From NCBI GenBank assembly GCA_019309045.1, contig JAFDGZ010000022.1, positions 1 through 64,000 on the forward strand: DNA of 64,000 nt. Direction: 5' to 3'. This DNA is from Deltaproteobacteria bacterium. Lineage in GTDB: Bacteria; Desulfobacterota; Syntrophobacteria; BM002. The notes under the pieces are model-generated. The model did no database searches. It was not told where the DNA came from and saw only the letters and a list, made by a program, of their open reading frames with translations. Made by a program: the position numbers and the translations under genes. Shown here in pieces: positions 1-64,000 of this stretch; the stretch's first letter is position 1, and the number at the start of each line of letters is the position of its first letter.

Positions 1-127
1 CAGCCTGCTTGAGTTTGGCCATGATGGTCTCGGCGGTGCCGAGATACTTTTGCCATTTCAAGCGCACTTTGCCGTTTACCCGGTGGACTTCACGCAGGTA
101 CCAGTAGGTTCTACACTTCTGTATGAC
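1..127 (-). pseudogene. Transposase N-terminal fragment (cut by window edge)
   Basis: Read on the minus strand, the frame from 127 down to 1 is open and encodes about 40 residues, including RTYWYLREVHRVNGKVR and KYLGTAE. This resembles the N-terminus of IS4/IS1634-type transposases. An in-frame stop lies at 128-130 and no ATG or GTG follows it, so either the start is non-standard or the gene has decayed. The rest lies outside the window, so activity cannot be judged. No terminal inverted repeat was recognised in 128-300, which otherwise holds nothing I can support. Confidence 0.45.
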
Positions 128-300
128 TTAACTGACTAAATTCATTGGATAATACATCCAAATTCGACTTGTCTCTGAAAGTCAGGTCAGACGCCTAAAA
201 TCGGATGATCGCAGAGCCTAGGATACGTAAAGTAGGTACCTGGTAAGACTTGCATTCCTGGCAATGTTTGGATTTATGGTGGTTGAATAGACAGGAGGAA

Positions 301-591
301 TTATTTGATATGTCTCTTGCTTAATTTCTTGAGCTTTGGTCTATCACCAGAAATGAGAGCCTCTTTTTTTGCTCGGGACCAACACTTTATTTGCCGTTCG
401 CGGGACCGCGCTTGCTCGACATTCGGGTGTTCTTCCGAGTAAACAAGTGTTACTGGACGGCGACTTGTGGTGTACCTCGCGGCTCTACCTTCATTGTGCG
501 CCCGAAAGCGTTCCTCCAGGGCACTGGTAGTCCCCACGTAGTAGCTGCCATCCGAACATTTTAGAATGTAAAGAAAATAGCATTTATTCAT
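301..591 (-). CDS. Small GIY-YIG nuclease-domain protein (UPF0213 type)
   Basis: This 96-residue protein is a single GIY-YIG domain. The GIY element is seen as YILKC (residues 8-12) and the YIG element as YYVGT (17-21). The catalytic-type Arg lies in ERFRAH and the conserved Glu in the RERQIKCW segment. The C-terminus is lysine/arginine rich. Length and layout match the UPF0213/YhbQ group of stand-alone GIY-YIG proteins, whose physiological role is poorly defined. The ribosome site is weak (GGTGG upstream of ATG 591). The first of two 90-bp palindrome-rich repeats starts only 8 bases upstream, at 599, so gene and repeats may be one unit inserted beside ssrA. The family call is firm; the mobility idea is inference. 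Confidence 0.85.
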   Translation of the reverse strand: MNKCYFLYILKCSDGSYYVGTTSALEERFRAHNEGRAARYTTSRRPVTLVYSEEHPNVEQARSRERQIKCWSRAKKEALISGDRPKLKKLSKRHIK

Positions 592-598
592 TGAGCAC

Positions 599-688
599 CA
601 CCATTCGATGCTTGAGTTGAGAGTCTATCACAAGGCAGCAAATTTAATGGCCTGCCATGAGTAAGGCCTGAGCGGAGCGCAGGCCGCA
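599..688. repeat. 90-bp direct repeat, copy 1
   Basis: Identical base for base to 736-825 (offset 137). It begins CACCATTCGATGC. It contains the imperfect palindrome GCCTGAGCGGAGCGCAGGC (667-685). It also holds the left arms of two stems closed in the following spacer: GGCAGCAAA (634-642) with TTTGCTGCC (693-701), and TGAGTAAG (658-665) with CTTACTCA (725-732). The content resembles a REP/MITE-like element rather than coding DNA. Confidence 0.9.
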
Positions 689-735
689 AAGGTTTGCTGC
701 CCTTCGATGCGCTCGCTAAGCTCGCTTACTCAGGA

Positions 736-825
736 CACCATTCGATGCTTGAGTTGAGAGTCTATCACAAGGCAGCAAATTTAATGGCCTGCCATGAGTA
801 AGGCCTGAGCGGAGCGCAGGCCGCA
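736..825. repeat. 90-bp direct repeat, copy 2, joined to the ssrA 3' end
   Basis: Second copy of the 599-688 repeat. It runs straight into the tmRNA 3' end, so GCATCGAATGGTGG (823-836) is the reverse complement of the CCACCATTCGATGC that opens copy 1 (598-611). The pair is therefore bounded by 14-base inverted repeats that include the tmRNA CCA end. This may be an insertion target site or the element terminus. Confidence 0.85.
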
Positions 826-830
826 TCGAA

Positions 831-1162
831 TGGTGGAGGCGGCGGGAGTCGAACCCGCGTCCGAGAACCTTCCGTTTAAGCTTCTACATGCTTAGCCCGG
901 GTATTGAGTTCTCGCTCTCCGGGACTCCCCTCGGGCAGGATTCCACCCGCTGCCTGCAGGCAGGTGCAGCGGGCGGTTCCGCTAGTCGACGCCCTTTGCC
1001 GGCCCCGCGGACCCGGACCGGCAGGACGGTAGCCGCTTTATGCGGCTACGGCATACGCATAGTCGTCTGCGTTTGCATTTAACCCCACCTGTTTAACGAG
1101 CAGGCAGGAACCTCGGCATGCCGCTTAAACTTCATTGTCCCCGTCGAACCCGTTTCGCCCCC
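831..1162 (-). ncRNA. ssrA: tmRNA (transfer-messenger RNA)
   Basis: The RNA rescues stalled ribosomes together with SmpB, encoded just upstream on the same strand. The minus strand starts GGGGGCGAAACGGGTTCGAC at 1162 and ends with the T-arm and acceptor GCCTCCACCA at 831, CCA included. The seven 5' bases GGGGGCG pair with CGCCTCC of the 3' end (one G-U). The tag reading frame is at 1038-1076 and encodes ANADDYAYAVAA followed by TAA. The length (332 nt) and the AVAA tag ending are ordinary for deltaproteobacterial tmRNAs. Boundaries are set by the acceptor pairing and are probably accurate to within a base or two. Confidence 0.96.
1038..1076 (-). CDS. tmRNA proteolysis tag (ANADDYAYAVAA)
   Basis: This is the internal tag frame of ssrA. 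The resume codon GCA at 1076 is followed by 11 more codons and TAA. The encoded ANADDYAYAVAA has the hydrophobic small-residue ending recognised by ClpXP-type proteases. Tagging with this sequence is inferred from tmRNA biology. Confidence 0.9.
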   Translation of the reverse strand, partial: ANADDYAYAVAA

Positions 1163-1264
1163 ATTCCTGGAAGGTAAAACTTCGAAGAGGATTTATCCAT
1201 ATATTATGATTTATTAGCTTGCATGTCAAATAAAGGGCAGGAGTTTACTGCTGCGCCGGCGGAA

Positions 1265-1726
1265 TCAATACCTCTTCTTGATGGCCTTTTCCATTTCGCG
1301 CTGCTCTGTTTTTCTCTTCAAAGTCTCCCGTTTGTCATAGATCTTCTTGCCGCGCGCCAGGGCCAGCTCCACCTTTGCCTTGCCATTCTTGAAATAAATC
1401 TTCAGGGGCACTAGGGTGAGGCCCCTTTCCTGGGTCTTGCCGGTCAACCGCTTCAGCTCACTCTTGTGGACCAGCAGTTTGCGCACCCGGTCGGGCTGGT
1501 GGTTGTCATAGTGGGCATGGCTGTACGGTGAAATGTGAGCCTGCATGAGAAAAAGCTCCCCGTCCTTGATGCGGGCATAGCTGTCTTTGAGATTGGCCTT
1601 GCCCTGGCGCAGGGATTTCACCTCGGTGCCCAGCAGCACCATGCCCGCCTCGATGACCTCGAGGATGTGGTAGTCGTGCCGCGCCTTTTTGTTTTGACAG
1701 ACGATTTTGATATTTGCTCGAGTCAT
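1265..1726 (-). CDS. smpB: SsrA-binding protein SmpB
   Basis: A 153-residue SmpB with the conserved N-terminal block (NKKARHDYHILE, residues 12-23), the GTEVKSLR motif (33-40) and a basic C-terminal tail ending in KAIKKRY that enters the ribosomal mRNA channel. It binds the tRNA-like domain of tmRNA and is needed for trans-translation. Its ATG (1726-1724) shares one base with the TGA of ptsI, so it is translationally coupled to the upstream PTS genes. ssrA follows about 100 bases downstream, the usual partnership. Confidence 0.97.
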   Translation of the reverse strand: MTRANIKIVCQNKKARHDYHILEVIEAGMVLLGTEVKSLRQGKANLKDSYARIKDGELFLMQAHISPYSHAHYDNHQPDRVRKLLVHKSELKRLTGKTQERGLTLVPLKIYFKNGKAKVELALARGKKIYDKRETLKRKTEQREMEKAIKKRY

Positions 1727-3534
1727 CAGCAGATAAAGTCGACATCCAGGTGTTTGCCCAGTTCAGCCGGGAAGAACTCGAAATCCTCTCGGAAGCGCTG
1801 CCAGGCAATTTCCCGCAGGTAGGCATTGATCTGCTCAGCAGTAGAAAGGTTGAGAGCCTGGCGCAGGTATGTCTTGCATTCTTCCAGGTTGGCGTTGCGA
1901 ATGACCTGCTTGACCCGGGGGACTGCCAGGGCGTTCATGCTCAAGGAGTCGAGTTCGAAGCCCAGAAGAATGGGTGCATACAGGGGCTCTCCTGCCATCT
2001 CTCCGCAGAGCGATACGGGAATTCCAGCCCGGTGGCCGGCATCGGTCACCTGTTTGATCATCCTCAGAATAGCAGGATGCAGAGGCTCATACAGGTGGGC
2101 CACATGTTCATTGACGCGATCGATGGCCAGGGCATACTGCACCAGGTCATTGGTGCCGATGCTGAAAAAATCAACCTCCCTTGCCAACAGATCAGCCACT
2201 GCCACTGCAGAAGGCACCTCGATCATTATGCCCACGGGCAGAGGGTTGCTGAATCTGATGCCTTCTTCCTGCAAGGACTGCCGTACTTCAGCAAGAAGAT
2301 CCTTGGCGGCCCGCAGCTCCCCCAGACCGGAGATCATGGGGAACATGAGGCGCACATTGTCGGTGACTGCACTTACCCGCAAGATGGCCCGCAGTTGAGT
2401 CCGAAAGAGCCTGTTCTCCTGCAGGCAGAGTCGGATGGCTCTCAAGCCCAGGGCAGGGTTCGTCTGGTTGCCGCGCTGCAGGCCGGTGAGCAGTTTTTCA
2501 GCGCCGAGGTCGAGGGTGCGAATGGTTACCGCCTCTGGATACACAATCTCAGCCACTTCACGGTAGTCCCAGAACAGGGTGTCCTCGTCAGGAAGATCCT
2601 GCCGATTGAGGTAGAGATACTCCGTCCGATAGAGGCCGATTCCCTCGGCGCCATTGTCCAGTACTGCCACTACTTCTTCCAGCAGCTCTATATTCGCCTG
2701 TATTCTTATGGAAAAGCCGTCTTCGGTCTCAGCAGGCAGAGCAGCACAGCGGGTCAATTCCTTGCGGTAGGCCTCCACCTGATACTGCCGTTCGTAGTAA
2801 TAATTGAGGAGCTCCTCATCAGGATCGATGATCACCGTACCGGTGGTGCCGTCCACCACCATCAGTTCCCCGGAGCGAACCTCTCTGGTTATGGCCTCGA
2901 GGCCCACAACCGCGGGGATATCCAGGGAACGCGCAATAATGGCGGTGTGGGAAGTCTTGCCCCCCATGTCGGTAACAAAGCCCAGAGTGCGTTCTACCTG
3001 GAGCTGCATGGTGTCTGCCGGAGACAGGTCATGAGCCACGATGATGACTCTTTCCTTGATGCCAGCCACGCTCTGGGCCTTCTGGCCAGTGAGATTGCCC
3101 AGTACCATGCCCGCCACGTAATCTACGTCGGAAATCCGGCTGCGAATATATTCGTCCTCGATCCTGGCGAAAAGGCGATGGGCATTCTCCAGGGCTTGCT
3201 TGACTGCCCATTCCGCATTTACCTTGTGTTCTCTGATGAAGCGGATGGTCTCGTCATAGAGCATCCTGTCTCGCAATATATGGAGATGGCTGTCGAGGAT
3301 GTAGACATGCTCTGGGAATTCTCCAGCCATGCCGGACTTGATCTCCTGCAGATCAATTTCGGCTTTATCCACAGCTGCAGCAAAACGACGCACCTCCTGT
3401 TCTGTCTGTGCGGCTGGCAGGTGGTGGTACACCACAGCCACCCTGTTGCGATCCACCTGATAGGCCTTGCCAATGGCAATGCCCGGTGTGACCCCGATTC
3501 CTTTCAGGATCTTACGGGCTTTCCCCGGGGGCAT
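1726..3534 (-). CDS. ptsI: Phosphoenolpyruvate-protein phosphotransferase (PTS enzyme I)
   Basis: Enzyme I autophosphorylates from PEP and passes the phosphate to HPr. The phospho-histidine motif GGKTSHTAIIAR is present (His about residue 196), with IGTNDLVQY and SLCGEMA in the C-terminal PEP-binding barrel. With the ATG at 3534 the protein is 602 residues, normal for the family. This start has a GAGGAA-type ribosome site just past the ptsH stop; an upstream ATG at 3564 would overlap ptsH by 26 bases. Cotranscribed after ptsH and before smpB. No sugar-specific EIIB/EIIC lies nearby, so a regulatory PTS, probably feeding an EIIA such as the one at 30475, is likely. Confidence 0.95.
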   Translation of the reverse strand: MPPGKARKILKGIGVTPGIAIGKAYQVDRNRVAVVYHHLPAAQTEQEVRRFAAAVDKAEIDLQEIKSGMAGEFPEHVYILDSHLHILRDRMLYDETIRFIREHKVNAEWAVKQALENAHRLFARIEDEYIRSRISDVDYVAGMVLGNLTGQKAQSVAGIKERVIIVAHDLSPADTMQLQVERTLGFVTDMGGKTSHTAIIARSLDIPAVVGLEAITREVRSGELMVVDGTTGTVIIDPDEELLNYYYERQYQVEAYRKELTRCAALPAETEDGFSIRIQANIELLEEVVAVLDNGAEGIGLYRTEYLYLNRQDLPDEDTLFWDYREVAEIVYPEAVTIRTLDLGAEKLLTGLQRGNQTNPALGLRAIRLCLQENRLFRTQLRAILRVSAVTDNVRLMFPMISGLGELRAAKDLLAEVRQSLQEEGIRFSNPLPVGIMIEVPSAVAVADLLAREVDFFSIGTNDLVQYALAIDRVNEHVAHLYEPLHPAILRMIKQVTDAGHRAGIPVSLCGEMAGEPLYAPILLGFELDSLSMNALAVPRVKQVIRNANLEECKTYLRQALNLSTAEQINAYLREIAWQRFREDFEFFPAELGKHLDVDFIC

Positions 3535-3538
3535 CTCA

Positions 3539-3823
3539 CTATTCCTCGCCAAAATTGGATTCAAAAAGGCTGGTCAGGGCGTCCATGGCTTCCAGCGCAT
3601 CATCGCCCTCCACGTGCACCTCGATTATACATCCCTGTGGACAGGCCAGGGTCAAGATGCCGAGTATGCTCTTGGCGTCCGCCTCCTGGCCGTTTTTGAG
3701 GAATCGAATGTGGGAACGGTACTGATTGGCAATCTTGACTATTTTGGCGGCAGCACGAGCGTGCAGGCCCAGTTTGTTGCCAATGGTAAATTGTCGTTGT
3801 AGGACCGGCATTGCCTTGATCAT
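3539..3823 (-). CDS. ptsH: Phosphocarrier protein HPr
   Basis: A 94-residue HPr. The phosphorylated histidine is in NKLGLHARAAAKIV (His21) and the regulatory serine region KSILGILTLACPQG is intact, so HPr-kinase control is possible. It accepts phosphate from the enzyme I encoded directly downstream and donates it to EIIA proteins. ATGs at 3823 and 3811 are both plausible starts; neither has a strong ribosome site. The segment 3824-4004 upstream shows no gene. Confidence 0.95.
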   Translation of the reverse strand: MIKAMPVLQRQFTIGNKLGLHARAAAKIVKIANQYRSHIRFLKNGQEADAKSILGILTLACPQGCIIEVHVEGDDALEAMDALTSLFESNFGEE

Positions 3824-4004
3824 AGCAAAATAGCAGTGACAGGAATTTCCCGCTCACACCAGTGCATCTGTCTTGTCTAGAAAGCTTCCAGCCCACTTCT
3901 ACAGGCTCCTGTTCAAGAGGGGCAAAATGGCTACAGTGGGCACGGCACAGCCTTCTTAGCACATGGCTACAGCCAAGTCAATAGAGGCCGGCCCGCCATG
4001 AATC

Positions 4005-4850
4005 TCATCTATCCTGCCGCCTGATCTTCAGGGCCTGCTGATAGACCAGCCTCTTGCTCAGTCCCCGGGCCAGAGCCACCTCAGCCACAATCTCTTTGAG
4101 CGGCTTCTCTGTTGACTGGAGGCGAAGCCTCAACTCCTCCTCCAGGGAATCATACACCTTTTCTGCTTCCGGGGAAACACCGGCGACCACCAGAGTCACC
4201 TCACCCCGCGGCGGCTTCTGCCAGTGCGCCACCGCTTGCTCCAGTGAGCCGCGGAACACTTCTTCGTGGATCTTTGTCAATTCCCGGGTTACGGCAACCT
4301 GGCGGCTGCCCCAGATCTTGTACATATCACACAGCGAGGCTGGCAGCCTGTGGGGCGACTCGAAGAGCACCAGGGTCTCCTGCACATGGGAGTAGCGAGC
4401 CAGGAAGGCGCAGCGGGCTGCGCTTCTACTCGGTGGATAGCCCAGGAAAAGGAATTTGTCAGTGGGAAGCCCCGAGACTATGAGAGAGCTGATCAGGGCA
4501 GAGGGCCCTGGGATTGCCAGCACCTGGATGCCCGCAGCCACAGCCCGACGCACCAGGTCGAAGCCCGGATCTGCTATGGATGGCGTGCCGGCATCGCTCA
4601 CCAGAGCCACTGCTTTGCCAGCCTGAAGTTCTGCCAGCAGATGCGGCGTCTGCACAGCGGCATTGTGGTCGTGATAGCTCAGCAGGGGTCGATGTATGTC
4701 GTAAAAACTCAGAAGTTTCCTGGTTCGGCGGGTGTCCTCGGCGGCAATAATGTCAACTTCACGGAGCGTGCGCAGGGCGCGCAGAGTAATGTCCTCCAGA
4801 TTGCCTATAGGAGTGGCTACCAGAAAGAGACTGCCTGTTGTGGAGCGCAT
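4005..4850 (-). CDS. rsmI: 16S rRNA (cytidine1402-2'-O)-methyltransferase RsmI
   Basis: A 281-residue tetrapyrrole-methylase-fold protein with the family blocks LFLVATPIGNLEDIT (residues 9-23), AAEDTRRTRKLL (36-47), SDAGTPSIADPG (85-96) and PGPSALI. The C-terminal KEIVAEVALARGLSKRLVYQ segment is the usual RsmI tail. The enzyme 2'-O-methylates C1402 in the decoding centre. It sits in a minus-strand block of ribosome genes between yraN and ptsH, separated from yraN by about 100 bases, with the ATG at 4850. Confidence 0.96.
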   Translation of the reverse strand: MRSTTGSLFLVATPIGNLEDITLRALRTLREVDIIAAEDTRRTRKLLSFYDIHRPLLSYHDHNAAVQTPHLLAELQAGKAVALVSDAGTPSIADPGFDLVRRAVAAGIQVLAIPGPSALISSLIVSGLPTDKFLFLGYPPSRSAARCAFLARYSHVQETLVLFESPHRLPASLCDMYKIWGSRQVAVTRELTKIHEEVFRGSLEQAVAHWQKPPRGEVTLVVAGVSPEAEKVYDSLEEELRLRLQSTEKPLKEIVAEVALARGLSKRLVYQQALKIRRQDR

Positions 4851-4952
4851 CTACCTCTCTCTAAAAGCGAATACAGCAGCGGCTGTCCGAGTTCGGCCTG
4901 CATTGCCGTTTGCAGGTTGCCCGGCTGACCGCCACCTTGCTGCCGGCGTCCA

Positions 4953-5336
4953 TCAAAAAGTAGTTTCAAAGGCGTTCTCGATCAGTTCAATCTTTGGCGT
5001 GGAGCGGATGTTGCTCACAGAGACCACATCGAACCTGGCGCTGGCATCCGTCAGATTGTGGCGCTGCAGATAATACCAGGCCACCTGGCTCAGTTTGTGC
5101 CTCTTGGCGGCTGTTATGGCCATGGCAGGAACACCGAACGCCTTGCTGCTGCGCGACTTGACCTCAACGAATACGACTACACCCCGATGACGGGCAATGA
5201 TGTCAATTTCGCCCAGAGGGCAGCGATAATTGCGGGCAACAATACGATATCCCCTTTGCTTCAAATAGTGGAGAGCCAGTATCTCACCTTGCTCACCCAG
5301 GGCAAGATGGCTCATGCTGCTTCGGTCTAGAGTCAT
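4953..5336 (-). CDS. yraN: YraN/UPF0102 nuclease-fold protein
   Basis: A small restriction-endonuclease-like fold protein. The conserved core is GEQGEILALHYLKQRGYRIV, then GEIDIIARHRGVVVFVEVKSR, in which D, E and K (EID..., VEVK) match the PD-(D/E)XK-type site. Family function is unsettled. I take the ATG at 5336 (127 residues) because a longer frame back to 5504 would run into rnhB, which ends at 5380; ATG 5315 is an alternative and neither has a good ribosome site. It follows rnhB, a very common bacterial pairing. Confidence 0.9.
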   Translation of the reverse strand: MTLDRSSMSHLALGEQGEILALHYLKQRGYRIVARNYRCPLGEIDIIARHRGVVVFVEVKSRSSKAFGVPAMAITAAKRHKLSQVAWYYLQRHNLTDASARFDVVSVSNIRSTPKIELIENAFETTF

Positions 5337-5379
5337 TTCGGCAGTCTTGCAGGTGTCAGCCGCCAGTCCCAGACGCTGT

Positions 5380-6042
5380 TCAGGTAAATTTTTCAGACCT
5401 GGGCGGGCCGACTCCCCGGAAAGATTGTCGGTGCAAGGGGCAGGACCCATAGCGCTCCAGTGCCTGGCGATGTTCTCTTGTGCCGTAGCCCTTGTTGCGG
5501 GCAAAGTTATAGTGGGGATAGCTGCGATGATACTCCAGCATCAACCTGTCGCGGTGTACTTTGGCCACAATGGATGCGGCTGCCACTGATACTGACAGAC
5601 GATCGCCGCCCTTGATGGGCTGTTGCGGCAGGGAAACTGGTATCCGCCAGGGACCGTCGACCAGCAGAAAATCAGGGGGTGGCTCCAGGCGGCTGACAGC
5701 CAGGCGCATTGCCTCCAGGCTGGCCGTGAGAATGTCGGTGCGGTCTATCTCCCCGGCGCTCACCTGGCCCAGGCCCACGGCCAGGGCCTTTTCCAGGATG
5801 GTATGGCAGCAGGCCTGCCGTTGGGCGGCAGTAAGTTGTTTGGAGTCGCGAATTTCAGGGAAATCCATGCCGGCCGGCAGCACCACGGCTGCAGCTACCA
5901 CCGGCCCGGCCAGAGGGCCGCGTCCCACCTCATCCACACCAGCCACTCGGCAGAATCCCCGCTGCAGGGCGGCTCGCTCAAAATGCCAGCGATCAATGTC
6001 CAGGCCAGGAAAAAGCTGGCCCTGAGAGGATGCTCGACTCAT
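5380..6042 (-). CDS. rnhB: Ribonuclease HII
   Basis: A 220-residue RNase HII that removes ribonucleotides from RNA-DNA hybrids. The active-site segment VAGVDEVGRGPLAGPVVAAAV holds the first Asp-Glu pair. DSKQLTAAQR and VDGPWRIP follow, and the last acidic residues lie in AASIVAKVHRDRLM. Length is normal. It sits 30 bases downstream of rplS and about 40 upstream of yraN, the usual rplS-rnhB-yraN order. Confidence 0.96.
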   Translation of the reverse strand: MSRASSQGQLFPGLDIDRWHFERAALQRGFCRVAGVDEVGRGPLAGPVVAAAVVLPAGMDFPEIRDSKQLTAAQRQACCHTILEKALAVGLGQVSAGEIDRTDILTASLEAMRLAVSRLEPPPDFLLVDGPWRIPVSLPQQPIKGGDRLSVSVAAASIVAKVHRDRLMLEYHRSYPHYNFARNKGYGTREHRQALERYGSCPLHRQSFRGVGPPRSEKFT

Positions 6043-6072
6043 ATACCCCCGGATTGTTAAGCAGCCCTCACC

Positions 6073-6420
6073 CTAGTGGGGGCGAAGCTCCCGGATGCGG
6101 GCGGCCTTGCCCCTCCTCTGGCGCAGGTAATAGAGGCGGGAGCGGCGCACCCGGCCGCGGCTGACCACTTCAATCTTTTCGAGCTGGGGAGAGTGCAGGG
6201 GGAAGATGCGTTCCACTCCTACTCCGTAGGATACCTTGCGCACCGTGATGGTGGCATTGATGGTGCCTTTGCGCTTGCGAATGACCACGCCCTGAAAGAC
6301 CTGGATTCGCTCCTTGTCGCCTTCGCGGATCTTTACGTGCACCTTTACAGTGTCCCCGGGCTTGAAGTCCGGAATATCTGTGCGCATCTGCTCTCTGTCA
6401 AGGTTCTCTATGATGTTCAT
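6073..6420 (-). CDS. rplS: 50S ribosomal protein L19
   Basis: A 115-residue L19 with the characteristic [29 protein letters not shown] and [17 protein letters not shown] segments. I chose the ATG at 6420 because it begins at the family N-terminus and has an AGAGGAAG ribosome site 5-6 bases upstream; the frame is open further but without family sequence. It lies downstream of trmD and an RNA methyltransferase in the classical rpsP-rimM-trmD-rplS operon. Confidence 0.97.
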
Positions 6421-6519
6421 AGTTCTTCCTCTTGTATCTCTGTTCCATCTCTTGCTGAGGCAACTCGCCCAGCGCCTCATGGCGTGGTTGGCTGCAGTGG
6501 AATCTAGCTGTAGGCTCCT

Positions 6520-7086
6520 CTAACTCAACTCCTCTCTATCACTGAGAAGTCTGTCCAGTATGATGCTTGCCGCCGAACGGACCGAAAGGTGATTATATCC
6601 GTGGCGGCCATCTATAGGCGGCAGCTGATAATCTGCCAGCTCCATAACCTCTCTGCTCAATCCCCAGGCGGTGCCGAAGAGAATCAACAGCTGGCCGCCA
6701 GCCGTGAGCCACTGACGAGCTTCACCATAGGTGAACACAGGTCGGCACACTGTGGCTGCCGTGGCCAACAGCTTTGTCTGTTTCCCAGCCGTCCGGCAAT
6801 TACGCTGCACAACATCGTCCACCGAATCCGCCAGCTCCACCAGTTCCAGAGCCGCTTTCCGTTCAGGGTGCACTTGCGAGCCGCGGCCCCTCAGCCAGTG
6901 GTCCAGCAGCCTGCGCACCAGGCGATGTTGATCCGCCAGTGGCGTGACCACATAGAAGCGGTGTACGCCATAGGTCTTGCATGCTCGAGCAATATCATGA
7001 AGATCCAAGTTGGTAACGGCGGAAGCAATGACTTGCTGATGCCGGTTGTACACAGGGTAGTGGACCAGCGCCACCTCAACATTCAC
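6520..7086 (-). CDS. SPOUT-type RNA methyltransferase (Methyltrn_RNA_4-like)
   Basis: A 188-residue protein with an N-terminal segment VALVHYPVYNRHQQVIASAVTN and a C-terminal knot region ILFGTAWGLSREVMELADY ... PIDGRHGYNHLSVRSAASII, which looks like the SAM-binding trefoil knot of SPOUT methyltransferases. It resembles the family of predicted RNA methyltransferases often placed between trmD and rplS in deltaproteobacteria. The substrate is unknown. It is read just after trmD, with 52 bases between them. Confidence 0.8.
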   Translation of the reverse strand: MNVEVALVHYPVYNRHQQVIASAVTNLDLHDIARACKTYGVHRFYVVTPLADQHRLVRRLLDHWLRGRGSQVHPERKAALELVELADSVDDVVQRNCRTAGKQTKLLATAATVCRPVFTYGEARQWLTAGGQLLILFGTAWGLSREVMELADYQLPPIDGRHGYNHLSVRSAASIILDRLLSDREELS

Positions 7087-7138
7087 ACTGCTGCCTCATC
7101 TCTGCCTGAAAGGAACCCTGCGCTCGCCTTTCACGGCA

Positions 7139-7900
7139 CTAAATTGAACCTCCTGAGCCTTGCTGCTCTTTTTCTCCCTCAATGATTTCTGCCAGGAGCT
7201 GCCGATCTTCAGTGCTCAGTATTGCTCTGGCCAACAAGTCGCGCCGTCTCTTCCAGGTGCGGTAAAGAGATTGCTGCCGGCGCCATCTTCGGATAGCCTC
7301 ATGATTGCCGGAGAGCAGCACTTCAGGAACTCTCTGCCCTTCGAAGACCTCTGGTCTGGTATACTGGGGGTATTCCAGCAGGGTGTCCGCAAAAGTTTCC
7401 TCTGCTGTGGCCTCTCTGTTGCCCAGCACCCCGGGTATCAATCTGCTCACTGCTTCTGTCACTACCAGCGCTGGCAGTTCACCACCGCTGACGATGTAGT
7501 CTCCTATGGAAATCTCGTCGTCTACGTAGGAACGGAGCCGTTCATCAATGCCTTCGTAACGACCGCATACCAGGCTGATATGCTGCAGCCGACTCAGTTC
7601 CCAGGCTATCTCTTGCTTGAACAATCTGCCCTGCGGGCTCATGAGAACAACGTGGGTGGGAGGATCCATGGAGCGTACCCGGCGGATTGCTCCCACCAGT
7701 GGTTCAATTTTCATCACCATGCCGCTGCCGCCGCCATAGGGCCGATCATCTGTGGTCAGATGGCGATCAACGGCAAAGTCTCGAATGTTCACTATACGGA
7801 CATCGATAAGGCCGCGCTCGATCGCTTTGCCGAGGATGCTCTGCTGCAGAGGCGCTCGCACGAGCTCAGGGAATATGGTCAGAATGTCGATGATCATCAT
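7139..7900 (-). CDS. trmD: tRNA (guanine37-N1)-methyltransferase
   Basis: A 253-residue TrmD. It opens with MIIDILTIFPELV and carries the knot motifs PYGGGSGMVMK, LMSPQGRLF, CGRYEGIDERL and YIVSGGELPALVVTEAVSRLIPGVLGN, with the catalytic Asp-containing hinge after them. It methylates G37 of tRNAs to prevent frameshifting. It follows rimM by about 110 bases in the ribosome-maturation operon. Confidence 0.97.
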   Translation of the reverse strand: MMIIDILTIFPELVRAPLQQSILGKAIERGLIDVRIVNIRDFAVDRHLTTDDRPYGGGSGMVMKIEPLVGAIRRVRSMDPPTHVVLMSPQGRLFKQEIAWELSRLQHISLVCGRYEGIDERLRSYVDDEISIGDYIVSGGELPALVVTEAVSRLIPGVLGNREATAEETFADTLLEYPQYTRPEVFEGQRVPEVLLSGNHEAIRRWRRQQSLYRTWKRRRDLLARAILSTEDRQLLAEIIEGEKEQQGSGGSI

Positions 7901-8008
7901 GGAAGCCCACCGTCCCTTGAACGCAGGCCGCCCCTTTTACTATCTCCCTCCTCCATATGACCGCCACGGTTCTGCTTCATTTTCTACACCAGAGAAGCTC
8001 TCCCGGCA

Positions 8009-8518
8009 TCAGGTCATCTCTGGAGGATCAACAACCATCCTTCCCTCCTCCAGGTTCACTTCCAGAACCGCTTCATGGGTTGCCGGAATGAGAATCTCCT
8101 GCTTCCCCTTGCGGACCACGTACACATCATTGCTGCCCGTTTCTATGATCTGTTCCAGAGTGCCGAGTTTGTCGCCCTTGCTGTTCACAACCTCCAGCCC
8201 CACAAGCTGGTGCCAGTAAAATTCATCGGGGCCCAGAGGGGGCAGTTTCGACTCTGGAAGGCAAAGCTCGGCTCCCACCAGGGCAGCAGCGCTCTCGCGG
8301 CTGTCGATTTCGCGACTGACAACAAGATAGGCGCGTTGATGCGGTCGAACCTCCTCCACGGTGAGCCGTCTCAAAGTCCCGTCCCGCAGACGAGCCAGCA
8401 CAGTTTCACCTGCGGTGAGGCTCGCAAGCACCTCGCCAGATGGCACAACTTTGAGATGTCCCCGGAGTCCGTGAGTCTTGACGATCTTGCCAATAGGGAG
8501 CAGGTCCTCGCTTACCAT
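8009..8518 (-). CDS. rimM: Ribosome maturation factor RimM
   Basis: A 169-residue RimM with the N-terminal IGKIVKTHGLRGHLKV motif and the C-terminal PRC-barrel segment FYWHQLVGLEVVNSKGDKLGTL ... LIPATHEAVLEVNLEEGRMVVDPP. It binds S19 and assists 30S head maturation. It starts five bases after the khpA stop, so the two are coupled. Confidence 0.96.
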   Translation of the reverse strand: MVSEDLLPIGKIVKTHGLRGHLKVVPSGEVLASLTAGETVLARLRDGTLRRLTVEEVRPHQRAYLVVSREIDSRESAAALVGAELCLPESKLPPLGPDEFYWHQLVGLEVVNSKGDKLGTLEQIIETGSNDVYVVRKGKQEILIPATHEAVLEVNLEEGRMVVDPPEMT

Positions 8519-8523
8519 AATCC

Positions 8524-8757
8524 CTATTCGATAATTTCCAGTACAGCGCGCTTTCTCAATTTGGTGGAGGCGGCACTGAGTATAGTTCTCATGGAACGGG
8601 CAGTGCGCCCCTGTTTGCCTATAACTTTGCCCAGGTCATCTTTGGCAACCCGAAGTTCGATTACAGAGGTCTGTTCGCCTTCCAATTCAGAGACTTCAAC
8701 CTGTTCCGGGTGATCCACCAGAGCCTTGGCGATGTACTCAATTAGTTCCTTCAGCAT
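8524..8757 (-). CDS. khpA: KH-domain RNA-binding protein KhpA
   Basis: A 77-residue single KH domain with the RNA-binding loop [18 protein letters not shown] (GxxG as GKQG). The start ATG 8757 is preceded by GGAGG; upstream in-frame codons do not fit the family. It lies between rpsP and rimM, as in most bacteria. Roles in RNA chaperoning and cell-size control are known from Gram-positive relatives. The 153-base gap to rpsP shows no further gene. Confidence 0.92.
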
Positions 8758-8910
8758 GGCGACCTCCATTGAGCTGTGCGGTACCGGGACCATGAGGCTG
8801 CCTGACTTGTTGCCGGTCTGCTACCCGCCCGTCTGCTGAGGCCCTGATGTGGCTGGCGCAGCCGATGACCGGGAATGCCGAAAGACGTGGAGCACATGGA
8901 GCGCTCAGTG

Positions 8911-9165
8911 TCAGGCGGATTTTGCCAGTAGTCCTTTGTTTCTGAGCAGGCTTCTCACAGTATCTGTTGGTTGTGCACCCCTGGCGAGCCAGAAGTTCAG
9001 TCTGTCCGAGTCGATTTTCACCTCAACAGGATCTGCATGAGGATTATAGGTGCCGAGAATTTCGATGAACTTGCCGTCTCTCGGTGCCTCGGAACTCGCC
9101 ACGATAATGCGGTAGAAAGCCCTTTTTTTCGATCCCTTGCGCGTCAGACGTATACGTACTGCCAT
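8911..9165 (-). CDS. rpsP: 30S ribosomal protein S16
   Basis: An 84-residue S16 with the family start MAVRIRLTRKGSKKRAFYRIIVASS and the GTYNPHADP and NFWLARGAQPTDTV segments. It lies between ffh (upstream) and khpA (downstream) on the minus strand. Confidence 0.97.
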   Translation of the reverse strand: MAVRIRLTRKGSKKRAFYRIIVASSEAPRDGKFIEILGTYNPHADPVEVKIDSDRLNFWLARGAQPTDTVRSLLRNKGLLAKSA

Positions 9166-9255
9166 AATATTGCTTTTCTCCTTTTTTCTGCTCAGCCGAA
9201 AAAGAGCAGGCTGCCAGACAGCCTGGTCTCACTCACGGGCTGTCTCGGGTCCATA

Positions 9256-10599
9256 CTAGAAAGGCAGAGATAAGCCATGTGGTGGAAAACGTTTGCCTCT
9301 CTTCTTTCCCCTGGTGAACTTTCGCAAAGTCTTTCTCATCTGGGCATAGCTCTTGAGGAGTTTGTTTACTTCCTGAACCGTGGTACCGCTGCCGCGGGCT
9401 ATTCGTCGTCGGCGACTGGCGTTGATGATCAGATGATTGCTTCGTTCTTCAGGTGTCATGGAATTGATGATGGCCTCTGTTCGAACAAGCTCCTTGTCAT
9501 CTGGCTTCAAATTGCGCAGCTGCTTCATGGGTCCAATGCCGGGCAGCATGCTGAGAATGTCTTCCAGAGAGCCCAGTTTTTTTATCTGACGGAGCTGATC
9601 TCTGAAGTCCTCCAGGGTGAAGTCATCCTGGATCAGCTTTTGCTGCAGTTTGAGGGCCTGCTTCTCATCGAAAGCCTTTTGGGTTTTTTCAATGAGGGAG
9701 AGCACATCACCCATGCCCAATATACGGGAGGCCATTCTGTCTGGATGAAAGGCTTCCAGACCGTCGAGTTTTTCTCCCACACCCACGAACTTGATGGGCT
9801 TGCCTGTGACCTGGCGCATGGAGAGCGCTGCGCCGCCCCGGGCGTCGCCATCCATTTTGGTGAGGATGATGCCGGTCAACTCGAGCCTCTGATCAAAAGC
9901 TTCAGCCACCTGCACTGCGTCCTGGCCAGTCATGGCATCGGCTATCAACAGGATTTCCTTTGGCTGTAACTTTTCCTTGAGCCTCTCGAGCTCCGCCATC
10001 AACTGCTGATCTATGTGGAGACGGCCGGCAGTGTCCAGGATGAGGATATCAGCTCCCTGTTGCCTGGCGTATGCCAGGGCCGCCAGACCAATGTCCAGTG
10101 GATCCATCTCCGGAGTTGCCGGAAAAACAGGCACCTGAAGCTGTTGTCCCAGAGTGGCAAGCTGATCAATGGCAGCCGGGCGGTAGACGTCTGCCGGCAC
10201 CAGGCAGGGGTGGCGGTTGAGATCCTTGAGATAGAGGGCGAGCTTGCCGGCAGTGGTAGTTTTTCCGGAACCCTGCAGTCCAACCAGCATATAAATCAGG
10301 GGAGTGCGGCCGCTCAATTGCAGAGGTACAGCCTCAGTTCCCATAAGGCGGGTGAGTTCATCGTTGACGATCTTCACCAGCTGCTGTCCCGGCGTAAGGC
10401 TGTCCATCACTTCACTGCCCACAGCGCGCTCAGCAATGTCTGCGACAAACTGCTTGGCCACCTTGTAATGGACATCGGCTTCGAGCAGGGCTAGACGCAC
10501 CTCCCTCAGGGCCTCTTTGATATTTTTCTCAGAAAGCTTGCCTTGCCCTTTCAAGCGCTTCAGGGTACGATTAAATTTTTCGCTGAGGCTTTCAAACAT
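9256..10599 (-). CDS. ffh: Signal recognition particle protein Ffh
   Basis: A 447-residue SRP54. The N domain is residues 1-90. The G domain has GLQGSGKTTTAGKLALYL, DTAGRLHID and TKMDGDARGG. The C-terminal methionine-rich M domain includes LPGIGPMKQL and the RNA-binding SRRRRIARGSG segment. It targets nascent membrane proteins with 4.5S RNA. It is the first gene of the minus-strand block; a TATAAT -10 element lies upstream at 10640-10645. Confidence 0.97.
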   Translation of the reverse strand: MFESLSEKFNRTLKRLKGQGKLSEKNIKEALREVRLALLEADVHYKVAKQFVADIAERAVGSEVMDSLTPGQQLVKIVNDELTRLMGTEAVPLQLSGRTPLIYMLVGLQGSGKTTTAGKLALYLKDLNRHPCLVPADVYRPAAIDQLATLGQQLQVPVFPATPEMDPLDIGLAALAYARQQGADILILDTAGRLHIDQQLMAELERLKEKLQPKEILLIADAMTGQDAVQVAEAFDQRLELTGIILTKMDGDARGGAALSMRQVTGKPIKFVGVGEKLDGLEAFHPDRMASRILGMGDVLSLIEKTQKAFDEKQALKLQQKLIQDDFTLEDFRDQLRQIKKLGSLEDILSMLPGIGPMKQLRNLKPDDKELVRTEAIINSMTPEERSNHLIINASRRRRIARGSGTTVQEVNKLLKSYAQMRKTLRKFTRGKKRGKRFPPHGLSLPF

Positions 10600-10639
10600 T
10601 AGTTTTCTTTGCCTTTTCAGGTATCATCAAAATTTATAG

Positions 10640-10669
10640 ATTATAGTGAATTTAACTGAGACAGAGCAA
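10640..10669 (-). promoter_or_regulatory. Predicted sigma-70 promoter for the ffh operon
   Basis: On the minus strand a perfect -10 TATAAT (10645-10640) sits 18 bases after TTGCTC (10669-10664), a weak -35. Transcription would start near 10633, about 34 bases before the ffh ATG at 10599. Together with the plus-strand atp genes starting near 10877, this makes 10600-10876 a divergent control region; I see no gene in it. Confidence 0.5.
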
Positions 10670-10876
10670 CAAGCAGCCCCCTGGGGATGCTGAAAACAAT
10701 CATGGCTAGCTGCAAAGTCTTCCTATAATGCTGGCCAATAGAAAAAAAATCCTGGACTTTTGCCAAGATTTTCCCTAATCTTTGTGGTCACGGTTAGTGA
10801 AAGATGTTACAACCGACAAGGTTGGCATAGAAAGCGCCTCGCCATCTCATGCTAGGACCTCACCCTGGTTTCGCAA

Positions 10877-11068
10877 TTGGGGCTTACCATGGTGGGGAGC
10901 ATTGGGGTGGGTTTTGCCATTGGCTATTTCCTCGACAAGTGGCTCGGCACCCGGGGAATCTTCCTGACCGTCTGTATTCTGGTCGGCATTGGCGGCGGCG
11001 GCTGGACGGTTTACAAGCAGATCAGAGAACTGGATGGTGAGGACGGCAACAACTCATCTGCAGAATGA
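10877..11068 (+). CDS. AtpZ-like ATP synthase accessory membrane protein
   Basis: A roughly 60-residue protein with two membrane segments (MVGSIGVGFAIGYFLDKWLG and IFLTVCILVGIGGGGWTVY). This is the pattern of AtpZ/AtpI-type proteins that precede atpB and help assemble or supply ions to Fo. The first possible start is TTG 10877, the first ATG is 10889, and the frame is closed by a stop at 10853. Neither start has a good ribosome site, so the true N-terminus is unsure. The gene overlaps the reading frame of the next ORF's upstream extension but not its chosen start. Confidence 0.72.
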   Translation: MGLTMVGSIGVGFAIGYFLDKWLGTRGIFLTVCILVGIGGGGWTVYKQIRELDGEDGNNSSAE

Positions 11069-11109
11069 CAGGGCTGGGGCTTTTCTGCTGCCCGAGACCG
11101 AGAGACCAT

Positions 11110-11520
11110 ATGAGCAGCTACGACGATTTGCAGAAGGTTGTTATCAAGAAAACCTTGTTTCTTGCTCTGGGAGCAGCGTGCCTCTGCCTGGTGCTCGATC
11201 AGAAAGCCGCTGCCAAGGGAGTTGCCCTTGGCAGCCTCTTCAGTGTACTGGATTTCAAGCTCATGGCCATCTTTCTGCCGCGCAGGGTTCTCCGCGGCGG
11301 CAGGTATGCCGCTATCGCTGGACAGATCCCGCGCTTTTTGTTGATGAGCATACCCATTGTGCTGGCCATAAAGCTGCCCTCTATAAATCTTGCCGCCACA
11401 GTGCTGGGGCTGCTCCTGGTGAAGGCTGCCATATTTTGTCATTTTTTCGTCGGCAAGAGTCGCTCAGCATCTGCAGGAGCGCAGAGAAACAACTGTTGCA
11501 GCAGCAGGGAGATCGAATAG
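11110..11520 (+). CDS. atpI: ATP synthase subunit I-like membrane protein
   Basis: With the ATG at 11110 this is a 136-residue protein with about four hydrophobic segments (LFLALGAACLCLVLD, VALGSLFSVLDFKLMAIFL, FLLMSIPIVLAIKLP, LAATVLGLLLVKAAIFCHFF). The pattern and its position between an AtpZ-like gene and atpB match the AtpI family (c-ring assembly factor). Sequence conservation in this family is low, so the call leans on context. The C-terminal tail is polar and cysteine-containing. Confidence 0.75.
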   Translation: MSSYDDLQKVVIKKTLFLALGAACLCLVLDQKAAAKGVALGSLFSVLDFKLMAIFLPRRVLRGGRYAAIAGQIPRFLLMSIPIVLAIKLPSINLAATVLGLLLVKAAIFCHFFVGKSRSASAGAQRNNCCSSREIE

Positions 11521-11603
11521 TTGACCTGGGAGCCCTTCATCCGGGTCATTAGAGAAGGGATGAGGGGCACAGCGGACTGAACACAGACTTCGAGAAAGAC
11601 GTT

Positions 11604-12278
11604 ATGGGAGAGATCGGCAAAATAAGTCAGTGGGTATTTTCGCTTGGTGGTATGCAGTTCAAGGTCAACAGTGAGACCTTGATAATGACCTGGGTGGTGA
11701 TGGCACTGACAGTGGTTTTTGCCTGGCTGGCAACCCGCCGGAAGGCACGGGTGCCAGGACCCTGGCAGCACATCAGTGAACTGCTCGTCGAATGGTTCAA
11801 AGACCTCGTCCGCGAAGCCCTGGGCGAAGAATACGTGCGGCGCTACTTTCCTCTCATTTGCGCCCTTTTCATCTTTTTGCTGCTGTGCAACTGGATTGGC
11901 ATTATTCCCTTCCTGTCCGAGCCCACCAAGGATATCAATACCACCCTCGGCCTTGGCATCATGGGGTTTTTCATCGCCCATGGGACGGCCATCAAGAAAA
12001 AGGGGCTCAAGCTCTACATCAAAGAGTATTTCCAGCCGATTTTTTTCATGATGCCCCTCAATGTGGTGGGTGAAATTGCCAAGGTAATTTCCATATCTTT
12101 TCGTCTGTTTGGCAATATCATGGGCGGTGGTATCATCATTATTGTGGTGTCACAGCTGCTGTACGGTCTGGTGCTGCCGCCTTTTCTATACGCCTTTTTC
12201 GGTTTGTTCGTAGGAACGGTGCAGGCCTTTGTGTTTATGATGCTCACGCTGGTGTACATTTCAGTACAGATCAGGTGA
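11604..12278 (+). CDS. atpB: ATP synthase Fo subunit a
   Basis: A 224-residue subunit a. The helix with the essential arginine is SISFRLFGNIMGGG, and the family segments LLCNWIGIIPFL and QAFVFMMLTLVYIS are present. The subunit forms the ion half-channels facing the c-ring. It is followed after 34 bases by the first c-subunit gene. Whether it conducts Na+ or H+ cannot be told from this gene alone; the c subunits suggest Na+. Confidence 0.96.
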   Translation: MGEIGKISQWVFSLGGMQFKVNSETLIMTWVVMALTVVFAWLATRRKARVPGPWQHISELLVEWFKDLVREALGEEYVRRYFPLICALFIFLLLCNWIGIIPFLSEPTKDINTTLGLGIMGFFIAHGTAIKKKGLKLYIKEYFQPIFFMMPLNVVGEIAKVISISFRLFGNIMGGGIIIIVVSQLLYGLVLPPFLYAFFGLFVGTVQAFVFMMLTLVYISVQIR

Positions 12279-12312
12279 GGTGGTAAAGTTCACATGAGAA
12301 GGAGGATGTGGC

Positions 12313-12561
12313 ATGGAAATTAGTGGAGTGGATCTAGTCAGGGCGGCAGCTTTGCTGGGTGCAGGCATATCAATGGGATTCGGAGCGATTGGCCCTGGCG
12401 TCGGAGAAGGCATGGCAGCAGCCAAGGCTTGTGAGGCCATCGGCCGAAATCCTCGTGAGGCTGGTTTGCTTACTCGAACCATGCTCGTAGGACAGGCGGT
12501 ATCTGAGTCCACCGGAATCTATTCACTGGTCGTGGCGCTGTTGCTCATCTTCGTGGTGTGA
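12313..12561 (+). CDS. atpE: ATP synthase Fo subunit c, single hairpin, two-carboxylate Na+-type motif
   Basis: An 82-residue two-helix c subunit. Helix 1 contains GPGVGEG with Glu32; helix 2 contains [10 protein letters not shown] with Glu65, Ser66, Thr67 and Tyr70. Glu65/Ser66/Tyr70 at these positions match known Na+-binding c subunits. The residue at 32 is Gln in Ilyobacter-type rings but Glu here, the two-carboxylate variant described for Fusobacterium nucleatum. Ion specificity is inferred. The ribosome site is GAAGGAGG; it is followed 16 bases later by a second, duplicated c gene. Confidence 0.95.
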
Positions 12562-12577
12562 AAGGCGGGAGATTCAG

Positions 12578-13060
12578 ATGGACCTTACCGCTTGGGTCAA
12601 AATGGCGGCTTTTGTGGGGGCTGGACTTTCCATGGGATTCGGGGCCATCGGTTCCGGCATGGGAGAAGGGTATGCAGCCAACAAAGCGTGCGAAGGAATG
12701 GGCAGACAGCCGGGGGTTGCTGATGAATTGCTCCGCACCATGCTGGTGGGACAGGCCGTGGCTGAGAGCACCGGCATTTATTCGCTGGTGGTGGCTTTGC
12801 TGCTGCTGTTTCGCGACTTCAGCGTAGTGCGGTTTATTGATATTCCTGCATTCTTGGCTGCAGGTCTCTGTATGGGACTCGGCGCCATAGGCCCCGGGGT
12901 GGGCGAAGGATTTGTGGCAGGCAGCGCCTGCGAATCCATAGCCCGCAATCCTGAAACCTCGCCGGTGATCATCCGCACCATGCTGGTAGGACAGGCCGTG
13001 GCCGAGAGCACCGGCATCTATTCACTCGTTGTCTCATTGCTGTTGATCTTTGTTATTTGA
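12578..13060 (+). CDS. ATP synthase Fo subunit c, fused double hairpin (four helices)
   Basis: This 160-residue protein is two complete c subunits in tandem. Hairpin 1 (about 8-78) has GSGMGEG (Glu30) and [11 protein letters not shown] (Glu63). A short linker [10 protein letters not shown] follows. Hairpin 2 (about 89-160) has GPGVGEG (Glu110) and [11 protein letters not shown] (Glu143). Both hairpins keep both glutamates. Duplicated c subunits are typical of V-type rings and of the Acetobacterium woodii hybrid ring, where one hairpin lacks the carboxylate; here neither does. With the single-hairpin gene just upstream it may build a mixed ring. It arose by tandem duplication and fusion, to judge from the near-identical [10 protein letters not shown] blocks. 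Confidence 0.93.
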
Positions 13061-13082
13061 TCCCAGGCGCCGAAAGAGCATG

Positions 13083-13108
13083 CCAGCCGGTTGACGAAAC
13101 CGGGCTGG
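13083..13108 (+). other. Hairpin in the c-to-b' gap of the atp operon
   Basis: CCAGCCGGTT (13083-13092) pairs with AACCGGGCTGG (13098-13108) with one bulged C. It lies 23 bases after the double-c stop, at the start of a 212-base gap before b'. No run of T follows, so it is not a classical terminator. It could trim or stabilise the upstream c-subunit mRNA, which must be made in excess. Function is a guess. Confidence 0.45.
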
Positions 13109-13272
13109 GGGCTACAGCAGATCGCGAGGAAACAGCTACCTGAAGGCAGGCTCCAGTCGAGAAGCCCCAGGTCGAGGGCTGACAGCAGGCCTTCAGTGGA
13201 GCGTAGCAGTAGACGGCAGCCCTTACATGTGGGCAGAAGCCGACAATCATATAGCTGGAAACGGGGAGCTCT

Positions 13273-13701
13273 ATGATCGAGATCAATCTTACCATTGTCA
13301 TCCAGGTAGTGCAGTTTCTCATCCTGGTGCTCATTTTGAACAAGATCCTCTTCAAGCCCATAAACGAGGTGATTAGCGAGCGGCAGCAGCAGATTTCCAC
13401 CTGGGAGGAAAAGGCTCACCAGTGCCGCGAACAGGTCCGCACCAAACTGCAGCAATATGAGGATCGCTTGCAGCAGACAAAGGTGAGCGCCCACCAACAG
13501 CAGGAAGAGGTGACCAAGAAACTCAAGGAACAGCAGGAGGAGAAGCTGCGTCAGGTGGCTGAAGAATCTGCTCGCATAATCGACTCCACCCAGCAGCAGC
13601 TGCGGGCAGAGACCCAGCGGATCAGGGACGAGATCAGGCGTGAAGTGGACGCCCTGTCAGAGATGCTGGCGGCAAAGGTACTAGGAAGAGAGGTGTCATG
13701 A
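13273..13701 (+). CDS. ATP synthase Fo subunit b' (peripheral stalk)
   Basis: A 142-residue protein with one N-terminal membrane helix (IVIQVVQFLILVLILNKILF, residues 8-27), the FKPI...ISERQQQI transition, and a long charged coiled coil rich in Gln/Glu/Lys. This is the b/b' stalk pattern. It overlaps the following b gene by four bases (ATGA), so the two are coupled and probably form a heterodimer. Confidence 0.9.
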   Translation: MIEINLTIVIQVVQFLILVLILNKILFKPINEVISERQQQISTWEEKAHQCREQVRTKLQQYEDRLQQTKVSAHQQQEEVTKKLKEQQEEKLRQVAEESARIIDSTQQQLRAETQRIRDEIRREVDALSEMLAAKVLGREVS

Positions 13702-14315
13702 GAGCACTGGCGGGCAGCAGGGTAGTACGGCTCATTCTGGTGGCGATTGTGGCAGTCGCTCTTGTTGGAGGGCTGGTGTTCGGGGCTGCTGCTGCAGAAA
13801 ACCCGCAGTCCACGAGCAACCTCAAGACAATCTGGATGAACTCCTGGCGAGTCATTAACTTTCTCATACTTGCCTTTTTCATGGTCAAACTGCTGAGAGA
13901 ACCCCTGGAACGATTCTTTGAGCAGCGCAGCAGGCTGATAAGCGAGCAGCTGGACAGTGCCGAGACGAACTGCCTCAGCGCCGAAGAGGAGCTGCGGGAG
14001 GTGGAATACCGCCTGGAAGGGCTGGGTGCCGAGATCGAAAAGCTCGAGATGCTCATAAGCGAACAGGGTGAACAGGAGCGGCAAAAGATCATTGCCAACG
14101 CCCAGAAGACAGCCGAGCACATGTTGGAGAAGGCTAGATTGGAAGCCGAGATGATGGTGCGGGAGGCCAGAAATCAGCTGCGGGCCGAGGTGATCGAGGA
14201 GGCGGTGGAGCTTGCAGAACAGAAGATCAGCAAGGCCATTGACACCGCAGATCAGGAAAGACTGCTGGAGAACTATCTGCAGCAACTGACGCAGCTCCAG
14301 GAAATGAAGATATAG
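13698..14315 (+). CDS. atpF: ATP synthase Fo subunit b
   Basis: A 205-residue subunit b with an unusual N-terminal hydrophobic stretch (LILVAIVAVALVGGLVFGAAAAE) that looks like a signal peptide with an AAA-AE cleavage site. A membrane helix follows (VINFLILAFFMVKLL, about 52-66), then a coiled coil to residue 205. Long b subunits with a cleavable leader occur in deltaproteobacteria. A terminator follows 36 bases after the stop, and no F1 gene (atpH, A, G, D, C) follows, so the F1 genes must lie elsewhere. Confidence 0.9.
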   Translation: MRALAGSRVVRLILVAIVAVALVGGLVFGAAAAENPQSTSNLKTIWMNSWRVINFLILAFFMVKLLREPLERFFEQRSRLISEQLDSAETNCLSAEEELREVEYRLEGLGAEIEKLEMLISEQGEQERQKIIANAQKTAEHMLEKARLEAEMMVREARNQLRAEVIEEAVELAEQKISKAIDTADQERLLENYLQQLTQLQEMKI

Positions 14316-14351
14316 AGAAACGACGAGCAAGTTTCACATTGCAGGAAGACA

Positions 14352-14374
14352 AGGCGGGGTTGACCCGCCTTTTT
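14352..14374 (+). terminator. Intrinsic terminator of the Fo operon
   Basis: AGGCGGG (14352-14358) pairs perfectly with CCCGCCT (14364-14370) around a five-base loop, and TTTT follows. It sits 36 bases past the atpF stop and cleanly ends the Fo-only operon. Confidence 0.88.
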
Positions 14375-14427
14375 CAACCTGATCTCCACCCACTGGTGGG
14401 AATGCTGGACACAAGGGGAAGGTAATA

Positions 14428-14503
14428 TTGGAGGCAATGAAGGTCCTTGCTTTCCCTCCCGGGCCTCCGCCAGTCACTATTGTGGAACCTTCACTGCCTC
14501 CAG
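14428..14503. repeat. 17-bp inverted repeat upstream of the LOG-family gene
   Basis: TTGGAGGCAATGAAGGT (14428-14444) matches the reverse complement of ACCTTCACTGCCTCCAG (14487-14503) at 15 of 17 positions, with a 42-base loop. It fills most of the gap between the atp terminator and the gene at 14575. It could be a regulator site or a structured leader; a 32-codon frame starting inside the left arm (ATG 14436) has no convincing ribosome site. Confidence 0.55.
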
Positions 14504-14574
14504 GAGAGGCGGAAAGAGCAGCACCGCCTGTATAACTGTGTCAGAAGCTTGGTTTTCAACTGAGGAGGACGAAA

Positions 14575-15237
14575 GTGGTGGAGCGGCAATATCTCATCGA
14601 TCAGATGACCATAAAGGAGAGCTGGCGGCTTTTTCGGATCATGGCAGAGTTTGTAGACGGCTTCGAGGCCATGGCAGATGTGTATCCTGCGGTCTCCATT
14701 TTTGGCTCAGCACGCGTGCGGCTCGGGGAGCCGCTCTATGAGAAAGCCCGAATAATTGCTCGTCTCTTTGCTCAGCGCGGCTTTGACGTGATCACCGGCG
14801 GCGGCCCCGGACTGATGGAGGCCGCCAACAGGGGGGCGGCCGAGGCTGGGGGCAGATCCATTGGCCTCAATATTCAACTGCCCATGGAGCAGGAGCCGAA
14901 TCCCTATGCCAATATCAAGCTTGATTTCAGGTACTTCTTCATTCGCAAGGTCATATTTGTCAAGTACGCTCAGGCCTATGTGGTGCTGCCGGGGGGGTTC
15001 GGTACCCTGGACGAACTCTTCGAGGCGGTGACGCTGATCCAGACTCATCGCATCAAGCCCTTTCCCGTGATCCTGGTGGGAAGGGATTACTGGCAGGGGT
15101 TGCTTGCCTGGATGAAGCAGCATCTGGCGGACACCGGCAAGATCTCCGCAGAAGATCTCGAGGTGATGGAGGTGCTGGAAGAGCCTGAGGAGGTGGTGCA
15201 GGCAGTAGTCAGAGTCGTTTCTCCGGATAAGGCCTGA
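14575..15237 (+). CDS. LOG-family Rossmann-fold phosphoribohydrolase-like protein (TIGR00730 type)
   Basis: A 220-residue protein with the LOG signatures GGGPGLMEAANRGA (residues 80-93) and PGGFGTLDELFE, which form the AMP/phosphoribose site of cytokinin-activating and nucleotide-salvage LOG enzymes. The SIFGSARV block near residue 41 is also typical. The likely reaction is hydrolysis of a nucleoside 5'-monophosphate to base plus ribose 5-phosphate; the bacterial physiological substrate is unknown. The start is GTG 14575, with GAGGAGG six bases upstream. It has its own region after the atp terminator. Confidence 0.9.
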   Translation: MVERQYLIDQMTIKESWRLFRIMAEFVDGFEAMADVYPAVSIFGSARVRLGEPLYEKARIIARLFAQRGFDVITGGGPGLMEAANRGAAEAGGRSIGLNIQLPMEQEPNPYANIKLDFRYFFIRKVIFVKYAQAYVVLPGGFGTLDELFEAVTLIQTHRIKPFPVILVGRDYWQGLLAWMKQHLADTGKISAEDLEVMEVLEEPEEVVQAVVRVVSPDKA

Positions 15238-15385
15238 TGCCTTCGGGGTTCTCTTTCCTCGAGGGGGCAGCTGCTGGCCTTGCTTCCAGGGCGGCAAGCC
15301 TGCTTCCGGAGAAGCGCTCTGGCTATCCGCCGGCAGCAATGGTAGCCTCAGCATGCTGGAGGCAGGCTGCGGTGGCCTATCAGGC

Positions 15386-16906
15386 TCAAAGGACTTCTTG
15401 ATTTGCTTCGGCGCTGTCGGTCTGGAGGAATTCCAGGTGGCCGCTGCCAGGTGGAATATCCGGGCGGGATTCAATGTGGATGACTGTATGGTAGCGGCTC
15501 TCCAGTTTAAGTAGATCTGCCCGTTTCTTGTTGAGAAGATAGTTGGCCACTTCTTCCGAAAAATAGCAGCGAACCTCGTTCACTTCCTTGTTGCGGCTGA
15601 GTTTGAGCCAGATTTTCCGTAAAAAGGCAACAGCAGCTGCTTCAGTAGAGCGAACCATGCCAGTGCCGCCGCAACGCTCACAGGGAACATGTGAGGTGGA
15701 CTGCACTGAAGGCCGCAAACGCTGCCTGGAGGCTGCGAGTATGCCGAACTTGCCGATGCGGCCTACTTCGGTTCTGGCCCTGTCTTTTTTGAACTCTTCT
15801 CGCAGGACCTTTTCCACCTGCCGTATATGCTTGCGGTCCTTCATATCGATGAAGTCTATGACCACGATTCCGCCGAGATCTCGCAGCCGAAGCTGGCGGG
15901 GGACTTCGGCTGCTGCTTCCAGGTTGGTTTTGAAGGCAGTTTCCTCGAGTTCTCTTTCCCTGCTCGATTTTCCCGAGTTCACGTCAATGGCCACCAGCGC
16001 TTCGGTGGTGTCGATAACCAGGAAGCCGCCGGATTTCAGAGGTACGCGGTTCTGAAAAATGGTATCGATCTGCTCCTCCAGCTGATATTTGGCAAAGATG
16101 GGCCGCTTTTCCTTGTAAAGCTTTACCAGCCAGCGGTGCCGGGGCGAGACGATCGCCATAAAGTCCTTGATTCTCTTGTAGACCTCCTTGTTGTCCACCA
16201 GGATGCTCTTGACGTCTGAAGTGAAATAGTCCCTGATGGCCCGAATTATCAAATCTCTCTCTTTATAAAGAAGGGCCGGGGCGCTCACTTCCTGGGCTGA
16301 CTTCTTGATACTGTTCCACAGCCTGAGCAGGTAGTTGAGGTCCCTGGCCAGCTCGCGTTTGGTACGGTTCTCCCCGGCAGTGCGGACGATGACGTTGATT
16401 CCTTCTGGCACTGTCAGCTGGGAAATGATATTGCGCAACCGCTGGCGCTGGTCTTCGTCTTCGATTTTTCGCGAAATTCCCCCATGTTTGCTGCCGGGCA
16501 TCAGCACCAGGTAGCGGCCCGGCAGGGACAGATAAGTGGTCAGGTAAGCGCCTTTGGAGGCGGTGGCTTCCTTTACCACCTGCACCAGGAGTTCCTGACC
16601 GGTGCGCAGCACTTCCTCGATGCGCACCTGTCTGTCATCCGTGCCGGACTGGCGCTGGTAGTATTCTGGATGGATTTCATTGAGCTGAATAAAGCCGTTT
16701 CTGTCAGCACCAAAATCCACGAAAGCAGCCTCCAGACTGGGGTGGATATGGACTACTTTTCCCTTGTAGATATTGCCCACCGTCTGTTCGCGGCTGGTGA
16801 ACTCGATATAAAATTCCTCTAGTTTCTGGCCGGAAACTATAGCCAGGCGGTATTCTTCCGGTTCTTCGGCATTGATCAGCATCTGTCGGTTCATTGCTCT
16901 ACTCAT
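15386..16906 (-). CDS. rng: Ribonuclease G (Rne/Rng family)
   Basis: A 506-residue endoribonuclease of the RNase E/G family. The N-terminal S1 domain is seen as GNIYKGKVVHIHPSLEAAFVDFG (42-64). The catalytic DNase-I-like part includes DTTEALVAIDVNSG and VVIDFIDM with the metal-binding aspartates. The Zn-link is CERCGGTG. There is no long C-terminal scaffold, as expected for RNase G. It matures 16S rRNA 5' ends and degrades mRNA. It is convergent with the LOG gene, with about 150 bases between them and no visible terminator. Confidence 0.95.
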   Translation of the reverse strand: MSRAMNRQMLINAEEPEEYRLAIVSGQKLEEFYIEFTSREQTVGNIYKGKVVHIHPSLEAAFVDFGADRNGFIQLNEIHPEYYQRQSGTDDRQVRIEEVLRTGQELLVQVVKEATASKGAYLTTYLSLPGRYLVLMPGSKHGGISRKIEDEDQRQRLRNIISQLTVPEGINVIVRTAGENRTKRELARDLNYLLRLWNSIKKSAQEVSAPALLYKERDLIIRAIRDYFTSDVKSILVDNKEVYKRIKDFMAIVSPRHRWLVKLYKEKRPIFAKYQLEEQIDTIFQNRVPLKSGGFLVIDTTEALVAIDVNSGKSSRERELEETAFKTNLEAAAEVPRQLRLRDLGGIVVIDFIDMKDRKHIRQVEKVLREEFKKDRARTEVGRIGKFGILAASRQRLRPSVQSTSHVPCERCGGTGMVRSTEAAAVAFLRKIWLKLSRNKEVNEVRCYFSEEVANYLLNKKRADLLKLESRYHTVIHIESRPDIPPGSGHLEFLQTDSAEANQEVL

Positions 16907-17431
16907 GGCCTCTGTTACGGGGATCCGTGGTCAGCAGGCCAATGTGGATTTCCCCGGGCTCCTTTTCCTATTGGACCTGCCTCTGTCAATGTTGCCGCTA
17001 GAATAAACCAGCAGCAACGTCAAGGCAAGAACTTAAAAGTTCCGCTAATCAGCCAGATTGCCATCCAGATACGACCAGTGACAGGTACTGTGCTCCAGGG
17101 AAAGTCAGGCCACTTTCCATTTGAAAGCCTCCAGGTTTGTTTGCGCTCATCACTGAAGTGACCAGACCGTTACAGAACGCAACAGTCAATCCGTAACCTG
17201 TAACATTTTGTAAGTATGTGAAATAGCACAATAATTATAAAATCAGTATTTAAGTGTTGCATTCTGTAACGAACATGCCAGAACTGCCGAGCCATTTGCA
17301 AAGGTAAAATAGCAGTGATTTTAACATGATATGAAAGAGCGCCCGCATTGGCACAGAGCTTGATATTACCTAGGGGCAAAGAGCAGCACACAACAAGATT
17401 TTCACAATAAATAGGAATAGGAGGTTTGATC
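16907..17431. other. AT-rich control region with repeated TGTAAC/GTTACA boxes
   Basis: This gene-free stretch separates rng (minus) from the USP-like pair (plus). It contains a 17-base inverted repeat: CGTTACAGAACGCAACA at 17168-17184 and its reverse complement with one mismatch at 17255-17271. Further CGTAAC and TGTAAC boxes lie at about 17191-17204. It also contains a sigma-54-like element near 17349. The inverted repeat lies 80-180 bases upstream of that element, the usual place for an enhancer-binding protein. No ORF with a ribosome site was found. Confidence 0.6.
17349..17363 (+). promoter_or_regulatory. Possible sigma-54 promoter of the USP-like genes
   Basis: TTGGCACAGAGCTTGAT carries a perfect -24 TTGGCAC. 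GG and the -12 position are exactly ten bases apart, but the -12 reads TTGA rather than TTGC. A start near 17374 would give a leader of about 58 bases to the ATG at 17432. The imperfect -12 lowers confidence. Confidence 0.4.
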
Positions 17432-17608
17432 ATGAGTTTACGAGAAAAGATAGAAAGAGTGATGATGGCCGTGAGCTTCGCAGAAGCAGGAGATCATGAC
17501 ACAGCGAGGCAGCTGCTGAAGGAAAAGAAGAGGATCCGCAAGCACAAAAGACCCAGTCAACGGCCCAGACAGAGAATGGAGCTGCGCGCTCCCGGTCCAC
17601 GGCGCTAA
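17432..17608 (+). CDS. Small basic protein related to the N-terminus of the next gene
   Basis: A 58-residue protein with a strong AGGAGG site 8 bases upstream of ATG 17432. Its first 35 residues (SLREKIERVMMAVSFAEAGDHDTA ...) align with residues 24-56 of the USP-like protein that follows (TMREKIEGYTEAITFAEAGLQEEA ...). The helical REKIE...FAEAG...A element is thus used twice. The rest is strongly basic (KEKKRIRKHKR). No known family recognised. It may bind the same partner as the N-terminal helix of its neighbour, with the basic tail contacting nucleic acid or ribosome; that is speculation. Confidence 0.8.
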   Translation: MSLREKIERVMMAVSFAEAGDHDTARQLLKEKKRIRKHKRPSQRPRQRMELRAPGPRR

Positions 17609-17671
17609 TTAATTTTTCACTCAGTGGGCAAAGAATGGTAACTGCCAAGTCGATATAAGGAGGTGGCATTC

Positions 17672-18238
17672 ATGTTGGGCAAATTGAAAAAGCGAATAGC
17701 CAGAAAAAAGAACAAGGCTGTGGAGGTAGAAGACCGGCAGACCCAGACAATGCGGGAAAAAATCGAGGGCTATACCGAGGCGATTACCTTTGCCGAGGCA
17801 GGGCTGCAGGAAGAGGCGCAGCAGGTCATCCGAGAGGAGCTGGCTGAAAAGGCCAAGGTTCTGGTGGTGGGCAATGAACACACTTTCTCGCGGGAGGTCG
17901 TAGAGTATGCTCTGGGCTTTGCCGAGAGGATGGGCTACGAGATCGTAGCGCTCAACGTGGGCCCAGTGCCGCGGCAGTCCAGTACTCTAGAGCCCTTCTG
18001 TGACATCCTTTGCGAGCAGTTCAATGCCAAGTGTCAGGAAACAATCGAAGAGTTCCGGCGCGGTTGCGAAGAAAAGGGCATTCCATTTACGCATGTGGTG
18101 AAGTTTGGCGAGGTGGATGACTGCATTAAAGAAACGCATGAGGAGCTGCGGCGGGTTGATTTTGTCATTACCGAACCGGAGAGCTGTCCCGAGGAAGGCA
18201 GGGTGACAATCCCGGTATTCTGTCTAGCGCACAGTTAA
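17672..18238 (+). CDS. Universal-stress-like protein with N-terminal helical element
   Basis: A 188-residue protein (ATG 17672 preceded by AGGAGG). Residues 1-60 form a basic start (KLKKRIARKKNKA) followed by the REKIE...FAEAG helical element shared with the small protein upstream. From about residue 61 a USP-like alpha/beta fold appears (KAKVLVVGNEHTFSREVVEYALGFAERMG, VALNV). The classical ATP-binding G-2x-G-9x-G(S/T) motif is not evident near the C-terminus, so nucleotide binding is doubtful. Several cysteines (CDILCEQFNAKC) are unusual for a USP. Probably cotranscribed with the small gene 63 bases upstream. Confidence 0.7.
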   Translation: MLGKLKKRIARKKNKAVEVEDRQTQTMREKIEGYTEAITFAEAGLQEEAQQVIREELAEKAKVLVVGNEHTFSREVVEYALGFAERMGYEIVALNVGPVPRQSSTLEPFCDILCEQFNAKCQETIEEFRRGCEEKGIPFTHVVKFGEVDDCIKETHEELRRVDFVITEPESCPEEGRVTIPVFCLAHS

Positions 18239-18277
18239 CTGCAAGCGAAGAGCAGAGCAAACAACATGTTTTCCAGG

Positions 18278-18310
18278 CACCGGCCGCGGGGAGAGAGCCC
18301 CGGGCTGGTG
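18278..18310 (+). other. Very stable GC-rich hairpin after the USP-like gene
   Basis: CACCGGCC plus CGGGG (18278-18291, one bulged G) pairs with CCCCG plus GGCTGGTG (18298-18310) around the loop AGAGAG, giving a 13-bp stem. It has no T-run, so it is more likely an mRNA stabiliser or an attenuating structure than a simple terminator. It lies between the USP-like gene and the 28-codon ORF at 18392. Confidence 0.6.
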
Positions 18311-18391
18311 TCGTCTGTTGCGGTTTGCTACCCCTTGTTGTCGAAATCAGCATGAGGCGTGGAGAGAATTCTACAGCAGAAGGAGAGGGAA

Positions 18392-18478
18392 ATGGACGCA
18401 CATTTCATTTTTGGCCTGGTCTTGATCCTGTTTACTCTTGGGCTCTGCTATTATTTTCGTAAAGAGAACAAAAAATAG
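18392..18478 (+). CDS. 28-residue single-helix membrane peptide
   Basis: ATG 18392 is preceded by an excellent AAGGAGAGGGA site at 18380-18390 and opens a 28-codon frame ending in TAG. The peptide is MDAHFIFGLVLILFTLGLCY then YFRKENKK: one membrane helix of about 18 residues with a positively charged cytoplasmic end, the classic pattern of bacterial small membrane proteins. No family assigned. It lies downstream of the USP-like gene and faces the SLC13/TrkA-C transporter (convergent), so a role as a small regulatory subunit is possible but unproven. Confidence 0.68.
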   Translation: MDAHFIFGLVLILFTLGLCYYFRKENKK

Positions 18479-18605
18479 ACACTCCTGAAAAGAATGGCCC
18501 TTGCTTCTGCCAGAGCATTTCTTCCAGGGGCACGACAGACACCGTTGCCTGGGCAGCAGGTCACAGCAGCAGGCCTGCACATCTCCAGCGGCACTGGCCA
18601 GTATA

Positions 18606-20375
18606 TTACTGGACTCCGTAAAAGAAATAGATGACCGTGAGCATAACGACGAGGAAGATGACGGTCATGACCGCTCCGGCCTTGGTATAGTCTATGGTGC
18701 GGTAGCCTCCCGGCCTCATGATCAGGGCATTTACCTGGTGGGTGGGCAGCACAAAGGTGTTGGAGGCGGAAAGACCCATGTTCATGCAGAGAGGCACCAG
18801 AAGCACTGTGGCTCCCACATTTGAGATCACCAGGGTGAAAAACGAGGTCAGGATGCCAATTACTGCCAGCAGAACGATGGGCTGCACCTCCCCGATGATC
18901 TCCAGGATTTTCTTGGCTATGTAGGCGGCAGTGCCAGTCTGCTCGAAGGCAACTCCGAGCGGGATGAGACCTCCCAGGAGAAACACCGTCATCCAGTCCA
19001 CCGAGTGGTATGCCTCGTCCACAGAGAGAACTCCAGTGATGATCATGCCAAGAGCACCTGACATCAGCGCTACTGAGAGCTGCATTTTGAAAATGGTGAT
19101 CTGCGCCAGGGCAACTGCCAGCCAGATGATGGCCAGCTTGGCCTTTTCTGGTCGCAGTATTTCTCCCTCCAGAGGAGTGGCAAAAGTGAGAGCCCGCGGT
19201 TGTGGCTGGTTTCTCAGCCGGTGGAAGCGATCCCAGGGGCCCTGCAGCAAGATGGCATCGCCCATCTTGAGGTGCACGTCTTTGATCCCCGAGTAGTAGA
19301 TTCGACCTCCAGTATTGACTGCGATGACATTGACTCGATAGCGGTCCTGAAACTTCGCCTCTCGCAGGGTCTTGCCCACCAGCTCTGAGCGCGGCGAAAC
19401 CACGGTTTCCACCAGCCCGGCGTTGGTGCGGGCAAATTCGTCGGCAAAAAAATCAAGGCCGTCTTTGATCTGCCAGCCCATGTACTCGGCCAGTTTCTTG
19501 ACGTTCAGCTCCCTGCCAATGATGACCAGATCATCGCCAGCAGAGACGCTGTCGCTCCGCCGGGGCACCAGCCTCTTGTTTCCTGTGGTAGCATTGCCGA
19601 TAGCCACAACTGTCACCAGGAAATTCTGCCGGATAGCAAGTTCTTCCAGCGTCTTTGGACCCTCGAAGGTATCTGGCACATGAAGTTCGAAGGGATGATC
19701 CAGGGCCGGATAATCTTCCAGCAGCATGGCGGTGACGCCACGGTCCGCTTCACCTTTGGCTGCAGGCAGGATGAATTTGCCCAGTATCATGAAGTAGATA
19801 ATGGCACTGGCGACCAGGCAGATGCCTATGGGCGTCTGCGTGAATAGCCCGAAGGGCTCCAGCTTCTTGTCGCCCAGCACCATGAGGTCGTTGAGCAGGA
19901 TGGTGGGGCTGGCGCCCACCAGAGTGAGAGTACCGCCGATGATGGCGCAGAAACCCATGGGCATGAGGAGTCTGGAGATAGGAATGTCCAACCGTTTGGC
20001 GATTCGCTGAGTGGCAGGCAGAAAGAGAGCAGCTGCGCCGATATTTTGCATCATGCTGGATATCACTGCTACCGTGCCCGAGACAAAGGCCATGACTCGC
20101 CGCTCGCTTTGCCCGGCGAGTTTGATAATAGGACCCGCCACCTTGTTCATGACTCCGGTCTTGTCCAAACCAGCACCAATGATAATGACCGCGATAATTG
20201 AGACCACCGCATTGCTGCTCAATCCCATGAAGGCCTGTTTGGGAGATACCAGGCCAATAAGGGGAAGAAGTACCATCATCATGATGCCCACCACATCCAC
20301 CCGCACCCATTCGAAAACGAAGAGGATAACGGCAAAGGCGAGCACAATGAGGGTCATTACCATGTCAGCAGTCAT
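18606..20375 (-). CDS. SLC13/DASS-family anion transporter with two TrkA-C domains
   Basis: A 589-residue transporter starting at ATG 20375 (GGGAGGAG site upstream). About five N-terminal membrane helices (MVMTLIVLAFAVILFVFEWV; SNAVVSIIAVIIIGAGLDKTG) contain the family signature PTILLNDLM region. Two cytosolic TrkA-C/RCK-C domains follow (RRSDSVSAGDDLVIIGREL and LVGKTLREAKFQDRYRVNVIAV). The C-terminal bundle includes FLLGGLIPLGVAFEQTGTAAYI and SNVGATVLLVPLC. Such proteins carry dicarboxylates, sulfate or other anions; the substrate here is unknown. The TrkA-C domains probably sense a nucleotide or ion. It is divergent from the Lon-receiver gene. Confidence 0.9.
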   Translation of the reverse strand: MTADMVMTLIVLAFAVILFVFEWVRVDVVGIMMMVLLPLIGLVSPKQAFMGLSSNAVVSIIAVIIIGAGLDKTGVMNKVAGPIIKLAGQSERRVMAFVSGTVAVISSMMQNIGAAALFLPATQRIAKRLDIPISRLLMPMGFCAIIGGTLTLVGASPTILLNDLMVLGDKKLEPFGLFTQTPIGICLVASAIIYFMILGKFILPAAKGEADRGVTAMLLEDYPALDHPFELHVPDTFEGPKTLEELAIRQNFLVTVVAIGNATTGNKRLVPRRSDSVSAGDDLVIIGRELNVKKLAEYMGWQIKDGLDFFADEFARTNAGLVETVVSPRSELVGKTLREAKFQDRYRVNVIAVNTGGRIYYSGIKDVHLKMGDAILLQGPWDRFHRLRNQPQPRALTFATPLEGEILRPEKAKLAIIWLAVALAQITIFKMQLSVALMSGALGMIITGVLSVDEAYHSVDWMTVFLLGGLIPLGVAFEQTGTAAYIAKKILEIIGEVQPIVLLAVIGILTSFFTLVISNVGATVLLVPLCMNMGLSASNTFVLPTHQVNALIMRPGGYRTIDYTKAGAVMTVIFLVVMLTVIYFFYGVQ

Positions 20376-20513
20376 TGTCACTCCTCCCTGAAGATCGTCA
20401 ATTTGTGCTATCGAGCCTGCTACTTGGACCGGAACAAAGAGTCGGAGGGGGATCCTTATTGCCGAAGCCCTCTGCAATATGGGGTGGTGTCCCTTCCTTG
20501 CGAAATCGGTGTC

Positions 20514-20571
20514 AATGTAGCAAAATGATCCAATAAGTGCAAGTTTTAACAAGCGCAAAGTGTGATATACT
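20514..20571. promoter_or_regulatory. Divergent promoter region, transporter (minus) and receiver-Lon (plus)
   Basis: On the minus strand TTGCAC (20542-20537), a 17-base spacer and TACATT (20519-20514) form a sigma-70 promoter for the transporter. On the plus strand TATACT (20566-20571) is a good -10 for the Lon gene, but nothing at the -35 position resembles TTGACA, so an activator may be needed. Two similar boxes, AAGTGCAAG (20535-20543) and AAGCGCAAAG (20551-20560), lie between the two promoters and could be its site. Confidence 0.5.
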
Positions 20572-20665
20572 TTGCCATTGTCTACAGGAGTGGGCCAGAA
20601 AGTGTCTGCAAAGGGCAAATTTCAGCCTTGACAGTTGAGGACAACTGCGACTCGGGGTGACAGCT

Positions 20666-22663
20666 ATGGCATTCTTTCGCAAGGGTGAGCCCAAAGAAGA
20701 CCTGGAGGAACTGGAACTGCTGCGCCAGCAGATTGACAGGGCAAACTTGCCGGAACACGTGGAAACCGTGGCGCTCAAGGAGCTTGAGAAGCTTGAGAAG
20801 ACTCCCACTTCAGCAGCCGAATATGTGATCGGCGTAAATTACCTCGAGTATCTCGCCACTTTGCCTTGGAACATCCACACCGAAGACAACCTGGATCTGG
20901 ACAGAGCCGAGCGCATTCTCAATAATGAGCACGCCGGCCTGGAGCAGATAAAGGAGAGAATCCTCGAGTACCTGGCGGTGCGGGCCTTGAAGATTCAACG
21001 AACGTTTCGCCTGCTGGTGGTGGACGACGAGGAAATTGCCAGAACCAATCTGGAGCATATACTCAAAGGAGAGGGTTACCAGGTGGCCACTGCCACAAAT
21101 GGCGCTGAGGCCTTGGAGCGCATGGCAAGCGAAGCTTTCGATCTGGTGCTCACAGACTTGCTCATGATGAAAGTAGGGGGCATGGAGCTGTTGCAAAAAA
21201 TAAAAAACGAGCATCCGCAGACAGACGTCATCATTGTCACCGGCTATGCCACAGTGCCCTCTGCAGTGGAGGCTCTTCAGAAAGGGGCCTACCATTACCT
21301 GGCCAAACCACTGAAGATCGAACAGGTGAGGGCCACAGTCAGAGAAGCCTTGAGCAGAAAGCAGTGGGCTCACAAACCCAAGGGCCCAGTTCTCTGTTTC
21401 ATGGGACCGCCGGGTACGGGCAAGACCTCTCTGGGGCGGTCAATTGCAGCTGCTCTTGGCAGAAAATTCATTCGCCTCTCCGTGGCCGGCATGAAGGACG
21501 AGGCCGAAATCCGCGGCCATCGCCGCAGCTACGCTGGCGCCATGCCAGGTAGAATTATAGAGGCAATTCGACGCATTGGCTCCAATAATCCGGTCTTCAT
21601 GCTCGACGAGATCGACAAGATCGGTCAGGATTTTCGCGGGGACCCAGCTTCGGCTCTCCTGGAAGTGTTGGACCCGGAACAGAATGATCATTTTGTCGAC
21701 TATTATCTGGACGTGCCATTCGACCTGTCCAGTGTGATGTTCATCGGCACTGCCAACCTGCTGGAGCCGATTCCGCGGCCGCTGCTCGATAGAATGGAGG
21801 TTCTGTCTCTGCCGGGATATACTGACGAAGAAAAGGAGACTATTGCCTATAATTTTCTCATTCCCCGCCAGCTGGAAGCAGCCGGACTCGAAAGTTCGGC
21901 AGTACAGTTCAGTCCAGAGGCAGTGCTGAAGATTATCAGGGAATACACCCGGGAGGCGGGTCTGCGAAACCTCGAGCGAGAAATCGGCTCGGTGTGCCGC
22001 AAGATTGCTCGCCAGGCCTTGAGAAAGGGCGCCAGCATGCAGTCCGTAACCGTAACTCCAGCAAAGGTGGAGCAATATCTGGGCCCGAGAAAATTTTTCT
22101 ACGAGGTGGCCGAGGCCAGAGACCGGGTGGGGGTGACGACTGGACTGGTGTGGACAGAGACGGGCGGCGACATCATCTTTGTGGAGGCCACCAGGATGAA
22201 GGGCACCAAAGGCCTCATTCTTACCGGCTCTCTGGGTGAAGTCATGCAGGAGTCGGCCCAGGCAGCCCTGAGCTATGTGAGAAGCAATGCTGCTGCCTTC
22301 GGCATTGTGGAGAATTTTTTTGACGATCACGATATCCATATTCATGTGCCAGCTGGTGCCATTCCCAAGGATGGTCCTTCAGCCGGGCTCACCATAGCCC
22401 TTGCCCTAATTTCTCTCCTCACCGGCAGGCCGGCGCGGCGGCAGGTGGCCATGAGCGGCGAACTTACCCTGAGCGGCAGGGTGCTGCCAGTGGCCGGCAT
22501 TCGCGCCAAGATCCTGGCTGCTCGCAGGGCTGGGGTAGAGACCGTGGTATTTCCAGAGAAGAACCGGGCAGAGCTGGATGACCTGGCCAGCCACATCCGA
22601 GGCGATCTGCAGGTGATTTGTATCGCCAGTGTGGACGAGGTGGTGGAGGTGGTTCTCAGATAA
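20666..22663 (+). CDS. Lon-type ATP-dependent protease with inserted response-regulator receiver domain
   Basis: A 665-residue protein (numbering from ATG 20666). Residues about 1-113 are the helical linker that precedes the AAA+ module in Lon ([38 protein letters not shown]); the usual N-terminal substrate-binding LON domain is absent. Residues about 114-233 are a complete receiver domain: acidic pair DDEE, phospho-acceptor Asp164 in VLTDLL, Thr192 in VTGYAT and Lys214 in LAKP. Lon then resumes with Walker A GPPGTGKT (247-254), Walker B FMLDEID and RGHRRSY. The protease domain has Ser572 (KDGPSAG) and Lys615 (IRAKIL). All key residues are intact, so a phosphorylation-gated protease is predicted. 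GTG 20657 is an alternative start. Confidence 0.93.
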
Positions 22664-22699
22664 GCGCCTGTTTATGCAGAAGCAGCTGCGGCCCGGCGG

Positions 22700-24079
22700 T
22701 CAGTTTGTCGCTGCACTTTCGGAATTGTCTGCCAGGCCCCAGCGTTTCAACTTGCGCCACAGGGAAACCCGGTCGATGCCCAGAATTTCAGCGGCTCTGG
22801 TCTTGTTGCCGTTCACTTTCTTGAGAACCCAGCGGACGTATTCCAGTTCGTTTTCCTCCAGAGTCGGCAAGCGCTTGCTGGTTTGGCGATATACTTTGAA
22901 AGCCATGGTGCCGAGTTCCTGGGGCAGGTGCTGGGGTAGAATTGTGGGACCGTTGCAGAGGGCTACGGCGCGCTCCATGATGTTTTCCAGTTCGCGGATG
23001 TTGCCAGGGTACTCATAGTTGTAAAGAATGGCCATGGCCTCCTCTGAGATATCTTCGATGGCCTTTTTCTGAGCAGCAGCGAAGCGGTTGAGGAAGTGCT
23101 GGACCAACAAAGGAATATCGTCGCGCCGTTCGGCCAGAGGGGGCAGATGCAGACTCACCACATTGAGCCGGTAGTAGAGATCCTGCCGAAATCTGCCGGC
23201 TGCCATCTCCCTGTTCAGATCCTTGTGGGTGGCAGCCACCACCCGGATATCCACGGGCACAGGCTTGGTGCCACCCACCCGCAGCAGTGATCTCTCTTCC
23301 AGCACTCGCAGCAGCTTCACCTGCATGGCTGCAGGCATGTCGCCAATCTCATCCAGGAAAATGGTGCCGCCACTGGCTGCCTCCAGCAACCCTATCTTGG
23401 TGGAGGTGGCCCCGGTGAAGGCGTCCTTTTCATGGCCGAACAGTTCGTTGGCCAGCAGTTCTTCAGTGAAAACAGCGCAGTTGAAGGCAACAAAGGGCTC
23501 CATGGCGCGATTGCTCTGGTGATGGATGGCCCTGGCAATGAGCTCCTTGCCCGTGCCCGTCTCCCCAAAAATGAGCACGCTGCAGTCGCTGGGGGCGATC
23601 TGCTTCACCATGTCGATAAGTTCCTGCATCTTGCTGCTCCTGCCCACGATAAGGGGAGGGCCAGCAAGGCCTTTACATTCCTGTTTGAGATTGTTCAGCT
23701 CATCTTTGAGCTGTTTTTTTTCGAGGGCCCTCTTTACCACCAGCCGCACTTCGTCAATCTTGTAAGGCTTGGCAATGTAGTGATAGGCTCCCTTTTTCAT
23801 GGCCTCGATGGCGGTGTTGACCGTAGCATAAGCAGTAACCATAATGACCTCGGTGTCAGGGTGCTGCTCCTTGCAGCGTTCCAGCACTTCCATGCCGTCC
23901 ACCTGCTTCATCTTCAGATCGGTGAGAACCACGTCAAATTGAGAAGAGGCCAGCTTTTTCAAGGCCTTGACACCGTTGTCCACGGAGACCACCAGATGCC
24001 CCTCTTTCCTGAGGATGTGCTGCAGATTGTCGCGAGCAATCTCTTCGTCGTCTATCACCAGAATTCTGCCTGGTTTCAT
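22700..24079 (-). CDS. NtrC-family sigma-54 response regulator
   Basis: A 459-residue regulator. The receiver domain (1-120) has phospho-acceptor Asp54 in VLTDLKM. The AAA+ domain has GETGTGKELIARAIH and TIFLDEIGDM, and the C-terminal Fis-type helix-turn-helix is LGIDRVSLWRKLKRWGL. The sigma-54 contact loop reads DAFTGA instead of GAFTGA, a substitution at its first position. Its receiver is about 59 % identical to the receiver inside the neighbouring Lon protein (about 70 of 119 positions by eye). It overlaps the kinase gene by four bases and converges on the Lon gene 36 bases away. Targets are unknown. Confidence 0.94.
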   Translation of the reverse strand: MKPGRILVIDDEEIARDNLQHILRKEGHLVVSVDNGVKALKKLASSQFDVVLTDLKMKQVDGMEVLERCKEQHPDTEVIMVTAYATVNTAIEAMKKGAYHYIAKPYKIDEVRLVVKRALEKKQLKDELNNLKQECKGLAGPPLIVGRSSKMQELIDMVKQIAPSDCSVLIFGETGTGKELIARAIHHQSNRAMEPFVAFNCAVFTEELLANELFGHEKDAFTGATSTKIGLLEAASGGTIFLDEIGDMPAAMQVKLLRVLEERSLLRVGGTKPVPVDIRVVAATHKDLNREMAAGRFRQDLYYRLNVVSLHLPPLAERRDDIPLLVQHFLNRFAAAQKKAIEDISEEAMAILYNYEYPGNIRELENIMERAVALCNGPTILPQHLPQELGTMAFKVYRQTSKRLPTLEENELEYVRWVLKKVNGNKTRAAEILGIDRVSLWRKLKRWGLADNSESAATN

Positions 24080-25551
24080 GGGCGGTGCTCTCCAGTTCGA
24101 GGTCCACTCTTTAGCGGCAGGCTGATGGTAAAGGTAGTTCCTTCACCTTGTCTGCTTTTCACAGTGAGGGTGCCGCCGTGCTTTTCTACAATGCCATGGG
24201 CTACTGAGAGGCCGAGGCCAGTGCCGTATCCCACCTCTTTGGTGGAGAAGAAAGGGTCGAATATGTGAGGCAGGTCTTCCGGGGTTATGCCACAGCCGGT
24301 GTCACTCACATCTATCTCCACCATCTTCCGTGCCAGATTTTCGCGGGCGGTTATGCTGATTTTCCCCTCGCCTTCAGGAATGGCCTGGGCAGCATTGAGC
24401 AGAAGGTTGAGGAGCACCTCCTGCAGCTTCTGGCCGTCAGCGTATATATCCAGATCCTCGGGTACGTTGCTGTCAATCTCCACGCCGGCGGGCACCTGGC
24501 TCGATACCAGACGGATAGTATTGAGGATGAGGTTTTCCAGGTTGATCCAGCCGGGCTGGAATTCCCTCTCCCTGGAGAACTCCAGAAGACCTTTGACAAT
24601 ATCTCTGGCTCTGTCCACCTCCTGGTCGATGTTCTTGAGCAGCCTGTCAGCGTGCTCTCCATCTGTGCCGGCCAGCTCCTCCATGAGAATCTGGCAAGAA
24701 GTAGAAATGTTGTTGAGCGGATTGTTGAGCTGATGGGCAATGCCAGAGGTGAGAATTCCCAGAGATGACAGCTTCTGCGCCTGCACCAGCTGTTCCTGGC
24801 GCTTTTCGAGTTCGGTTACCATCTTGTTGAACGCTTCCACCACAGCCTGGGTTTCGTCACCAGTTTGATGGACTGGCAGGCTCTTGAAATCTCCTTTAGC
24901 AATGCGGCGGGTGGTCCGCTCGATAACTTGCAGAGGCCTGACGATCTTGCTGCTCACCAGCATGGTGAGAAAGAGTCCTAGCGCGGAGAGAATCACCAGC
25001 AGATAGACGATATTGTGCCTTAACGAGGCGAGGATATGATGAATTCTGTTGTACTCGAAGTCTGCCAGTTGCAAAGAAAAGTCCACCAGATTCTTGCCGC
25101 TTTGCCGAAGCCTGGCTTCGATTGCAGCTCTCTTGCTCGCATCCGGGCTTTCCGCCTGAGTAGCTGCCAGATTTTGCAAGAGACGGCTGTAGCGAGTCAT
25201 CTCATCCTCGAGCTTGTTGAGATAGACTGCTCCCTGCAAGCCCTCCACACCTGGGGCGATCTTGTGGAATATCCTTTCTCCTTCTTCCACATAGTTCAGA
25301 GTCTCCTGGTAGTCCTGCTCCTTGCCGTAGAGGAGAAAGTTTTTCTCGTAGCGTCTCACCTCCAGTATGGTATCGTGAAGCTGGCTGGCAGTTTCTACGA
25401 ATCTGAGTTTTCGATCGATTTTCACCAGACTTCGATAGGCAATAATACCAATTAGCAGGAAGGCGATAATGGACAGAGAAAATCCCAGCACCACCTTCTG
25501 GCGGATGGTTAGATAAAGGTATGAGCGAGCCTTTCGCATAAGGTTTCTCAT
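24076..25551 (-). CDS. Membrane sensor histidine kinase with HBM-like periplasmic domain
   Basis: A 491-residue kinase with TM1 about 20-40, a helical periplasmic domain 41-180, TM2 about 181-203 and HAMP 204-255. HisKA follows with His273 in IAHQLNNPLNN. The ATPase domain has NLLLNAAQAIP (N box), DTGCGITPEDLPHIFDPFFSTK and GTGLGLSVAHGI. The periplasmic part contains LEVRRYEKNFLLYG, which resembles helical bimodular (HBM) sensors that bind small carboxylates; the ligand is unknown. It is the first gene of a minus-strand pair with the NtrC-type regulator (ATGA overlap) and is the best candidate kinase for both that regulator and the Lon receiver. Confidence 0.93.
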   Translation of the reverse strand: MRNLMRKARSYLYLTIRQKVVLGFSLSIIAFLLIGIIAYRSLVKIDRKLRFVETASQLHDTILEVRRYEKNFLLYGKEQDYQETLNYVEEGERIFHKIAPGVEGLQGAVYLNKLEDEMTRYSRLLQNLAATQAESPDASKRAAIEARLRQSGKNLVDFSLQLADFEYNRIHHILASLRHNIVYLLVILSALGLFLTMLVSSKIVRPLQVIERTTRRIAKGDFKSLPVHQTGDETQAVVEAFNKMVTELEKRQEQLVQAQKLSSLGILTSGIAHQLNNPLNNISTSCQILMEELAGTDGEHADRLLKNIDQEVDRARDIVKGLLEFSREREFQPGWINLENLILNTIRLVSSQVPAGVEIDSNVPEDLDIYADGQKLQEVLLNLLLNAAQAIPEGEGKISITARENLARKMVEIDVSDTGCGITPEDLPHIFDPFFSTKEVGYGTGLGLSVAHGIVEKHGGTLTVKSRQGEGTTFTISLPLKSGPRTGEHRP

Positions 25552-25725
25552 ATTTGTTATTGCGGACTACGGTGGATTGAGTATAAAAAAATCGTAGAAA
25601 AATAGCAAATCAGTAAACTTAGTGGACCAGTTCATAAATAGGCTGACGTTCTCGAGGGCGCCAGGGCAACCGACAGGCAACGCTGCCGGGCTGGCAAGCC
25701 CTGGTGGCCGAATGCCAGTGTATTA

Positions 25726-27516
25726 TTGGGCCGCCTGGACAAACTTTGCTTGCAGAGAGTGCTGGTTGTGCATCCTGCTGTGAAAAATTTTATTCGCAAG
25801 TGGCAGCTTGACGAACACCTCACCTTGTATCTGCTGGCCATTGTGGTTGGAGCACTGGGGGGCTATGGTGCTGTGTTCTTCAGGTTTCTCATCAAGGCGG
25901 CCCAGTATCTTTTCTACCAGAACAGTGAAGAATTTCTCACCTTCTTTCAGACGGTGCCCTTCTACCTCAAGCTGCTGCTGCCGGTTGTAGGCGGCCTGGC
26001 AGCAGGGCTGCTGATACGCTGGGGAGGAGAAAAAGCCAGGGGCCACGGCGTTCCGGAACTCATAGAGGCCGTGGTTCTCAGGGGCGGCCGCATCTCCTGG
26101 CGCACTGCGGCGGCGCGCATATCTGCCTCTGCCATCACCATCGGTTCAGGAGGCTCCGTGGGCCGGGAAGGGCCCATCATCCACCTGGGCTCCTTCCTGG
26201 GCTCCGCAGTGGCGCAGCTGCTCAGGCAGGCAAGAGATCGAGAACGAATCCTGATGAGCTGCGGGGCGGCTGCTGGCATCAGCGCCACTTTTCACGCCCC
26301 CATAACCGGCATGCTGTTCGCAGTGGAGTTGCTCCTGGGTGATTTCGCCCTCGCCAGCTTCTCGCCGGTGGTGCTAGCCTCGGTCACTGCTGCCACAGTG
26401 TCTGGCTTGCACCTGGGCAAGCTGCCGGCCTTCGTGGTTCCTGTATTCCAAGTGCAGTCCCTGTGGGAATACGCGGTCTACCCGGTGCTGGGGTGTATAA
26501 GCGGACTGGTGGCAGTGGTTTTCATCAACTGTCTCTATTTTTGCCAGGATCGCTTCGAGTCGCTGAAAATACCGGCCTGGCTCAAGCCGGGATTGGGCGG
26601 TTTGCTGCTTGGCGCCATGCTGCTGCTGGCGCCCCAGGTTTTTGGCGTCGGCTATGGCGCCATCAACCTGGCCCTGCTCAATCAAATGGACCTGGTGCTC
26701 ATGGCCAGTCTGCTGTTCGCCAAGATCCTGGCAACCTCCATGAGTCTCGGCTCCGGTGCAGCAGGCGGCATTTTGGCGCCTTCTCTGTTTATAGGTGCCA
26801 TGACCGGGGGCAGTTTTGCCTATTTCGCCGCTTACTGGCTGCCATTTCCCGTATCCTCGGCCAGCAGCTATGCCCTGATAGGTATGGGTGCCGTGGTGGC
26901 AGGCTGTACCCAGGCGCCAGTTACGGCCATCCTGCTCACCTTTGAGCTTTGTAACCAATCGCAGATTATCATACCGGTGCTCGCGGCGGCAATTGTCAGC
27001 ACCATTACTGCTTCACTGCTGAAACACGGCTCGATCTATAGTCTCAAACTGCTGCGCCGCGGTATAGATGTCTCCGGCGGCAGGGAGCAGAACATACTGC
27101 GCACTATCCGGGTGGGAGAGGTAATGGTCCGAGACATCCAGAGTGTGGTGGAGTCGGCTCCTATGGCTGTGGTGCTGGACCTCTTCAACAAATTTGATCT
27201 TTCCTGTCTTACGGTTGTAAACTCCAAGGGGCAGCTCGTGGGGGTGATCTCTTTTCATGACATTTCCGGGCTGGCTGCCGCGGAGGAGATGCAGCAGCTG
27301 CTCATTGCCCGGGACCTGGTCAACCCCGAGGTGGCCAGACTTTTTCCTACTGACAGCCTGAAGACCGCCCTGGACAAGCTGGAGAGAGAAAAAGCTGCCC
27401 AGCTGCCAGTGGTTTCCGAGGATGGCACCAACAAGCTCGTGGGCCTTGTGCAGGAAAGGGATGTGCTTGCTGCTTATGAGAGGGAGCTCGAGCTTCGCTG
27501 GCAGGACCTTGGTTGA
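25726..27516 (+). CDS. CLC-family chloride channel/transporter with C-terminal CBS pair (copy 1)
   Basis: A CLC protein of up to 596 residues. The anion-path motifs are GHGVPELIEAV, GSGGSVGREGPIIHLGS (gating Glu in GREGP) and GSGAAGGILAPSLFIGA. The segment matching the internal proton glutamate of CLC-ec1 reads PITGMLFAVELLL: the first Glu is kept but the next position (Glu203 in CLC-ec1) is Leu, which favours uncoupled or channel-like transport. Two CBS motifs fill residues about 460-590 (VGEVMVRDIQSV, LPVVSEDGTNKLVGLVQERDVL). The start is uncertain: TTG 25726 or an internal GTG (25759 or later). Probably cotranscribed with the kinase 48 bases downstream. Confidence 0.9.
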   Translation: MGRLDKLCLQRVLVVHPAVKNFIRKWQLDEHLTLYLLAIVVGALGGYGAVFFRFLIKAAQYLFYQNSEEFLTFFQTVPFYLKLLLPVVGGLAAGLLIRWGGEKARGHGVPELIEAVVLRGGRISWRTAAARISASAITIGSGGSVGREGPIIHLGSFLGSAVAQLLRQARDRERILMSCGAAAGISATFHAPITGMLFAVELLLGDFALASFSPVVLASVTAATVSGLHLGKLPAFVVPVFQVQSLWEYAVYPVLGCISGLVAVVFINCLYFCQDRFESLKIPAWLKPGLGGLLLGAMLLLAPQVFGVGYGAINLALLNQMDLVLMASLLFAKILATSMSLGSGAAGGILAPSLFIGAMTGGSFAYFAAYWLPFPVSSASSYALIGMGAVVAGCTQAPVTAILLTFELCNQSQIIIPVLAAAIVSTITASLLKHGSIYSLKLLRRGIDVSGGREQNILRTIRVGEVMVRDIQSVVESAPMAVVLDLFNKFDLSCLTVVNSKGQLVGVISFHDISGLAAAEEMQQLLIARDLVNPEVARLFPTDSLKTALDKLEREKAAQLPVVSEDGTNKLVGLVQERDVLAAYERELELRWQDLG

Positions 27517-27564
27517 CGCAAAACTTGCCTGTTGCCAGTGAGACGAAGCAGGGAAAGAAAGAGA

Positions 27565-28956
27565 ATGACCAGAGCAAATCTCAGGCTAACCAAGATTTTC
27601 TTGGCGGTGTTGATCCTCTTGAGCTTTATTTTTTCAGGCCTTCTTTTTACGGGCATGCTGTCCACCAAAAAGAGACTCGAGAGGCTGAGCAGCAGCCAGG
27701 CCATTTCCTCTGCTCTGGTGGAAGATCTCAGAGATCACTACCAGTTGCAGTGGAGCCTGGACATGGTGCTGATCACCCTTTCTCTTTCCATGGGACTGAC
27801 TCTCATATTGATCTATCGTTATCTGCTGCGGGTAGCCAGCACCCTGAGGGAAGTGCAGACCATTGAGCGGGATATCTTGAACAGCATCACCCGCGGTATA
27901 GTCACAGTGGACCTCCAAGGCCAGATCACTTCGTGCAACCGGGCCCTGGAAGAGATTCTGGGCGTGCAGGCAGCAGCTCTCGTAGGCCATCCGCTGGAGG
28001 AATTGTTTGCTCCTGACGATCCTCTCTATAAATTCCTGGATGAGGCAATCCGGCAGGAGGAAGCTGCTCATGACACGGATGTGGACTACACCACCAGCTC
28101 GGGCAGCGCTGTGTGTCTGCGGGTGACGACATTCGGGCTGAAGAATGAAAAGGGCCAGAAGGTTGGCGCCATCCTGCTGCTCAAAGACATGACTGCTCTG
28201 CGAAAAATGGAGGAGAGAATGCAGCGTGCTTCGCGGCTGGCAGCCCTCGGAGAGTTGATGCAGCGGTTGGTGCACGAGATTCGCAATCCCCTGAGTGCCA
28301 TGGACATCAATCTGCAGCTCCTGGAAGAGAGACTGGAGGCAGCAGGCACAAAAGATGAGGTGGAGCGTTATTTGAAGATTATCAGCAGTGAGACCCGCCG
28401 ACTCAATGAAGTCCTCAGCAAAGCCCAGACATTCGCTCAACCTCATGGAGCTGTGCTGGAGGTGGTGGACCTGCATGAAGTGCTCCAACAGGTGGTCTCT
28501 CTTCTTCGAGCCGAGGCAGAGCGGAAGGGAATCAAGATCGAGGCCAATCTGGCAGCAGCAGAGAGCCTGCTGCGGGCAGACAGGGATCAGCTCGAGCAGG
28601 TGTTCATCAATCTGTTCAAGAACAGTATCGAGGCTATGGCAAACGGTGGCAGGCTGGAGGTGACCTCCAGAAATAGTGTTCGCGGCGGCACCATCGAAAT
28701 AGAGATTGTGGACACGGGCAGCGGCATTCCCATGGGTGACCTGCAGCGGATATTCGATCCTTACTATACTACCAAAAAGAAGGGTACAGGGTTGGGCCTG
28801 AGCATAGTCCATAGTATTATCAATCAACATGGTGGCACCGTAGATGTGGGGAGCTGGTTGGGAGAAGGGACCCTTTTTCATCTCAGCTTGCCCCTGTTGC
28901 CGTCAAATGAGGAGAATGGTGGAAAGAGACAGACCGACAATACTCATCGTGGATGA
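27565..28956 (+). CDS. Membrane PAS-domain histidine kinase (NtrB/ZraS type)
   Basis: A 463-residue kinase from ATG 27565 (purine-rich site GGGAAAGAAAGAG). Two membrane helices (IFLAVLILLSFIFSGLLF; MVLITLSLSMGLTLILIY) enclose a very short periplasmic loop of about 35 residues, so sensing may be in the membrane or through the cytosolic PAS domain (about 95-210). HisKA has His237 in VHEIRNPLSAMD, and the ATPase domain has NLFKNSIEAM and GTGLGLSIVHSI. It overlaps the downstream NtrC-type regulator by 41 bases and follows the CLC gene, suggesting control of anion transport. Confidence 0.92.
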   Translation: MTRANLRLTKIFLAVLILLSFIFSGLLFTGMLSTKKRLERLSSSQAISSALVEDLRDHYQLQWSLDMVLITLSLSMGLTLILIYRYLLRVASTLREVQTIERDILNSITRGIVTVDLQGQITSCNRALEEILGVQAAALVGHPLEELFAPDDPLYKFLDEAIRQEEAAHDTDVDYTTSSGSAVCLRVTTFGLKNEKGQKVGAILLLKDMTALRKMEERMQRASRLAALGELMQRLVHEIRNPLSAMDINLQLLEERLEAAGTKDEVERYLKIISSETRRLNEVLSKAQTFAQPHGAVLEVVDLHEVLQQVVSLLRAEAERKGIKIEANLAAAESLLRADRDQLEQVFINLFKNSIEAMANGGRLEVTSRNSVRGGTIEIEIVDTGSGIPMGDLQRIFDPYYTTKKKGTGLGLSIVHSIINQHGGTVDVGSWLGEGTLFHLSLPLLPSNEENGGKRQTDNTHRG

Positions 28957-30277
28957 TGAGCCCAATATCCGGCAGGGGCTTGCCGAGGCCTTGCAAGATC
29001 AGGGCTACCACATCGAGCAGGCGGCAAGCGGTGAAGAGGCGCTGCAGCGCCTCGAGGACAGAGAGTTCCATCTGGCCCTGGTTGATCTCGTCATGGACGG
29101 CATGGACGGCATCGAGCTCCTGCAGAAAGTCAAGCAGCGTTGGCCCCGAACAGAAGTAGTGATCATTACGGCGCACGGCACCATTGAGACAGCAGTGCGG
29201 GCTCTCAAAGAGGGCGCCTATGACTACCTCACCAAGCCGGTGAACGTTAAACGTTTTCGCTCCTATATACACAACATTCTCCGCAGCCAGGAACTGGAAG
29301 AGGAGAATAGACGGCTGCGCGAACAGCTGCGCACAGAACAGGAGTACAGTCAAATCATTGGCAGAAGCGACAGTCTGCTGAGCGTTCTAGAGATGATCGA
29401 ACAGCTGGCGCCCACGGAGGTTACCGTTCTCATAGAGGGCGAGAGTGGCACCGGCAAGGAGCTGGTGGCCAGGGCCCTGCACCAGAGGAGCGGCAGGGGG
29501 GAGCAGCCTTTTATTTCGGTAAACTGCGGCGCTATTCCCAAGGAAATTATGGGCAGTGAATTGTTCGGCCACGAGCGCGGCGCCTTCACAGGTGCAACTG
29601 CCCAGAAGAAAGGGCGCTTCGAGCTGGCGCACAAGGGCACCCTCTTTCTCGACGAGATTGCCGAGATGGATCTGGAGGCCCAGGTGACCCTGCTGAGAAT
29701 TCTCGAGGAGGGCAAATTCCGGAGGCTGGGGGGCACCAGAGAAATAGCTGTAGATGTGAGGGTGGTGGCCGCTACCAACAAGAGTCTCACTGAACAGTGC
29801 CGTCTGGGTTTGTTCCGGGAGGATCTCTACTATCGACTCAATGTGGCTCGTATGAGCCTGCCGCCCCTCAGAGAACGACGCGAGGATATTCCACTTCTCA
29901 GCCGCCATTTTCTGGAGACTTTTGCCGAAAAGTATCACAAGCCGGGGATCCGGCTGTCCCCCGAGGTACAGAGTCGCCTGGCCACCTATGAGTGGCCTGG
30001 AAACATCAGAGAGTTGCGCAATTGCCTCGAGCGGGCAGTGATTCTCGCCCGCGGTCCGGTCATAGATATGGAGCTGCTGCCAGAACGGTTTCAGGAGAAG
30101 GCTGCTGAGCCCTCGAGGTGGACAATGCCAGTGGGTCGCAGTCTAGCTGAGATGGAAAGGGAGATGATTAGACAAACACTGCAGCAGACCCACGGTCATC
30201 GCAAGGAAACGGCCCGCATTCTGGGAATAAGCGAGCGAGACCTGTACTACAAGCTCAAGAAATACAAGCTTAAATGA
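28916..30277 (+). CDS. NtrC-family sigma-54 response regulator (partner of the PAS kinase)
   Basis: A 453-residue regulator starting at ATG 28916 (GAGGAG site) inside the end of the kinase gene. The receiver has DDEP and LVDLVMDGMDG with the acceptor Asp. The AAA+ domain has GESGTGKELVARALH, a canonical GAFTGA loop and GTLFLDEIAEMD. The C-terminal Fis helix-turn-helix is ARILGISERDLYYKLKKYKL. A sigma-54 promoter lies about 135 bases after its stop, in front of the EIIA gene, which is a likely target together with the CLC gene that follows. Confidence 0.94.
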   Translation: MVERDRPTILIVDDEPNIRQGLAEALQDQGYHIEQAASGEEALQRLEDREFHLALVDLVMDGMDGIELLQKVKQRWPRTEVVIITAHGTIETAVRALKEGAYDYLTKPVNVKRFRSYIHNILRSQELEEENRRLREQLRTEQEYSQIIGRSDSLLSVLEMIEQLAPTEVTVLIEGESGTGKELVARALHQRSGRGEQPFISVNCGAIPKEIMGSELFGHERGAFTGATAQKKGRFELAHKGTLFLDEIAEMDLEAQVTLLRILEEGKFRRLGGTREIAVDVRVVAATNKSLTEQCRLGLFREDLYYRLNVARMSLPPLRERREDIPLLSRHFLETFAEKYHKPGIRLSPEVQSRLATYEWPGNIRELRNCLERAVILARGPVIDMELLPERFQEKAAEPSRWTMPVGRSLAEMEREMIRQTLQQTHGHRKETARILGISERDLYYKLKKYKLK

Positions 30278-30297
30278 AATGCGGAATGGGGACTGGA

Positions 30298-30312
30298 CTG
30301 CAAAAATTGCAG
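30298..30312. promoter_or_regulatory. Candidate enhancer site upstream of the sigma-54 promoter
   Basis: CTGCAAAAATTGCAG is a 6-3-6 palindrome about 100 bases upstream of the -24 element at 30411, the usual distance for an NtrC-type activator. Two direct repeats TGTTTGCCAT (30340-30349 and 30384-30393, 44 bases apart, about four helical turns) lie between it and the promoter and are an alternative site. Binding by the regulator encoded just upstream is inferred. Confidence 0.45.
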
Positions 30313-30408
30313 GCAGGGGAACTGGGGTATATTCTGTCTTGTTTGCCATGGTGAAGTTAACAATTTATATTTACAGGAAAAACTGTTTGCCATATTTTTT
30401 ATTCCAGA

Positions 30409-30425
30409 TTGGCATCATCATTGCT
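30409..30425 (+). promoter_or_regulatory. Sigma-54 promoter of the EIIA gene
   Basis: TTGGCATCATCATTGCT matches the sigma-54 consensus, with GG (30411-30412) and GC (30423-30424) exactly ten bases apart and a complete TTGC at -12. Predicted start about 30436; the EIIA ATG is at 30475 with AAAGGAGAA before it. An NtrC-family regulator gene ends 130 bases upstream. Confidence 0.78.
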
Positions 30426-30474
30426 CTAAGCATTGGGCGAGGTAAAAGACATAGCGCATTGAAAGGAGAACATC

Positions 30475-31008
30475 ATGCATCTTGCCCAGTTTCTCGACCA
30501 AGGCCATGTCATTTTGGAGCTGCAACAAAAGGACCGTTTTGCTTGTCTACAAGAGATCTTTGACAAGGTGGCCACTGACGGCTACCTGAGAAACAAGGTC
30601 CAGGCCCTAGAAGAGCTGTGCCAGAGAGAGCAGCTGGCCACCACGGGTATAGGGAACGGCATTGCGGTGCCGCACGTCTTTACTGATGAGGCCAGCCGCC
30701 CACTGCTCATCATGGCGAGGTCGCCCTCTGGAGTCAGTTTCGATGCCCTGGACGGCAAACCGGTGCATCTCATTTTTGTGGCCCTGTCACCGCGCAAGGA
30801 GAAAGATCTTTTCATCAGTCTTCTCTATCACCTAGTTCGCTTTCTCAAGGTGCGGCAGAACTATGAGGATCTACTGGCTGCCAAAGACGCTGCCGAGGTG
30901 ATGGCAGTGATGGCTAGGGCCAAGGAAAACCTGATGTCGGAAAAATTGAAGAGGCTGGTAAGAGACGAGGTTCGGCCCTACAAGAGCTGGGCAGGAATTT
31001 CCAGTTGA
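30475..31008 (+). CDS. ptsN: PTS EIIA-type protein (PtsN/fructose family)
   Basis: A 177-residue EIIA domain. The phosphorylated His67 is in GIGNGIAVPHVFT, followed by FDALDGKPVHLIFVALSP. It would take phosphate from HPr (the ptsH gene is at 3539). The C-terminal 30 residues beyond the EIIA fold are charged. No EIIB or EIIC is nearby, so a regulatory role like EIIA-Ntr is more likely than sugar uptake. It is placed between a sigma-54 regulator and a CLC gene with a sigma-54 promoter in front, consistent with the known EIIA-Ntr/RpoN link. Symbol given by similarity. Confidence 0.88.
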   Translation: MHLAQFLDQGHVILELQQKDRFACLQEIFDKVATDGYLRNKVQALEELCQREQLATTGIGNGIAVPHVFTDEASRPLLIMARSPSGVSFDALDGKPVHLIFVALSPRKEKDLFISLLYHLVRFLKVRQNYEDLLAAKDAAEVMAVMARAKENLMSEKLKRLVRDEVRPYKSWAGISS

Positions 31009-31067
31009 TTCATTGACAGCTCCCTGTTCATTGACGATTTCACTTGTCTACTGAGGACAGCTCATTT

Positions 31068-32843
31068 ATGAAACCTTTTCGGCAAACTGCTAAAGACCGT
31101 TCCCTAAAGGAACAGCTACGCCGACTCTTCCGCCGCTACCAGTTGAGTGATCAGACTTTTCTTATAGTGGTTGCTGTGGTGGTAGGTTTTCTGGGAGGAC
31201 TGGGGACGATTCTGTTTGAAAAGATGCTTGAGTTTTTCAACTGGCTGTTCTTTGAAGTTTTTCCTCATCCTCTTGGCAATGCCAGGTGGCTGATTATTCT
31301 GATACCAGCCCTCGGCGGTTTGTTTCTGGCGCCGCTCATTCGCTTCTTTCCTGCTGAGGCCAAGAGCGACGGTGTACCTGCCACCATGGAGGCAGTGGCT
31401 CTCAAGAGGGGCATTATCAAAGTGAGGACCTTCCTCATCAGAACCCTGGCCTCTGCTCTCACTCTAGGCTCAGGCGGCTCCGCCGGCAAGGAAGGGCCGA
31501 TCATTCAGATTGGCGCCTCCATCGGTTCTGCAGTGGGCCAATTTTTCAGGGTCTCGGGTGACCGCATGCGGGTGCTGGTTGGCTGTGGCGCTGCTGCAGG
31601 CCTGGCTTCCATTTTCAATGCGCCCATTGCCGGCGTACTCTTTGCCCTGGAAGTGGTGCTGGGAGAATTCAACATCCATATCTTCAGCCCCATAGTCATA
31701 TCATCCGTAGTGGCCACGGCGGTGAGTCGGGCCTGGCTCATTGAAGGCGCGGCATTGAAGCTGCCCCCCTACCATCTTTTCAGCTACTGGGAAATTCTTC
31801 TCTATGCGGTTCTGGGGATCTGCGCTGGCGTGGTATCTGTCGTTTTCACCCGTACTCTCCATGGCATGGAAGATCTCTTTGAACACCACGCCCCTCTGAA
31901 AGCTCATTGGAAGCCTATTTTCGGCGGTTTGGCAGTGGGCATGATCGGCTTTTTCTATCCACAGATTCTCGGCTGCTCCTATGCTCCCATTACCCAGGCG
32001 ATCCAGGGAGATTTTCTCTGGCAGACGCTGGTAGCACTTCTGGTGCTCAAGGTGGTGGGCACGGCCTTCACCCTCGGTTCTGGCGGCTCGGGCGGCATCC
32101 TGTATCCCAGTCTGTTTCTGGGAGCCATGGTGGGTGGCGCCCTGGGGGATCTGTTTCACACAATCTTTCCCCAGATAGTTTCTTCTCCAGGCGGCTACGC
32201 CCTGGTAGGCATGGGTGCGGTGCTCGGGGCTGCCGTGCAGGCACCCATGGCCGCAATCATGATGGTTTTTGAACTGACAAATGACTATGCTATTATTCTG
32301 CCGATGATGACCGCCTGCGTGCTGGCCACGGTCATTCATCGACGGCTCATGACTCACTCCATCTACACCTACAGCCTGGTGAAGCGGGGCATCGATATAT
32401 CTGCTGGCAGGGAAATGGGGATTCTCACTTCGCTCAAAGTGAAAGACATCATGAGCCGGGATGTGCCCAAGATTCCTGGAAATCTTCCCTATGAAGAAGT
32501 GCTGAAACACTGTCTGGCCGGCAACCGCAACTACCTGTACACTATTGACGAGCAGGACAATCTGGAGGGCGTAATCTCTTTCCAGGAACTGAAGGAGTTT
32601 GTCTACGACGATCAATTGCGCCACCTGGTGTTTGCGCGTGACTTGGCCAATCGCGACGTGGTCTACGTGACGCCGGATGAAACTCTGGCCTCATCCCTGA
32701 ACAAGTTCAGTTCTCTCGATGTGGAGGAGCTGCCGGTGGTGCAGAGCTACGACGGCCAGCACCGTCTCGAGGGTATTGTCACCAGGAGCGAACTCATGAG
32801 GATTTATCGAAAGGAAATGGGCAAACGGCTGCTTATCAACTGA
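31068..32843 (+). CDS. CLC-family chloride channel/transporter with C-terminal CBS pair (copy 2)
   Basis: A 591-residue CLC protein from ATG 31068 (TTG 31044 is an alternative). Motifs are SDGVPATMEAV, GSGGSAGKEGPIIQIGAS (gating Glu in GKEGP) and GSGGSGGILYPSLFLGA. The proton-glutamate region PIAGVLFALEVVLGEF keeps the first Glu but has Val at the position of CLC-ec1 Glu203, like eukaryotic channels. The CBS pair begins at VKDIMSRDVPKI and ends with LEGIVTRSELMRIY. It is 59 bases after the EIIA gene and paralogous to the CLC protein at 25726; the two flank a kinase, a regulator and EIIA. Confidence 0.92.
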   Translation: MKPFRQTAKDRSLKEQLRRLFRRYQLSDQTFLIVVAVVVGFLGGLGTILFEKMLEFFNWLFFEVFPHPLGNARWLIILIPALGGLFLAPLIRFFPAEAKSDGVPATMEAVALKRGIIKVRTFLIRTLASALTLGSGGSAGKEGPIIQIGASIGSAVGQFFRVSGDRMRVLVGCGAAAGLASIFNAPIAGVLFALEVVLGEFNIHIFSPIVISSVVATAVSRAWLIEGAALKLPPYHLFSYWEILLYAVLGICAGVVSVVFTRTLHGMEDLFEHHAPLKAHWKPIFGGLAVGMIGFFYPQILGCSYAPITQAIQGDFLWQTLVALLVLKVVGTAFTLGSGGSGGILYPSLFLGAMVGGALGDLFHTIFPQIVSSPGGYALVGMGAVLGAAVQAPMAAIMMVFELTNDYAIILPMMTACVLATVIHRRLMTHSIYTYSLVKRGIDISAGREMGILTSLKVKDIMSRDVPKIPGNLPYEEVLKHCLAGNRNYLYTIDEQDNLEGVISFQELKEFVYDDQLRHLVFARDLANRDVVYVTPDETLASSLNKFSSLDVEELPVVQSYDGQHRLEGIVTRSELMRIYRKEMGKRLLIN

Positions 32844-33358
32844 GGCTGTGGCGGCTGTGCCATCCTGACTCCCTGGTGCCGGTACTGCTGGTCTGCTTCT
32901 AGTCTTCTCCACCAGACTTCTTGAATTTTCACCAGAAATTACCACAAAATGATTTCGCTCCCAGGGGGCTGCCACTGCTTTGCCGACTGCTGTTCATTCT
33001 GGAAACCGTCCAGGCTCCTCTAGTTTGTTAAATACTTGTGCCTGCGTTTTTGCTCAGCCAGGATAGCAAGTTCAGTTCAAGAGAAGGGCCCCGCCGAGTT
33101 CCATTCTCTAAGAATAATCAACAGCATGACAGGCAACAACCCAGCAGGGCTGTACGCTAGACAGCAGTGTCTTGGTCATTGCTCAGGCCATACTCTGCAG
33201 GCTAGCAGGGGGCTGGAGCATACTCGACCGGCTGACTTGCAAGGATGGCTTGCCCACAACAGGTATACATCAGGAATATTTCTGCAGGGGCTTGGCGCTC
33301 TTTTGCTTTGTAGGTTATGCTTGTCTATATACTTGTCTGATTAGCCAAGGGGGATGAT
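32844..33358. other. 515-base gene-free stretch
   Basis: No ORF with family resemblance, terminator or repeat was found between the second CLC gene and the tandem USP gene. Near the 3' end TTGCTT (33303-33308), a 17-base spacer and TATATA could serve as a weak promoter for the USP gene. An element GGCGCTCTTTTGC at 33294 resembles a sigma-54 promoter, but its spacing is one base short. Confidence 0.4.
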
Positions 33359-34204
33359 ATGAAAGTTCTTGTTGCTGTAGACCAGGATCTCGAGTCTCGG
33401 CTTGCCCTCAGATATGCCTGTCATCTGCTAGAGCACTTCGATGCCAGTGTGGATGCCATCCATGTGAGGAAAGACGTTTCAGAGGTCATCTTGGCAGACT
33501 TTGAGGTGCCCTTCCTGAAAACTGATCGACAGGCCAAGCTAGAAGAAGATACCAGGGAGGTGGAACAGGCTATCAGCGATGCCTGTGAGATCTGTCTGGC
33601 AGGCAAAGTCCCCTGCACTCCCAGGATACTCACGGCAGCCGAGCCCGCAGAGGTCATTATCAAAGAGGCCAGGGCAGGCGATTACGATTTGCTGGTGCTT
33701 GGCTGCCATCGGGTCTCAGCTATCAAAGGGATGCTGCTCGGTCAGGTTCATACTCAGGTGATCAACAGTTGCCAGCGGCCAGTGCTCATCGTCAGAGAGC
33801 TGCGCCATATCAATCGGGTGCTGGTGGCTTATTCGGGCTCCTCCTGCGACGATCAGGCACTGCATTTTATTGCACCGCTGCTGGCCAGGAAAAGGCCGCA
33901 CATCACTGTCATGCATGTGCAGGATACAGAACTTGGTGAAAGCGACGAATTCAGCCAGGCCTGCTTGCGCAAAGGAGAGTCGCTTCTGAAGAACCTGGAA
34001 CATGAGCCAGAGACCAAGTCGGTGGCCGGTGACGTGGTGGATGAAATCATCAGGGAGATTAACCTGGGCAACCATGACCTGGTGGTGGTTGGCGCCCAGG
34101 GACTTGGCAAGACCGGCTACTTGAACATCCTGAGTGACAGGTCTCTGCAGATAATCCGCCGCACTACCAGACCGGTGCTCCTCTACAGACAGAAGAGAGT
34201 CTGA
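33359..34204 (+). CDS. Tandem-domain universal stress protein
   Basis: A 281-residue protein with two USP domains. Domain 1 (1-145) runs from MKVLVAVDQDLESRLALRYA to VLGCHRVSAIKGMLLGQVHTQVINSCQRPVLIV. Domain 2 (150-281) runs from NRVLVAYSGSSCDDQALHF to VVVGAQGLGKTGYLNILSDRSLQIIRRTTRPVLLY. The first domain's GCHRVSAIKGMLLGQV and the second's GAQGLGKTGYLNILSDRS sit where USPs have the G-2x-G-9x-G(S/T) ATP motif, but both are imperfect. Strong AAGGGGGATGAT site before the ATG. Likely a stress or energy-state adaptor; nothing ties it to one partner. Confidence 0.9.
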   Translation: MKVLVAVDQDLESRLALRYACHLLEHFDASVDAIHVRKDVSEVILADFEVPFLKTDRQAKLEEDTREVEQAISDACEICLAGKVPCTPRILTAAEPAEVIIKEARAGDYDLLVLGCHRVSAIKGMLLGQVHTQVINSCQRPVLIVRELRHINRVLVAYSGSSCDDQALHFIAPLLARKRPHITVMHVQDTELGESDEFSQACLRKGESLLKNLEHEPETKSVAGDVVDEIIREINLGNHDLVVVGAQGLGKTGYLNILSDRSLQIIRRTTRPVLLYRQKRV

Positions 34205-34425
34205 AGAGCAGCCGCCTTTCTCCTGCACGCGCCGGGAATAAGAGGTCTTCTCTCGGCTGCCTCCCCGAGCAGGCAGTTTTATCTTGACAGCGAGAGCTGC
34301 GCTTGCTAGGTTAGTTATAACTTTGTTACATTTTGCACTAACTGTGACTTTTTTTGTCATCAATGGCGTCTCTGTATTGGAAAGCTACTGCCACTTACGG
34401 ATAATCTCACAATTGAGGGAAGCTC

Positions 34426-35376
34426 ATGTGTCGTACTGCCAGCAGAATGTTGATGATCAAGGCGCTACTCCTGTACCATTTCATAGCGAGCACTCCTGTG
34501 TGGGCAGCTACCGAGCAGGTCATTCCTACCCCTGAGCACCCCTGGTGGTTCTGGCCCCTGATTCTTCTGGTGTTTTGTTTTGTTCTGGGCATCCTGGCGG
34601 TGCTGGCCGGCGTTGGTGGTGGGGTGCTCTATGTGCCCCTGGTGAGCGGCTTTTTCCCTTTCCACCTGGATTTCGTCCGGGGTACAGGCTTGCTGGTAGC
34701 CCTGGCAGGAGCTCTTGCTGCCGGGCCGGGCCTGCTGCGGCGCAACTTTGCCAATCTGCGGCTGGCGCTGCCAGTGGCCTTGGTTGCCTCTGCTTGTGCC
34801 ATTGCCGGCGCGCTCCTGGGTTTGGCGCTGCCCACCAATATTGTCCAGATGGCTCTGGGGGCGACTATTATTTTCATTGCGGCCCTGCTGACCTTTTCCA
34901 AGAATGTCGAGAAACCCGAGGTCAAGAAACAGGACGGCATTGGCGCGGCCCTGAAAATGGCGGGCGCCTACTTTGACCCCTCCACAGGCGAGACCATAGA
35001 GTGGAAGACGCACCGGACGCTCTCCGGTCTCATACTTTTTATCCTGATTGGTGTTATGGCAGGCATGTTCGGCCTGGGAGCTGGCTGGGCCAATGTGCCA
35101 GTGCTCAATCTCCTTATGGGAGCGCCGCTCAAGGTGGCGGTGGGCACCAGCAAATTTCTTCTTTCTATTACAGATACCTCGGCTGCCTGGATCTACCTGA
35201 ACAAGGGCTGCGTCATACCTCTCATGGCAGTACCCTCCATTGTGGGTCTCATGCTAGGCTCCTTCGTGGGGGTGAGGATCCTGGCGGTGGCCAAACCAAA
35301 GGTCATCCGTTACATTGTGATTGGCGTGCTGCTCTTTGCTGGGGTCAAGGCTTTTATGAAGGGCCTGGGCGTCTAA
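34426..35376 (+). CDS. TauE/SafE-family sulfite/organosulfonate exporter-like protein
   Basis: A 316-residue membrane protein with about eight helices and the family repeats GILAVLAGVGGGVLYVPLVSG and GVMAGMFGLGAGWANVPVLN. A cytosolic insert of about 40 residues (SKNVEKPEVKKQDGIGAALKMAGAYFDPSTG ...) separates the halves, as in the sulfate-reducer version. The N-terminus may be a cleavable leader (LLLYHFIASTPVWAA). ATG 34426 follows GAGGGA. It is paired with a small membrane protein 15 bases downstream. Export of sulfite or a related anion is the family role; the substrate here is not proven. Confidence 0.88.
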   Translation: MCRTASRMLMIKALLLYHFIASTPVWAATEQVIPTPEHPWWFWPLILLVFCFVLGILAVLAGVGGGVLYVPLVSGFFPFHLDFVRGTGLLVALAGALAAGPGLLRRNFANLRLALPVALVASACAIAGALLGLALPTNIVQMALGATIIFIAALLTFSKNVEKPEVKKQDGIGAALKMAGAYFDPSTGETIEWKTHRTLSGLILFILIGVMAGMFGLGAGWANVPVLNLLMGAPLKVAVGTSKFLLSITDTSAAWIYLNKGCVIPLMAVPSIVGLMLGSFVGVRILAVAKPKVIRYIVIGVLLFAGVKAFMKGLGV

Positions 35377-35391
35377 CCGACGAGGTGAGCA

Positions 35392-35811
35392 ATGACTGAA
35401 AAGATACCGAAGGCGTCACCGGAGCAAATAACCTATGCCAACCTGCTCTTTTATGGCTCGTGGACTGCCATAGCTATTTTGCTGATCACCTACCTGATAT
35501 ACGTCAGTGGCATGGTCTCAACATACGTTTCCATGCATGATCTGGCATATTACTGGACGAAGCCCGTGCACGAGTACGTGCAGGAGGCCAATATTCCCCT
35601 GGGCTGGGGCTGGGTCACCCTGCTGGGCAAGGGCGATTTTCTCAACTTTATTGGCATCGTGCTCCTGGCGGGCATGACCATAGTCTGTTTTCTCACTCTG
35701 CTGCCTACCTATATCAAGCAGAAGGACACTCCTTTTGTCATCATTGTTACGCTGGAGGTGCTGGTGCTCTGCCTGGGCGCCTCTGGTCTTCTCGGGGCGG
35801 GCGGCCACTAG
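35392..35811 (+). CDS. Small membrane partner of the TauE/SafE protein
   Basis: A 139-residue protein with three hydrophobic segments (LLFYGSWTAIAILLITYLIYV; FLNFIGIVLLAGMTIVCFLTLL; FVIIVTLEVLVLCLGASGLLG) and an amphipathic loop with LAYYWTKPVHEYV. Position and topology fit the DUF1634-type proteins that accompany TauE/SafE genes, but I could not confirm the family from motifs. It is almost certainly cotranscribed with the exporter (15-base gap, GAGGTGAGCA site). Confidence 0.75.
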   Translation: MTEKIPKASPEQITYANLLFYGSWTAIAILLITYLIYVSGMVSTYVSMHDLAYYWTKPVHEYVQEANIPLGWGWVTLLGKGDFLNFIGIVLLAGMTIVCFLTLLPTYIKQKDTPFVIIVTLEVLVLCLGASGLLGAGGH

Positions 35812-35883
35812 CCCGGCTGCAGTGTCGCCAGCAATGGCGCTCAGCCTCTCCCTTCTCACAGTAGGCTGCTGCGGGCACCACTG

Positions 35884-37236
35884 TCAGTTGTGCCGGGCAG
35901 CTTTGCCAGCCAGCCTCTGCTTCTGGTGCTGGGCCGCCTGATACATGAAGGTGCGGATTATTGCCTCTCTGTTGGGTTGAAAAGTACCGTCGTAGGCAGA
36001 ATCTATGTAAGGGATCTGCAGGCGGTCCAGCAGGGGCTTCAAGATCGCCGAACACATGGTGCTCGGCATGCAGGTGAAGGGAAAGACGTTTACGATGCCG
36101 TCAAAGCCCGCCAGGCAGTATTCCAAGGCGCCGCCGATGCTCAAACCAGCCTCAGTTCCCACCTGGAAAGAGTAGAGTCGATCGTTGTCCAGCTGCCGTT
36201 CCAGAGGACCTATCTTGTGGTCCGCATGGATATGAAGATGCTTCATGACTGTGCGGTATACCTGGGTCTGCCGCAGGTACTGGTAGGTGAGCTCGGCCCG
36301 GTTGCGCAGCCACCGTTTCACGTGCTTTCTGCAGGCTGCCATATCCCGTTGTCTGATTGCCAGGCTGAGGTCTCGGGCTGCTTTTTGCATCCTGTCATAA
36401 GATATGTAATTTACCCATTCAGCAATGGAGGCATTGACCACCTCCCCCCCATGTTGTTCCAGGAGCTTGATGATGTCCTGGTTGGAGGCTCTGTGACTGC
36501 GCAGATAAATTTCTCCTACCATGCCGATCAATGGTCTGGGAGGCAGAGTCGTGTCGATGAGCAGCGCTGCCCTGCGGGCTACTGCCTCGAGATCTGCCAG
36601 AATAGCGCTGAAATTCTTGCTGCGGCCGTGAATTTCCAGGCTGTCAGCCATGGTGCGCAGAGCCTCTTCGAAGAATTCTTCCGCCACACCCGGCTCCCTC
36701 TCATATGGCCGCATGTGCCAGAGAGATCGATCCAGAACGTCGCCGATCACAATGGCCACGTAGGCGCTCCTGCGAAAATTCGCTCTCAACGGTTGGGGGA
36801 GCAAGCCGCCGAGGGCATAGGAGTCTTTGCTGGTGATGGAGGCGATGCGAGTGTTGCTGAAGCCGTCTAGAGAGTCCAGGATGATGCGGTGCAGCTTGTT
36901 GTACATGCCAAAACGGCAGGGCCCGCCGGCCTCAGCCATAAAATACAGGTAGTTTTCCGCTCTGAAGCGTTCTCCAAGTCTTTGCCGTTCTTTTTCCAGA
37001 TAATAGAGCACATCGCCAAGAGTTACCTGGCAGGGAAAGCACTCCTTGCCAGAGGTGAACTTCTTGCCCAGGTCCAATCCTTTGTAGGTCTCCATTACCC
37101 GGGCATCAATGCCGAAACTCCTCAGGGTGGCGGCAAGGAGAACGCTGCCCGCCCTGTTCATTTCTGGGAGAAGCAGTCGCTTGCCGATCAAGCTGAACTT
37201 TCCCACGTTCTTTTTCAAGGATTCGAACTCGGTCAT
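35884..37236 (-). CDS. Acyl-CoA dehydratase activase-associated protein (COG3580/3581-like)
   Basis: A 450-residue protein related to the 2-hydroxyacyl-CoA dehydratase D-component-like part of large activase proteins. Cysteine motifs that could hold an Fe-S cluster include GKECFPCQVTLG, GGPCRFGMY and FPFTCMPSTMCS. In many anaerobes this is the C-terminal third of a single polypeptide of about 1,400 residues; here it is a separate gene after the activase. ATG 37236 fits the family start, although the frame stays open to a TTG at 37293. The enzyme it serves is not in the window. Confidence 0.82.
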   Translation of the reverse strand: MTEFESLKKNVGKFSLIGKRLLLPEMNRAGSVLLAATLRSFGIDARVMETYKGLDLGKKFTSGKECFPCQVTLGDVLYYLEKERQRLGERFRAENYLYFMAEAGGPCRFGMYNKLHRIILDSLDGFSNTRIASITSKDSYALGGLLPQPLRANFRRSAYVAIVIGDVLDRSLWHMRPYEREPGVAEEFFEEALRTMADSLEIHGRSKNFSAILADLEAVARRAALLIDTTLPPRPLIGMVGEIYLRSHRASNQDIIKLLEQHGGEVVNASIAEWVNYISYDRMQKAARDLSLAIRQRDMAACRKHVKRWLRNRAELTYQYLRQTQVYRTVMKHLHIHADHKIGPLERQLDNDRLYSFQVGTEAGLSIGGALEYCLAGFDGIVNVFPFTCMPSTMCSAILKPLLDRLQIPYIDSAYDGTFQPNREAIIRTFMYQAAQHQKQRLAGKAARHN

Positions 37237-37329
37237 GATCTCTATCCAGGATTCGCTTTGCTCAAACAGTGTATGAATTGGGGCCCCAGCCAAGTCAGTG
37301 TCGCTCTAATTGTCAGCGTGGCTGTGGGT

Positions 37330-40300
37330 TCACGATGCTCTACACTTGCTCTCCTTCAAGCTGTCGAGGACCTGCCGGTGTTCGTTCTGGATGACGTTCT
37401 TGAATGCCTCCAGACGGGTGACCATGCCGGCAACCGCGCTGTGTTCATCCAGTTCGAGAATCAGATACGGTTTTGCTCCCATGACGTGGCGGTAAAAGTG
37501 CTCCAAGAATGAGTCAGCACCGCAGCTGAAATTGGTGAGATGTATACCATAGCCGCAAGCACTGTCTTTGATCAGCTTTGCCGTGCGGAGGATCTGCGCG
37601 CCGAGCCCCCAGTACATGTCCGGAAAGTCTGTGAGCGCGGTGTTGCTGGTATCGAGAAAGTCTTGCGGGATGGCCTTGATGCCGAGCCTGGCTAGATTGT
37701 GGCCAAGGCGCAAGTTGAGTCGCTCGTCATATAAGTTGTAAGGACGGCCGCTCACCACCACCCAAGGATCTTCAGGTTGGAGCGCGGAGAAGAAATCCCG
37801 CCCCAGGGTGACCAGAGCGCTCTGGAAGGCTGTCTGGATCTCCCAGGCCTCGCGAAAGGCGCGATCCACCTGAAGCTTGCTCACCGCCAGAGTCTTGTTC
37901 AAGCTGCGATAGAGGTCCAGGATTACGCTTTCCAGAGGATCATTCAAGTACAGTATGGGGGAGAGCAGCCTGTCAGCGGCAATGTCCAGGGCAGCAGTGA
38001 CCATGTATTGACTGCCTTGCACCAGGGGACAGAAGAAGCCGGTTTCCCCAGACTGGGCCACCGGCATGTTGATAAGGGTGGGAAGAAAAAGGTAGCGCGT
38101 TTTGGCTAACAGGGCTCGCACATGGCCGTGGAAGACCTTGATGGGATAACAGGTCTCGGCTGTCATTGCCTCGATTCCTGCCAGGCCTATGTGTTCATTG
38201 GTCCTGGGCGACAGAATCGTGCTGTAGCCGAGCTTTTGCCAGAAGTGGCTCCAGAGGACGCTGTAGTGCAGAAAGTGAAGCGCCCGCGGCATGCCCACAG
38301 TGGGTTTGCCGTCCAGGATTTCCAGGCGTTTTCCCCTTGCGGCTCCACCTGCCTCCAGTTCAGCCAGGTCTTCAGTCGAGGATGCCAGGTAGTCCAGGAA
38401 CAACCGTTCACGTTCAGAGAACCAGTTCTTTTCAGTCTCCTTTTTCTCCCTGGTCAATTCGTAGCGTCCGCACTCGCCTCCCCAGATGCTCTTTCGGCCG
38501 CCGAAATTGTAGATTTTCAGCTTGCACTCGTTGTGGCACTTCTTGTCGGCCCGGCAGATTGTTTCCCTGAAGGAGATCGAGCCTGAAGTGAGAACCTGCA
38601 GTCCGGGGAATCTGCTCACCCTGCCGAGGATCGACAGCTGCTCCATTACGGCCAGGGCAGCGCCGTGGGCCCCGAGGACTTCACGGTGTTCAGGCATGAT
38701 GATTTCCTGATGGAGCACATTCTCGAAGGCTGCCACGATTCCTTTATTCAGTGAGGGACCGCCCAGAAACATTACCCGAGCGCCGATGCGCCGCTTGCCC
38801 ACCACTCGATTCAAGTAGTTATAGACAATTGCGTAGCAGAGGCCGGCAATGAGATCCTCAAGACTGGCCCCCTTCTGGGCATAGGAAACCAGATCAGACT
38901 CCATGAATACGGTGCACCGTTCGGCAAGGTGAATAGGATTGCGGGATGAGAGAGCTATCTCCTGGAATTCTTTCACAATATTGATGCCAAGTTTGTTGGA
39001 CAATTCGTGCAGGAAGCTGCCGGTTCCGGCAGCACAGACTTTGTTCATGTCAAAGTCAAGAGGATTGCCGTTCTGAATCCAGATGTATTTGGAGTCCTGG
39101 CCGCCGATTTCGAAGACCGTGTCCACCAGGGGATCCCAGTGCACTGCGGCGCGCGCGTGCGCCGTGATTTCATCGATGATGAGATCGGCATTGACAAAAT
39201 CGCCCACCACATGCCGGCCAGAACCTGTGGTGGCCGTACCCAGGAATTCCAGACTGTCGCCAAACTCCTCCTGTATCCCAGCGAGCAGTCTCTGAGCCAC
39301 CTCGATTGGTTTCCCCTGCGTCTGGACGTACTGCTTGTGGATTATATTGCTGTTAACATCCATCAACACTGTCTTGGTGGTGGTGGAGCCGATATCTATG
39401 CCGAGATAAACCTGGAGCTTGGTCCGAGGCGGCTGGGTCCGTCTGGGGATTACCACATTGTCCGTAAAGGTTGTGCGTTGCAGCCGCAGCACGGGCGCTC
39501 TGGGAAAGCTGGCGCTTGCTTCACCCACCATTTCTTTGAGCATCTCGAGGTCGATTGGCCTGTCTTGCTCTTGCTGCTGAGCGAAGATGGCTGCTCCCAG
39601 AGCACCGATGGAAGTGTGGTGTGGGGGAACTATGAGCTCTGGAAAATACTTGCGGAAGGCTTCAACCTGAAGCTTGTTGCTGGCAACCCCGCCAATAAAG
39701 ACCACGGGGTCCTCGAGCTGGTGGTTGGCAACGATGGTGCTGACATAGTTGGCCGCATTGCCCTGATGGAGGCCGGCAATGATATTGGCCAGCGACTCGC
39801 CCTTGTTTTGTAGATGGATCATGTCCGACTTGGTAAAGACGGTGCAGCGGCAAGCTACCGGCGCCGGGCTGCTGCTCTGCTGCCCGAGATTGATAAAGTC
39901 GTCGAGGATTTTTTCGATGTGCTCCGCGGAGAAGTTCACTTCCTCTTGATAAAATGAAGAGGAGAGGCGCTCGGCCTGCTGGTCGATAAATGAGCCGGTG
40001 CCAGCGGCGCAGGGGCCATTCATGGCAAATGATTTCAGGTACCATTGACCGTCTGCATGGGACAGCTGGTACAGAGCTGCATCCTGGCCCCCCATGCTGA
40101 TAATGCTGGCTGCCTCCGGTACCAGCCGCAGCACTCCCAGGACCTGGGTTATGGATTCGTACTCGTAAACCGCCCCGAGCCGCTCGGCAATAATTTTGCC
40201 ATGGTTGCCGGTAAAAGCGACCCTGTCGATGCGCTCGGGCGGGAAGCGATCATAGAGCGCGGTAAAAACCTCGAGAGTCTGGGGTACGAACCTGCCAAAA

Positions 40301-40398
40301 TGTCTGTGATAGGGAAATTCATAGATGATGTTCTGTTGATCATCTAGAACAACACAATTTATACTCACGGAACCGATATCCACTCCCACCGTATACAT
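37330..40398 (-). CDS. CoA-substrate-specific enzyme activase with two BadF/BcrAD ATPase domains
   Basis: A 1,022-residue protein with two ASKHA ATPase domains. Domain 1 begins VGVDIGSVSINCVV and has GPCAAGTGSFID; domain 2 begins LGIDIGSTTTKTVL and has VCAAGTGSFLHEL. Each CAAGTGSF cysteine would bind a bridging [4Fe-4S] cluster. A DUF2229-type region follows (VGMPRALHFLHYSVLW, DTSNTALTDFPDMYWGLGAQ). Such activases inject an electron, with ATP hydrolysis, into 2-hydroxyacyl-CoA dehydratases or benzoyl-CoA-type reductases. GTG 40404 is an alternative start. A strong promoter lies 170 bases upstream. Confidence 0.92.
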   Translation of the reverse strand: MYTVGVDIGSVSINCVVLDDQQNIIYEFPYHRHFGRFVPQTLEVFTALYDRFPPERIDRVAFTGNHGKIIAERLGAVYEYESITQVLGVLRLVPEAASIISMGGQDAALYQLSHADGQWYLKSFAMNGPCAAGTGSFIDQQAERLSSSFYQEEVNFSAEHIEKILDDFINLGQQSSSPAPVACRCTVFTKSDMIHLQNKGESLANIIAGLHQGNAANYVSTIVANHQLEDPVVFIGGVASNKLQVEAFRKYFPELIVPPHHTSIGALGAAIFAQQQEQDRPIDLEMLKEMVGEASASFPRAPVLRLQRTTFTDNVVIPRRTQPPRTKLQVYLGIDIGSTTTKTVLMDVNSNIIHKQYVQTQGKPIEVAQRLLAGIQEEFGDSLEFLGTATTGSGRHVVGDFVNADLIIDEITAHARAAVHWDPLVDTVFEIGGQDSKYIWIQNGNPLDFDMNKVCAAGTGSFLHELSNKLGINIVKEFQEIALSSRNPIHLAERCTVFMESDLVSYAQKGASLEDLIAGLCYAIVYNYLNRVVGKRRIGARVMFLGGPSLNKGIVAAFENVLHQEIIMPEHREVLGAHGAALAVMEQLSILGRVSRFPGLQVLTSGSISFRETICRADKKCHNECKLKIYNFGGRKSIWGGECGRYELTREKKETEKNWFSERERLFLDYLASSTEDLAELEAGGAARGKRLEILDGKPTVGMPRALHFLHYSVLWSHFWQKLGYSTILSPRTNEHIGLAGIEAMTAETCYPIKVFHGHVRALLAKTRYLFLPTLINMPVAQSGETGFFCPLVQGSQYMVTAALDIAADRLLSPILYLNDPLESVILDLYRSLNKTLAVSKLQVDRAFREAWEIQTAFQSALVTLGRDFFSALQPEDPWVVVSGRPYNLYDERLNLRLGHNLARLGIKAIPQDFLDTSNTALTDFPDMYWGLGAQILRTAKLIKDSACGYGIHLTNFSCGADSFLEHFYRHVMGAKPYLILELDEHSAVAGMVTRLEAFKNVIQNEHRQVLDSLKESKCRAS

Positions 40399-40563
40399 GA
40401 GCACCTCAGTTTCACCTTCTTGGCGTGCCTGCAGTTCATCAAGGAGAACCTTCCCTCAACCTTTACTTTACTAGTGAAACAGTTCCTGCTCGCTGGCAAG
40501 CAGCTGATGACAATCTTCGACAATGCCAGTGTATGAAAATGGTCGGCTACAATGTATAGTTGA

Positions 40564-40592
40564 ATTATAAAGGCGTGTAATCTTCGGGTCAA
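40564..40592 (-). promoter_or_regulatory. Strong sigma-70 promoter of the activase genes
   Basis: On the minus strand TTGACC (40592-40587), a 17-base spacer and a perfect TATAAT (40569-40564). Start near 40556 leaves a leader of about 158 bases before ATG 40398. The leader has a short stem (CTGCT/AGCAG) but no recognised riboswitch. Confidence 0.7.
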
Positions 40593-40674
40593 GCCAAAGA
40601 AACGTACAAAAAACAGCTATTTCTTGTTCGCCAGAGCTGGGTGGCAGGCTTTGCAGAAGGCAACACTGGGTCTT

Positions 40675-41109
40675 TCAAGTGGTCTCCAGAAGGGGCTCTT
40701 CGCCACAGTTGTGCTTCATCAGCTGCTGCTTTTTGGTCAGGAAGACCTCGCACTCGGGGCACTCCATCCCTTTCTTGGCACATGCTTTTGGTTTCAATTC
40801 CCAACACGGCACAGGAAAGTCCAGTACTGCCGGGCAGTTCTTCCTTTCCTCTTCGGAGCAGCGCCTGATTTCCCAGCAGCTGGCAAGAGTGAGCAGTTTC
40901 TTGATCCCAGCTATGTTGAGGCCGTCCTCGTGAATGAGCTTGCGCAGACATTTGAGCCACTGCACGTCATTGTTGGAGTAGTAGCGCTTGCCGCTGCGGC
41001 GTGCTGGTTTGATCAGGCCTTCCCGTTCATAAATCCTCAAGGTCCTGGGATGAATGTGCAGCAGTTCTGCCACGATGCCAATGGGGTACAGTGCCTTGTA
41101 GTTGTCCAT
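40675..41109 (-). CDS. MerR-family regulator with cysteine-rich (two-CW-like) C-terminus
   Basis: A 144-residue regulator. The N-terminal winged helix is YPIGIVAELLHIHPRTLRIYEREGLIKPARR. The C-terminal half has two Cys-Trp elements (CWEI and CWEL) and more cysteines (RRCSEEERKNCP, KACAKKGMECPECEVF), nine in all, which looks like a metal- or Fe-S-binding two-CW domain known from deltaproteobacteria. This suggests redox or metal sensing. ATG 41109 follows AGGGTAAAAAG. It is divergent from ilvD, with overlapping promoters, and upstream of the activase genes on the same strand. Confidence 0.88.
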   Translation of the reverse strand: MDNYKALYPIGIVAELLHIHPRTLRIYEREGLIKPARRSGKRYYSNNDVQWLKCLRKLIHEDGLNIAGIKKLLTLASCWEIRRCSEEERKNCPAVLDFPVPCWELKPKACAKKGMECPECEVFLTKKQQLMKHNCGEEPLLETT

Positions 41110-41164
41110 CTTTTTACCCTGCTCGCAACATTGCGAAACTGAGATATAATTAACAATGATAATT

Positions 41165-41192
41165 ACACTTATCACTAGTCATTGTCAAGTGT
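41165..41192. promoter_or_regulatory. Candidate MerR operator
   Basis: ACACTT (41165-41170) and AAGTGT (41187-41192) form an inverted repeat with a 16-base spacer. It overlaps the minus-strand -35 TTGACA (41188-41183) of the merR gene and the plus-strand -35 TTGTCA (41182-41187) that pairs with TAATAA (41206-41211) for ilvD. A protein bound here would touch both promoters. The operator role is inferred from position. Confidence 0.5.
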
Positions 41193-41305
41193 TATTTACC
41201 CTTGATAATAAGGGGGTTTTGTTCTAGATTGACTGCATATTGTCAGACTTCGCTCTTGCTAGAAGAGGCTGACTTTGGAGACTTTCGCTCAGGGGAGGCA
41301 CAGCC

Positions 41306-42973
41306 ATGCGCAGTGATGTGATGAAAAAAGGACTTGAAAAGGCGCCGCATCGATCACTTTTCAAGGCCATGGGTCTGACAGATGCAGAAATTGCCCGTCC
41401 CATGATTGGTATTGCCAATTCCGCCAATGAAATCATTCCGGGGCACATTCATCTCGACAAGATTGCCGAAGCAGTGAAGGCAGGGGTGCGCCTGGCAGGC
41501 GGCACGCCCATAGAATTCAGCACAATCGGCGTCTGTGACGGCATAGCCATGAACCACGAGGGCATGAAATATTCCCTGTGCAGTCGTGAACTGATTGCCG
41601 ATACCCTGGAGGTAATGGCCAGGGCTCATCCTTTCGATGGGTTGGTGGTCATTCCCAATTGCGACAAGGTGGTGCCCGGCATGTTGATGGCCATGCTGCG
41701 CCTGGACATCCCCGCCCTTGCCATAAGCGGAGGTCCCATGCTGAGCGGCCGGCGGCTGGGCAAACCTGTTGATCTCATCACAGTGTTTGAAGGGGTAGGT
41801 GGCGTGAGATCAGGTAAAATCAGTGAAGAAGAACTGGCCGAACTGGAGGATTGCGCCTGTCCAGGGTGCGGCTCCTGCGCCGGCATGTTCACGGCCAACT
41901 CCATGAACTGCCTCACGGAAGCCATTGGCCTGGCTCTGCCTGGCAACGGCACCATCCCGGCGGTGTCCGCGGCTCGCTACAGATTGGCCAAGCAGGCGGG
42001 CATGCAAATAATGCACCTGGTAGAAAAGGACATTACCCCCAGGCAGATCGCCACCACTGAGGCTTTCGAGAACGCTATTGCCGTTGATATGGCGCTGGGG
42101 TGCTCCACCAACACCGTGCTGCACGTGCCGGCGATAGCCCACGAAGCTGGGATTACCCTGGATCTCGATCTCTTCAACCAGGTGAGTGATCGGGTGCCTC
42201 ATCTCTGCAGTTTGAGTCCTGCGGGTCCTCATCATTTGGAAGATCTCGACACTGCAGGCGGAGTACAGGGAGTAATGGCTACCCTGGCGGCAGAGAAGCT
42301 GATTCAAATGGAAGCGCTGACAGTGACCGGCAAAACCGTGGCAGAGAACCTGCAGGCAGCGAGGGTGCTGGATCAAGAAGTTATTCGTCCCATAGACAGG
42401 GCCTACCACAGGGAGGGGGGCATTGCCATCCTGTTCGGCAACCTTGCTCCCGAGGGAGCCGTGGTGAAACAGGTGGCAGTAGCTCCCGAGATGATGGTGA
42501 ATACAGGGACAGCCAGGGTGTACGATTCAGAAGAGGAGGCGGTGGCGGCAATTCTCGGCGGCAGCATCAACAAGGGTGATGTGGTGGTCATCAGATACGA
42601 GGGTCCCAAAGGGGGACCGGGCATGCGTGAGATGTTGACGCCCACCTCGGCTATTGTTGGCATGGGCCTCGACAAAGATGTTGCCCTGCTCACGGATGGC
42701 CGCTTTAGCGGCGGCACCCAGGGAGCGGCCATCGGCCACATCTCTCCGGAGGCGGCCGAAGGTGGCTTGCTCGGCCTGGTGGAGGAGGGCGACCGCATTG
42801 AGATCAACATCCCGGCCAGACGCCTGGAGCTCAAGGTCTCAGAGGAAGAGATTGGCCGTCGCCGGCAGAACTGGCGACCTCCTGAACCGAGGATAAAGGA
42901 AGGCTATGCCTATCGCTACAGCAGGATGGTCACTTCAGGGGCGAGGGGGGCAGTGTTCAAAAACGATATCTAG
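41306..42973 (+). CDS. ilvD: Dihydroxy-acid dehydratase
   Basis: A 555-residue DHAD of branched-chain amino acid synthesis. Cluster cysteines and motifs are visible: [33 protein letters not shown] and [19 protein letters not shown]. The C-terminal [11 protein letters not shown] block is intact. GGGGAGG precedes the ATG. It is not next to other ilv genes; the divergent MerR-type regulator with a cysteine-rich tail may tie its expression to iron-sulfur or redox status. Confidence 0.97.
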
Positions 42974-43034
42974 CTGGGATATTTTCACATCTGTACGAAG
43001 CAGCAACCAAGGAAGAGCCTTGGCGGTATAGAAC

Positions 43035-43078
43035 CTGGACAAGGGGTGCGCTTGTCCAGCGTCATGCCTGGCCAGGCA
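43035..43078. repeat. Two adjacent perfect palindromes after ilvD
   Basis: CTGGACAAG (43035-43043) pairs with CTTGTCCAG (43051-43059), a 9-bp stem, and is followed by the 14-base palindrome TGCCTGGCCAGGCA (43065-43078). No T-run follows, so a factor-dependent end or mRNA-stabilising structure is more likely than an intrinsic terminator. Confidence 0.6.
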
Positions 43079-43178
43079 ACAGAGAGTTTCCCTGAATCAC
43101 TCCAGCAAGGGCTTTGCGTGGTGCAAGTGGTTGGAAGGCATTGTGATGCTGTGAGCAGTCCAGCAAAGGGAGGACTCA

Positions 43179-43997
43179 TTGGGCTTCATTTTTGACTCCA
43201 GAAGCGCCCGCCATTATGACGATTGGTACCAGAAGAAGGCAGGCAGAGAAGTTCTGCAACTGGAGCTGGACCTGATCGAAAGATTGCTGGAGCCGCGCCA
43301 GGGAGAAAGGTTGGTCGACATTGGCTGCGGTACAGGAATGCACTTGGCCTGGTTCCAGAAAATGATGCTGCAGGTGAGCGGGCTGGACGCCAGCCCTTAC
43401 ATGTTGGACAGGGCGAAACAGCGGCTGCCTGCCACAGTGGATCTGCACCGCGGTCGGGCTGAGGATTTGCCCTTCGACGACAATGAATTTGATCTGGCAA
43501 CAATGATCAACACCCTGGAATTTGTAGATAATCCGACCAGGGCACTTGCCGAGGCCATCCGGGTGACCAGGAGGAGACTGGTTCTGGGGGTGCTCAACAA
43601 GTATGCTCTGCTGGCTGTGCAGCGGCGTCTGAAGGGGCTCCTGGTGGACACCATTTACCGCCACGCCCGCTTTTTCAGCATCTGGGAATTGAAGGAGATG
43701 CTCAGGAGCATAGCAGGTCCAGTTCCCATCCAGTGGGGAACAGTGCTGTTTTTTCCTCTTCCACTGGTGCGGCTTGTCAAGGCAGTGGAGCGCCAGTCGA
43801 TCTTTCAACATAATCCCTGGGGTGCTTTCATTGTAATGAGCGTAGATATCTGTTATCAGTTCATCACCTGCAGTGATCCGGTGGGCGCACCATTGCAGCA
43901 GGCAGGGGGGCAGCTGCCGCAGGGAACTCTGAAGGTAACCCTGGAGTCTCTTGAAGGCAACAAGAGGCAGCCTCCAGGCAGAATAGCTTCAGCTTGA
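43179..43997 (+). CDS. Class I SAM-dependent methyltransferase
   Basis: A 272-residue protein with the SAM motifs VDIGCGTGMHLAWF (46-59), GLDASPYML (68-76) and LPFDDNEFDLATMINTLEFV (95-114), as in UbiE/Methyltransf_11 enzymes. The N-terminus (RSARHYDDWYQKKAG) is typical of small-molecule methyltransferases. The start is TTG 43179, which has a clear GGGAGG site; no ATG fits. The substrate is unknown and neighbours do not help. The C-terminal 60 residues are variable. Confidence 0.87.
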   Translation: MGFIFDSRSARHYDDWYQKKAGREVLQLELDLIERLLEPRQGERLVDIGCGTGMHLAWFQKMMLQVSGLDASPYMLDRAKQRLPATVDLHRGRAEDLPFDDNEFDLATMINTLEFVDNPTRALAEAIRVTRRRLVLGVLNKYALLAVQRRLKGLLVDTIYRHARFFSIWELKEMLRSIAGPVPIQWGTVLFFPLPLVRLVKAVERQSIFQHNPWGAFIVMSVDICYQFITCSDPVGAPLQQAGGQLPQGTLKVTLESLEGNKRQPPGRIASA

Positions 43998-44078
43998 AGT
44001 CACCTTTTTCTCGGTAGTACTGTTAACCATAATTAAGGATCATAATTCAGGTGATGGGCACGGCAGGTGGCTTGGAGC

Positions 44079-45089
44079 ATGCGAGAAGCAATGTTATATG
44101 AACGGTTGGAGGAGCTGCGAGTGCGGTGCAATCTTTGCGCCCATCGCTGCCTGATCAAGAACAACAAGCGCGGCATCTGCGGGGTTCGACAAAACCAGGA
44201 GGGTACGCTGCAGTCCCTGGTGTATGGTCGCGCCATTGCCAGACACGTGGACCCCATCGAAAAAAAGCCGCTGTTTCACTTCCAGCCTGGGACCAGAAGC
44301 TATTCCATTGCTACAGTGGGCTGCAATTTTCGCTGTCGATTTTGTCAGAATGCCGACATCTCCCAGATGCCTCGAGACTTCAATCGCATCATCGGAGAAG
44401 ATTTTCTTCCTGCAGATGTGGTGGCTGCGGCCCGCCGAAGCGGCTGCAGCTCGGTGTCATATACCTACACTGAACCGACGATTTTCTTTGAATACGCCTA
44501 TGACACTGCCAGACTGGCGCAGGCAGCCGGCTTGAAGAATGTCTTTGTCAGCAACGGCTACATGACACCAGAGGCGCTGGAAGTGATCCAACCTTACCTG
44601 GATGCCGCCAATGTGGATTTGAAGGCGTTTTCCGAAAAGTTTTACCAGGAACAATGCGGCGGCAAACTGGCTCCTGTGCTGGAGTCTCTCAACAAGATCA
44701 AGGACATGGGTATCTGGTTGGAGGTCACCACTCTGGTAATTCCCCAGTTGAATGACAGTGAGAAGGAACTGAGAAATATTGCTCGCTTTATCAGGAGCCT
44801 CGGCCCTGAGACGCCGTGGCATGTGAGTCGTTTCCATCCGACCTACAACCTCACCGACAGGGCGAGCACGCCGGTTGCTGCCTTACAGCGAGCCCGGGAG
44901 ATAGGTTTGCAGGAGGGCCTCCACTATGTCTACACCGGGAACATCCCCGGCGATGAGGGCGAAAACACTTTCTGTCATGCCTGTGGCCAGCTGCTGATCG
45001 ATCGCTTTGGCTTCACTACAGCACGCTACAATATAAAGCACGGTCTATGCCCGTGGTGCGAGACCCAGGTAGCAGGGGTGGAGATGTAG
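44079..45089 (+). CDS. amrS: AmmeMemoRadiSam-system radical SAM enzyme
   Basis: A 336-residue radical-SAM protein of the AmrS group (formerly called pyruvate formate-lyase activase-like). The cluster motif is CNFRCRFC. An N-terminal cysteine pair (CNLCAHRC) and a C-terminal rubredoxin-like pair (CHAC ... CPWC) flank it. The DPIEKKPLFHF block is diagnostic of this family. The start ATG 44079 gives the usual MREAMLYE beginning; GTG 44067 is possible. No AMMECR1 or Memo gene lies nearby. Function of the system is unknown. Confidence 0.9.
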   Translation: MREAMLYERLEELRVRCNLCAHRCLIKNNKRGICGVRQNQEGTLQSLVYGRAIARHVDPIEKKPLFHFQPGTRSYSIATVGCNFRCRFCQNADISQMPRDFNRIIGEDFLPADVVAAARRSGCSSVSYTYTEPTIFFEYAYDTARLAQAAGLKNVFVSNGYMTPEALEVIQPYLDAANVDLKAFSEKFYQEQCGGKLAPVLESLNKIKDMGIWLEVTTLVIPQLNDSEKELRNIARFIRSLGPETPWHVSRFHPTYNLTDRASTPVAALQRAREIGLQEGLHYVYTGNIPGDEGENTFCHACGQLLIDRFGFTTARYNIKHGLCPWCETQVAGVEM

Positions 45090-45137
45090 CCGGCCGAGCA
45101 GGGTAGCGGTTCACAGGTACGAGCAAGGGGCACCGCA

Positions 45138-45941
45138 ATGAAAAAGGAAGAATGGCAAAGGCGCACTCGTGGGCACCGGCACCGGCTGCAGAGCAAATTC
45201 CTCGATCATGGTCTGGCAAAACTGACTGATGAGGAAATCGTCGAGCTTCTCCTCACCCTGACAACGCCCCGGCGAGATTGCAAGCAGGCAGCCCGCGAAG
45301 CCCTCAGGCTCTTCGGCGGCCTTGTGGGGGTGTTGGAGGCGCCGCCGGCTGAACTGCAGAAGGTTCGTGGCATTGGACCACGAAATGTTGTCAGTCTCAA
45401 GTTGATCCATGAAGTTGCACGCAAGTTCCTAGGGGAGCGCTTGATCGGCGGCAATTTTCTCACCTCGTCCCAGGAGGTCTACGACTACCTGTTGCACTCC
45501 CTGAGAAATTTACAGCGAGAAATCTTCAAGGTCATCTTTCTCAGCAGTCGCAACGAGGTGCTGGGGGTGGAGACCCTTTTTGAAGGAAGCCTCACTTCGA
45601 GCGCTGTATACCCGCGAGAAATCATCAAGACGGCCCTCGAGCGCCATGCAGCTGCCATGGTGTTTGCCCACAATCATCCCTCTGGCGACCCGAGCCCCTC
45701 ACCCCAGGACTTCAGCATCACCAAAGACCTGCTGGTGGCAGGGAGAATCATGGGGATCAGGGTTCTGGATCACCTTATCATCGGCCGCAACAGTTACTAC
45801 AGCTTTGCCGATCATGGCCACATCCGTACCTGGGAGGCACAACTGGGAGACAGACCCACCGTGCTGCTCAAGTCCGAAAAAAATCCAGCCGAGGTAGGGC
45901 AGCGAGCGAAACGGCTTCTGCCAGACAGGGTAGAAAGTTGA
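45138..45941 (+). CDS. radC: RadC/JAB-domain protein
   Basis: A 267-residue RadC family member. An N-terminal helix-hairpin-helix (LQKVRGIGPRNVVSL) is followed by the JAB metal site HNHPSGDPSPSPQD and the upstream conserved Glu region. The name reflects history; a DNA-repair role is not established and RadC-like proteins are often linked to mobile DNA. It follows amrS by 48 bases on the same strand. Confidence 0.92.
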   Translation: MKKEEWQRRTRGHRHRLQSKFLDHGLAKLTDEEIVELLLTLTTPRRDCKQAAREALRLFGGLVGVLEAPPAELQKVRGIGPRNVVSLKLIHEVARKFLGERLIGGNFLTSSQEVYDYLLHSLRNLQREIFKVIFLSSRNEVLGVETLFEGSLTSSAVYPREIIKTALERHAAAMVFAHNHPSGDPSPSPQDFSITKDLLVAGRIMGIRVLDHLIIGRNSYYSFADHGHIRTWEAQLGDRPTVLLKSEKNPAEVGQRAKRLLPDRVES

Positions 45942-46380
45942 GCCGGCCAATATTTTTGGCCAGATAATGCAGAGAGGCAGGCTGCCCATCGCTTGTGACG
46001 GCGGACCTCGGCCAGTTTGTTGCCCTGACGATTCGCCTCGTCCGGCAAGAGACTCCGCCTCGGCTAATTGGATGCCGGATGCCTGCTCCAGTTTGCTCCT
46101 CTCCAGGCATATTTTGGACTGGGTCGGCTAATCCAGAGGCGGGTCTCAGCTGCAAGAAGCGCCAGCAGTACACTATCGGTCGCTATCAAATTGGACAGCT
46201 CTGTTGGACACAGCTCCTTCTCTAGCCAGTGAGCGGCGATATGGCTGTCCTATTGTGCTCAAAAGTGGAACTTCTTTTCACAATTGTTGACTTACAGTGT
46301 CCAGTTCAGGGAGCCACTCCCCTGGCTGTGGTTGTCCAACCAGCTTGATTTACATCGAAAAACGTTTTTATTCTCGCTGG
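45942..46380. other. Gene-free stretch after radC
   Basis: No ORF with family resemblance or a good ribosome site. The 3' part holds short hairpins (AGCCA/TGGCT at about 46308-46325) and the promoter elements TTGATT (46345-46350) and TATTCT (46369-46374), 18 bases apart, that could drive the candidate small RNA. Confidence 0.5.
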
Positions 46381-46489
46381 CACAAATTCTGCTAGTTGGA
46401 CGCTCTGGCAGATCTCGCTTTCTGCCGAGGGTGTCCCACACCCTGGCCCCCATCCACTCTTTGCGCCGGGTCGATGGGGGCATTTTTTT
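46381..46489 (+). ncRNA. Candidate structured small RNA ending in a strong terminator
   Basis: About 109 bases between a plausible promoter (-10 TATTCT at 46369-46374) and a strong terminator, with no ORF. Three stems in a row are visible: GGCAG (46407-46411) with CTGCC (46422-46426); AGGGTGT (46428-46434) with ACACCCT (46438-46444), perfect with a three-base loop; and the terminator stem. No known RNA family was recognised. It could be a stand-alone sRNA or an attenuated leader of the PilZ-like gene 150 bases downstream. Confidence 0.5.
46446..46489 (+). terminator. Strong intrinsic terminator
   Basis: GCCCCCATC (46446-46454) pairs perfectly with GATGGGGGC (46473-46481) and is followed by seven T residues (46483-46489). 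It lies 500 bases beyond the nearest upstream stop codon, which argues for an untranslated transcript ending here. Confidence 0.88.
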
Positions 46490-46638
46490 GGCTCAGCCCA
46501 GACACTTCAGCAGCCGGAAACCTTATGACTCACCGCCCGGAGCGGCTGCCTGGAGACCTCGCTGGTCTTGTCCTCTCAGCAAACACACGCTAATGGCATA
46601 GATATTGCTTCTTATAGCTTGATACAGAGAGCAAAGAG

Positions 46639-47133
46639 ATGGGGCCTCGCAAGGGCGATGCTCATCCTTCTGCCCAAGAATGCCAGCAAGTGGAGCGCTG
46701 CTCGATAAACATGTCTGCCCAGCAAGCACAAGAGACCCCACTGGCTGCAGCCGCAGTGGAAAGGCTGCCGGAAGGTGCCAGAGTGGAGGCCAGGTACCCG
46801 GTGTTAGTTCTAACCACTGAGGGAACAGTCCAGGGAGAGACCTGGCAGCTCACATCACACACTGCCTTTGTTCGCTGTCAACAGCCATTGAGAGTCTATG
46901 ACATCACCAACCTGAGCATCACAGTCTCCGAAAGAGAATCAGTTCTGGCTGATGCCGAAGTAGTGTGGTCAAACAGGTATGGCCCGGACGATCACATCAC
47001 ACCTCGGGGTATGATAGTCCGCTTCACCAACATATCCGCACGAGACCGTCACCGGCTGCACAGGGTGCTGGTAAAGCACTATCAGAAAAAGCTAGAATCT
47101 CAGAGCGATGTAGCTCGTCATACCAGTGGTTGA
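46639..47133 (+). CDS. PilZ-like domain protein, degenerate motif
   Basis: A 164-residue protein. RVEARYPV near residue 48 resembles the RxxxR of PilZ domains, but the second c-di-GMP motif (D/N)xSxxG is replaced by TSHTAFVRC, so nucleotide binding is doubtful. The C-terminal RGMIVRFTNISARDRHRLHRVL resembles the end of PilZ domains. The fold is therefore a tentative call. Start ATG 46639 (weak AGAGAG site) or ATG 46711. It is convergent with the peptidase gene, with 101 bases between them. Confidence 0.55.
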   Translation: MGPRKGDAHPSAQECQQVERCSINMSAQQAQETPLAAAAVERLPEGARVEARYPVLVLTTEGTVQGETWQLTSHTAFVRCQQPLRVYDITNLSITVSERESVLADAEVVWSNRYGPDDHITPRGMIVRFTNISARDRHRLHRVLVKHYQKKLESQSDVARHTSG

Positions 47134-47234
47134 TTAACAGGGCTGCAGTGAGGCAAGAGGCAGCAGGCCGCCCCTGCAGGAGCTCTGGCGGCCAGCGACT
47201 ACGGGGAGCCCTGGCGCAGAACCAGCCGCAGCCT

Positions 47235-48719
47235 TTATGGCGAAGAACTCTGGATCACACTTGTCCATCTTTGCAGCAAGTCTCGCCCGTCGATCTCTCC
47301 CAGGCCATTGTGTGCGAAGAAATCTCTCAGCTCCAATTGATTGCCCTGGGACCACCATTTTCTGAGAAGTTCCCCAGCTGCCTCTTTGAACATCCACTCC
47401 GGTCCCAGGGTATTGACCAGAACGCCCTCCAGGGTAGCCTCGGCCATCCAGGAGATCAAATAATCGAGGGAATAAAATTCCGGCGCCAGATCAAACAGTT
47501 GCGTCTCTGGTTTATAGGTGAAGCCGGTGTGCTCTTTGAGGATTCTGGCGTATGCCTCGCCGCTGGCCATGTCGCCGCTGCTGAACATTTCGTATTCTGC
47601 CAGGAATTTGCCGGCATACCTTCTGAACACAGCCAGATCCTTTAGCGTCTTGTGGTAGCTCAGAGTTTCAATGTGCTCCTCGGGCAGCTCGAAGTAGCGC
47701 CGCAAGAAATAGGGCGACAGAGACATGTTTTGCAGCAGAAAGGCATAGGTTTCGGAGAGGGTGTTGGAGGGATAAAAGTCCTTCTCAGGCGCAGAAAGAT
47801 CCGCCGAGGTGTACACTGTGCTCAAAGCATGACCCATCTCATGGAACAAGGTCTCCACATCTATCCAACCGCCCTGTGGATTCATGACCAGGTAGACATT
47901 GTCCGGGATACGCAGGGCAAAGCTCATGGCCTGGGCTCCCTTGCGTGGCGAGAAATCGATATCGAGATGCAGGGCAGGGGTATGCAGCACATCTATGTGC
48001 CAGTGGTCAAAGAAAGCCAACAGCTCCGGCAGGGTGGGACTTTGCGGAAAAAAGATGTCGAATTCCGCCAATCCCAGGAGATATATGGCATCGAAGCGAT
48101 TTAGTTCATGAAGAGGCAGGCCAAGAGTTCGCTCAACCCATTGTTCCATTGCCCTGAAATAGAGTGAACTGGTGGCCTCCAGCAGGGTGCGCACCTCAGT
48201 GACGTAGTGCTCGTAGTCCAGTAACTTCTTGTCTTTGCAGTAGGAGGTGTAATTCTGGTAGCCGAATTCCTCGGCCAGCAGCTGCAGGAAGAACTGCCAG
48301 TATTCGAGGGCGAAGGGCTTGAGGAATTTGCACAGGCTGCTCGACTCCTTTTCCAGGATGCGGCGGCTGGCTGTATCACTCCGTTTCTGACACCAGTAAA
48401 GGATATCCTTGAAATAGATTTTCTCACCATTGATGTGGGCGGCGGCGCCCTTCATCCAGGTGAATAGCTCATTCTCGTATGGGGCAACTTGATACTGCAG
48501 AGAATGGCCCACAAGGGTATGAAAGATCCTGCGGCCCATTGCTGAATTGCCCAGAGCTTTTCGGGCACGCAGCACTGCTTCAGGGCTCAGGAGGTGTTCG
48601 TAGCCCTCATAGATATTCTGCTGGGAGGCAGTTGGCCTCTCACCTTGCCAGATGCGCAGAGCCCTGGCCGTAAGGCGCTCGTTCAGACTCTGCAGGGCCT
48701 TTTCTATTCCTTGTGGCAT
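47235..48719 (-). CDS. M3-like (oligoendopeptidase F-type) zinc metallopeptidase
   Basis: A 494-residue gluzincin. The zinc motif is TLFHEMGHALS (HExxH) and the third ligand is probably the Glu of NTLSETYAF about 25 residues later. The rest is helical, with RRYAGKFLAEYEMF and LYDYLIS-like segments seen in M3 peptidases. It is shorter than typical PepF (about 600). I start it at ATG 48719, which has GAGGTGG and lies five bases after the purA stop; longer readings overlap purA. Cytosolic peptide degradation is the likely role. Confidence 0.78.
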   Translation of the reverse strand: MPQGIEKALQSLNERLTARALRIWQGERPTASQQNIYEGYEHLLSPEAVLRARKALGNSAMGRRIFHTLVGHSLQYQVAPYENELFTWMKGAAAHINGEKIYFKDILYWCQKRSDTASRRILEKESSSLCKFLKPFALEYWQFFLQLLAEEFGYQNYTSYCKDKKLLDYEHYVTEVRTLLEATSSLYFRAMEQWVERTLGLPLHELNRFDAIYLLGLAEFDIFFPQSPTLPELLAFFDHWHIDVLHTPALHLDIDFSPRKGAQAMSFALRIPDNVYLVMNPQGGWIDVETLFHEMGHALSTVYTSADLSAPEKDFYPSNTLSETYAFLLQNMSLSPYFLRRYFELPEEHIETLSYHKTLKDLAVFRRYAGKFLAEYEMFSSGDMASGEAYARILKEHTGFTYKPETQLFDLAPEFYSLDYLISWMAEATLEGVLVNTLGPEWMFKEAAGELLRKWWSQGNQLELRDFFAHNGLGEIDGRDLLQRWTSVIQSSSP

Positions 48720-48724
48720 CCACC

Positions 48725-51167
<2,443 letters not shown>

Positions 51168-51242
51168 GGTCGTCTACCTCCAGTTATATTATCCAATTCT
51201 TGGAGCCTGCTGTCGTCCTTTCAAGAACCAGAAGCAGACCGC

Positions 51243-51704
51243 TCAGCTGTCATCTCTCACCTTGATCTGTTTTGCTTCGCCAGCTGGCTTTCTGGGGACC
51301 GTCACCTCCAGCAAACCATCCTTGAATCTGGCGCTTATTTCTTCGCTGCAGACCTGGGCCGGGAGCGGAAATGTTCGTTCAAAAGGGCCGTAGCTGCGTT
51401 CTCCGGCCAGACGCTCTCCCTGCCCATCCTCACAGCTGACTTTTCGCTCTCCCCTCAAGGTGAGCGCCTCGTTTTCCAGGGTAACACTGAAGTCGTCAAT
51501 GGTGAGACCGGGCAGTTCCACCTGGAACACCAGCTTGTCTGGATAGGCCAGAATATCTGTTTGAGGAAGCCAACCGCCGGGGTCCGCTTCAATATTGCTG
51601 CCGGCCTCGTCTTCCTGACGATTGTGTAACACCCGGTTCATTTTCTCCTGCATGGAGAAGAAGTCTTTGAGAACTGTTGCCTCTTTCACGTGTGCCTCAC
51701 TCAT
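51243..51704 (-). CDS. Small heat-shock protein (Hsp20 / alpha-crystallin)
   Basis: A 153-residue sHSP. The alpha-crystallin domain spans about 50-145, with VELPGLTIDDFSVTLENEALTL, YGPFERTFPLP and the C-terminal signature ARFKDGLLEVTVPR. It prevents aggregation of unfolding proteins. It precedes htpX on the same strand (75-base gap). A sigma-70-like promoter is just upstream; no CIRCE or sigma-32 box was seen. Confidence 0.95.
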   Translation of the reverse strand: MSEAHVKEATVLKDFFSMQEKMNRVLHNRQEDEAGSNIEADPGGWLPQTDILAYPDKLVFQVELPGLTIDDFSVTLENEALTLRGERKVSCEDGQGERLAGERSYGPFERTFPLPAQVCSEEISARFKDGLLEVTVPRKPAGEAKQIKVRDDS

Positions 51705-51743
51705 TTTTATTGGTCAGACCATGGAAATATCAGAAACAACAAA

Positions 51744-51772
51744 AAATTAATTCGGCGCGCTGCAGTTGTCAA
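51744..51772 (-). promoter_or_regulatory. Sigma-70 promoter of hsp20
   Basis: Minus strand: perfect TTGACA (51772-51767), 17-base spacer, TAATTT (51749-51744). Start near 51737, about 33 bases before ATG 51704. The rest of 51705-52083 holds no gene. Confidence 0.65.
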
Positions 51773-52083
51773 GGTGGCTGGCAGTTTATCTCTGCCTGTT
51801 CCTCACCGGGAAATTGCTGTTGCAGCTTTGCCGGCCACGGCCAGTCGGTGGTGCTGCTGTGCAGGGCAGATCTGTACCCTCAGCAGGTCCGCAGCAGGGC
51901 GGCGCTGACTCTACCATACTGCCGCGGCGATTTCCTGCAACGGCCGGGCAGCAGCAAAGGGGAAATTCCTTGGAAATCCCTGGTTGACTCTGTTTCCTCT
52001 AATCTGCTACTTTTTGCCCGAACTTCTTTTGGACGGCCATGGCCGCCGGCCATAGAATTCTACTGCCTGTGAAGGACACCTGG

Positions 52084-55000
52084 ATGGCTGCAAGACTCGA
52101 AATAGCGCTGCGACCCGAACTCTTCGACGCCGAGGGTGAGGCTATAAAACGCAAGGCGCGGGACTACTTCAACCTGCACCTGGACCGGGTGAGAACTATT
52201 CAAATTCTCACCATAGATGCAGAGCTGTCCCGGGATCAATTGGAGGCCGCCCGACAACAGGTATTTACCAATCCTGTGACGCAGATATCCTCTTTTCAGC
52301 CGCTGGCTGCTCATTTTGACTGGGCCGTCTGGGTGGGCTACCGGCCAGGTGTTCGCGACACAGCCGGCAGTACAGCAGTGGAGGCCATGGAAGACCTCCT
52401 CAAGATCCGCTTCCGAAGCTGGGAGGCAGTCTATACTTCCAAGCTCTATCTCATAGAATGCCAGAGGCTGGCGGGCACGGCTCGAGGGAAAAAGGCAGCG
52501 GCAAGGATTGCCCGGGAGCTGCTCGCCAATGAGCTGATTCAGCAGTGGCGCCTCTATTCGATTGCAGAATGGCATCCAGAGCAGGGCATCGGCATTATCA
52601 TCCCAAAAGTACGCTCGACTCACGAACCCGCAGTGAGCACCTTCAGCATCCGCAGCGATGAAGAACTGGAGCGTTTGAGCCGAGAGCGCAACCTGGCCCT
52701 GCAGCCGATGGATATTCCCGTCATTCGCGCCTATTTTCTCAGCTCGGAAGTACTGGCGGCCAGGAAAAGTGTGGGGCTGGGCGATCCCACTGACGTGGAA
52801 CTGGAATACATCTCCCAGGCTCGCAGTGATCACTGCAACCACAACACCTTCCGGGGAAAGTTCCTCTACCGGGACCTCAGCACCGGCGCTGTGCAGATCG
52901 TGGACAACCTGTTTAAGACCTGCATAGAAGCGCCAACTCTTGCCTTGCAAGAGGAAAGAGACTGGGTGGTCTCGGTGTTGTGGGACAATGCCGGAGTGGC
53001 CCGCTTTGATGAGGAGACCTATTACGTCATCACTGGCGAGACCCACAACAGCCCTTCCAACATGGAGGCTTACGGAGGCGCTCTCACCGGCATCGTTGGC
53101 GTCTACCGGGATCCTCTGGGCACTGGCAAAGGATCGCGACTCATAGCAGGCACCTACGGATACTGCGTGGGCCATCGCAGCTACCGCGGTCCGCTGAAGC
53201 CACACCTCCATCCCCGCCGGCTTCTGGATGGAGTTATAGAGGGTGTCCGCGATGGCGGCAACAAGAGCGGCATCCCAACTCCTTTTGGCCAGGTCTTTTT
53301 TGATGACGGCTACATGGGCAAGTGTCTGGTGTTCGTAACAGCCCTGGGTTTGATGCCGGCTCGAGTAGCCGGCACAGAGGCTCACCAGAAGACCACCAGC
53401 AAAGGCGACCTGATCATCATGTGCGGCGGCCGGGTTGGCAAGGACGGCATTCACGGTGTTACCGCCTCCAGTGAGATTTACAGTGAACACACTCCTGCGG
53501 GCCACGTACAGATCGGCGACCCCTATACCCAGAAGAAAATGCATGATTTTCTTCTCGAGGCCCGTGATGAGGGACTGATCAGCTTCATCACGGACAACGG
53601 CGGCGGCGGGCTCTCTTCTTCCATTGGCGAGTCTGCCCGCTTTTCCCGCGGAGCTCGGGTGGAGCTGGACAAGGTGCCCCTTAAGTACGAGGGCCTGGAC
53701 CTGTGGGAAATATGGGTCTCTGAAAGTCAGGAGCGCATGACTGTGGCTGTCAAACCAGAGCATCTCTCCAGATTCATGCAGCTTTCCAGGAAGCATGCGG
53801 TGGAGAGCACGGTTATCGGCCAGTATACAGACAATGGCATCCTGCACCTTACCTACCAGGGCCAGACCTGCGGTTATGTGCACCTTGATTTTCTGGAAGC
53901 CGCCTTCCCTCAATGGCAGTTCGAGGCAGAGTGGCTGCCGCCGGCATACAGGGGCCTGCGAGAGCCGGTCCTTGCTGAGCCTGGAGATCATGGCAGGCTG
54001 CTAAAGGCCATGCTGGCTCGGCCGAATATCTGTTCGAAAGAATGGATTGCCCGGCAGTATGATCACGAGGTCCAGGGAACAAGCGTGATCAAGCCCCTGG
54101 TAGGAGTGGAGCGCGACATTCCCAGCGACAGCGTGGTCATTCGACCACGGCTCGAATCCTGGCGGGGCCTCATTGTGACCCAGGCCCTCAATCCCAACTA
54201 TTCACGCATAGACGCCTATCACATGACAGCGTGCACCATTGATGAAACTGTGCGGCGCCTGTTGGCCGTAGGAGGCACCCTGGATCACCTGGCAGGGGTG
54301 GACAACTTCTGCTGGCCCAGTATCCAGTATCATCCTGAGCAGAATCCGGACGGCAAACACAAGGCTGCCCAGCTGGTGCGGGCCAACTGGGCCTTGAGAG
54401 ACTACTGCCTGGAATTTGGCATGCCGCTGCTGTCCGGCAAGGACAGCATGTATGTGGACGGCAATCTGCAGGGGGAATTTGGCGAACGCCACAAGGTATC
54501 AGCTCTGGAGACGCTGCAGTTTACCGGCACCAGCATTGTGGCTGATGTGCGCCGTTGTGTGACCATGGACCTCAAGGCAGCTGGAGATCTGCTCTATGTT
54601 CTGGGTTTGACGCGCAACGAACTGGGGGGCTCAGAGTATTATCAACTGTTGGGCTATACCGGCCTCAACGTGCCCAAAGTGGATGGCAAGGAAGTCTTGC
54701 CTCTCTACCGGGCTCTGGAGGAGGCAATCCAGGCTCAATTGCTGGCTTCGGTTCATGGCATCTATCGAGGCGGACTCGGCGTGCACCTGGCGCTGGTGGC
54801 AGTGGGGGGAAATCTGGGCCTCGACGTGGATCTGGCCCGGGTGCCTCTGGCAGGGGTCAGCCGCAGTGACACCGTGCTCTATTCGGAGTCGGCCGGTCGT
54901 TTTGTGGTCTCTGTGGCGCCGGCAGACCGGGCTGAATTCGAGGCGCGCTTCCAGGGGCTTCCCTTTGCCTGTGTGGGTCAGGTGCAGCAGAGAAAAAGTC

Positions 55001-55095
55001 TCAAGATACGCGGTCTGCAGGGGGAACTCCTTTGCCACCTCCCCCTGAGGGACCTGCGCAGAGCCTGGAAGAAGCCTTTTGGTCATCTGGTCTGA
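52084..55095 (+). CDS. purL: Phosphoribosylformylglycinamidine synthase, large subunit
   Basis: A 1,003-residue FGAM synthase from ATG 52084 (AAGGACACCTGG site; ATG 52039 adds 15 residues with no ribosome site). A PurS-like N-terminal region (1-220) is followed by two AIRS-type ATP-binding halves. Motifs include ARSDHCNHNTFRGKF (active-site His), GETHNSPSNMEAYGGALTG, TDNGGGGLSSSIGESARF and LLSGKDSMYVDG. It is the long form that pairs with a separate glutaminase, encoded by the next gene. Pathway: purine synthesis, step 4. Confidence 0.94.
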   Translation: MAARLEIALRPELFDAEGEAIKRKARDYFNLHLDRVRTIQILTIDAELSRDQLEAARQQVFTNPVTQISSFQPLAAHFDWAVWVGYRPGVRDTAGSTAVEAMEDLLKIRFRSWEAVYTSKLYLIECQRLAGTARGKKAAARIARELLANELIQQWRLYSIAEWHPEQGIGIIIPKVRSTHEPAVSTFSIRSDEELERLSRERNLALQPMDIPVIRAYFLSSEVLAARKSVGLGDPTDVELEYISQARSDHCNHNTFRGKFLYRDLSTGAVQIVDNLFKTCIEAPTLALQEERDWVVSVLWDNAGVARFDEETYYVITGETHNSPSNMEAYGGALTGIVGVYRDPLGTGKGSRLIAGTYGYCVGHRSYRGPLKPHLHPRRLLDGVIEGVRDGGNKSGIPTPFGQVFFDDGYMGKCLVFVTALGLMPARVAGTEAHQKTTSKGDLIIMCGGRVGKDGIHGVTASSEIYSEHTPAGHVQIGDPYTQKKMHDFLLEARDEGLISFITDNGGGGLSSSIGESARFSRGARVELDKVPLKYEGLDLWEIWVSESQERMTVAVKPEHLSRFMQLSRKHAVESTVIGQYTDNGILHLTYQGQTCGYVHLDFLEAAFPQWQFEAEWLPPAYRGLREPVLAEPGDHGRLLKAMLARPNICSKEWIARQYDHEVQGTSVIKPLVGVERDIPSDSVVIRPRLESWRGLIVTQALNPNYSRIDAYHMTACTIDETVRRLLAVGGTLDHLAGVDNFCWPSIQYHPEQNPDGKHKAAQLVRANWALRDYCLEFGMPLLSGKDSMYVDGNLQGEFGERHKVSALETLQFTGTSIVADVRRCVTMDLKAAGDLLYVLGLTRNELGGSEYYQLLGYTGLNVPKVDGKEVLPLYRALEEAIQAQLLASVHGIYRGGLGVHLALVAVGGNLGLDVDLARVPLAGVSRSDTVLYSESAGRFVVSVAPADRAEFEARFQGLPFACVGQVQQRKSLKIRGLQGELLCHLPLRDLRRAWKKPFGHLV

Positions 55096-55173
55096 CAGGC
55101 AGCTGGTTGTGGAGGTTTGCCAGCTCGGCACGGCAGTTGCTCAACTGCCCAGGCAGGGACAGAGGTCTATCTC

Positions 55174-56052
55174 ATGCCAATTGTAAATGGTGAAACGACT
55201 ACTCCCTCGCGGCGGACAGGCGGTTCGCCGCGGGCACTGGTGCTCACCGGCTATGGTCTGAACTGCGATTGGGAGACCGCTTATGCCCTGCAGCTCGCCG
55301 GGGCGGAGGCCCATCGGGTGCACATCAACAGCCTGATTCTCGGCGACCAGATAGGTGAGAAAGCTTCTTTGCAGGACTACCACATTCTCGCCTTTACCGG
55401 GGGGTTTTCCTGGGGGGATGATCACGGTGCCGGCGTGATTCTGGCCACCAGGCTGCTCTACAATATGGGTCAGGAGATCTTGCAGTTCATTGAGGCCGGC
55501 AAACTGATAATTGGCATCTGCAACGGCTTTCAGGCCCTGGTAAATCTGGGCTTGCTGCCAGGCTTTGCCGGCGACTACCGGACCAGGAGAGTCGCCCTCA
55601 TAGGCAACGATTGCGGCAATTTCAGAGATCAATGGGTGAATCTTGCGGTAAACAAAGAGTCTCCCTGTGTGTTTACCCGCGGCCTCGACAGGCTGGAGCT
55701 CCCTGTTCGCCATGGGGAAGGCAAGTTTTTTGCGGCAGAGCAGGTGATTCAGCAATTGATCGACCACAACCAGGTGGTGCTCAGATATGCCCAGGCAGAC
55801 GGCTCCCCGGCTGCCGGCCGCTACCCGGCAAACCCCAACGGCTCTCTTGAAGATATTGCCGGCATCTGTGATCCAACGGGCAGGGTGTTTGGCCTGATGC
55901 CTCATCCAGAGGCCTTCAACAATTGGACGAACCATCCTGACTGGAGCCGACAGAAAGAGCACTATCGCCGACGCCGGCTGCCTTACCCCGAGGTGGGTTT
56001 GGGTGTGGAGATTTTCCGCAATGCTGTTGCCTATTTCACAGAGGCTGCCTGA
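55174..56052 (+). CDS. purQ: Phosphoribosylformylglycinamidine synthase, glutaminase subunit
   Basis: A 292-residue class I glutamine amidotransferase. The nucleophile is in LIIGICNGFQALVNLG, and the His-Glu pair in GLMPHPEAFNN. It hydrolyses glutamine and feeds ammonia to PurL, encoded 78 bases upstream. It is longer than the about 230-residue PurQ of Gram-positives and resembles the C-terminal domain of the fused proteobacterial PurL. ATG 55174 follows AGAGGT. Confidence 0.94.
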   Translation: MPIVNGETTTPSRRTGGSPRALVLTGYGLNCDWETAYALQLAGAEAHRVHINSLILGDQIGEKASLQDYHILAFTGGFSWGDDHGAGVILATRLLYNMGQEILQFIEAGKLIIGICNGFQALVNLGLLPGFAGDYRTRRVALIGNDCGNFRDQWVNLAVNKESPCVFTRGLDRLELPVRHGEGKFFAAEQVIQQLIDHNQVVLRYAQADGSPAAGRYPANPNGSLEDIAGICDPTGRVFGLMPHPEAFNNWTNHPDWSRQKEHYRRRRLPYPEVGLGVEIFRNAVAYFTEAA

Positions 56053-56112
56053 CAGGCTCTGTTGCTATTGTTGCAGGCTGCCGCCACTTTGCTGAACAGG
56101 GGAAAGGAAATA

Positions 56113-57222
56113 ATGGAGCGCAGGACGAGAGCTGAAATCAACCTGGACAATCTCGCCTACAACATTGCGGCAATCAGACGGAAAGTCCAGCCGGCAGCAG
56201 TGATTCCGGTGTTGAAGGCCGACGCTTACGGCCACGGCATGATCCCGGTGGCCAGGCGGCTGGTGCAGGAGGGCTTCAACATGTTTGCGGTGGCCCAGTT
56301 TCAGGAGGCACTGGAGCTGCGCCAGAGCGGCTTTCAGCAGCCGGTGCTGATCTTTGGCCGCCTGTTTCCCCCGGAGATTGGCGAGGCAGTGAAGGCTGGC
56401 CTGCGTATTTCAGTATTCGGCCTCGAAGATATTCAATGGATCGAAAAGGCGGGCCTGGAGCAGCCCGCCCATGTTCATGTGAAAGTTGAGACAGGAATGG
56501 GAAGGGTCGGGCTGTTGCTGGAGCAGCAGCCTGACATTTTCGACCGTCTCCTTGGCTCGCCAAAGTGCATCTGGGAGGGACTCTACAGTCATTTCTCTAC
56601 CGCGGACGAGGCGGACAAATCCTACGCCAAGCTCCAACTCCAGCGTTTTCAGTCGATTGTTTCCCGATTGCGAGAACTGGCAGCCAGGCCGCTCATGGTA
56701 CACATGGCCAACAGTGGCGCCATTCTTGATTTGCCGGAGAGTTACTTTGACGCTGTGCGGCCGGGCATTCTCATGTACGGCTACTATCCCTCGGCCGAAA
56801 CTTCACAATCGATCGTACCCCGACAGGTAATGACTCTGAAAACATATGTTGCCCATCTGCGCCAGATGCCCTCTGATCATCCCATCAGCTATGGCAGACG
56901 CTGGATTACCAAGAAAGCGACAAAAATAGCAGTTCTGCCAATTGGCTATGCTGACGGCCTTGATCGGCGCCTTACCAACACCGGCGAAGTGCTCATCCAG
57001 GGAAAACGCTATCCCATAGTGGGGACAGTCACCATGGACCAGATCATGGTGGACGTGGGAGACGATCCAATAAGGCCCGGAGATGAGGTGGTGATCTGGG
57101 GGGAGTCGGCCCAGGGAACAATCCAGGTGCTCGACGTAGCCCGCAAGATCGGCACCATCGCTTACGAGCTGACCTGCGCCGTGTCCAGGCGCGTCCCTCG
57201 CGTCTATGTGACCAATTCCTGA
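56113..57222 (+). CDS. alr: Alanine racemase
   Basis: A 369-residue PLP enzyme making D-alanine for peptidoglycan. The PLP lysine lies in PVLKADAYGHGM. VETGMGRVGLL, MANSGAILDLPESYFDAVRPGI and the second-base Tyr region (VGTVTMDQIMVDVG) are present. ATG 56113 has GGGGAAAGGAAATA upstream; the frame extends to 56062 without similarity. Its stop is only 20 bases from the stop of the convergent amidotransferase gene. Confidence 0.96.
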   Translation: MERRTRAEINLDNLAYNIAAIRRKVQPAAVIPVLKADAYGHGMIPVARRLVQEGFNMFAVAQFQEALELRQSGFQQPVLIFGRLFPPEIGEAVKAGLRISVFGLEDIQWIEKAGLEQPAHVHVKVETGMGRVGLLLEQQPDIFDRLLGSPKCIWEGLYSHFSTADEADKSYAKLQLQRFQSIVSRLRELAARPLMVHMANSGAILDLPESYFDAVRPGILMYGYYPSAETSQSIVPRQVMTLKTYVAHLRQMPSDHPISYGRRWITKKATKIAVLPIGYADGLDRRLTNTGEVLIQGKRYPIVGTVTMDQIMVDVGDDPIRPGDEVVIWGESAQGTIQVLDVARKIGTIAYELTCAVSRRVPRVYVTNS

Positions 57223-57241
57223 GGCTTCCCTTGCAGCGAGA

Positions 57242-57988
57242 TCACCGCAGGGGCTCTCTGAGAATGATATCTGTTCCTGCTATTGCCAGCAGCAGGCCGC
57301 GGGCATTGCCGGGTGAGGCAATCCTCAACCACTGTTCGTTGCTCAACCCCTTCCCCACGGTGGTGAGCAGCAGGCCGTCTTCCAGATGGGCGCTCTCCCG
57401 GAGCACCATGAATTGCCGGTGGTTGGTGAAGGCAAAAAGGCACCAGCCATTGGTGAGCAGGTAATTATATTTGCCTGGATATTCATGGATCATAGCGCCG
57501 GTTGCCTCGTACAGCCGTTCAAACAGGGGTGAGATGCCAGCAGCGGTTGAAGCCGCTGCCAGCAAATGGTCCCGCAGGTACTCGAATGCCCTGGCAGAGT
57601 CGCTGACCGCCTCCTCTATGATGCTGCCGGAGCTCCGGTAAGATTCTATGCTGACAGCCCTGCCGTTGTGGGCGAATATCCAGTCGCAGTGGGCGAAGTT
57701 GAGGACAAAGGGATGGGCATGGCATTCGTCTATGGGACCGCTGCTGCGCATGCGCAGGTGGCAGATGATGATCCTGCTGGATACCACCCGGGCAATTCTC
57801 TGGAAGCTGTCGTGCAACTGGCCGGGCAGATAGGCTCTGTCGGCAGATTTTTCCACAAAAGCGCGGTGATTCTTGTAATAGCCGATGCCCCAGCCGTCCA
57901 CATTGTTGCTTGCCCGCACCGCGAAGAGGGGCAATGATTTGGGTGCCGAAAAATTCTTGCCAGCAGATAGGGTAAAAAGATCACACAT
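57242..57988 (-). CDS. Class II glutamine amidotransferase-like protein, intact active site
   Basis: A 248-residue Ntn-hydrolase beginning MCDLF, so Cys2 becomes the N-terminal nucleophile after Met removal. VDGWGIGYYKN, SRIIICHLRMRSSG (Arg for glutamine carboxylate) and IFAHNGRAVSI (Asn-Gly oxyanion pair) are all present. It resembles YafJ/EgtC-type stand-alone GATase II proteins, which hydrolyse glutamine or gamma-glutamyl amides. It is the last gene of the minus-strand cluster with a paralogue and a predicted amidoligase. Frame upstream of the MC start is open but not family-like. Confidence 0.9.
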   Translation of the reverse strand: MCDLFTLSAGKNFSAPKSLPLFAVRASNNVDGWGIGYYKNHRAFVEKSADRAYLPGQLHDSFQRIARVVSSRIIICHLRMRSSGPIDECHAHPFVLNFAHCDWIFAHNGRAVSIESYRSSGSIIEEAVSDSARAFEYLRDHLLAAASTAAGISPLFERLYEATGAMIHEYPGKYNYLLTNGWCLFAFTNHRQFMVLRESAHLEDGLLLTTVGKGLSNEQWLRIASPGNARGLLLAIAGTDIILREPLR

Positions 57989-58169
57989 GGGCAAAAAGCG
58001 TTCCTGACGGATTGTCAGCCTCGGCCACAAGCGGAGGCAAGGCGACCCAGAATGGGGCAATTATTGGCCTGCGCCCACTCCTTACCTGGAGCAGCTTCAC
58101 TCTGGCCCATAGTCTTGCGGGATGCCGCCTGCTCACCGCCGCTACCAGGATAGACAGCCCCCACCTTTG

Positions 58170-58910
58170 TTAGAGATCTCCCATATAGAGCACCTCGGGA
58201 CCGGCTATTACCAGAAGTCGACCGATGGAGCTCTCCGGGGCTCGGATAGGCAGCCACTCTTTTTCGCTCAAGCCCTTGTCGAGCGAAGTGAGCAGCAGAA
58301 CCTCACCCGGGGTTTCGGATTCCTTGAGCAACAGGAGCTGCCCGTGATTGCAATAGGCGAACAGCACCGATTCATTGGCAAGGAAAAAGTTATAATAACC
58401 AGGATAAGCAGCCACCAGCTTGGCAATGCTCCTTTGCACAACATCATAGAGGGACAGATAAGGGTTCATTTCTAGATGGCTCATCATTTTGTCTCGCAGG
58501 AATTCGAACACCCTGGCAGGGTACACTTCAGTATCCAGCCGCGGCTCTCTCTCTGTGCAGTATTGCTCTATGTGTTCCACTATACCCACATGGACGAACA
58601 GCCAGCTGTGATTGAGAAAGGGGAGGCAGAAGGGATGATTCAGGGCCACATGGCGGCCGCCACCCCTGTGGCAGCGCAAATGGGAGACAATAATGCGGCT
58701 GTCGATTATGCGCGCCAATCTCTGAAAGCTTTCGTGCACCTGTTCTCCGTCGAAGGCCTGATCAGCAGATTTTTCCACCAGGGCCCTGTCGTCCCGGTAA
58801 AAGCCAATTCCCCAGCCATAAAGATTTTTTCTGCCTTTGGCGGCAAAAATCGGCAGGTACTGGCCGGGAGTGTAGTTGTGGCCTGCTGATATGGCTAGAA
58901 TGTCACACAT
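58170..58910 (-). CDS. Class II glutamine amidotransferase-like protein, altered oxyanion motif
   Basis: A 246-residue paralogue of the next gene, starting MCDILAISAG. LYGWGIGFYRD, SRIIVSHLRCHRGGG and HPFCLPF match, but the FAHNG motif reads FVHVG: the Asn that stabilises the transition state is replaced by Val. Cys2 is kept. It may be a regulatory or partner subunit for its intact neighbour, or bind rather than hydrolyse a gamma-glutamyl ligand. It lies 181 bases upstream of the intact copy and 116 downstream of the amidoligase gene. Confidence 0.88.
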   Translation of the reverse strand: MCDILAISAGHNYTPGQYLPIFAAKGRKNLYGWGIGFYRDDRALVEKSADQAFDGEQVHESFQRLARIIDSRIIVSHLRCHRGGGRHVALNHPFCLPFLNHSWLFVHVGIVEHIEQYCTEREPRLDTEVYPARVFEFLRDKMMSHLEMNPYLSLYDVVQRSIAKLVAAYPGYYNFFLANESVLFAYCNHGQLLLLKESETPGEVLLLTSLDKGLSEKEWLPIRAPESSIGRLLVIAGPEVLYMGDL

Positions 58911-59026
58911 TTTTCTCACAAATGAACTGGGCTGCCAGAGCCATGATGCTTGTTCGAGGCCTCTGGTCCGGACGCTTGGCCTCGAGTTGTCAGCTGCAGG
59001 CAGGAGGAGGAAAATGATCTGCAGAT

Positions 59027-59938
59027 TCAGCTGCCAGCGATGAGATCTGTCAGGCCGTGCCTCCGGTAGAGCCGGTAGATGGTGCGCAGCCATTTGTTGG
59101 CGCCAGCATAGTAAGGAATTTCAGGGGTGAAGCCGCTGCTCAACTCAACAAGGAACTGGGTAAAAATGATCCACTGCATGGCTTCGTCGATGTCAGCGAG
59201 CACTGCGGAGTGGTAGCGAAATTCAATTGTTGACCGGTACCAGTAAGAATGGAGGTTCAGACCGTGATAACGAGTCTTGTCGTAGCGGTGGGGCGCCTCC
59301 GGTTCATAACGGTTTTCGGGGGAGTACCACAGCTGCTTGATCCGGCAGTTGCCATTCTGGCATGAATTGTCACAGGATGCAAGGAATCTATCAATGTCGA
59401 TTTCCATAGGGCGGCAGGTGGCAGAGTTCTGGCGCTCTCCAGGAATGAGAGTGTAAAGTTGCTCCTCGAGAGGGTAGACGAGACTCACCAGTTTTCTTAT
59501 CTGGTCGCAGCCATAGCTGTCTTTGTCGACCCCGTGATGCACATGAAAGCCGCAGCTGTCGTTCACTTTTACCCTGTCAATGGCAGCGAGAAATTGCAGG
59601 GAGTGATAAACCTGGATGAGTCCGTCGAGACCTCTCAACACCGGGCTGACAAGTTCAGCGCCTCCTCGACCCACAATGGAAGAGTCCTCTTCGAAATGCC
59701 ATGACTGTCGATCGCTGCCCAGGCAGATCGTTAGATCCTTGCATAGCTGGTGCAGACGGCGGCCATCTTTGGCGCGAGACCATATGTTGTACGGTTTGAT
59801 CATGCCGCCGTCAAGAGGAGTGACCACATAATTCAGACCATAGGTTTCAATCTCCACCCCAAAAGGACGCTCGGTGAAAAACTGCAGCATGGGGTACTTT
59901 TCTTTGAGGTGCAGGTCGAGCTGTTGAGAACAGGCCAT
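59027..59938 (-). CDS. Predicted amidoligase (GCS/glutamine-synthetase-like superfamily)
   Basis: A 303-residue protein with the amidoligase pattern: FGVEIETYG near the N-terminus (metal-binding ExE), EEDSSI ... GAELVSPVLRGLDGL, then NDSCGFHVHHG, and C-terminal RYHGLNLHSYW with EFRYHSAV and ADIDEAMQWIIF. All acidic and His positions expected of an active ATP-dependent amide-forming ligase are present. A cysteine cluster (CDNSCQNGNC) around residue 190 is an extra. ATG 59938 has AAGGAAC upstream. The family forms amide or isopeptide bonds on peptides or small molecules; the substrate here is unknown. Followed by two class II amidotransferase genes. Confidence 0.86.
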   Translation of the reverse strand: MACSQQLDLHLKEKYPMLQFFTERPFGVEIETYGLNYVVTPLDGGMIKPYNIWSRAKDGRRLHQLCKDLTICLGSDRQSWHFEEDSSIVGRGGAELVSPVLRGLDGLIQVYHSLQFLAAIDRVKVNDSCGFHVHHGVDKDSYGCDQIRKLVSLVYPLEEQLYTLIPGERQNSATCRPMEIDIDRFLASCDNSCQNGNCRIKQLWYSPENRYEPEAPHRYDKTRYHGLNLHSYWYRSTIEFRYHSAVLADIDEAMQWIIFTQFLVELSSGFTPEIPYYAGANKWLRTIYRLYRRHGLTDLIAGS

Positions 59939-60072
59939 CCGTATGTTCCTTGCTTGAACTGGACGAATTCAGCGCCGGCAGAATTTCAGGCAGCGAACTG
60001 CTTCCGAAGTAGGCCGCAATGGAGATCCGCGCGTCTTTCTTGCTGGGCAGCAACCACCATGAGAAGTCGACC

Positions 60073-62097
60073 TTAATGGCTCTCGATTATTCTTGCATCT
60101 ACTACCATATAACCCTCCTGGTAGGCCAGGACAGGGTTGAGATCTATTTCGAGTATATGCGGATTTTTTTCAGCAATGGCCGCCACAGTGAGCAGGCAGT
60201 CTGCCAGAGCGTTGCTGTCTACAGGCGGCTGGCCACGGTAGCCGAACAGCACTCGAGATCCTTGCAGTTCCTTGATCATATTGAGCGCCTCCTGACGGCT
60301 CAGGGGCAGCAGCCTCAAGCTGACGTCCCGAAAGATCTCCACCAGGATGCCTCCGAGGCCGAAGAGTATGACCGGGCCGAACTGGGGGTCGCGCCTCATG
60401 CCAATGATGACTTCCACGCCCGCCGGGGCCATTTTGCTCACCATGACCCCCTCCAATCGAGCATGGGGATGGGCGGCGGCAGCGGCAGCCATGATCTCGC
60501 TGAAACCCTTTTCCACTGCCTCTGCCGAATTGACATTCAGGTGCACGCCTCCCACGTCGCTCTTGTGAACAATGTCCGCAGAGCAGATCTTGAGTGCCAC
60601 AGGAAAGCCCTGCTGCCGGGCGCTTTCTACTGCTGCTGCAGGGCTGTCCGCCAGGCGGAAAGGCGTGACGGTCAAGCCGGCCTCGGCAATCCGAGACATG
60701 GCCAGGTGGGGCGGCAGCTGGCGGCCGCTTACCGGCGAAGTAAGGGTGGGCGAAGAGGGCGCTGCAAGCTTGTTGGCTGCCAGCACCCTGGCCAGGGCCT
60801 TCACTCCCCGCTCCGGAGTTGGAAAAACCGGAATGCCGGCAAGGTGCATCTTTTCACGCTCGGCGCGCTCCACCTCAGCGCCGCCCAGGAAGATGACCAG
60901 CTCATTGGCGCCGGCTGAGACCACCTCGCTGGCGCCCACCACCGGGTCTCCGAAGATTACCCCCACCGTATCATAGCTGTGGCGAGTCGCCTGGATCACC
61001 TCAGCGAACATGGCGGCAGTAGCGTCGCCAGTGAGATCAATGGGGTTGGTCTTGATGGCATGCGGCGGCACAAGAGGGGTGATTTTTTCAGCCAGTTCCC
61101 GGGGCAGCTCTGCAGCGTCCAGGCCTTCCTGCTCTGCCTGGTCCATAGCGAGTATTGCCGCCCCTCCGGAGGTGGTGACGAAAAGAATTCGATTGCCTTT
61201 TGGTGGAGTCAAGTAGGCGAAACCCTTGGCAAAATCATAAAATTCCTCGATGGTGTGGGCCCGGCAGACATTGTATCGTTTGAACAGGGCGTCGTAAATG
61301 GCGTCGGCTCCGGCAAGAGCCTTGGTGTGAGATTCTGCCGCCACTTTTCCCCTAGGAGTTCTGCCCGACTTGAGTACCACCAGTGGCTTGCGCAACTGTT
61401 CCAAGGCGCTGTTGAATTGTGCTGGCCGTTTGACGCCCTCGATATAGGCAGCTATGACCTCGGTGTGTGGATCCTGGTTGAAATAAGAGATCAGGTCGGC
61501 CTCGTCTACATCAGCCCGATTGCCCATGCTGACGAAGCAGGAAACGCCGAGCTTTTCCTCCGAGAACCAGTCCATCATGGCTGCGCCAACCGTGCCGCTT
61601 TGAGAGATGACGGCAACCTTTCCCCTGTAAGTGAGCAATGGCCATGAGGCGCACAGGGGATGGTGGGGATTGTTCACCCCCTGGCAGTTGGGGCCAATAA
61701 GCCTGATGCCGGTCTGCCCACATATGGCGACCAGTTCCTCCTGCAGCCTTTCACCTTCGGCGCCGGCCTCGCTGAAGCCGCCAGTGATGATTATGGCGCC
61801 CTTGACCCCTGCCTCGCCGCACTCCTGCAAGGTCTGCGGCACAAATCTGGCAGGGATAATGATCACCGCCAGATCGGGAGGCTCCGGGATCTCCTTGATG
61901 CCAGCCCAGCAGGGCAGGTCGAGAATTCTGTCCGCCTTGGGGTTCACGGGATAGATGGCGCCGGTAAAACCGCTGTCCACAATGTTCTTGAGGATCTCGT
62001 GTCCAAGTTTATCTGGGCTGGTGGAAGCTCCTATTACCGCCACGCTTTGAGGTCTGAGGGTGGCTTGCAGCCGGCCGAATGCATCAGTGGCCGTCAT
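60073..62097 (-). CDS. Acyl-CoA synthetase (ADP-forming), fused alpha-beta (acetate-CoA ligase type)
   Basis: A 674-residue protein. The alpha part has a CoA-binding domain (SVAVIGASTSPDKLGHEIL), succinyl-CoA-ligase-like domains (VISQSGTVGAAMMDWF, SMGNRADVD) and a conserved His in AAESHTKALAGAD. The C-terminal beta part is ATP-grasp (GFPVALKICSADIVHKSDVGGV, VEVIIGMRRDPQFGP, LEIDLNPVLA). It makes ATP from acyl-CoA, giving acid plus CoA. AGGAGG precedes ATG 62097. A thioesterase gene lies upstream, an energy-linked acyl-CoA disposal pair. The chain specificity is unknown. Confidence 0.94.
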   Translation of the reverse strand: MTATDAFGRLQATLRPQSVAVIGASTSPDKLGHEILKNIVDSGFTGAIYPVNPKADRILDLPCWAGIKEIPEPPDLAVIIIPARFVPQTLQECGEAGVKGAIIITGGFSEAGAEGERLQEELVAICGQTGIRLIGPNCQGVNNPHHPLCASWPLLTYRGKVAVISQSGTVGAAMMDWFSEEKLGVSCFVSMGNRADVDEADLISYFNQDPHTEVIAAYIEGVKRPAQFNSALEQLRKPLVVLKSGRTPRGKVAAESHTKALAGADAIYDALFKRYNVCRAHTIEEFYDFAKGFAYLTPPKGNRILFVTTSGGAAILAMDQAEQEGLDAAELPRELAEKITPLVPPHAIKTNPIDLTGDATAAMFAEVIQATRHSYDTVGVIFGDPVVGASEVVSAGANELVIFLGGAEVERAEREKMHLAGIPVFPTPERGVKALARVLAANKLAAPSSPTLTSPVSGRQLPPHLAMSRIAEAGLTVTPFRLADSPAAAVESARQQGFPVALKICSADIVHKSDVGGVHLNVNSAEAVEKGFSEIMAAAAAAHPHARLEGVMVSKMAPAGVEVIIGMRRDPQFGPVILFGLGGILVEIFRDVSLRLLPLSRQEALNMIKELQGSRVLFGYRGQPPVDSNALADCLLTVAAIAEKNPHILEIDLNPVLAYQEGYMVVDARIIESH

Positions 62098-62269
62098 GGT
62101 CAACCTCCTTTTGCTGAGATGCTTAGAGTTGCGGTTCCAGTGTGCCGGCAAAGGCTTGCACCTGCTGGCAGGGCTGCTTCGGCAACTGGCCAGACATCTC
62201 CTCGAGCTCTGGGTACTGCCCGGTGATGGAATGCTGGCGCTGTCATACCAGTGAGGGCAACAATAGTTT

Positions 62270-62677
62270 TCAGCTGGTGATCTTGTTTGCCTTTTCAGCG
62301 ACCTTGGCGTTGAATTTATCCGTCTGGATGATGAAGCGTTGGTGCACTGCCTCGCCGATCTTTTCGACCTCGTCAAAACCCACAACCTCGAAGGTGAGCT
62401 TTCTGCCGTCAATCTCAGTGAGTTTGGCCTCGAAGCGCACCTTCATACCAAGGGGTGTGGCTGCCAGGTGGCTGAACTTCATGCCGATGCCCACCGTTTG
62501 CTGTCCTGATTCCAGATGGGCCAGGACCATATCGGCGCACACCTCCTCGATGTGTCCCACCATTGCTCGGGTGGCATAGACATTGGGTACATGCGGGTAG
62601 ACTCTCTGGGCAGACATCTCTGAGGTAGTCTGACGTTCCAGGGTGTGTGTCATGCCAACTTCCAACGATTGTGCCAT
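62270..62677 (-). CDS. FlK-type (fluoroacetyl-CoA thioesterase-like) hot-dog protein
   Basis: A 135-residue hot-dog fold protein with the family blocks VYATRAMVGHIEEVCADM, GQQTVGIGMKFSHLAATPLGM and KIGEAVHQRFII. The residue after VYAT and the Glu in GHIEEVC sit where FlK has catalytic Thr and Glu. It probably hydrolyses a short acyl-CoA. GAGGAG precedes ATG 62677. It is 172 bases upstream of the ADP-forming acyl-CoA synthetase gene. Confidence 0.85.
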   Translation of the reverse strand: MAQSLEVGMTHTLERQTTSEMSAQRVYPHVPNVYATRAMVGHIEEVCADMVLAHLESGQQTVGIGMKFSHLAATPLGMKVRFEAKLTEIDGRKLTFEVVGFDEVEKIGEAVHQRFIIQTDKFNAKVAEKANKITS

Positions 62678-62892
62678 GGCTGTCTCCTCTTGCACCATAG
62701 TTTCTGCGACAGAAAACCCACAAAACTGTCTGGAACCGGCGTGGTGTCAGTCCACCGATTCTCAGGTGTCCGCTTGATTTGCCTGCTGCTCAGCACTTCG
62801 ATTCGCATATGCAGCGAGGTATTTTGTTGATAAACCTCGAAGCCTTTGCTCACCTAGCAGCAAGTCCCGAGTAAATAAGTCCATCATTGAAC

Positions 62893-63666
62893 TTATGAAT
62901 CGAAGGACCCGGACAACCCATAGAACCTGCAGGTATTGGCCGCAGTTGACTCTGCAACTTTCTCTGGCGGCCATTGTAACAGTTTTGCCAGCAGGGACAC
63001 AACCTTTTCCAGAAACACTGGCTCGTTTCTCGGCTGATCAGGGAAGGGAGACAGGGCTGGTGAATCGGTTTCCACCAGGAGGAGTTCTGGGTCCAGGGTG
63101 GCCACGGCTCGCTGCAGCTCCAAATTGCTGAAGAGAAGAGCGGAAAATGACAGGTAGAAGCCGCGGCTGGCAGCTTTGCGCGCCACAGCGCTGCTGCCAT
63201 TGAAAGAATGAAACAGAACCCGGGTGCGGGCGCAGCTGAGCATCTCCAGGGTCTGCTCTTCAGCCAGACGGGCGTGTACTACCAGGGGAAGATTCCATTG
63301 TTCAGCGTGCTCCAGGGCCTGCTCCAGCAGGAGAAACTGCCGCTGTCGGCGGCGCTGATCCCTTACATGGTGGAAATCCGGGCCCGCCTCTCCCACTGCC
63401 ACCAGTTCATGTCTGACTGAGGCAATGGCCTGCCAGAGCTTCTGCATCCGGCGGTCATCCAGGTATGCTGCCACTCTGGGATGGTAGCCTGCACTGAGGT
63501 GGACAAAACCAGGGTAGTCTCTCTTTATCTCCAGACTCTTGTGCAGACTCTGCTCGTCCACTGCAGAGATGACCAGGCCGGCAAGGCGGTGGCAGGCCCG
63601 CTGCATGACCTCATGCCGATCATGACAGTACTTTTCTGAATAGATGTGGCAGTGGGCATCGATCAT
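62893..63666 (-). CDS. TatD-family metal-dependent hydrolase
   Basis: A 257-residue amidohydrolase-fold protein. The metal site is visible as DAHCHIY (HxH), VGEAGPDF (Glu), VVHARL and LLVETDSPAL (Asp). TatD proteins have 3'-5' DNase activity in tests. ATG 63666 gives the usual MIDAHCH start; ATG 63717 would add 17 residues and neither has a good ribosome site. The 62678-62892 gap shows nothing. Confidence 0.88.
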   Translation of the reverse strand: MIDAHCHIYSEKYCHDRHEVMQRACHRLAGLVISAVDEQSLHKSLEIKRDYPGFVHLSAGYHPRVAAYLDDRRMQKLWQAIASVRHELVAVGEAGPDFHHVRDQRRRQRQFLLLEQALEHAEQWNLPLVVHARLAEEQTLEMLSCARTRVLFHSFNGSSAVARKAASRGFYLSFSALLFSNLELQRAVATLDPELLLVETDSPALSPFPDQPRNEPVFLEKVVSLLAKLLQWPPEKVAESTAANTCRFYGLSGSFDS

Positions 63667-63762
63667 GGCGGTGCTGGTCGAACCGAGCTGTTGCTGAAGC
63701 GGCTGTTTCAATAACATGGCGTCGTGTCAGAGGCTTGCCCTATCAGCCATCCTCTCTGGCAG

Positions 63763-64000
63763 CTAGCGAACCAGTGCGGCAGACTCGGACACCACTCCGA
63801 ACAGGCTCTCTTGCAAATGAGGATGGTCGAGAAGCTGATCACCAGTGCCCGAAAGGGTGATTCTGCCTTCTTCCAGGAGATAGGCCCGGGTGGCAACCTT
63901 GAGAATTCTTCGCACGTGCTGCCCGGCGAGGAACAGAGTAATGCCGTGCCGGCGGATCACTTTCAGGGTGTGGCACAGTCTGTTCACATCCCTGGGCGCC
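63763..64000 (-). CDS. ABC transporter ATP-binding protein, C-terminal fragment (LivF-like)
   Basis: The frame runs off the window edge. The visible 78 residues (RRHGITLFLAGQHVRRILKVATRAYLLEEGRI... then GDQLLDHPHLQESLFG) match the C-terminal end of LivF-type branched-chain amino acid ABC ATPases. The Walker motifs lie outside the window. The usual VEQN reads AGQH here. No more can be said. Confidence 0.8.
   Translation of the reverse strand, partial: APRDVNRLCHTLKVIRRHGITLFLAGQHVRRILKVATRAYLLEEGRITLSGTGDQLLDHPHLQESLFGVVSESAALVR

Follow-up and report, generated by a model that had tools for sequence, protein, structure and literature searches.

A predicted amidoligase gene lies next to two genes for class II amidotransferases (GATs) in a 64,000-nucleotide stretch of Desulfobacterota DNA (hereafter, the window), which raises the question of whether the three genes form a functional unit and, if so, which chemistry they would carry out. 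The window belongs to an assembly of 3.9 Mb in 211 contigs, whose relatives are Desulfobacterota. An initial annotation had proposed here a possible undescribed pathway of amide or peptide formation, with D-amino acid chemistry suggested by a converging alanine racemase gene. The features discussed below are the following:

59027-59938, minus strand: LIG, Amidoligase_2 (GS/GCS-like ATP-dependent amide ligase), 303 aa; PF12224, E=2e-27
58170-58910, minus strand: GATA, divergent class II GAT (Ntn) paralog, 246 aa; PF13230 (GATase_4), E=1.9e-14
57242-57988, minus strand: GATB, class II GAT (Ntn), 248 aa; PF13230 (GATase_4), E=1.1e-24
56062-57222, plus strand: alanine racemase, convergent to the cassette; TIGR00492, 365 bits versus a cut-off of 168
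60073-62106, minus strand: ADP-forming acyl-CoA synthetase-like gene upstream of LIG; PF13549/PF13607/PF13380
47238-48725, minus strand: M3-like oligopeptidase; HEMGH motif present, similarity to known M3 subfamilies weak

The reading frames of LIG, GATA and GATB are all intact and share the minus strand, with LIG first and GATA, then GATB, downstream. LIG matches PF12224 with 97.1 bits against a cut-off of 22, covering positions 2-243 of the 245 in the profile, and both GATs match PF13230 above the curated cut-off. Since a class II GAT requires an N-terminal cysteine, the conserved Met-Cys starts, supported by 22-row alignments, were used for GATA and GATB instead of those of the longest reading frames (307 and 272 aa), which begin too early. 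A search of a defense-system library with the cassette gave no match, and its only PHROG matches were a phage amidoligase and an uncharacterized GAT-like family.

Co-inheritance and spacing of the three genes

A collection scan with LIG retrieved 19 loci, all from named Desulfobacterota groups or from 'Deltaproteobacteria'. The order LIG-GATA-GATB on one strand is observed in 14 of them, and L020 adds GATA and GATB beside a LIG fragment at a contig end. Orthologs of GATA and GATB, with 52-66% identity, adjoin LIG in 15 of these 19 independently retrieved loci. Four loci first seemed to carry LIG without GATs, and three of the genomes concerned proved to have the GAT tandem at another site. In genome G062, LIG and the tandem are physically apart and both retained, while G061 and G063 carry a complete cassette elsewhere besides a GAT-less LIG locus, indicating that the isolated ligase of these two genomes is an additional copy. 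No GAT ortholog was found in the genome of locus L002, whose assembly is perhaps incomplete.

In the window's class, 56 genomes were sampled, 25 with LIG and 31 without. GAT genes are present in 25/25 LIG-positive genomes versus 0/30 LIG-negative ones; the latter count includes one genome with a weak match (E=1.5e-6), scored as GAT-free, and sets aside G007, an incomplete genome in which a contig starts with part of a GAT gene. Two of the 25 LIG-positive genomes (G009 and G011) have a single GAT each, near a contig end, and in three genomes (G015, G017 and G019) LIG lies together with GATA, and GATB sits on another contig. Within genus g17, the distribution is patchy, with the module in 4 genomes and missing from 7, which indicates that it was gained or lost as a unit. 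An even sample of the phylum (395 genomes) gave the same picture: both GATs occur in 10/10 LIG-positive genomes and neither gene in any of the other 385 (0/385; E<=1e-20). Six of these ten genomes belong to family f12, where the GAT tandem is located on a separate contig from LIG. Furthermore, the pairwise distances of LIG, GATA and GATB correlate with r=0.88-0.94 in 24 three-gene sets, partly as a result of shared genome ancestry.

The LIG-GATA gap ranges from -8 to 394 nt across loci and is 5-6 nt or overlapping in L009, L016, L039, L040 and L044. In 5 of the 6 f12 loci, the reading frames of GATA and GATB share 1 nt, which suggests translational coupling. Short or overlapping junctions of both kinds indicate co-expression of the genes, the gaps of the window itself being 116 and 181 nt. 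These gaps of more than 100 nt, together with convergent and upstream neighbors that differ among families, could be taken to mean that the three genes are neighbors without any common function. Such an explanation is strongly disfavored and very improbable in view of the 25/25 versus 0/30 and 10/10 versus 0/385 distributions, unlinked cases included, the retention of the tandem in distant families and the correlated distances. Collectively, these data confirm that Amidoligase_2 and the two GATase_4 paralogs constitute a true module, beyond chance. The initial annotation had staked its proposal on a neighborhood conserved in relatives, and this was borne out by the 15/19 loci and by the co-occurrence in both class and phylum. 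The carriers are mostly sulfate-reducing bacteria and include the named strain Desulfoferrobacter suflitae DRH4, which makes the pathway testable.

The ligase and the two unequal amidotransferases

LIG had been credited in the initial annotation with all apparent catalytic residues, and comparison with relatives agrees with this: the GS-type motifs FGxExE (E29, E31), D85, E95, CGxHxHHG (H132, H134) and TxEFR (E239, R241) are invariant in 25/25. The ATP-binding site presupposed by that proposal appears to be retained, its putative ATP/metal residues being likewise invariant in 25/25. These GS-type residues are also common to amidoligases partnered by GATase_6 and GGACT proteins (L135, L131). 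The predicted structure of LIG (pLDDT 79) has glutamine synthetases for all of its top 50 PDB fold matches, 1-naphthylamine GS among them, although the matches are weak (best E=1.2e-3, TM about 0.3). In a profile alignment to E. coli GlnA, just the HxH motif was aligned, with a probability of 0.3%, and a PDB sequence search with LIG found no similar chain. The LIG subfamily matches PF12224 with E of about 1e-25 to 1e-33, versus 1e-57 to 1e-83 for most other Amidoligase_2 proteins of the phylum, and by this sequence measure it appears to be separate from most of them. No paper in the searched literature reports an activity for the Amidoligase_2 family.

A tree of 37 GATA and 35 GATB rows shows two clades separated by one branch with a support of 100/99, the two paralogs being products of one old duplication. 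In GATB, Cys2, Arg79, Asn108-Gly109 and Asp130 are each invariant in 35/35. From position and motif, we take Cys2 to be the nucleophile, Arg79 to bind the glutamine carboxylate, Asn108-Gly109 to form the oxyanion hole and Asp130 to bind the amino group. Whereas GATB possesses all the residues by which a class II GAT is recognized, GATA retains only Cys2 (37/37) and Gly109 (36/37). Its oxyanion Asn108 is lost in 37/37 (28 carry Val instead), just 7/37 retain Arg79, Asp130 is largely replaced and the Ser-Asp-Ser motif is gone; on the other hand, an invariant Cys80 has been gained. Hence, the two GATase II paralogs initially annotated behind the ligase on the same strand are both present but not equivalent, since GATA is devoid of the oxyanion Asn and of most glutamyl-binding residues. 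The Ntn GAT fold is still present in the predicted GATA structure (pLDDT 78.7), whose best PDB fold matches are 1TE5 and EgtC (E to 1.7e-13), with PurF and GlmS also found. For GATB, the nearest solved structure is 1TE5, a predicted GAT from P. aeruginosa (profile E=1.1e-12).

As judged from its sequence, GATA is unlikely to be an ordinary glutaminase, though it is retained wherever GATB is. Its residue loss suggests that it is a probable partner of GATB, governing substrate choice or regulation. A bolder idea, tentative and on balance doubtful, is that GATA, its pocket dead but Cys2 and Cys80 in place, has acquired a novel catalytic or redox function and joins GATB and the divergent amidoligase in synthesizing or recycling a gamma-glutamyl (or other amide) metabolite not yet described, in sulfate-reducing and syntrophic Desulfobacterota. 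That one of the two obligate GATs has consistently lost its glutamyl pocket makes the pair a clear example of an Ntn amidotransferase converted either to a partner subunit or to a new enzyme.

Partner exchange, likely chemistry and flanking genes

For comparison, we used 19 PF12224 loci of the same phylum from outside the LIG subfamily and sought partners within 1.5 kb. A partner is present in 16 of the 19, namely a class II GATase_6 in 10, a peptidase C26 of PuuD type in 3 and an AIG2/GGACT protein, a gamma-glutamyl cyclotransferase, in 3; the other three loci are partly masked, truncated or without a partner in reach. Conserved neighborhood or co-occurrence with a GAT-II, C26 or AIG2 partner was found for both the LIG subfamily and the other loci of the phylum. 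GATase_6, C26 and AIG2/GGACT are non-homologous, and their common chemistry is the cleavage of gamma-glutamyl amides (as in PuuD, GGACT and EgtC). Class II GAT or AIG2 partners for Amidoligase_2 (PF12224) were reportedly predicted by Iyer et al. in 2009. The partnered loci (L138, L140-L143, L131, L132, L134-L137, L139, L154, L156-L158) offer a natural experiment in partner swapping. A gamma-glutamyl cyclotransferase gene is also located 1.1 kb from the amidoligase in a Bacillus phage, and AIG2 is paired with an amidoligase in published prophages as well.

The reading that we favor, with a probability of about 0.5, is that LIG, GATA and GATB constitute a gamma-glutamyl ligase/deglutamylase module with GATA as the specificity or regulatory partner; the gamma-glutamyl chemistry, the direction of the GATB reaction and the GATA heteromer are what we infer. 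LIG would spend ATP on activating a carboxylate group, most probably the one at the gamma position of glutamate, and couple it to an amine of a small metabolite or peptide. GATB, as the complete Cys-Ntn enzyme, would hydrolyze the resulting gamma-glutamyl amide, whether to free the product once further steps have taken place, similarly to EgtC, or to hold the conjugate at a safe level, similarly to AtdA2. The diverged sister GATA would pair with GATB and, in turn, tune substrate choice or regulation. Strict co-occurrence, even when the genes are unlinked, the single duplication, the matching distances and the interchange of partners all argue for such ligation and release.

Alternatively, GATB could act as a glutaminase feeding ammonia to LIG, which would amidate a carboxylate, either on a metabolite or on a peptide of the cell wall or of a protein, following the logic of MurT-GatD, with GATA as a scaffold or channel subunit. 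Indeed, every class II glutaminase residue checked is intact in GATB, co-inheritance would suit a complex, and class II GATs, the commonest Amidoligase_2 partners in the phylum (10 of the 16 interchangeable ones), can act as ammonia donors too. However, C26 proteins and AIG2-type cyclotransferases fill the same slot, and a cyclotransferase is no such ammonia donor; moreover, the three genes lie apart in some genomes, an arrangement less common among tunneled complexes, although this line of argument is indirect. We consider ammonia transfer fairly unlikely and prefer ligation followed by deglutamylation, mainly because three unrelated families of gamma-glutamyl-cleaving enzymes replace one another in this position. 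Such an interchange beside Amidoligase_2 within one phylum narrows the likely chemistry.

As to the substrate, ligation and cleavage could operate on peptidoglycan or another cell-surface peptide, a reading which overlaps the favored one and has been proposed for phage amidoligase/GAT/GGCT cassettes (PMC5498523, PMC11945000, PMC11318856). A hint in this direction comes from family f12, where LIG ends the rpsD-rpoA-rplQ ribosomal cluster with an NlpC/P60 gene directly upstream in 6/6 loci (L091, L093, L095, L097, L099 and L101). Many NlpC/P60 enzymes cut gamma-glutamyl-diamino-acid bonds in peptidoglycan. Nevertheless, this neighbor is confined to f12 and, in L097, about 0.4 kb separates it from LIG; outside f12, no murein gene is conserved beside the cassette, and the alanine racemase is not conserved either. 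A peptidoglycan or cell-surface substrate seems unlikely.

The alanine racemase itself is a genuine gene and converges on the cassette, as initially annotated, but the functional link does not hold: no racemase lies between GATB and purQ/purL in L003, L005, L006 and L019, the gene being absent from the syntenic block in relatives. Synteny thus places it outside the conserved neighborhood and rules it out as a cassette partner, so that it lends no support to D-amino acid chemistry.

Convergent and upstream neighbors of the cassette vary between families, and only LIG, GATA and GATB recur across them. The acyl-CoA synthetase-like gene adjoins LIG in the window's family and in Desulfobacterales (L007, L014, L015 and L105), is missing beside LIG in Syntrophobacteraceae and f12 loci, and is not counted in the core module. 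It belongs to a same-strand block upstream of the cassette (60073-63717 of the window and on into L128, G000:C22:62000-68234) that encodes the ADP-forming acyl-CoA synthetase, an FlK-like thioesterase, TatD and a livK-H-M-G-F-like ABC transporter of the branched-chain amino acid type, with its binding protein. The block recurs in part in two classes, namely in the window's family and in Desulfobacterales (L003, L006, L015 and L105); since it is missing in Syntrophobacteraceae and f12, it is dispensable for the module. A metallo-beta-lactamase-fold gene runs convergently toward either the cassette or LIG in two families (L009, L012, L017, L018 and L020; L091, L095, L097, L099 and L101), by synteny or by chance.

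Second LIG copies in two Desulfobacterales genomes (L004:5136-8933 and L008:5132-8933) sit directly behind genes for a PLP-dependent decarboxylase and an M3-like peptidase. The decarboxylase (L004:6628-7965) shares an operon with the second LIG copy and has MfnA as its nearest NCBI family, under the cut-off of that family. This arrangement may hint at an amine substrate for that copy. The decarboxylase was rejected as a substrate clue for the module, being present in just 4 of the 66 genomes searched and absent from that of the window. Similarly, the M3-like peptidase was discarded as a module member, as it occurs in about one third of relatives, independently of LIG.

Comparison with known systems

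The term 'undescribed' in the initial annotation proved too broad, since Iyer et al. had already predicted neighborhoods of amidoligase and GAT-II genes in 2009 (doi 10.1039/b917682a, as cited in PMC11318856 and PMC10580990), and versions of them are known from phages. As far as these citations convey it, the predicted cassettes resemble the present one in ligase family, catalytic motifs and the presence of a GAT-type or gamma-glutamyl-cleaving partner, and the same pairings are found in this phylum; the present cassette differs by its separate ligase subfamily, its obligate GATase_4 pair, one member of which is degenerate, and its host-chromosome setting. Uses proposed for Amidoligase_2, a predicted family since 2009, mostly concern phages and mobile elements, whereas the cassette described here is chromosomal and strictly co-inherited. 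In the searched literature, we found neither the LIG subfamily nor its asymmetric pair of GATs described.

Phage cassettes carrying an amidoligase and a GAT have been described (PMC3890496, PMC5498523, PMC11945000). The so-called peptidoglycan-modification cassettes of LUZ24-like phages, PSA-HP1 and phiEco32 likewise combine a PF12224 amidoligase with a class II GAT, but they add COOH-NH2_lig, an ATP-grasp enzyme and GGCT, and their single GAT is of the GATase_6 type. Neither a COOH-NH2 ligase nor a peptide ATP-grasp ligase nor GGCT was detected among the cassette-adjacent genes scanned with Pfam.

In the EgtA/EgtC system, a GCS-type ligase forms a gamma-glutamyl compound and a Cys-Ntn amidohydrolase strips off the glutamyl group. 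The analogy with EgtC drawn in the initial annotation is sound, as EgtC resembles the GATs closely in fold, ranks with their nearest solved structures and is also their nearest NCBI family (38.8 and 33.9 bits). Production of ergothioneine or a close relative of it, with the cassette providing EgtA and EgtC equivalents, is nonetheless extremely improbable: the GAT scores lie far under the EgtC (TIGR03442) equivalog cut-off of 218.65 bits, and EgtD (PF10017) is absent from the window genome (G000) and from 22/25 LIG-positive genomes of the class. Both observations refute the canonical ergothioneine pathway and agree with the initial expectation of a different product; two GATs and another ligase family further set the cassette apart.

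Finally, in the aniline and 1-naphthylamine pathways, the GS-type enzymes AtdA1 and NpaA1 add glutamate to an amine and a GAT-like enzyme hydrolyzes the product (PMC11335346, PMC4539516), AtdA2 keeping gamma-glutamylanilide at a safe level (PMC11335346). AtdA1 is glutamine synthetase-like, and the dioxygenase of its pathway is not in the cassette; we do not claim the cassette as a member of these systems. The association of a ligase adding glutamate to an amine with a GAT-like hydrolase (AtdA1/AtdA2, NpaA1/NpaA2) nevertheless provides a functional analog, which supports ligation and release as the likely function of LIG, GATA and GATB.
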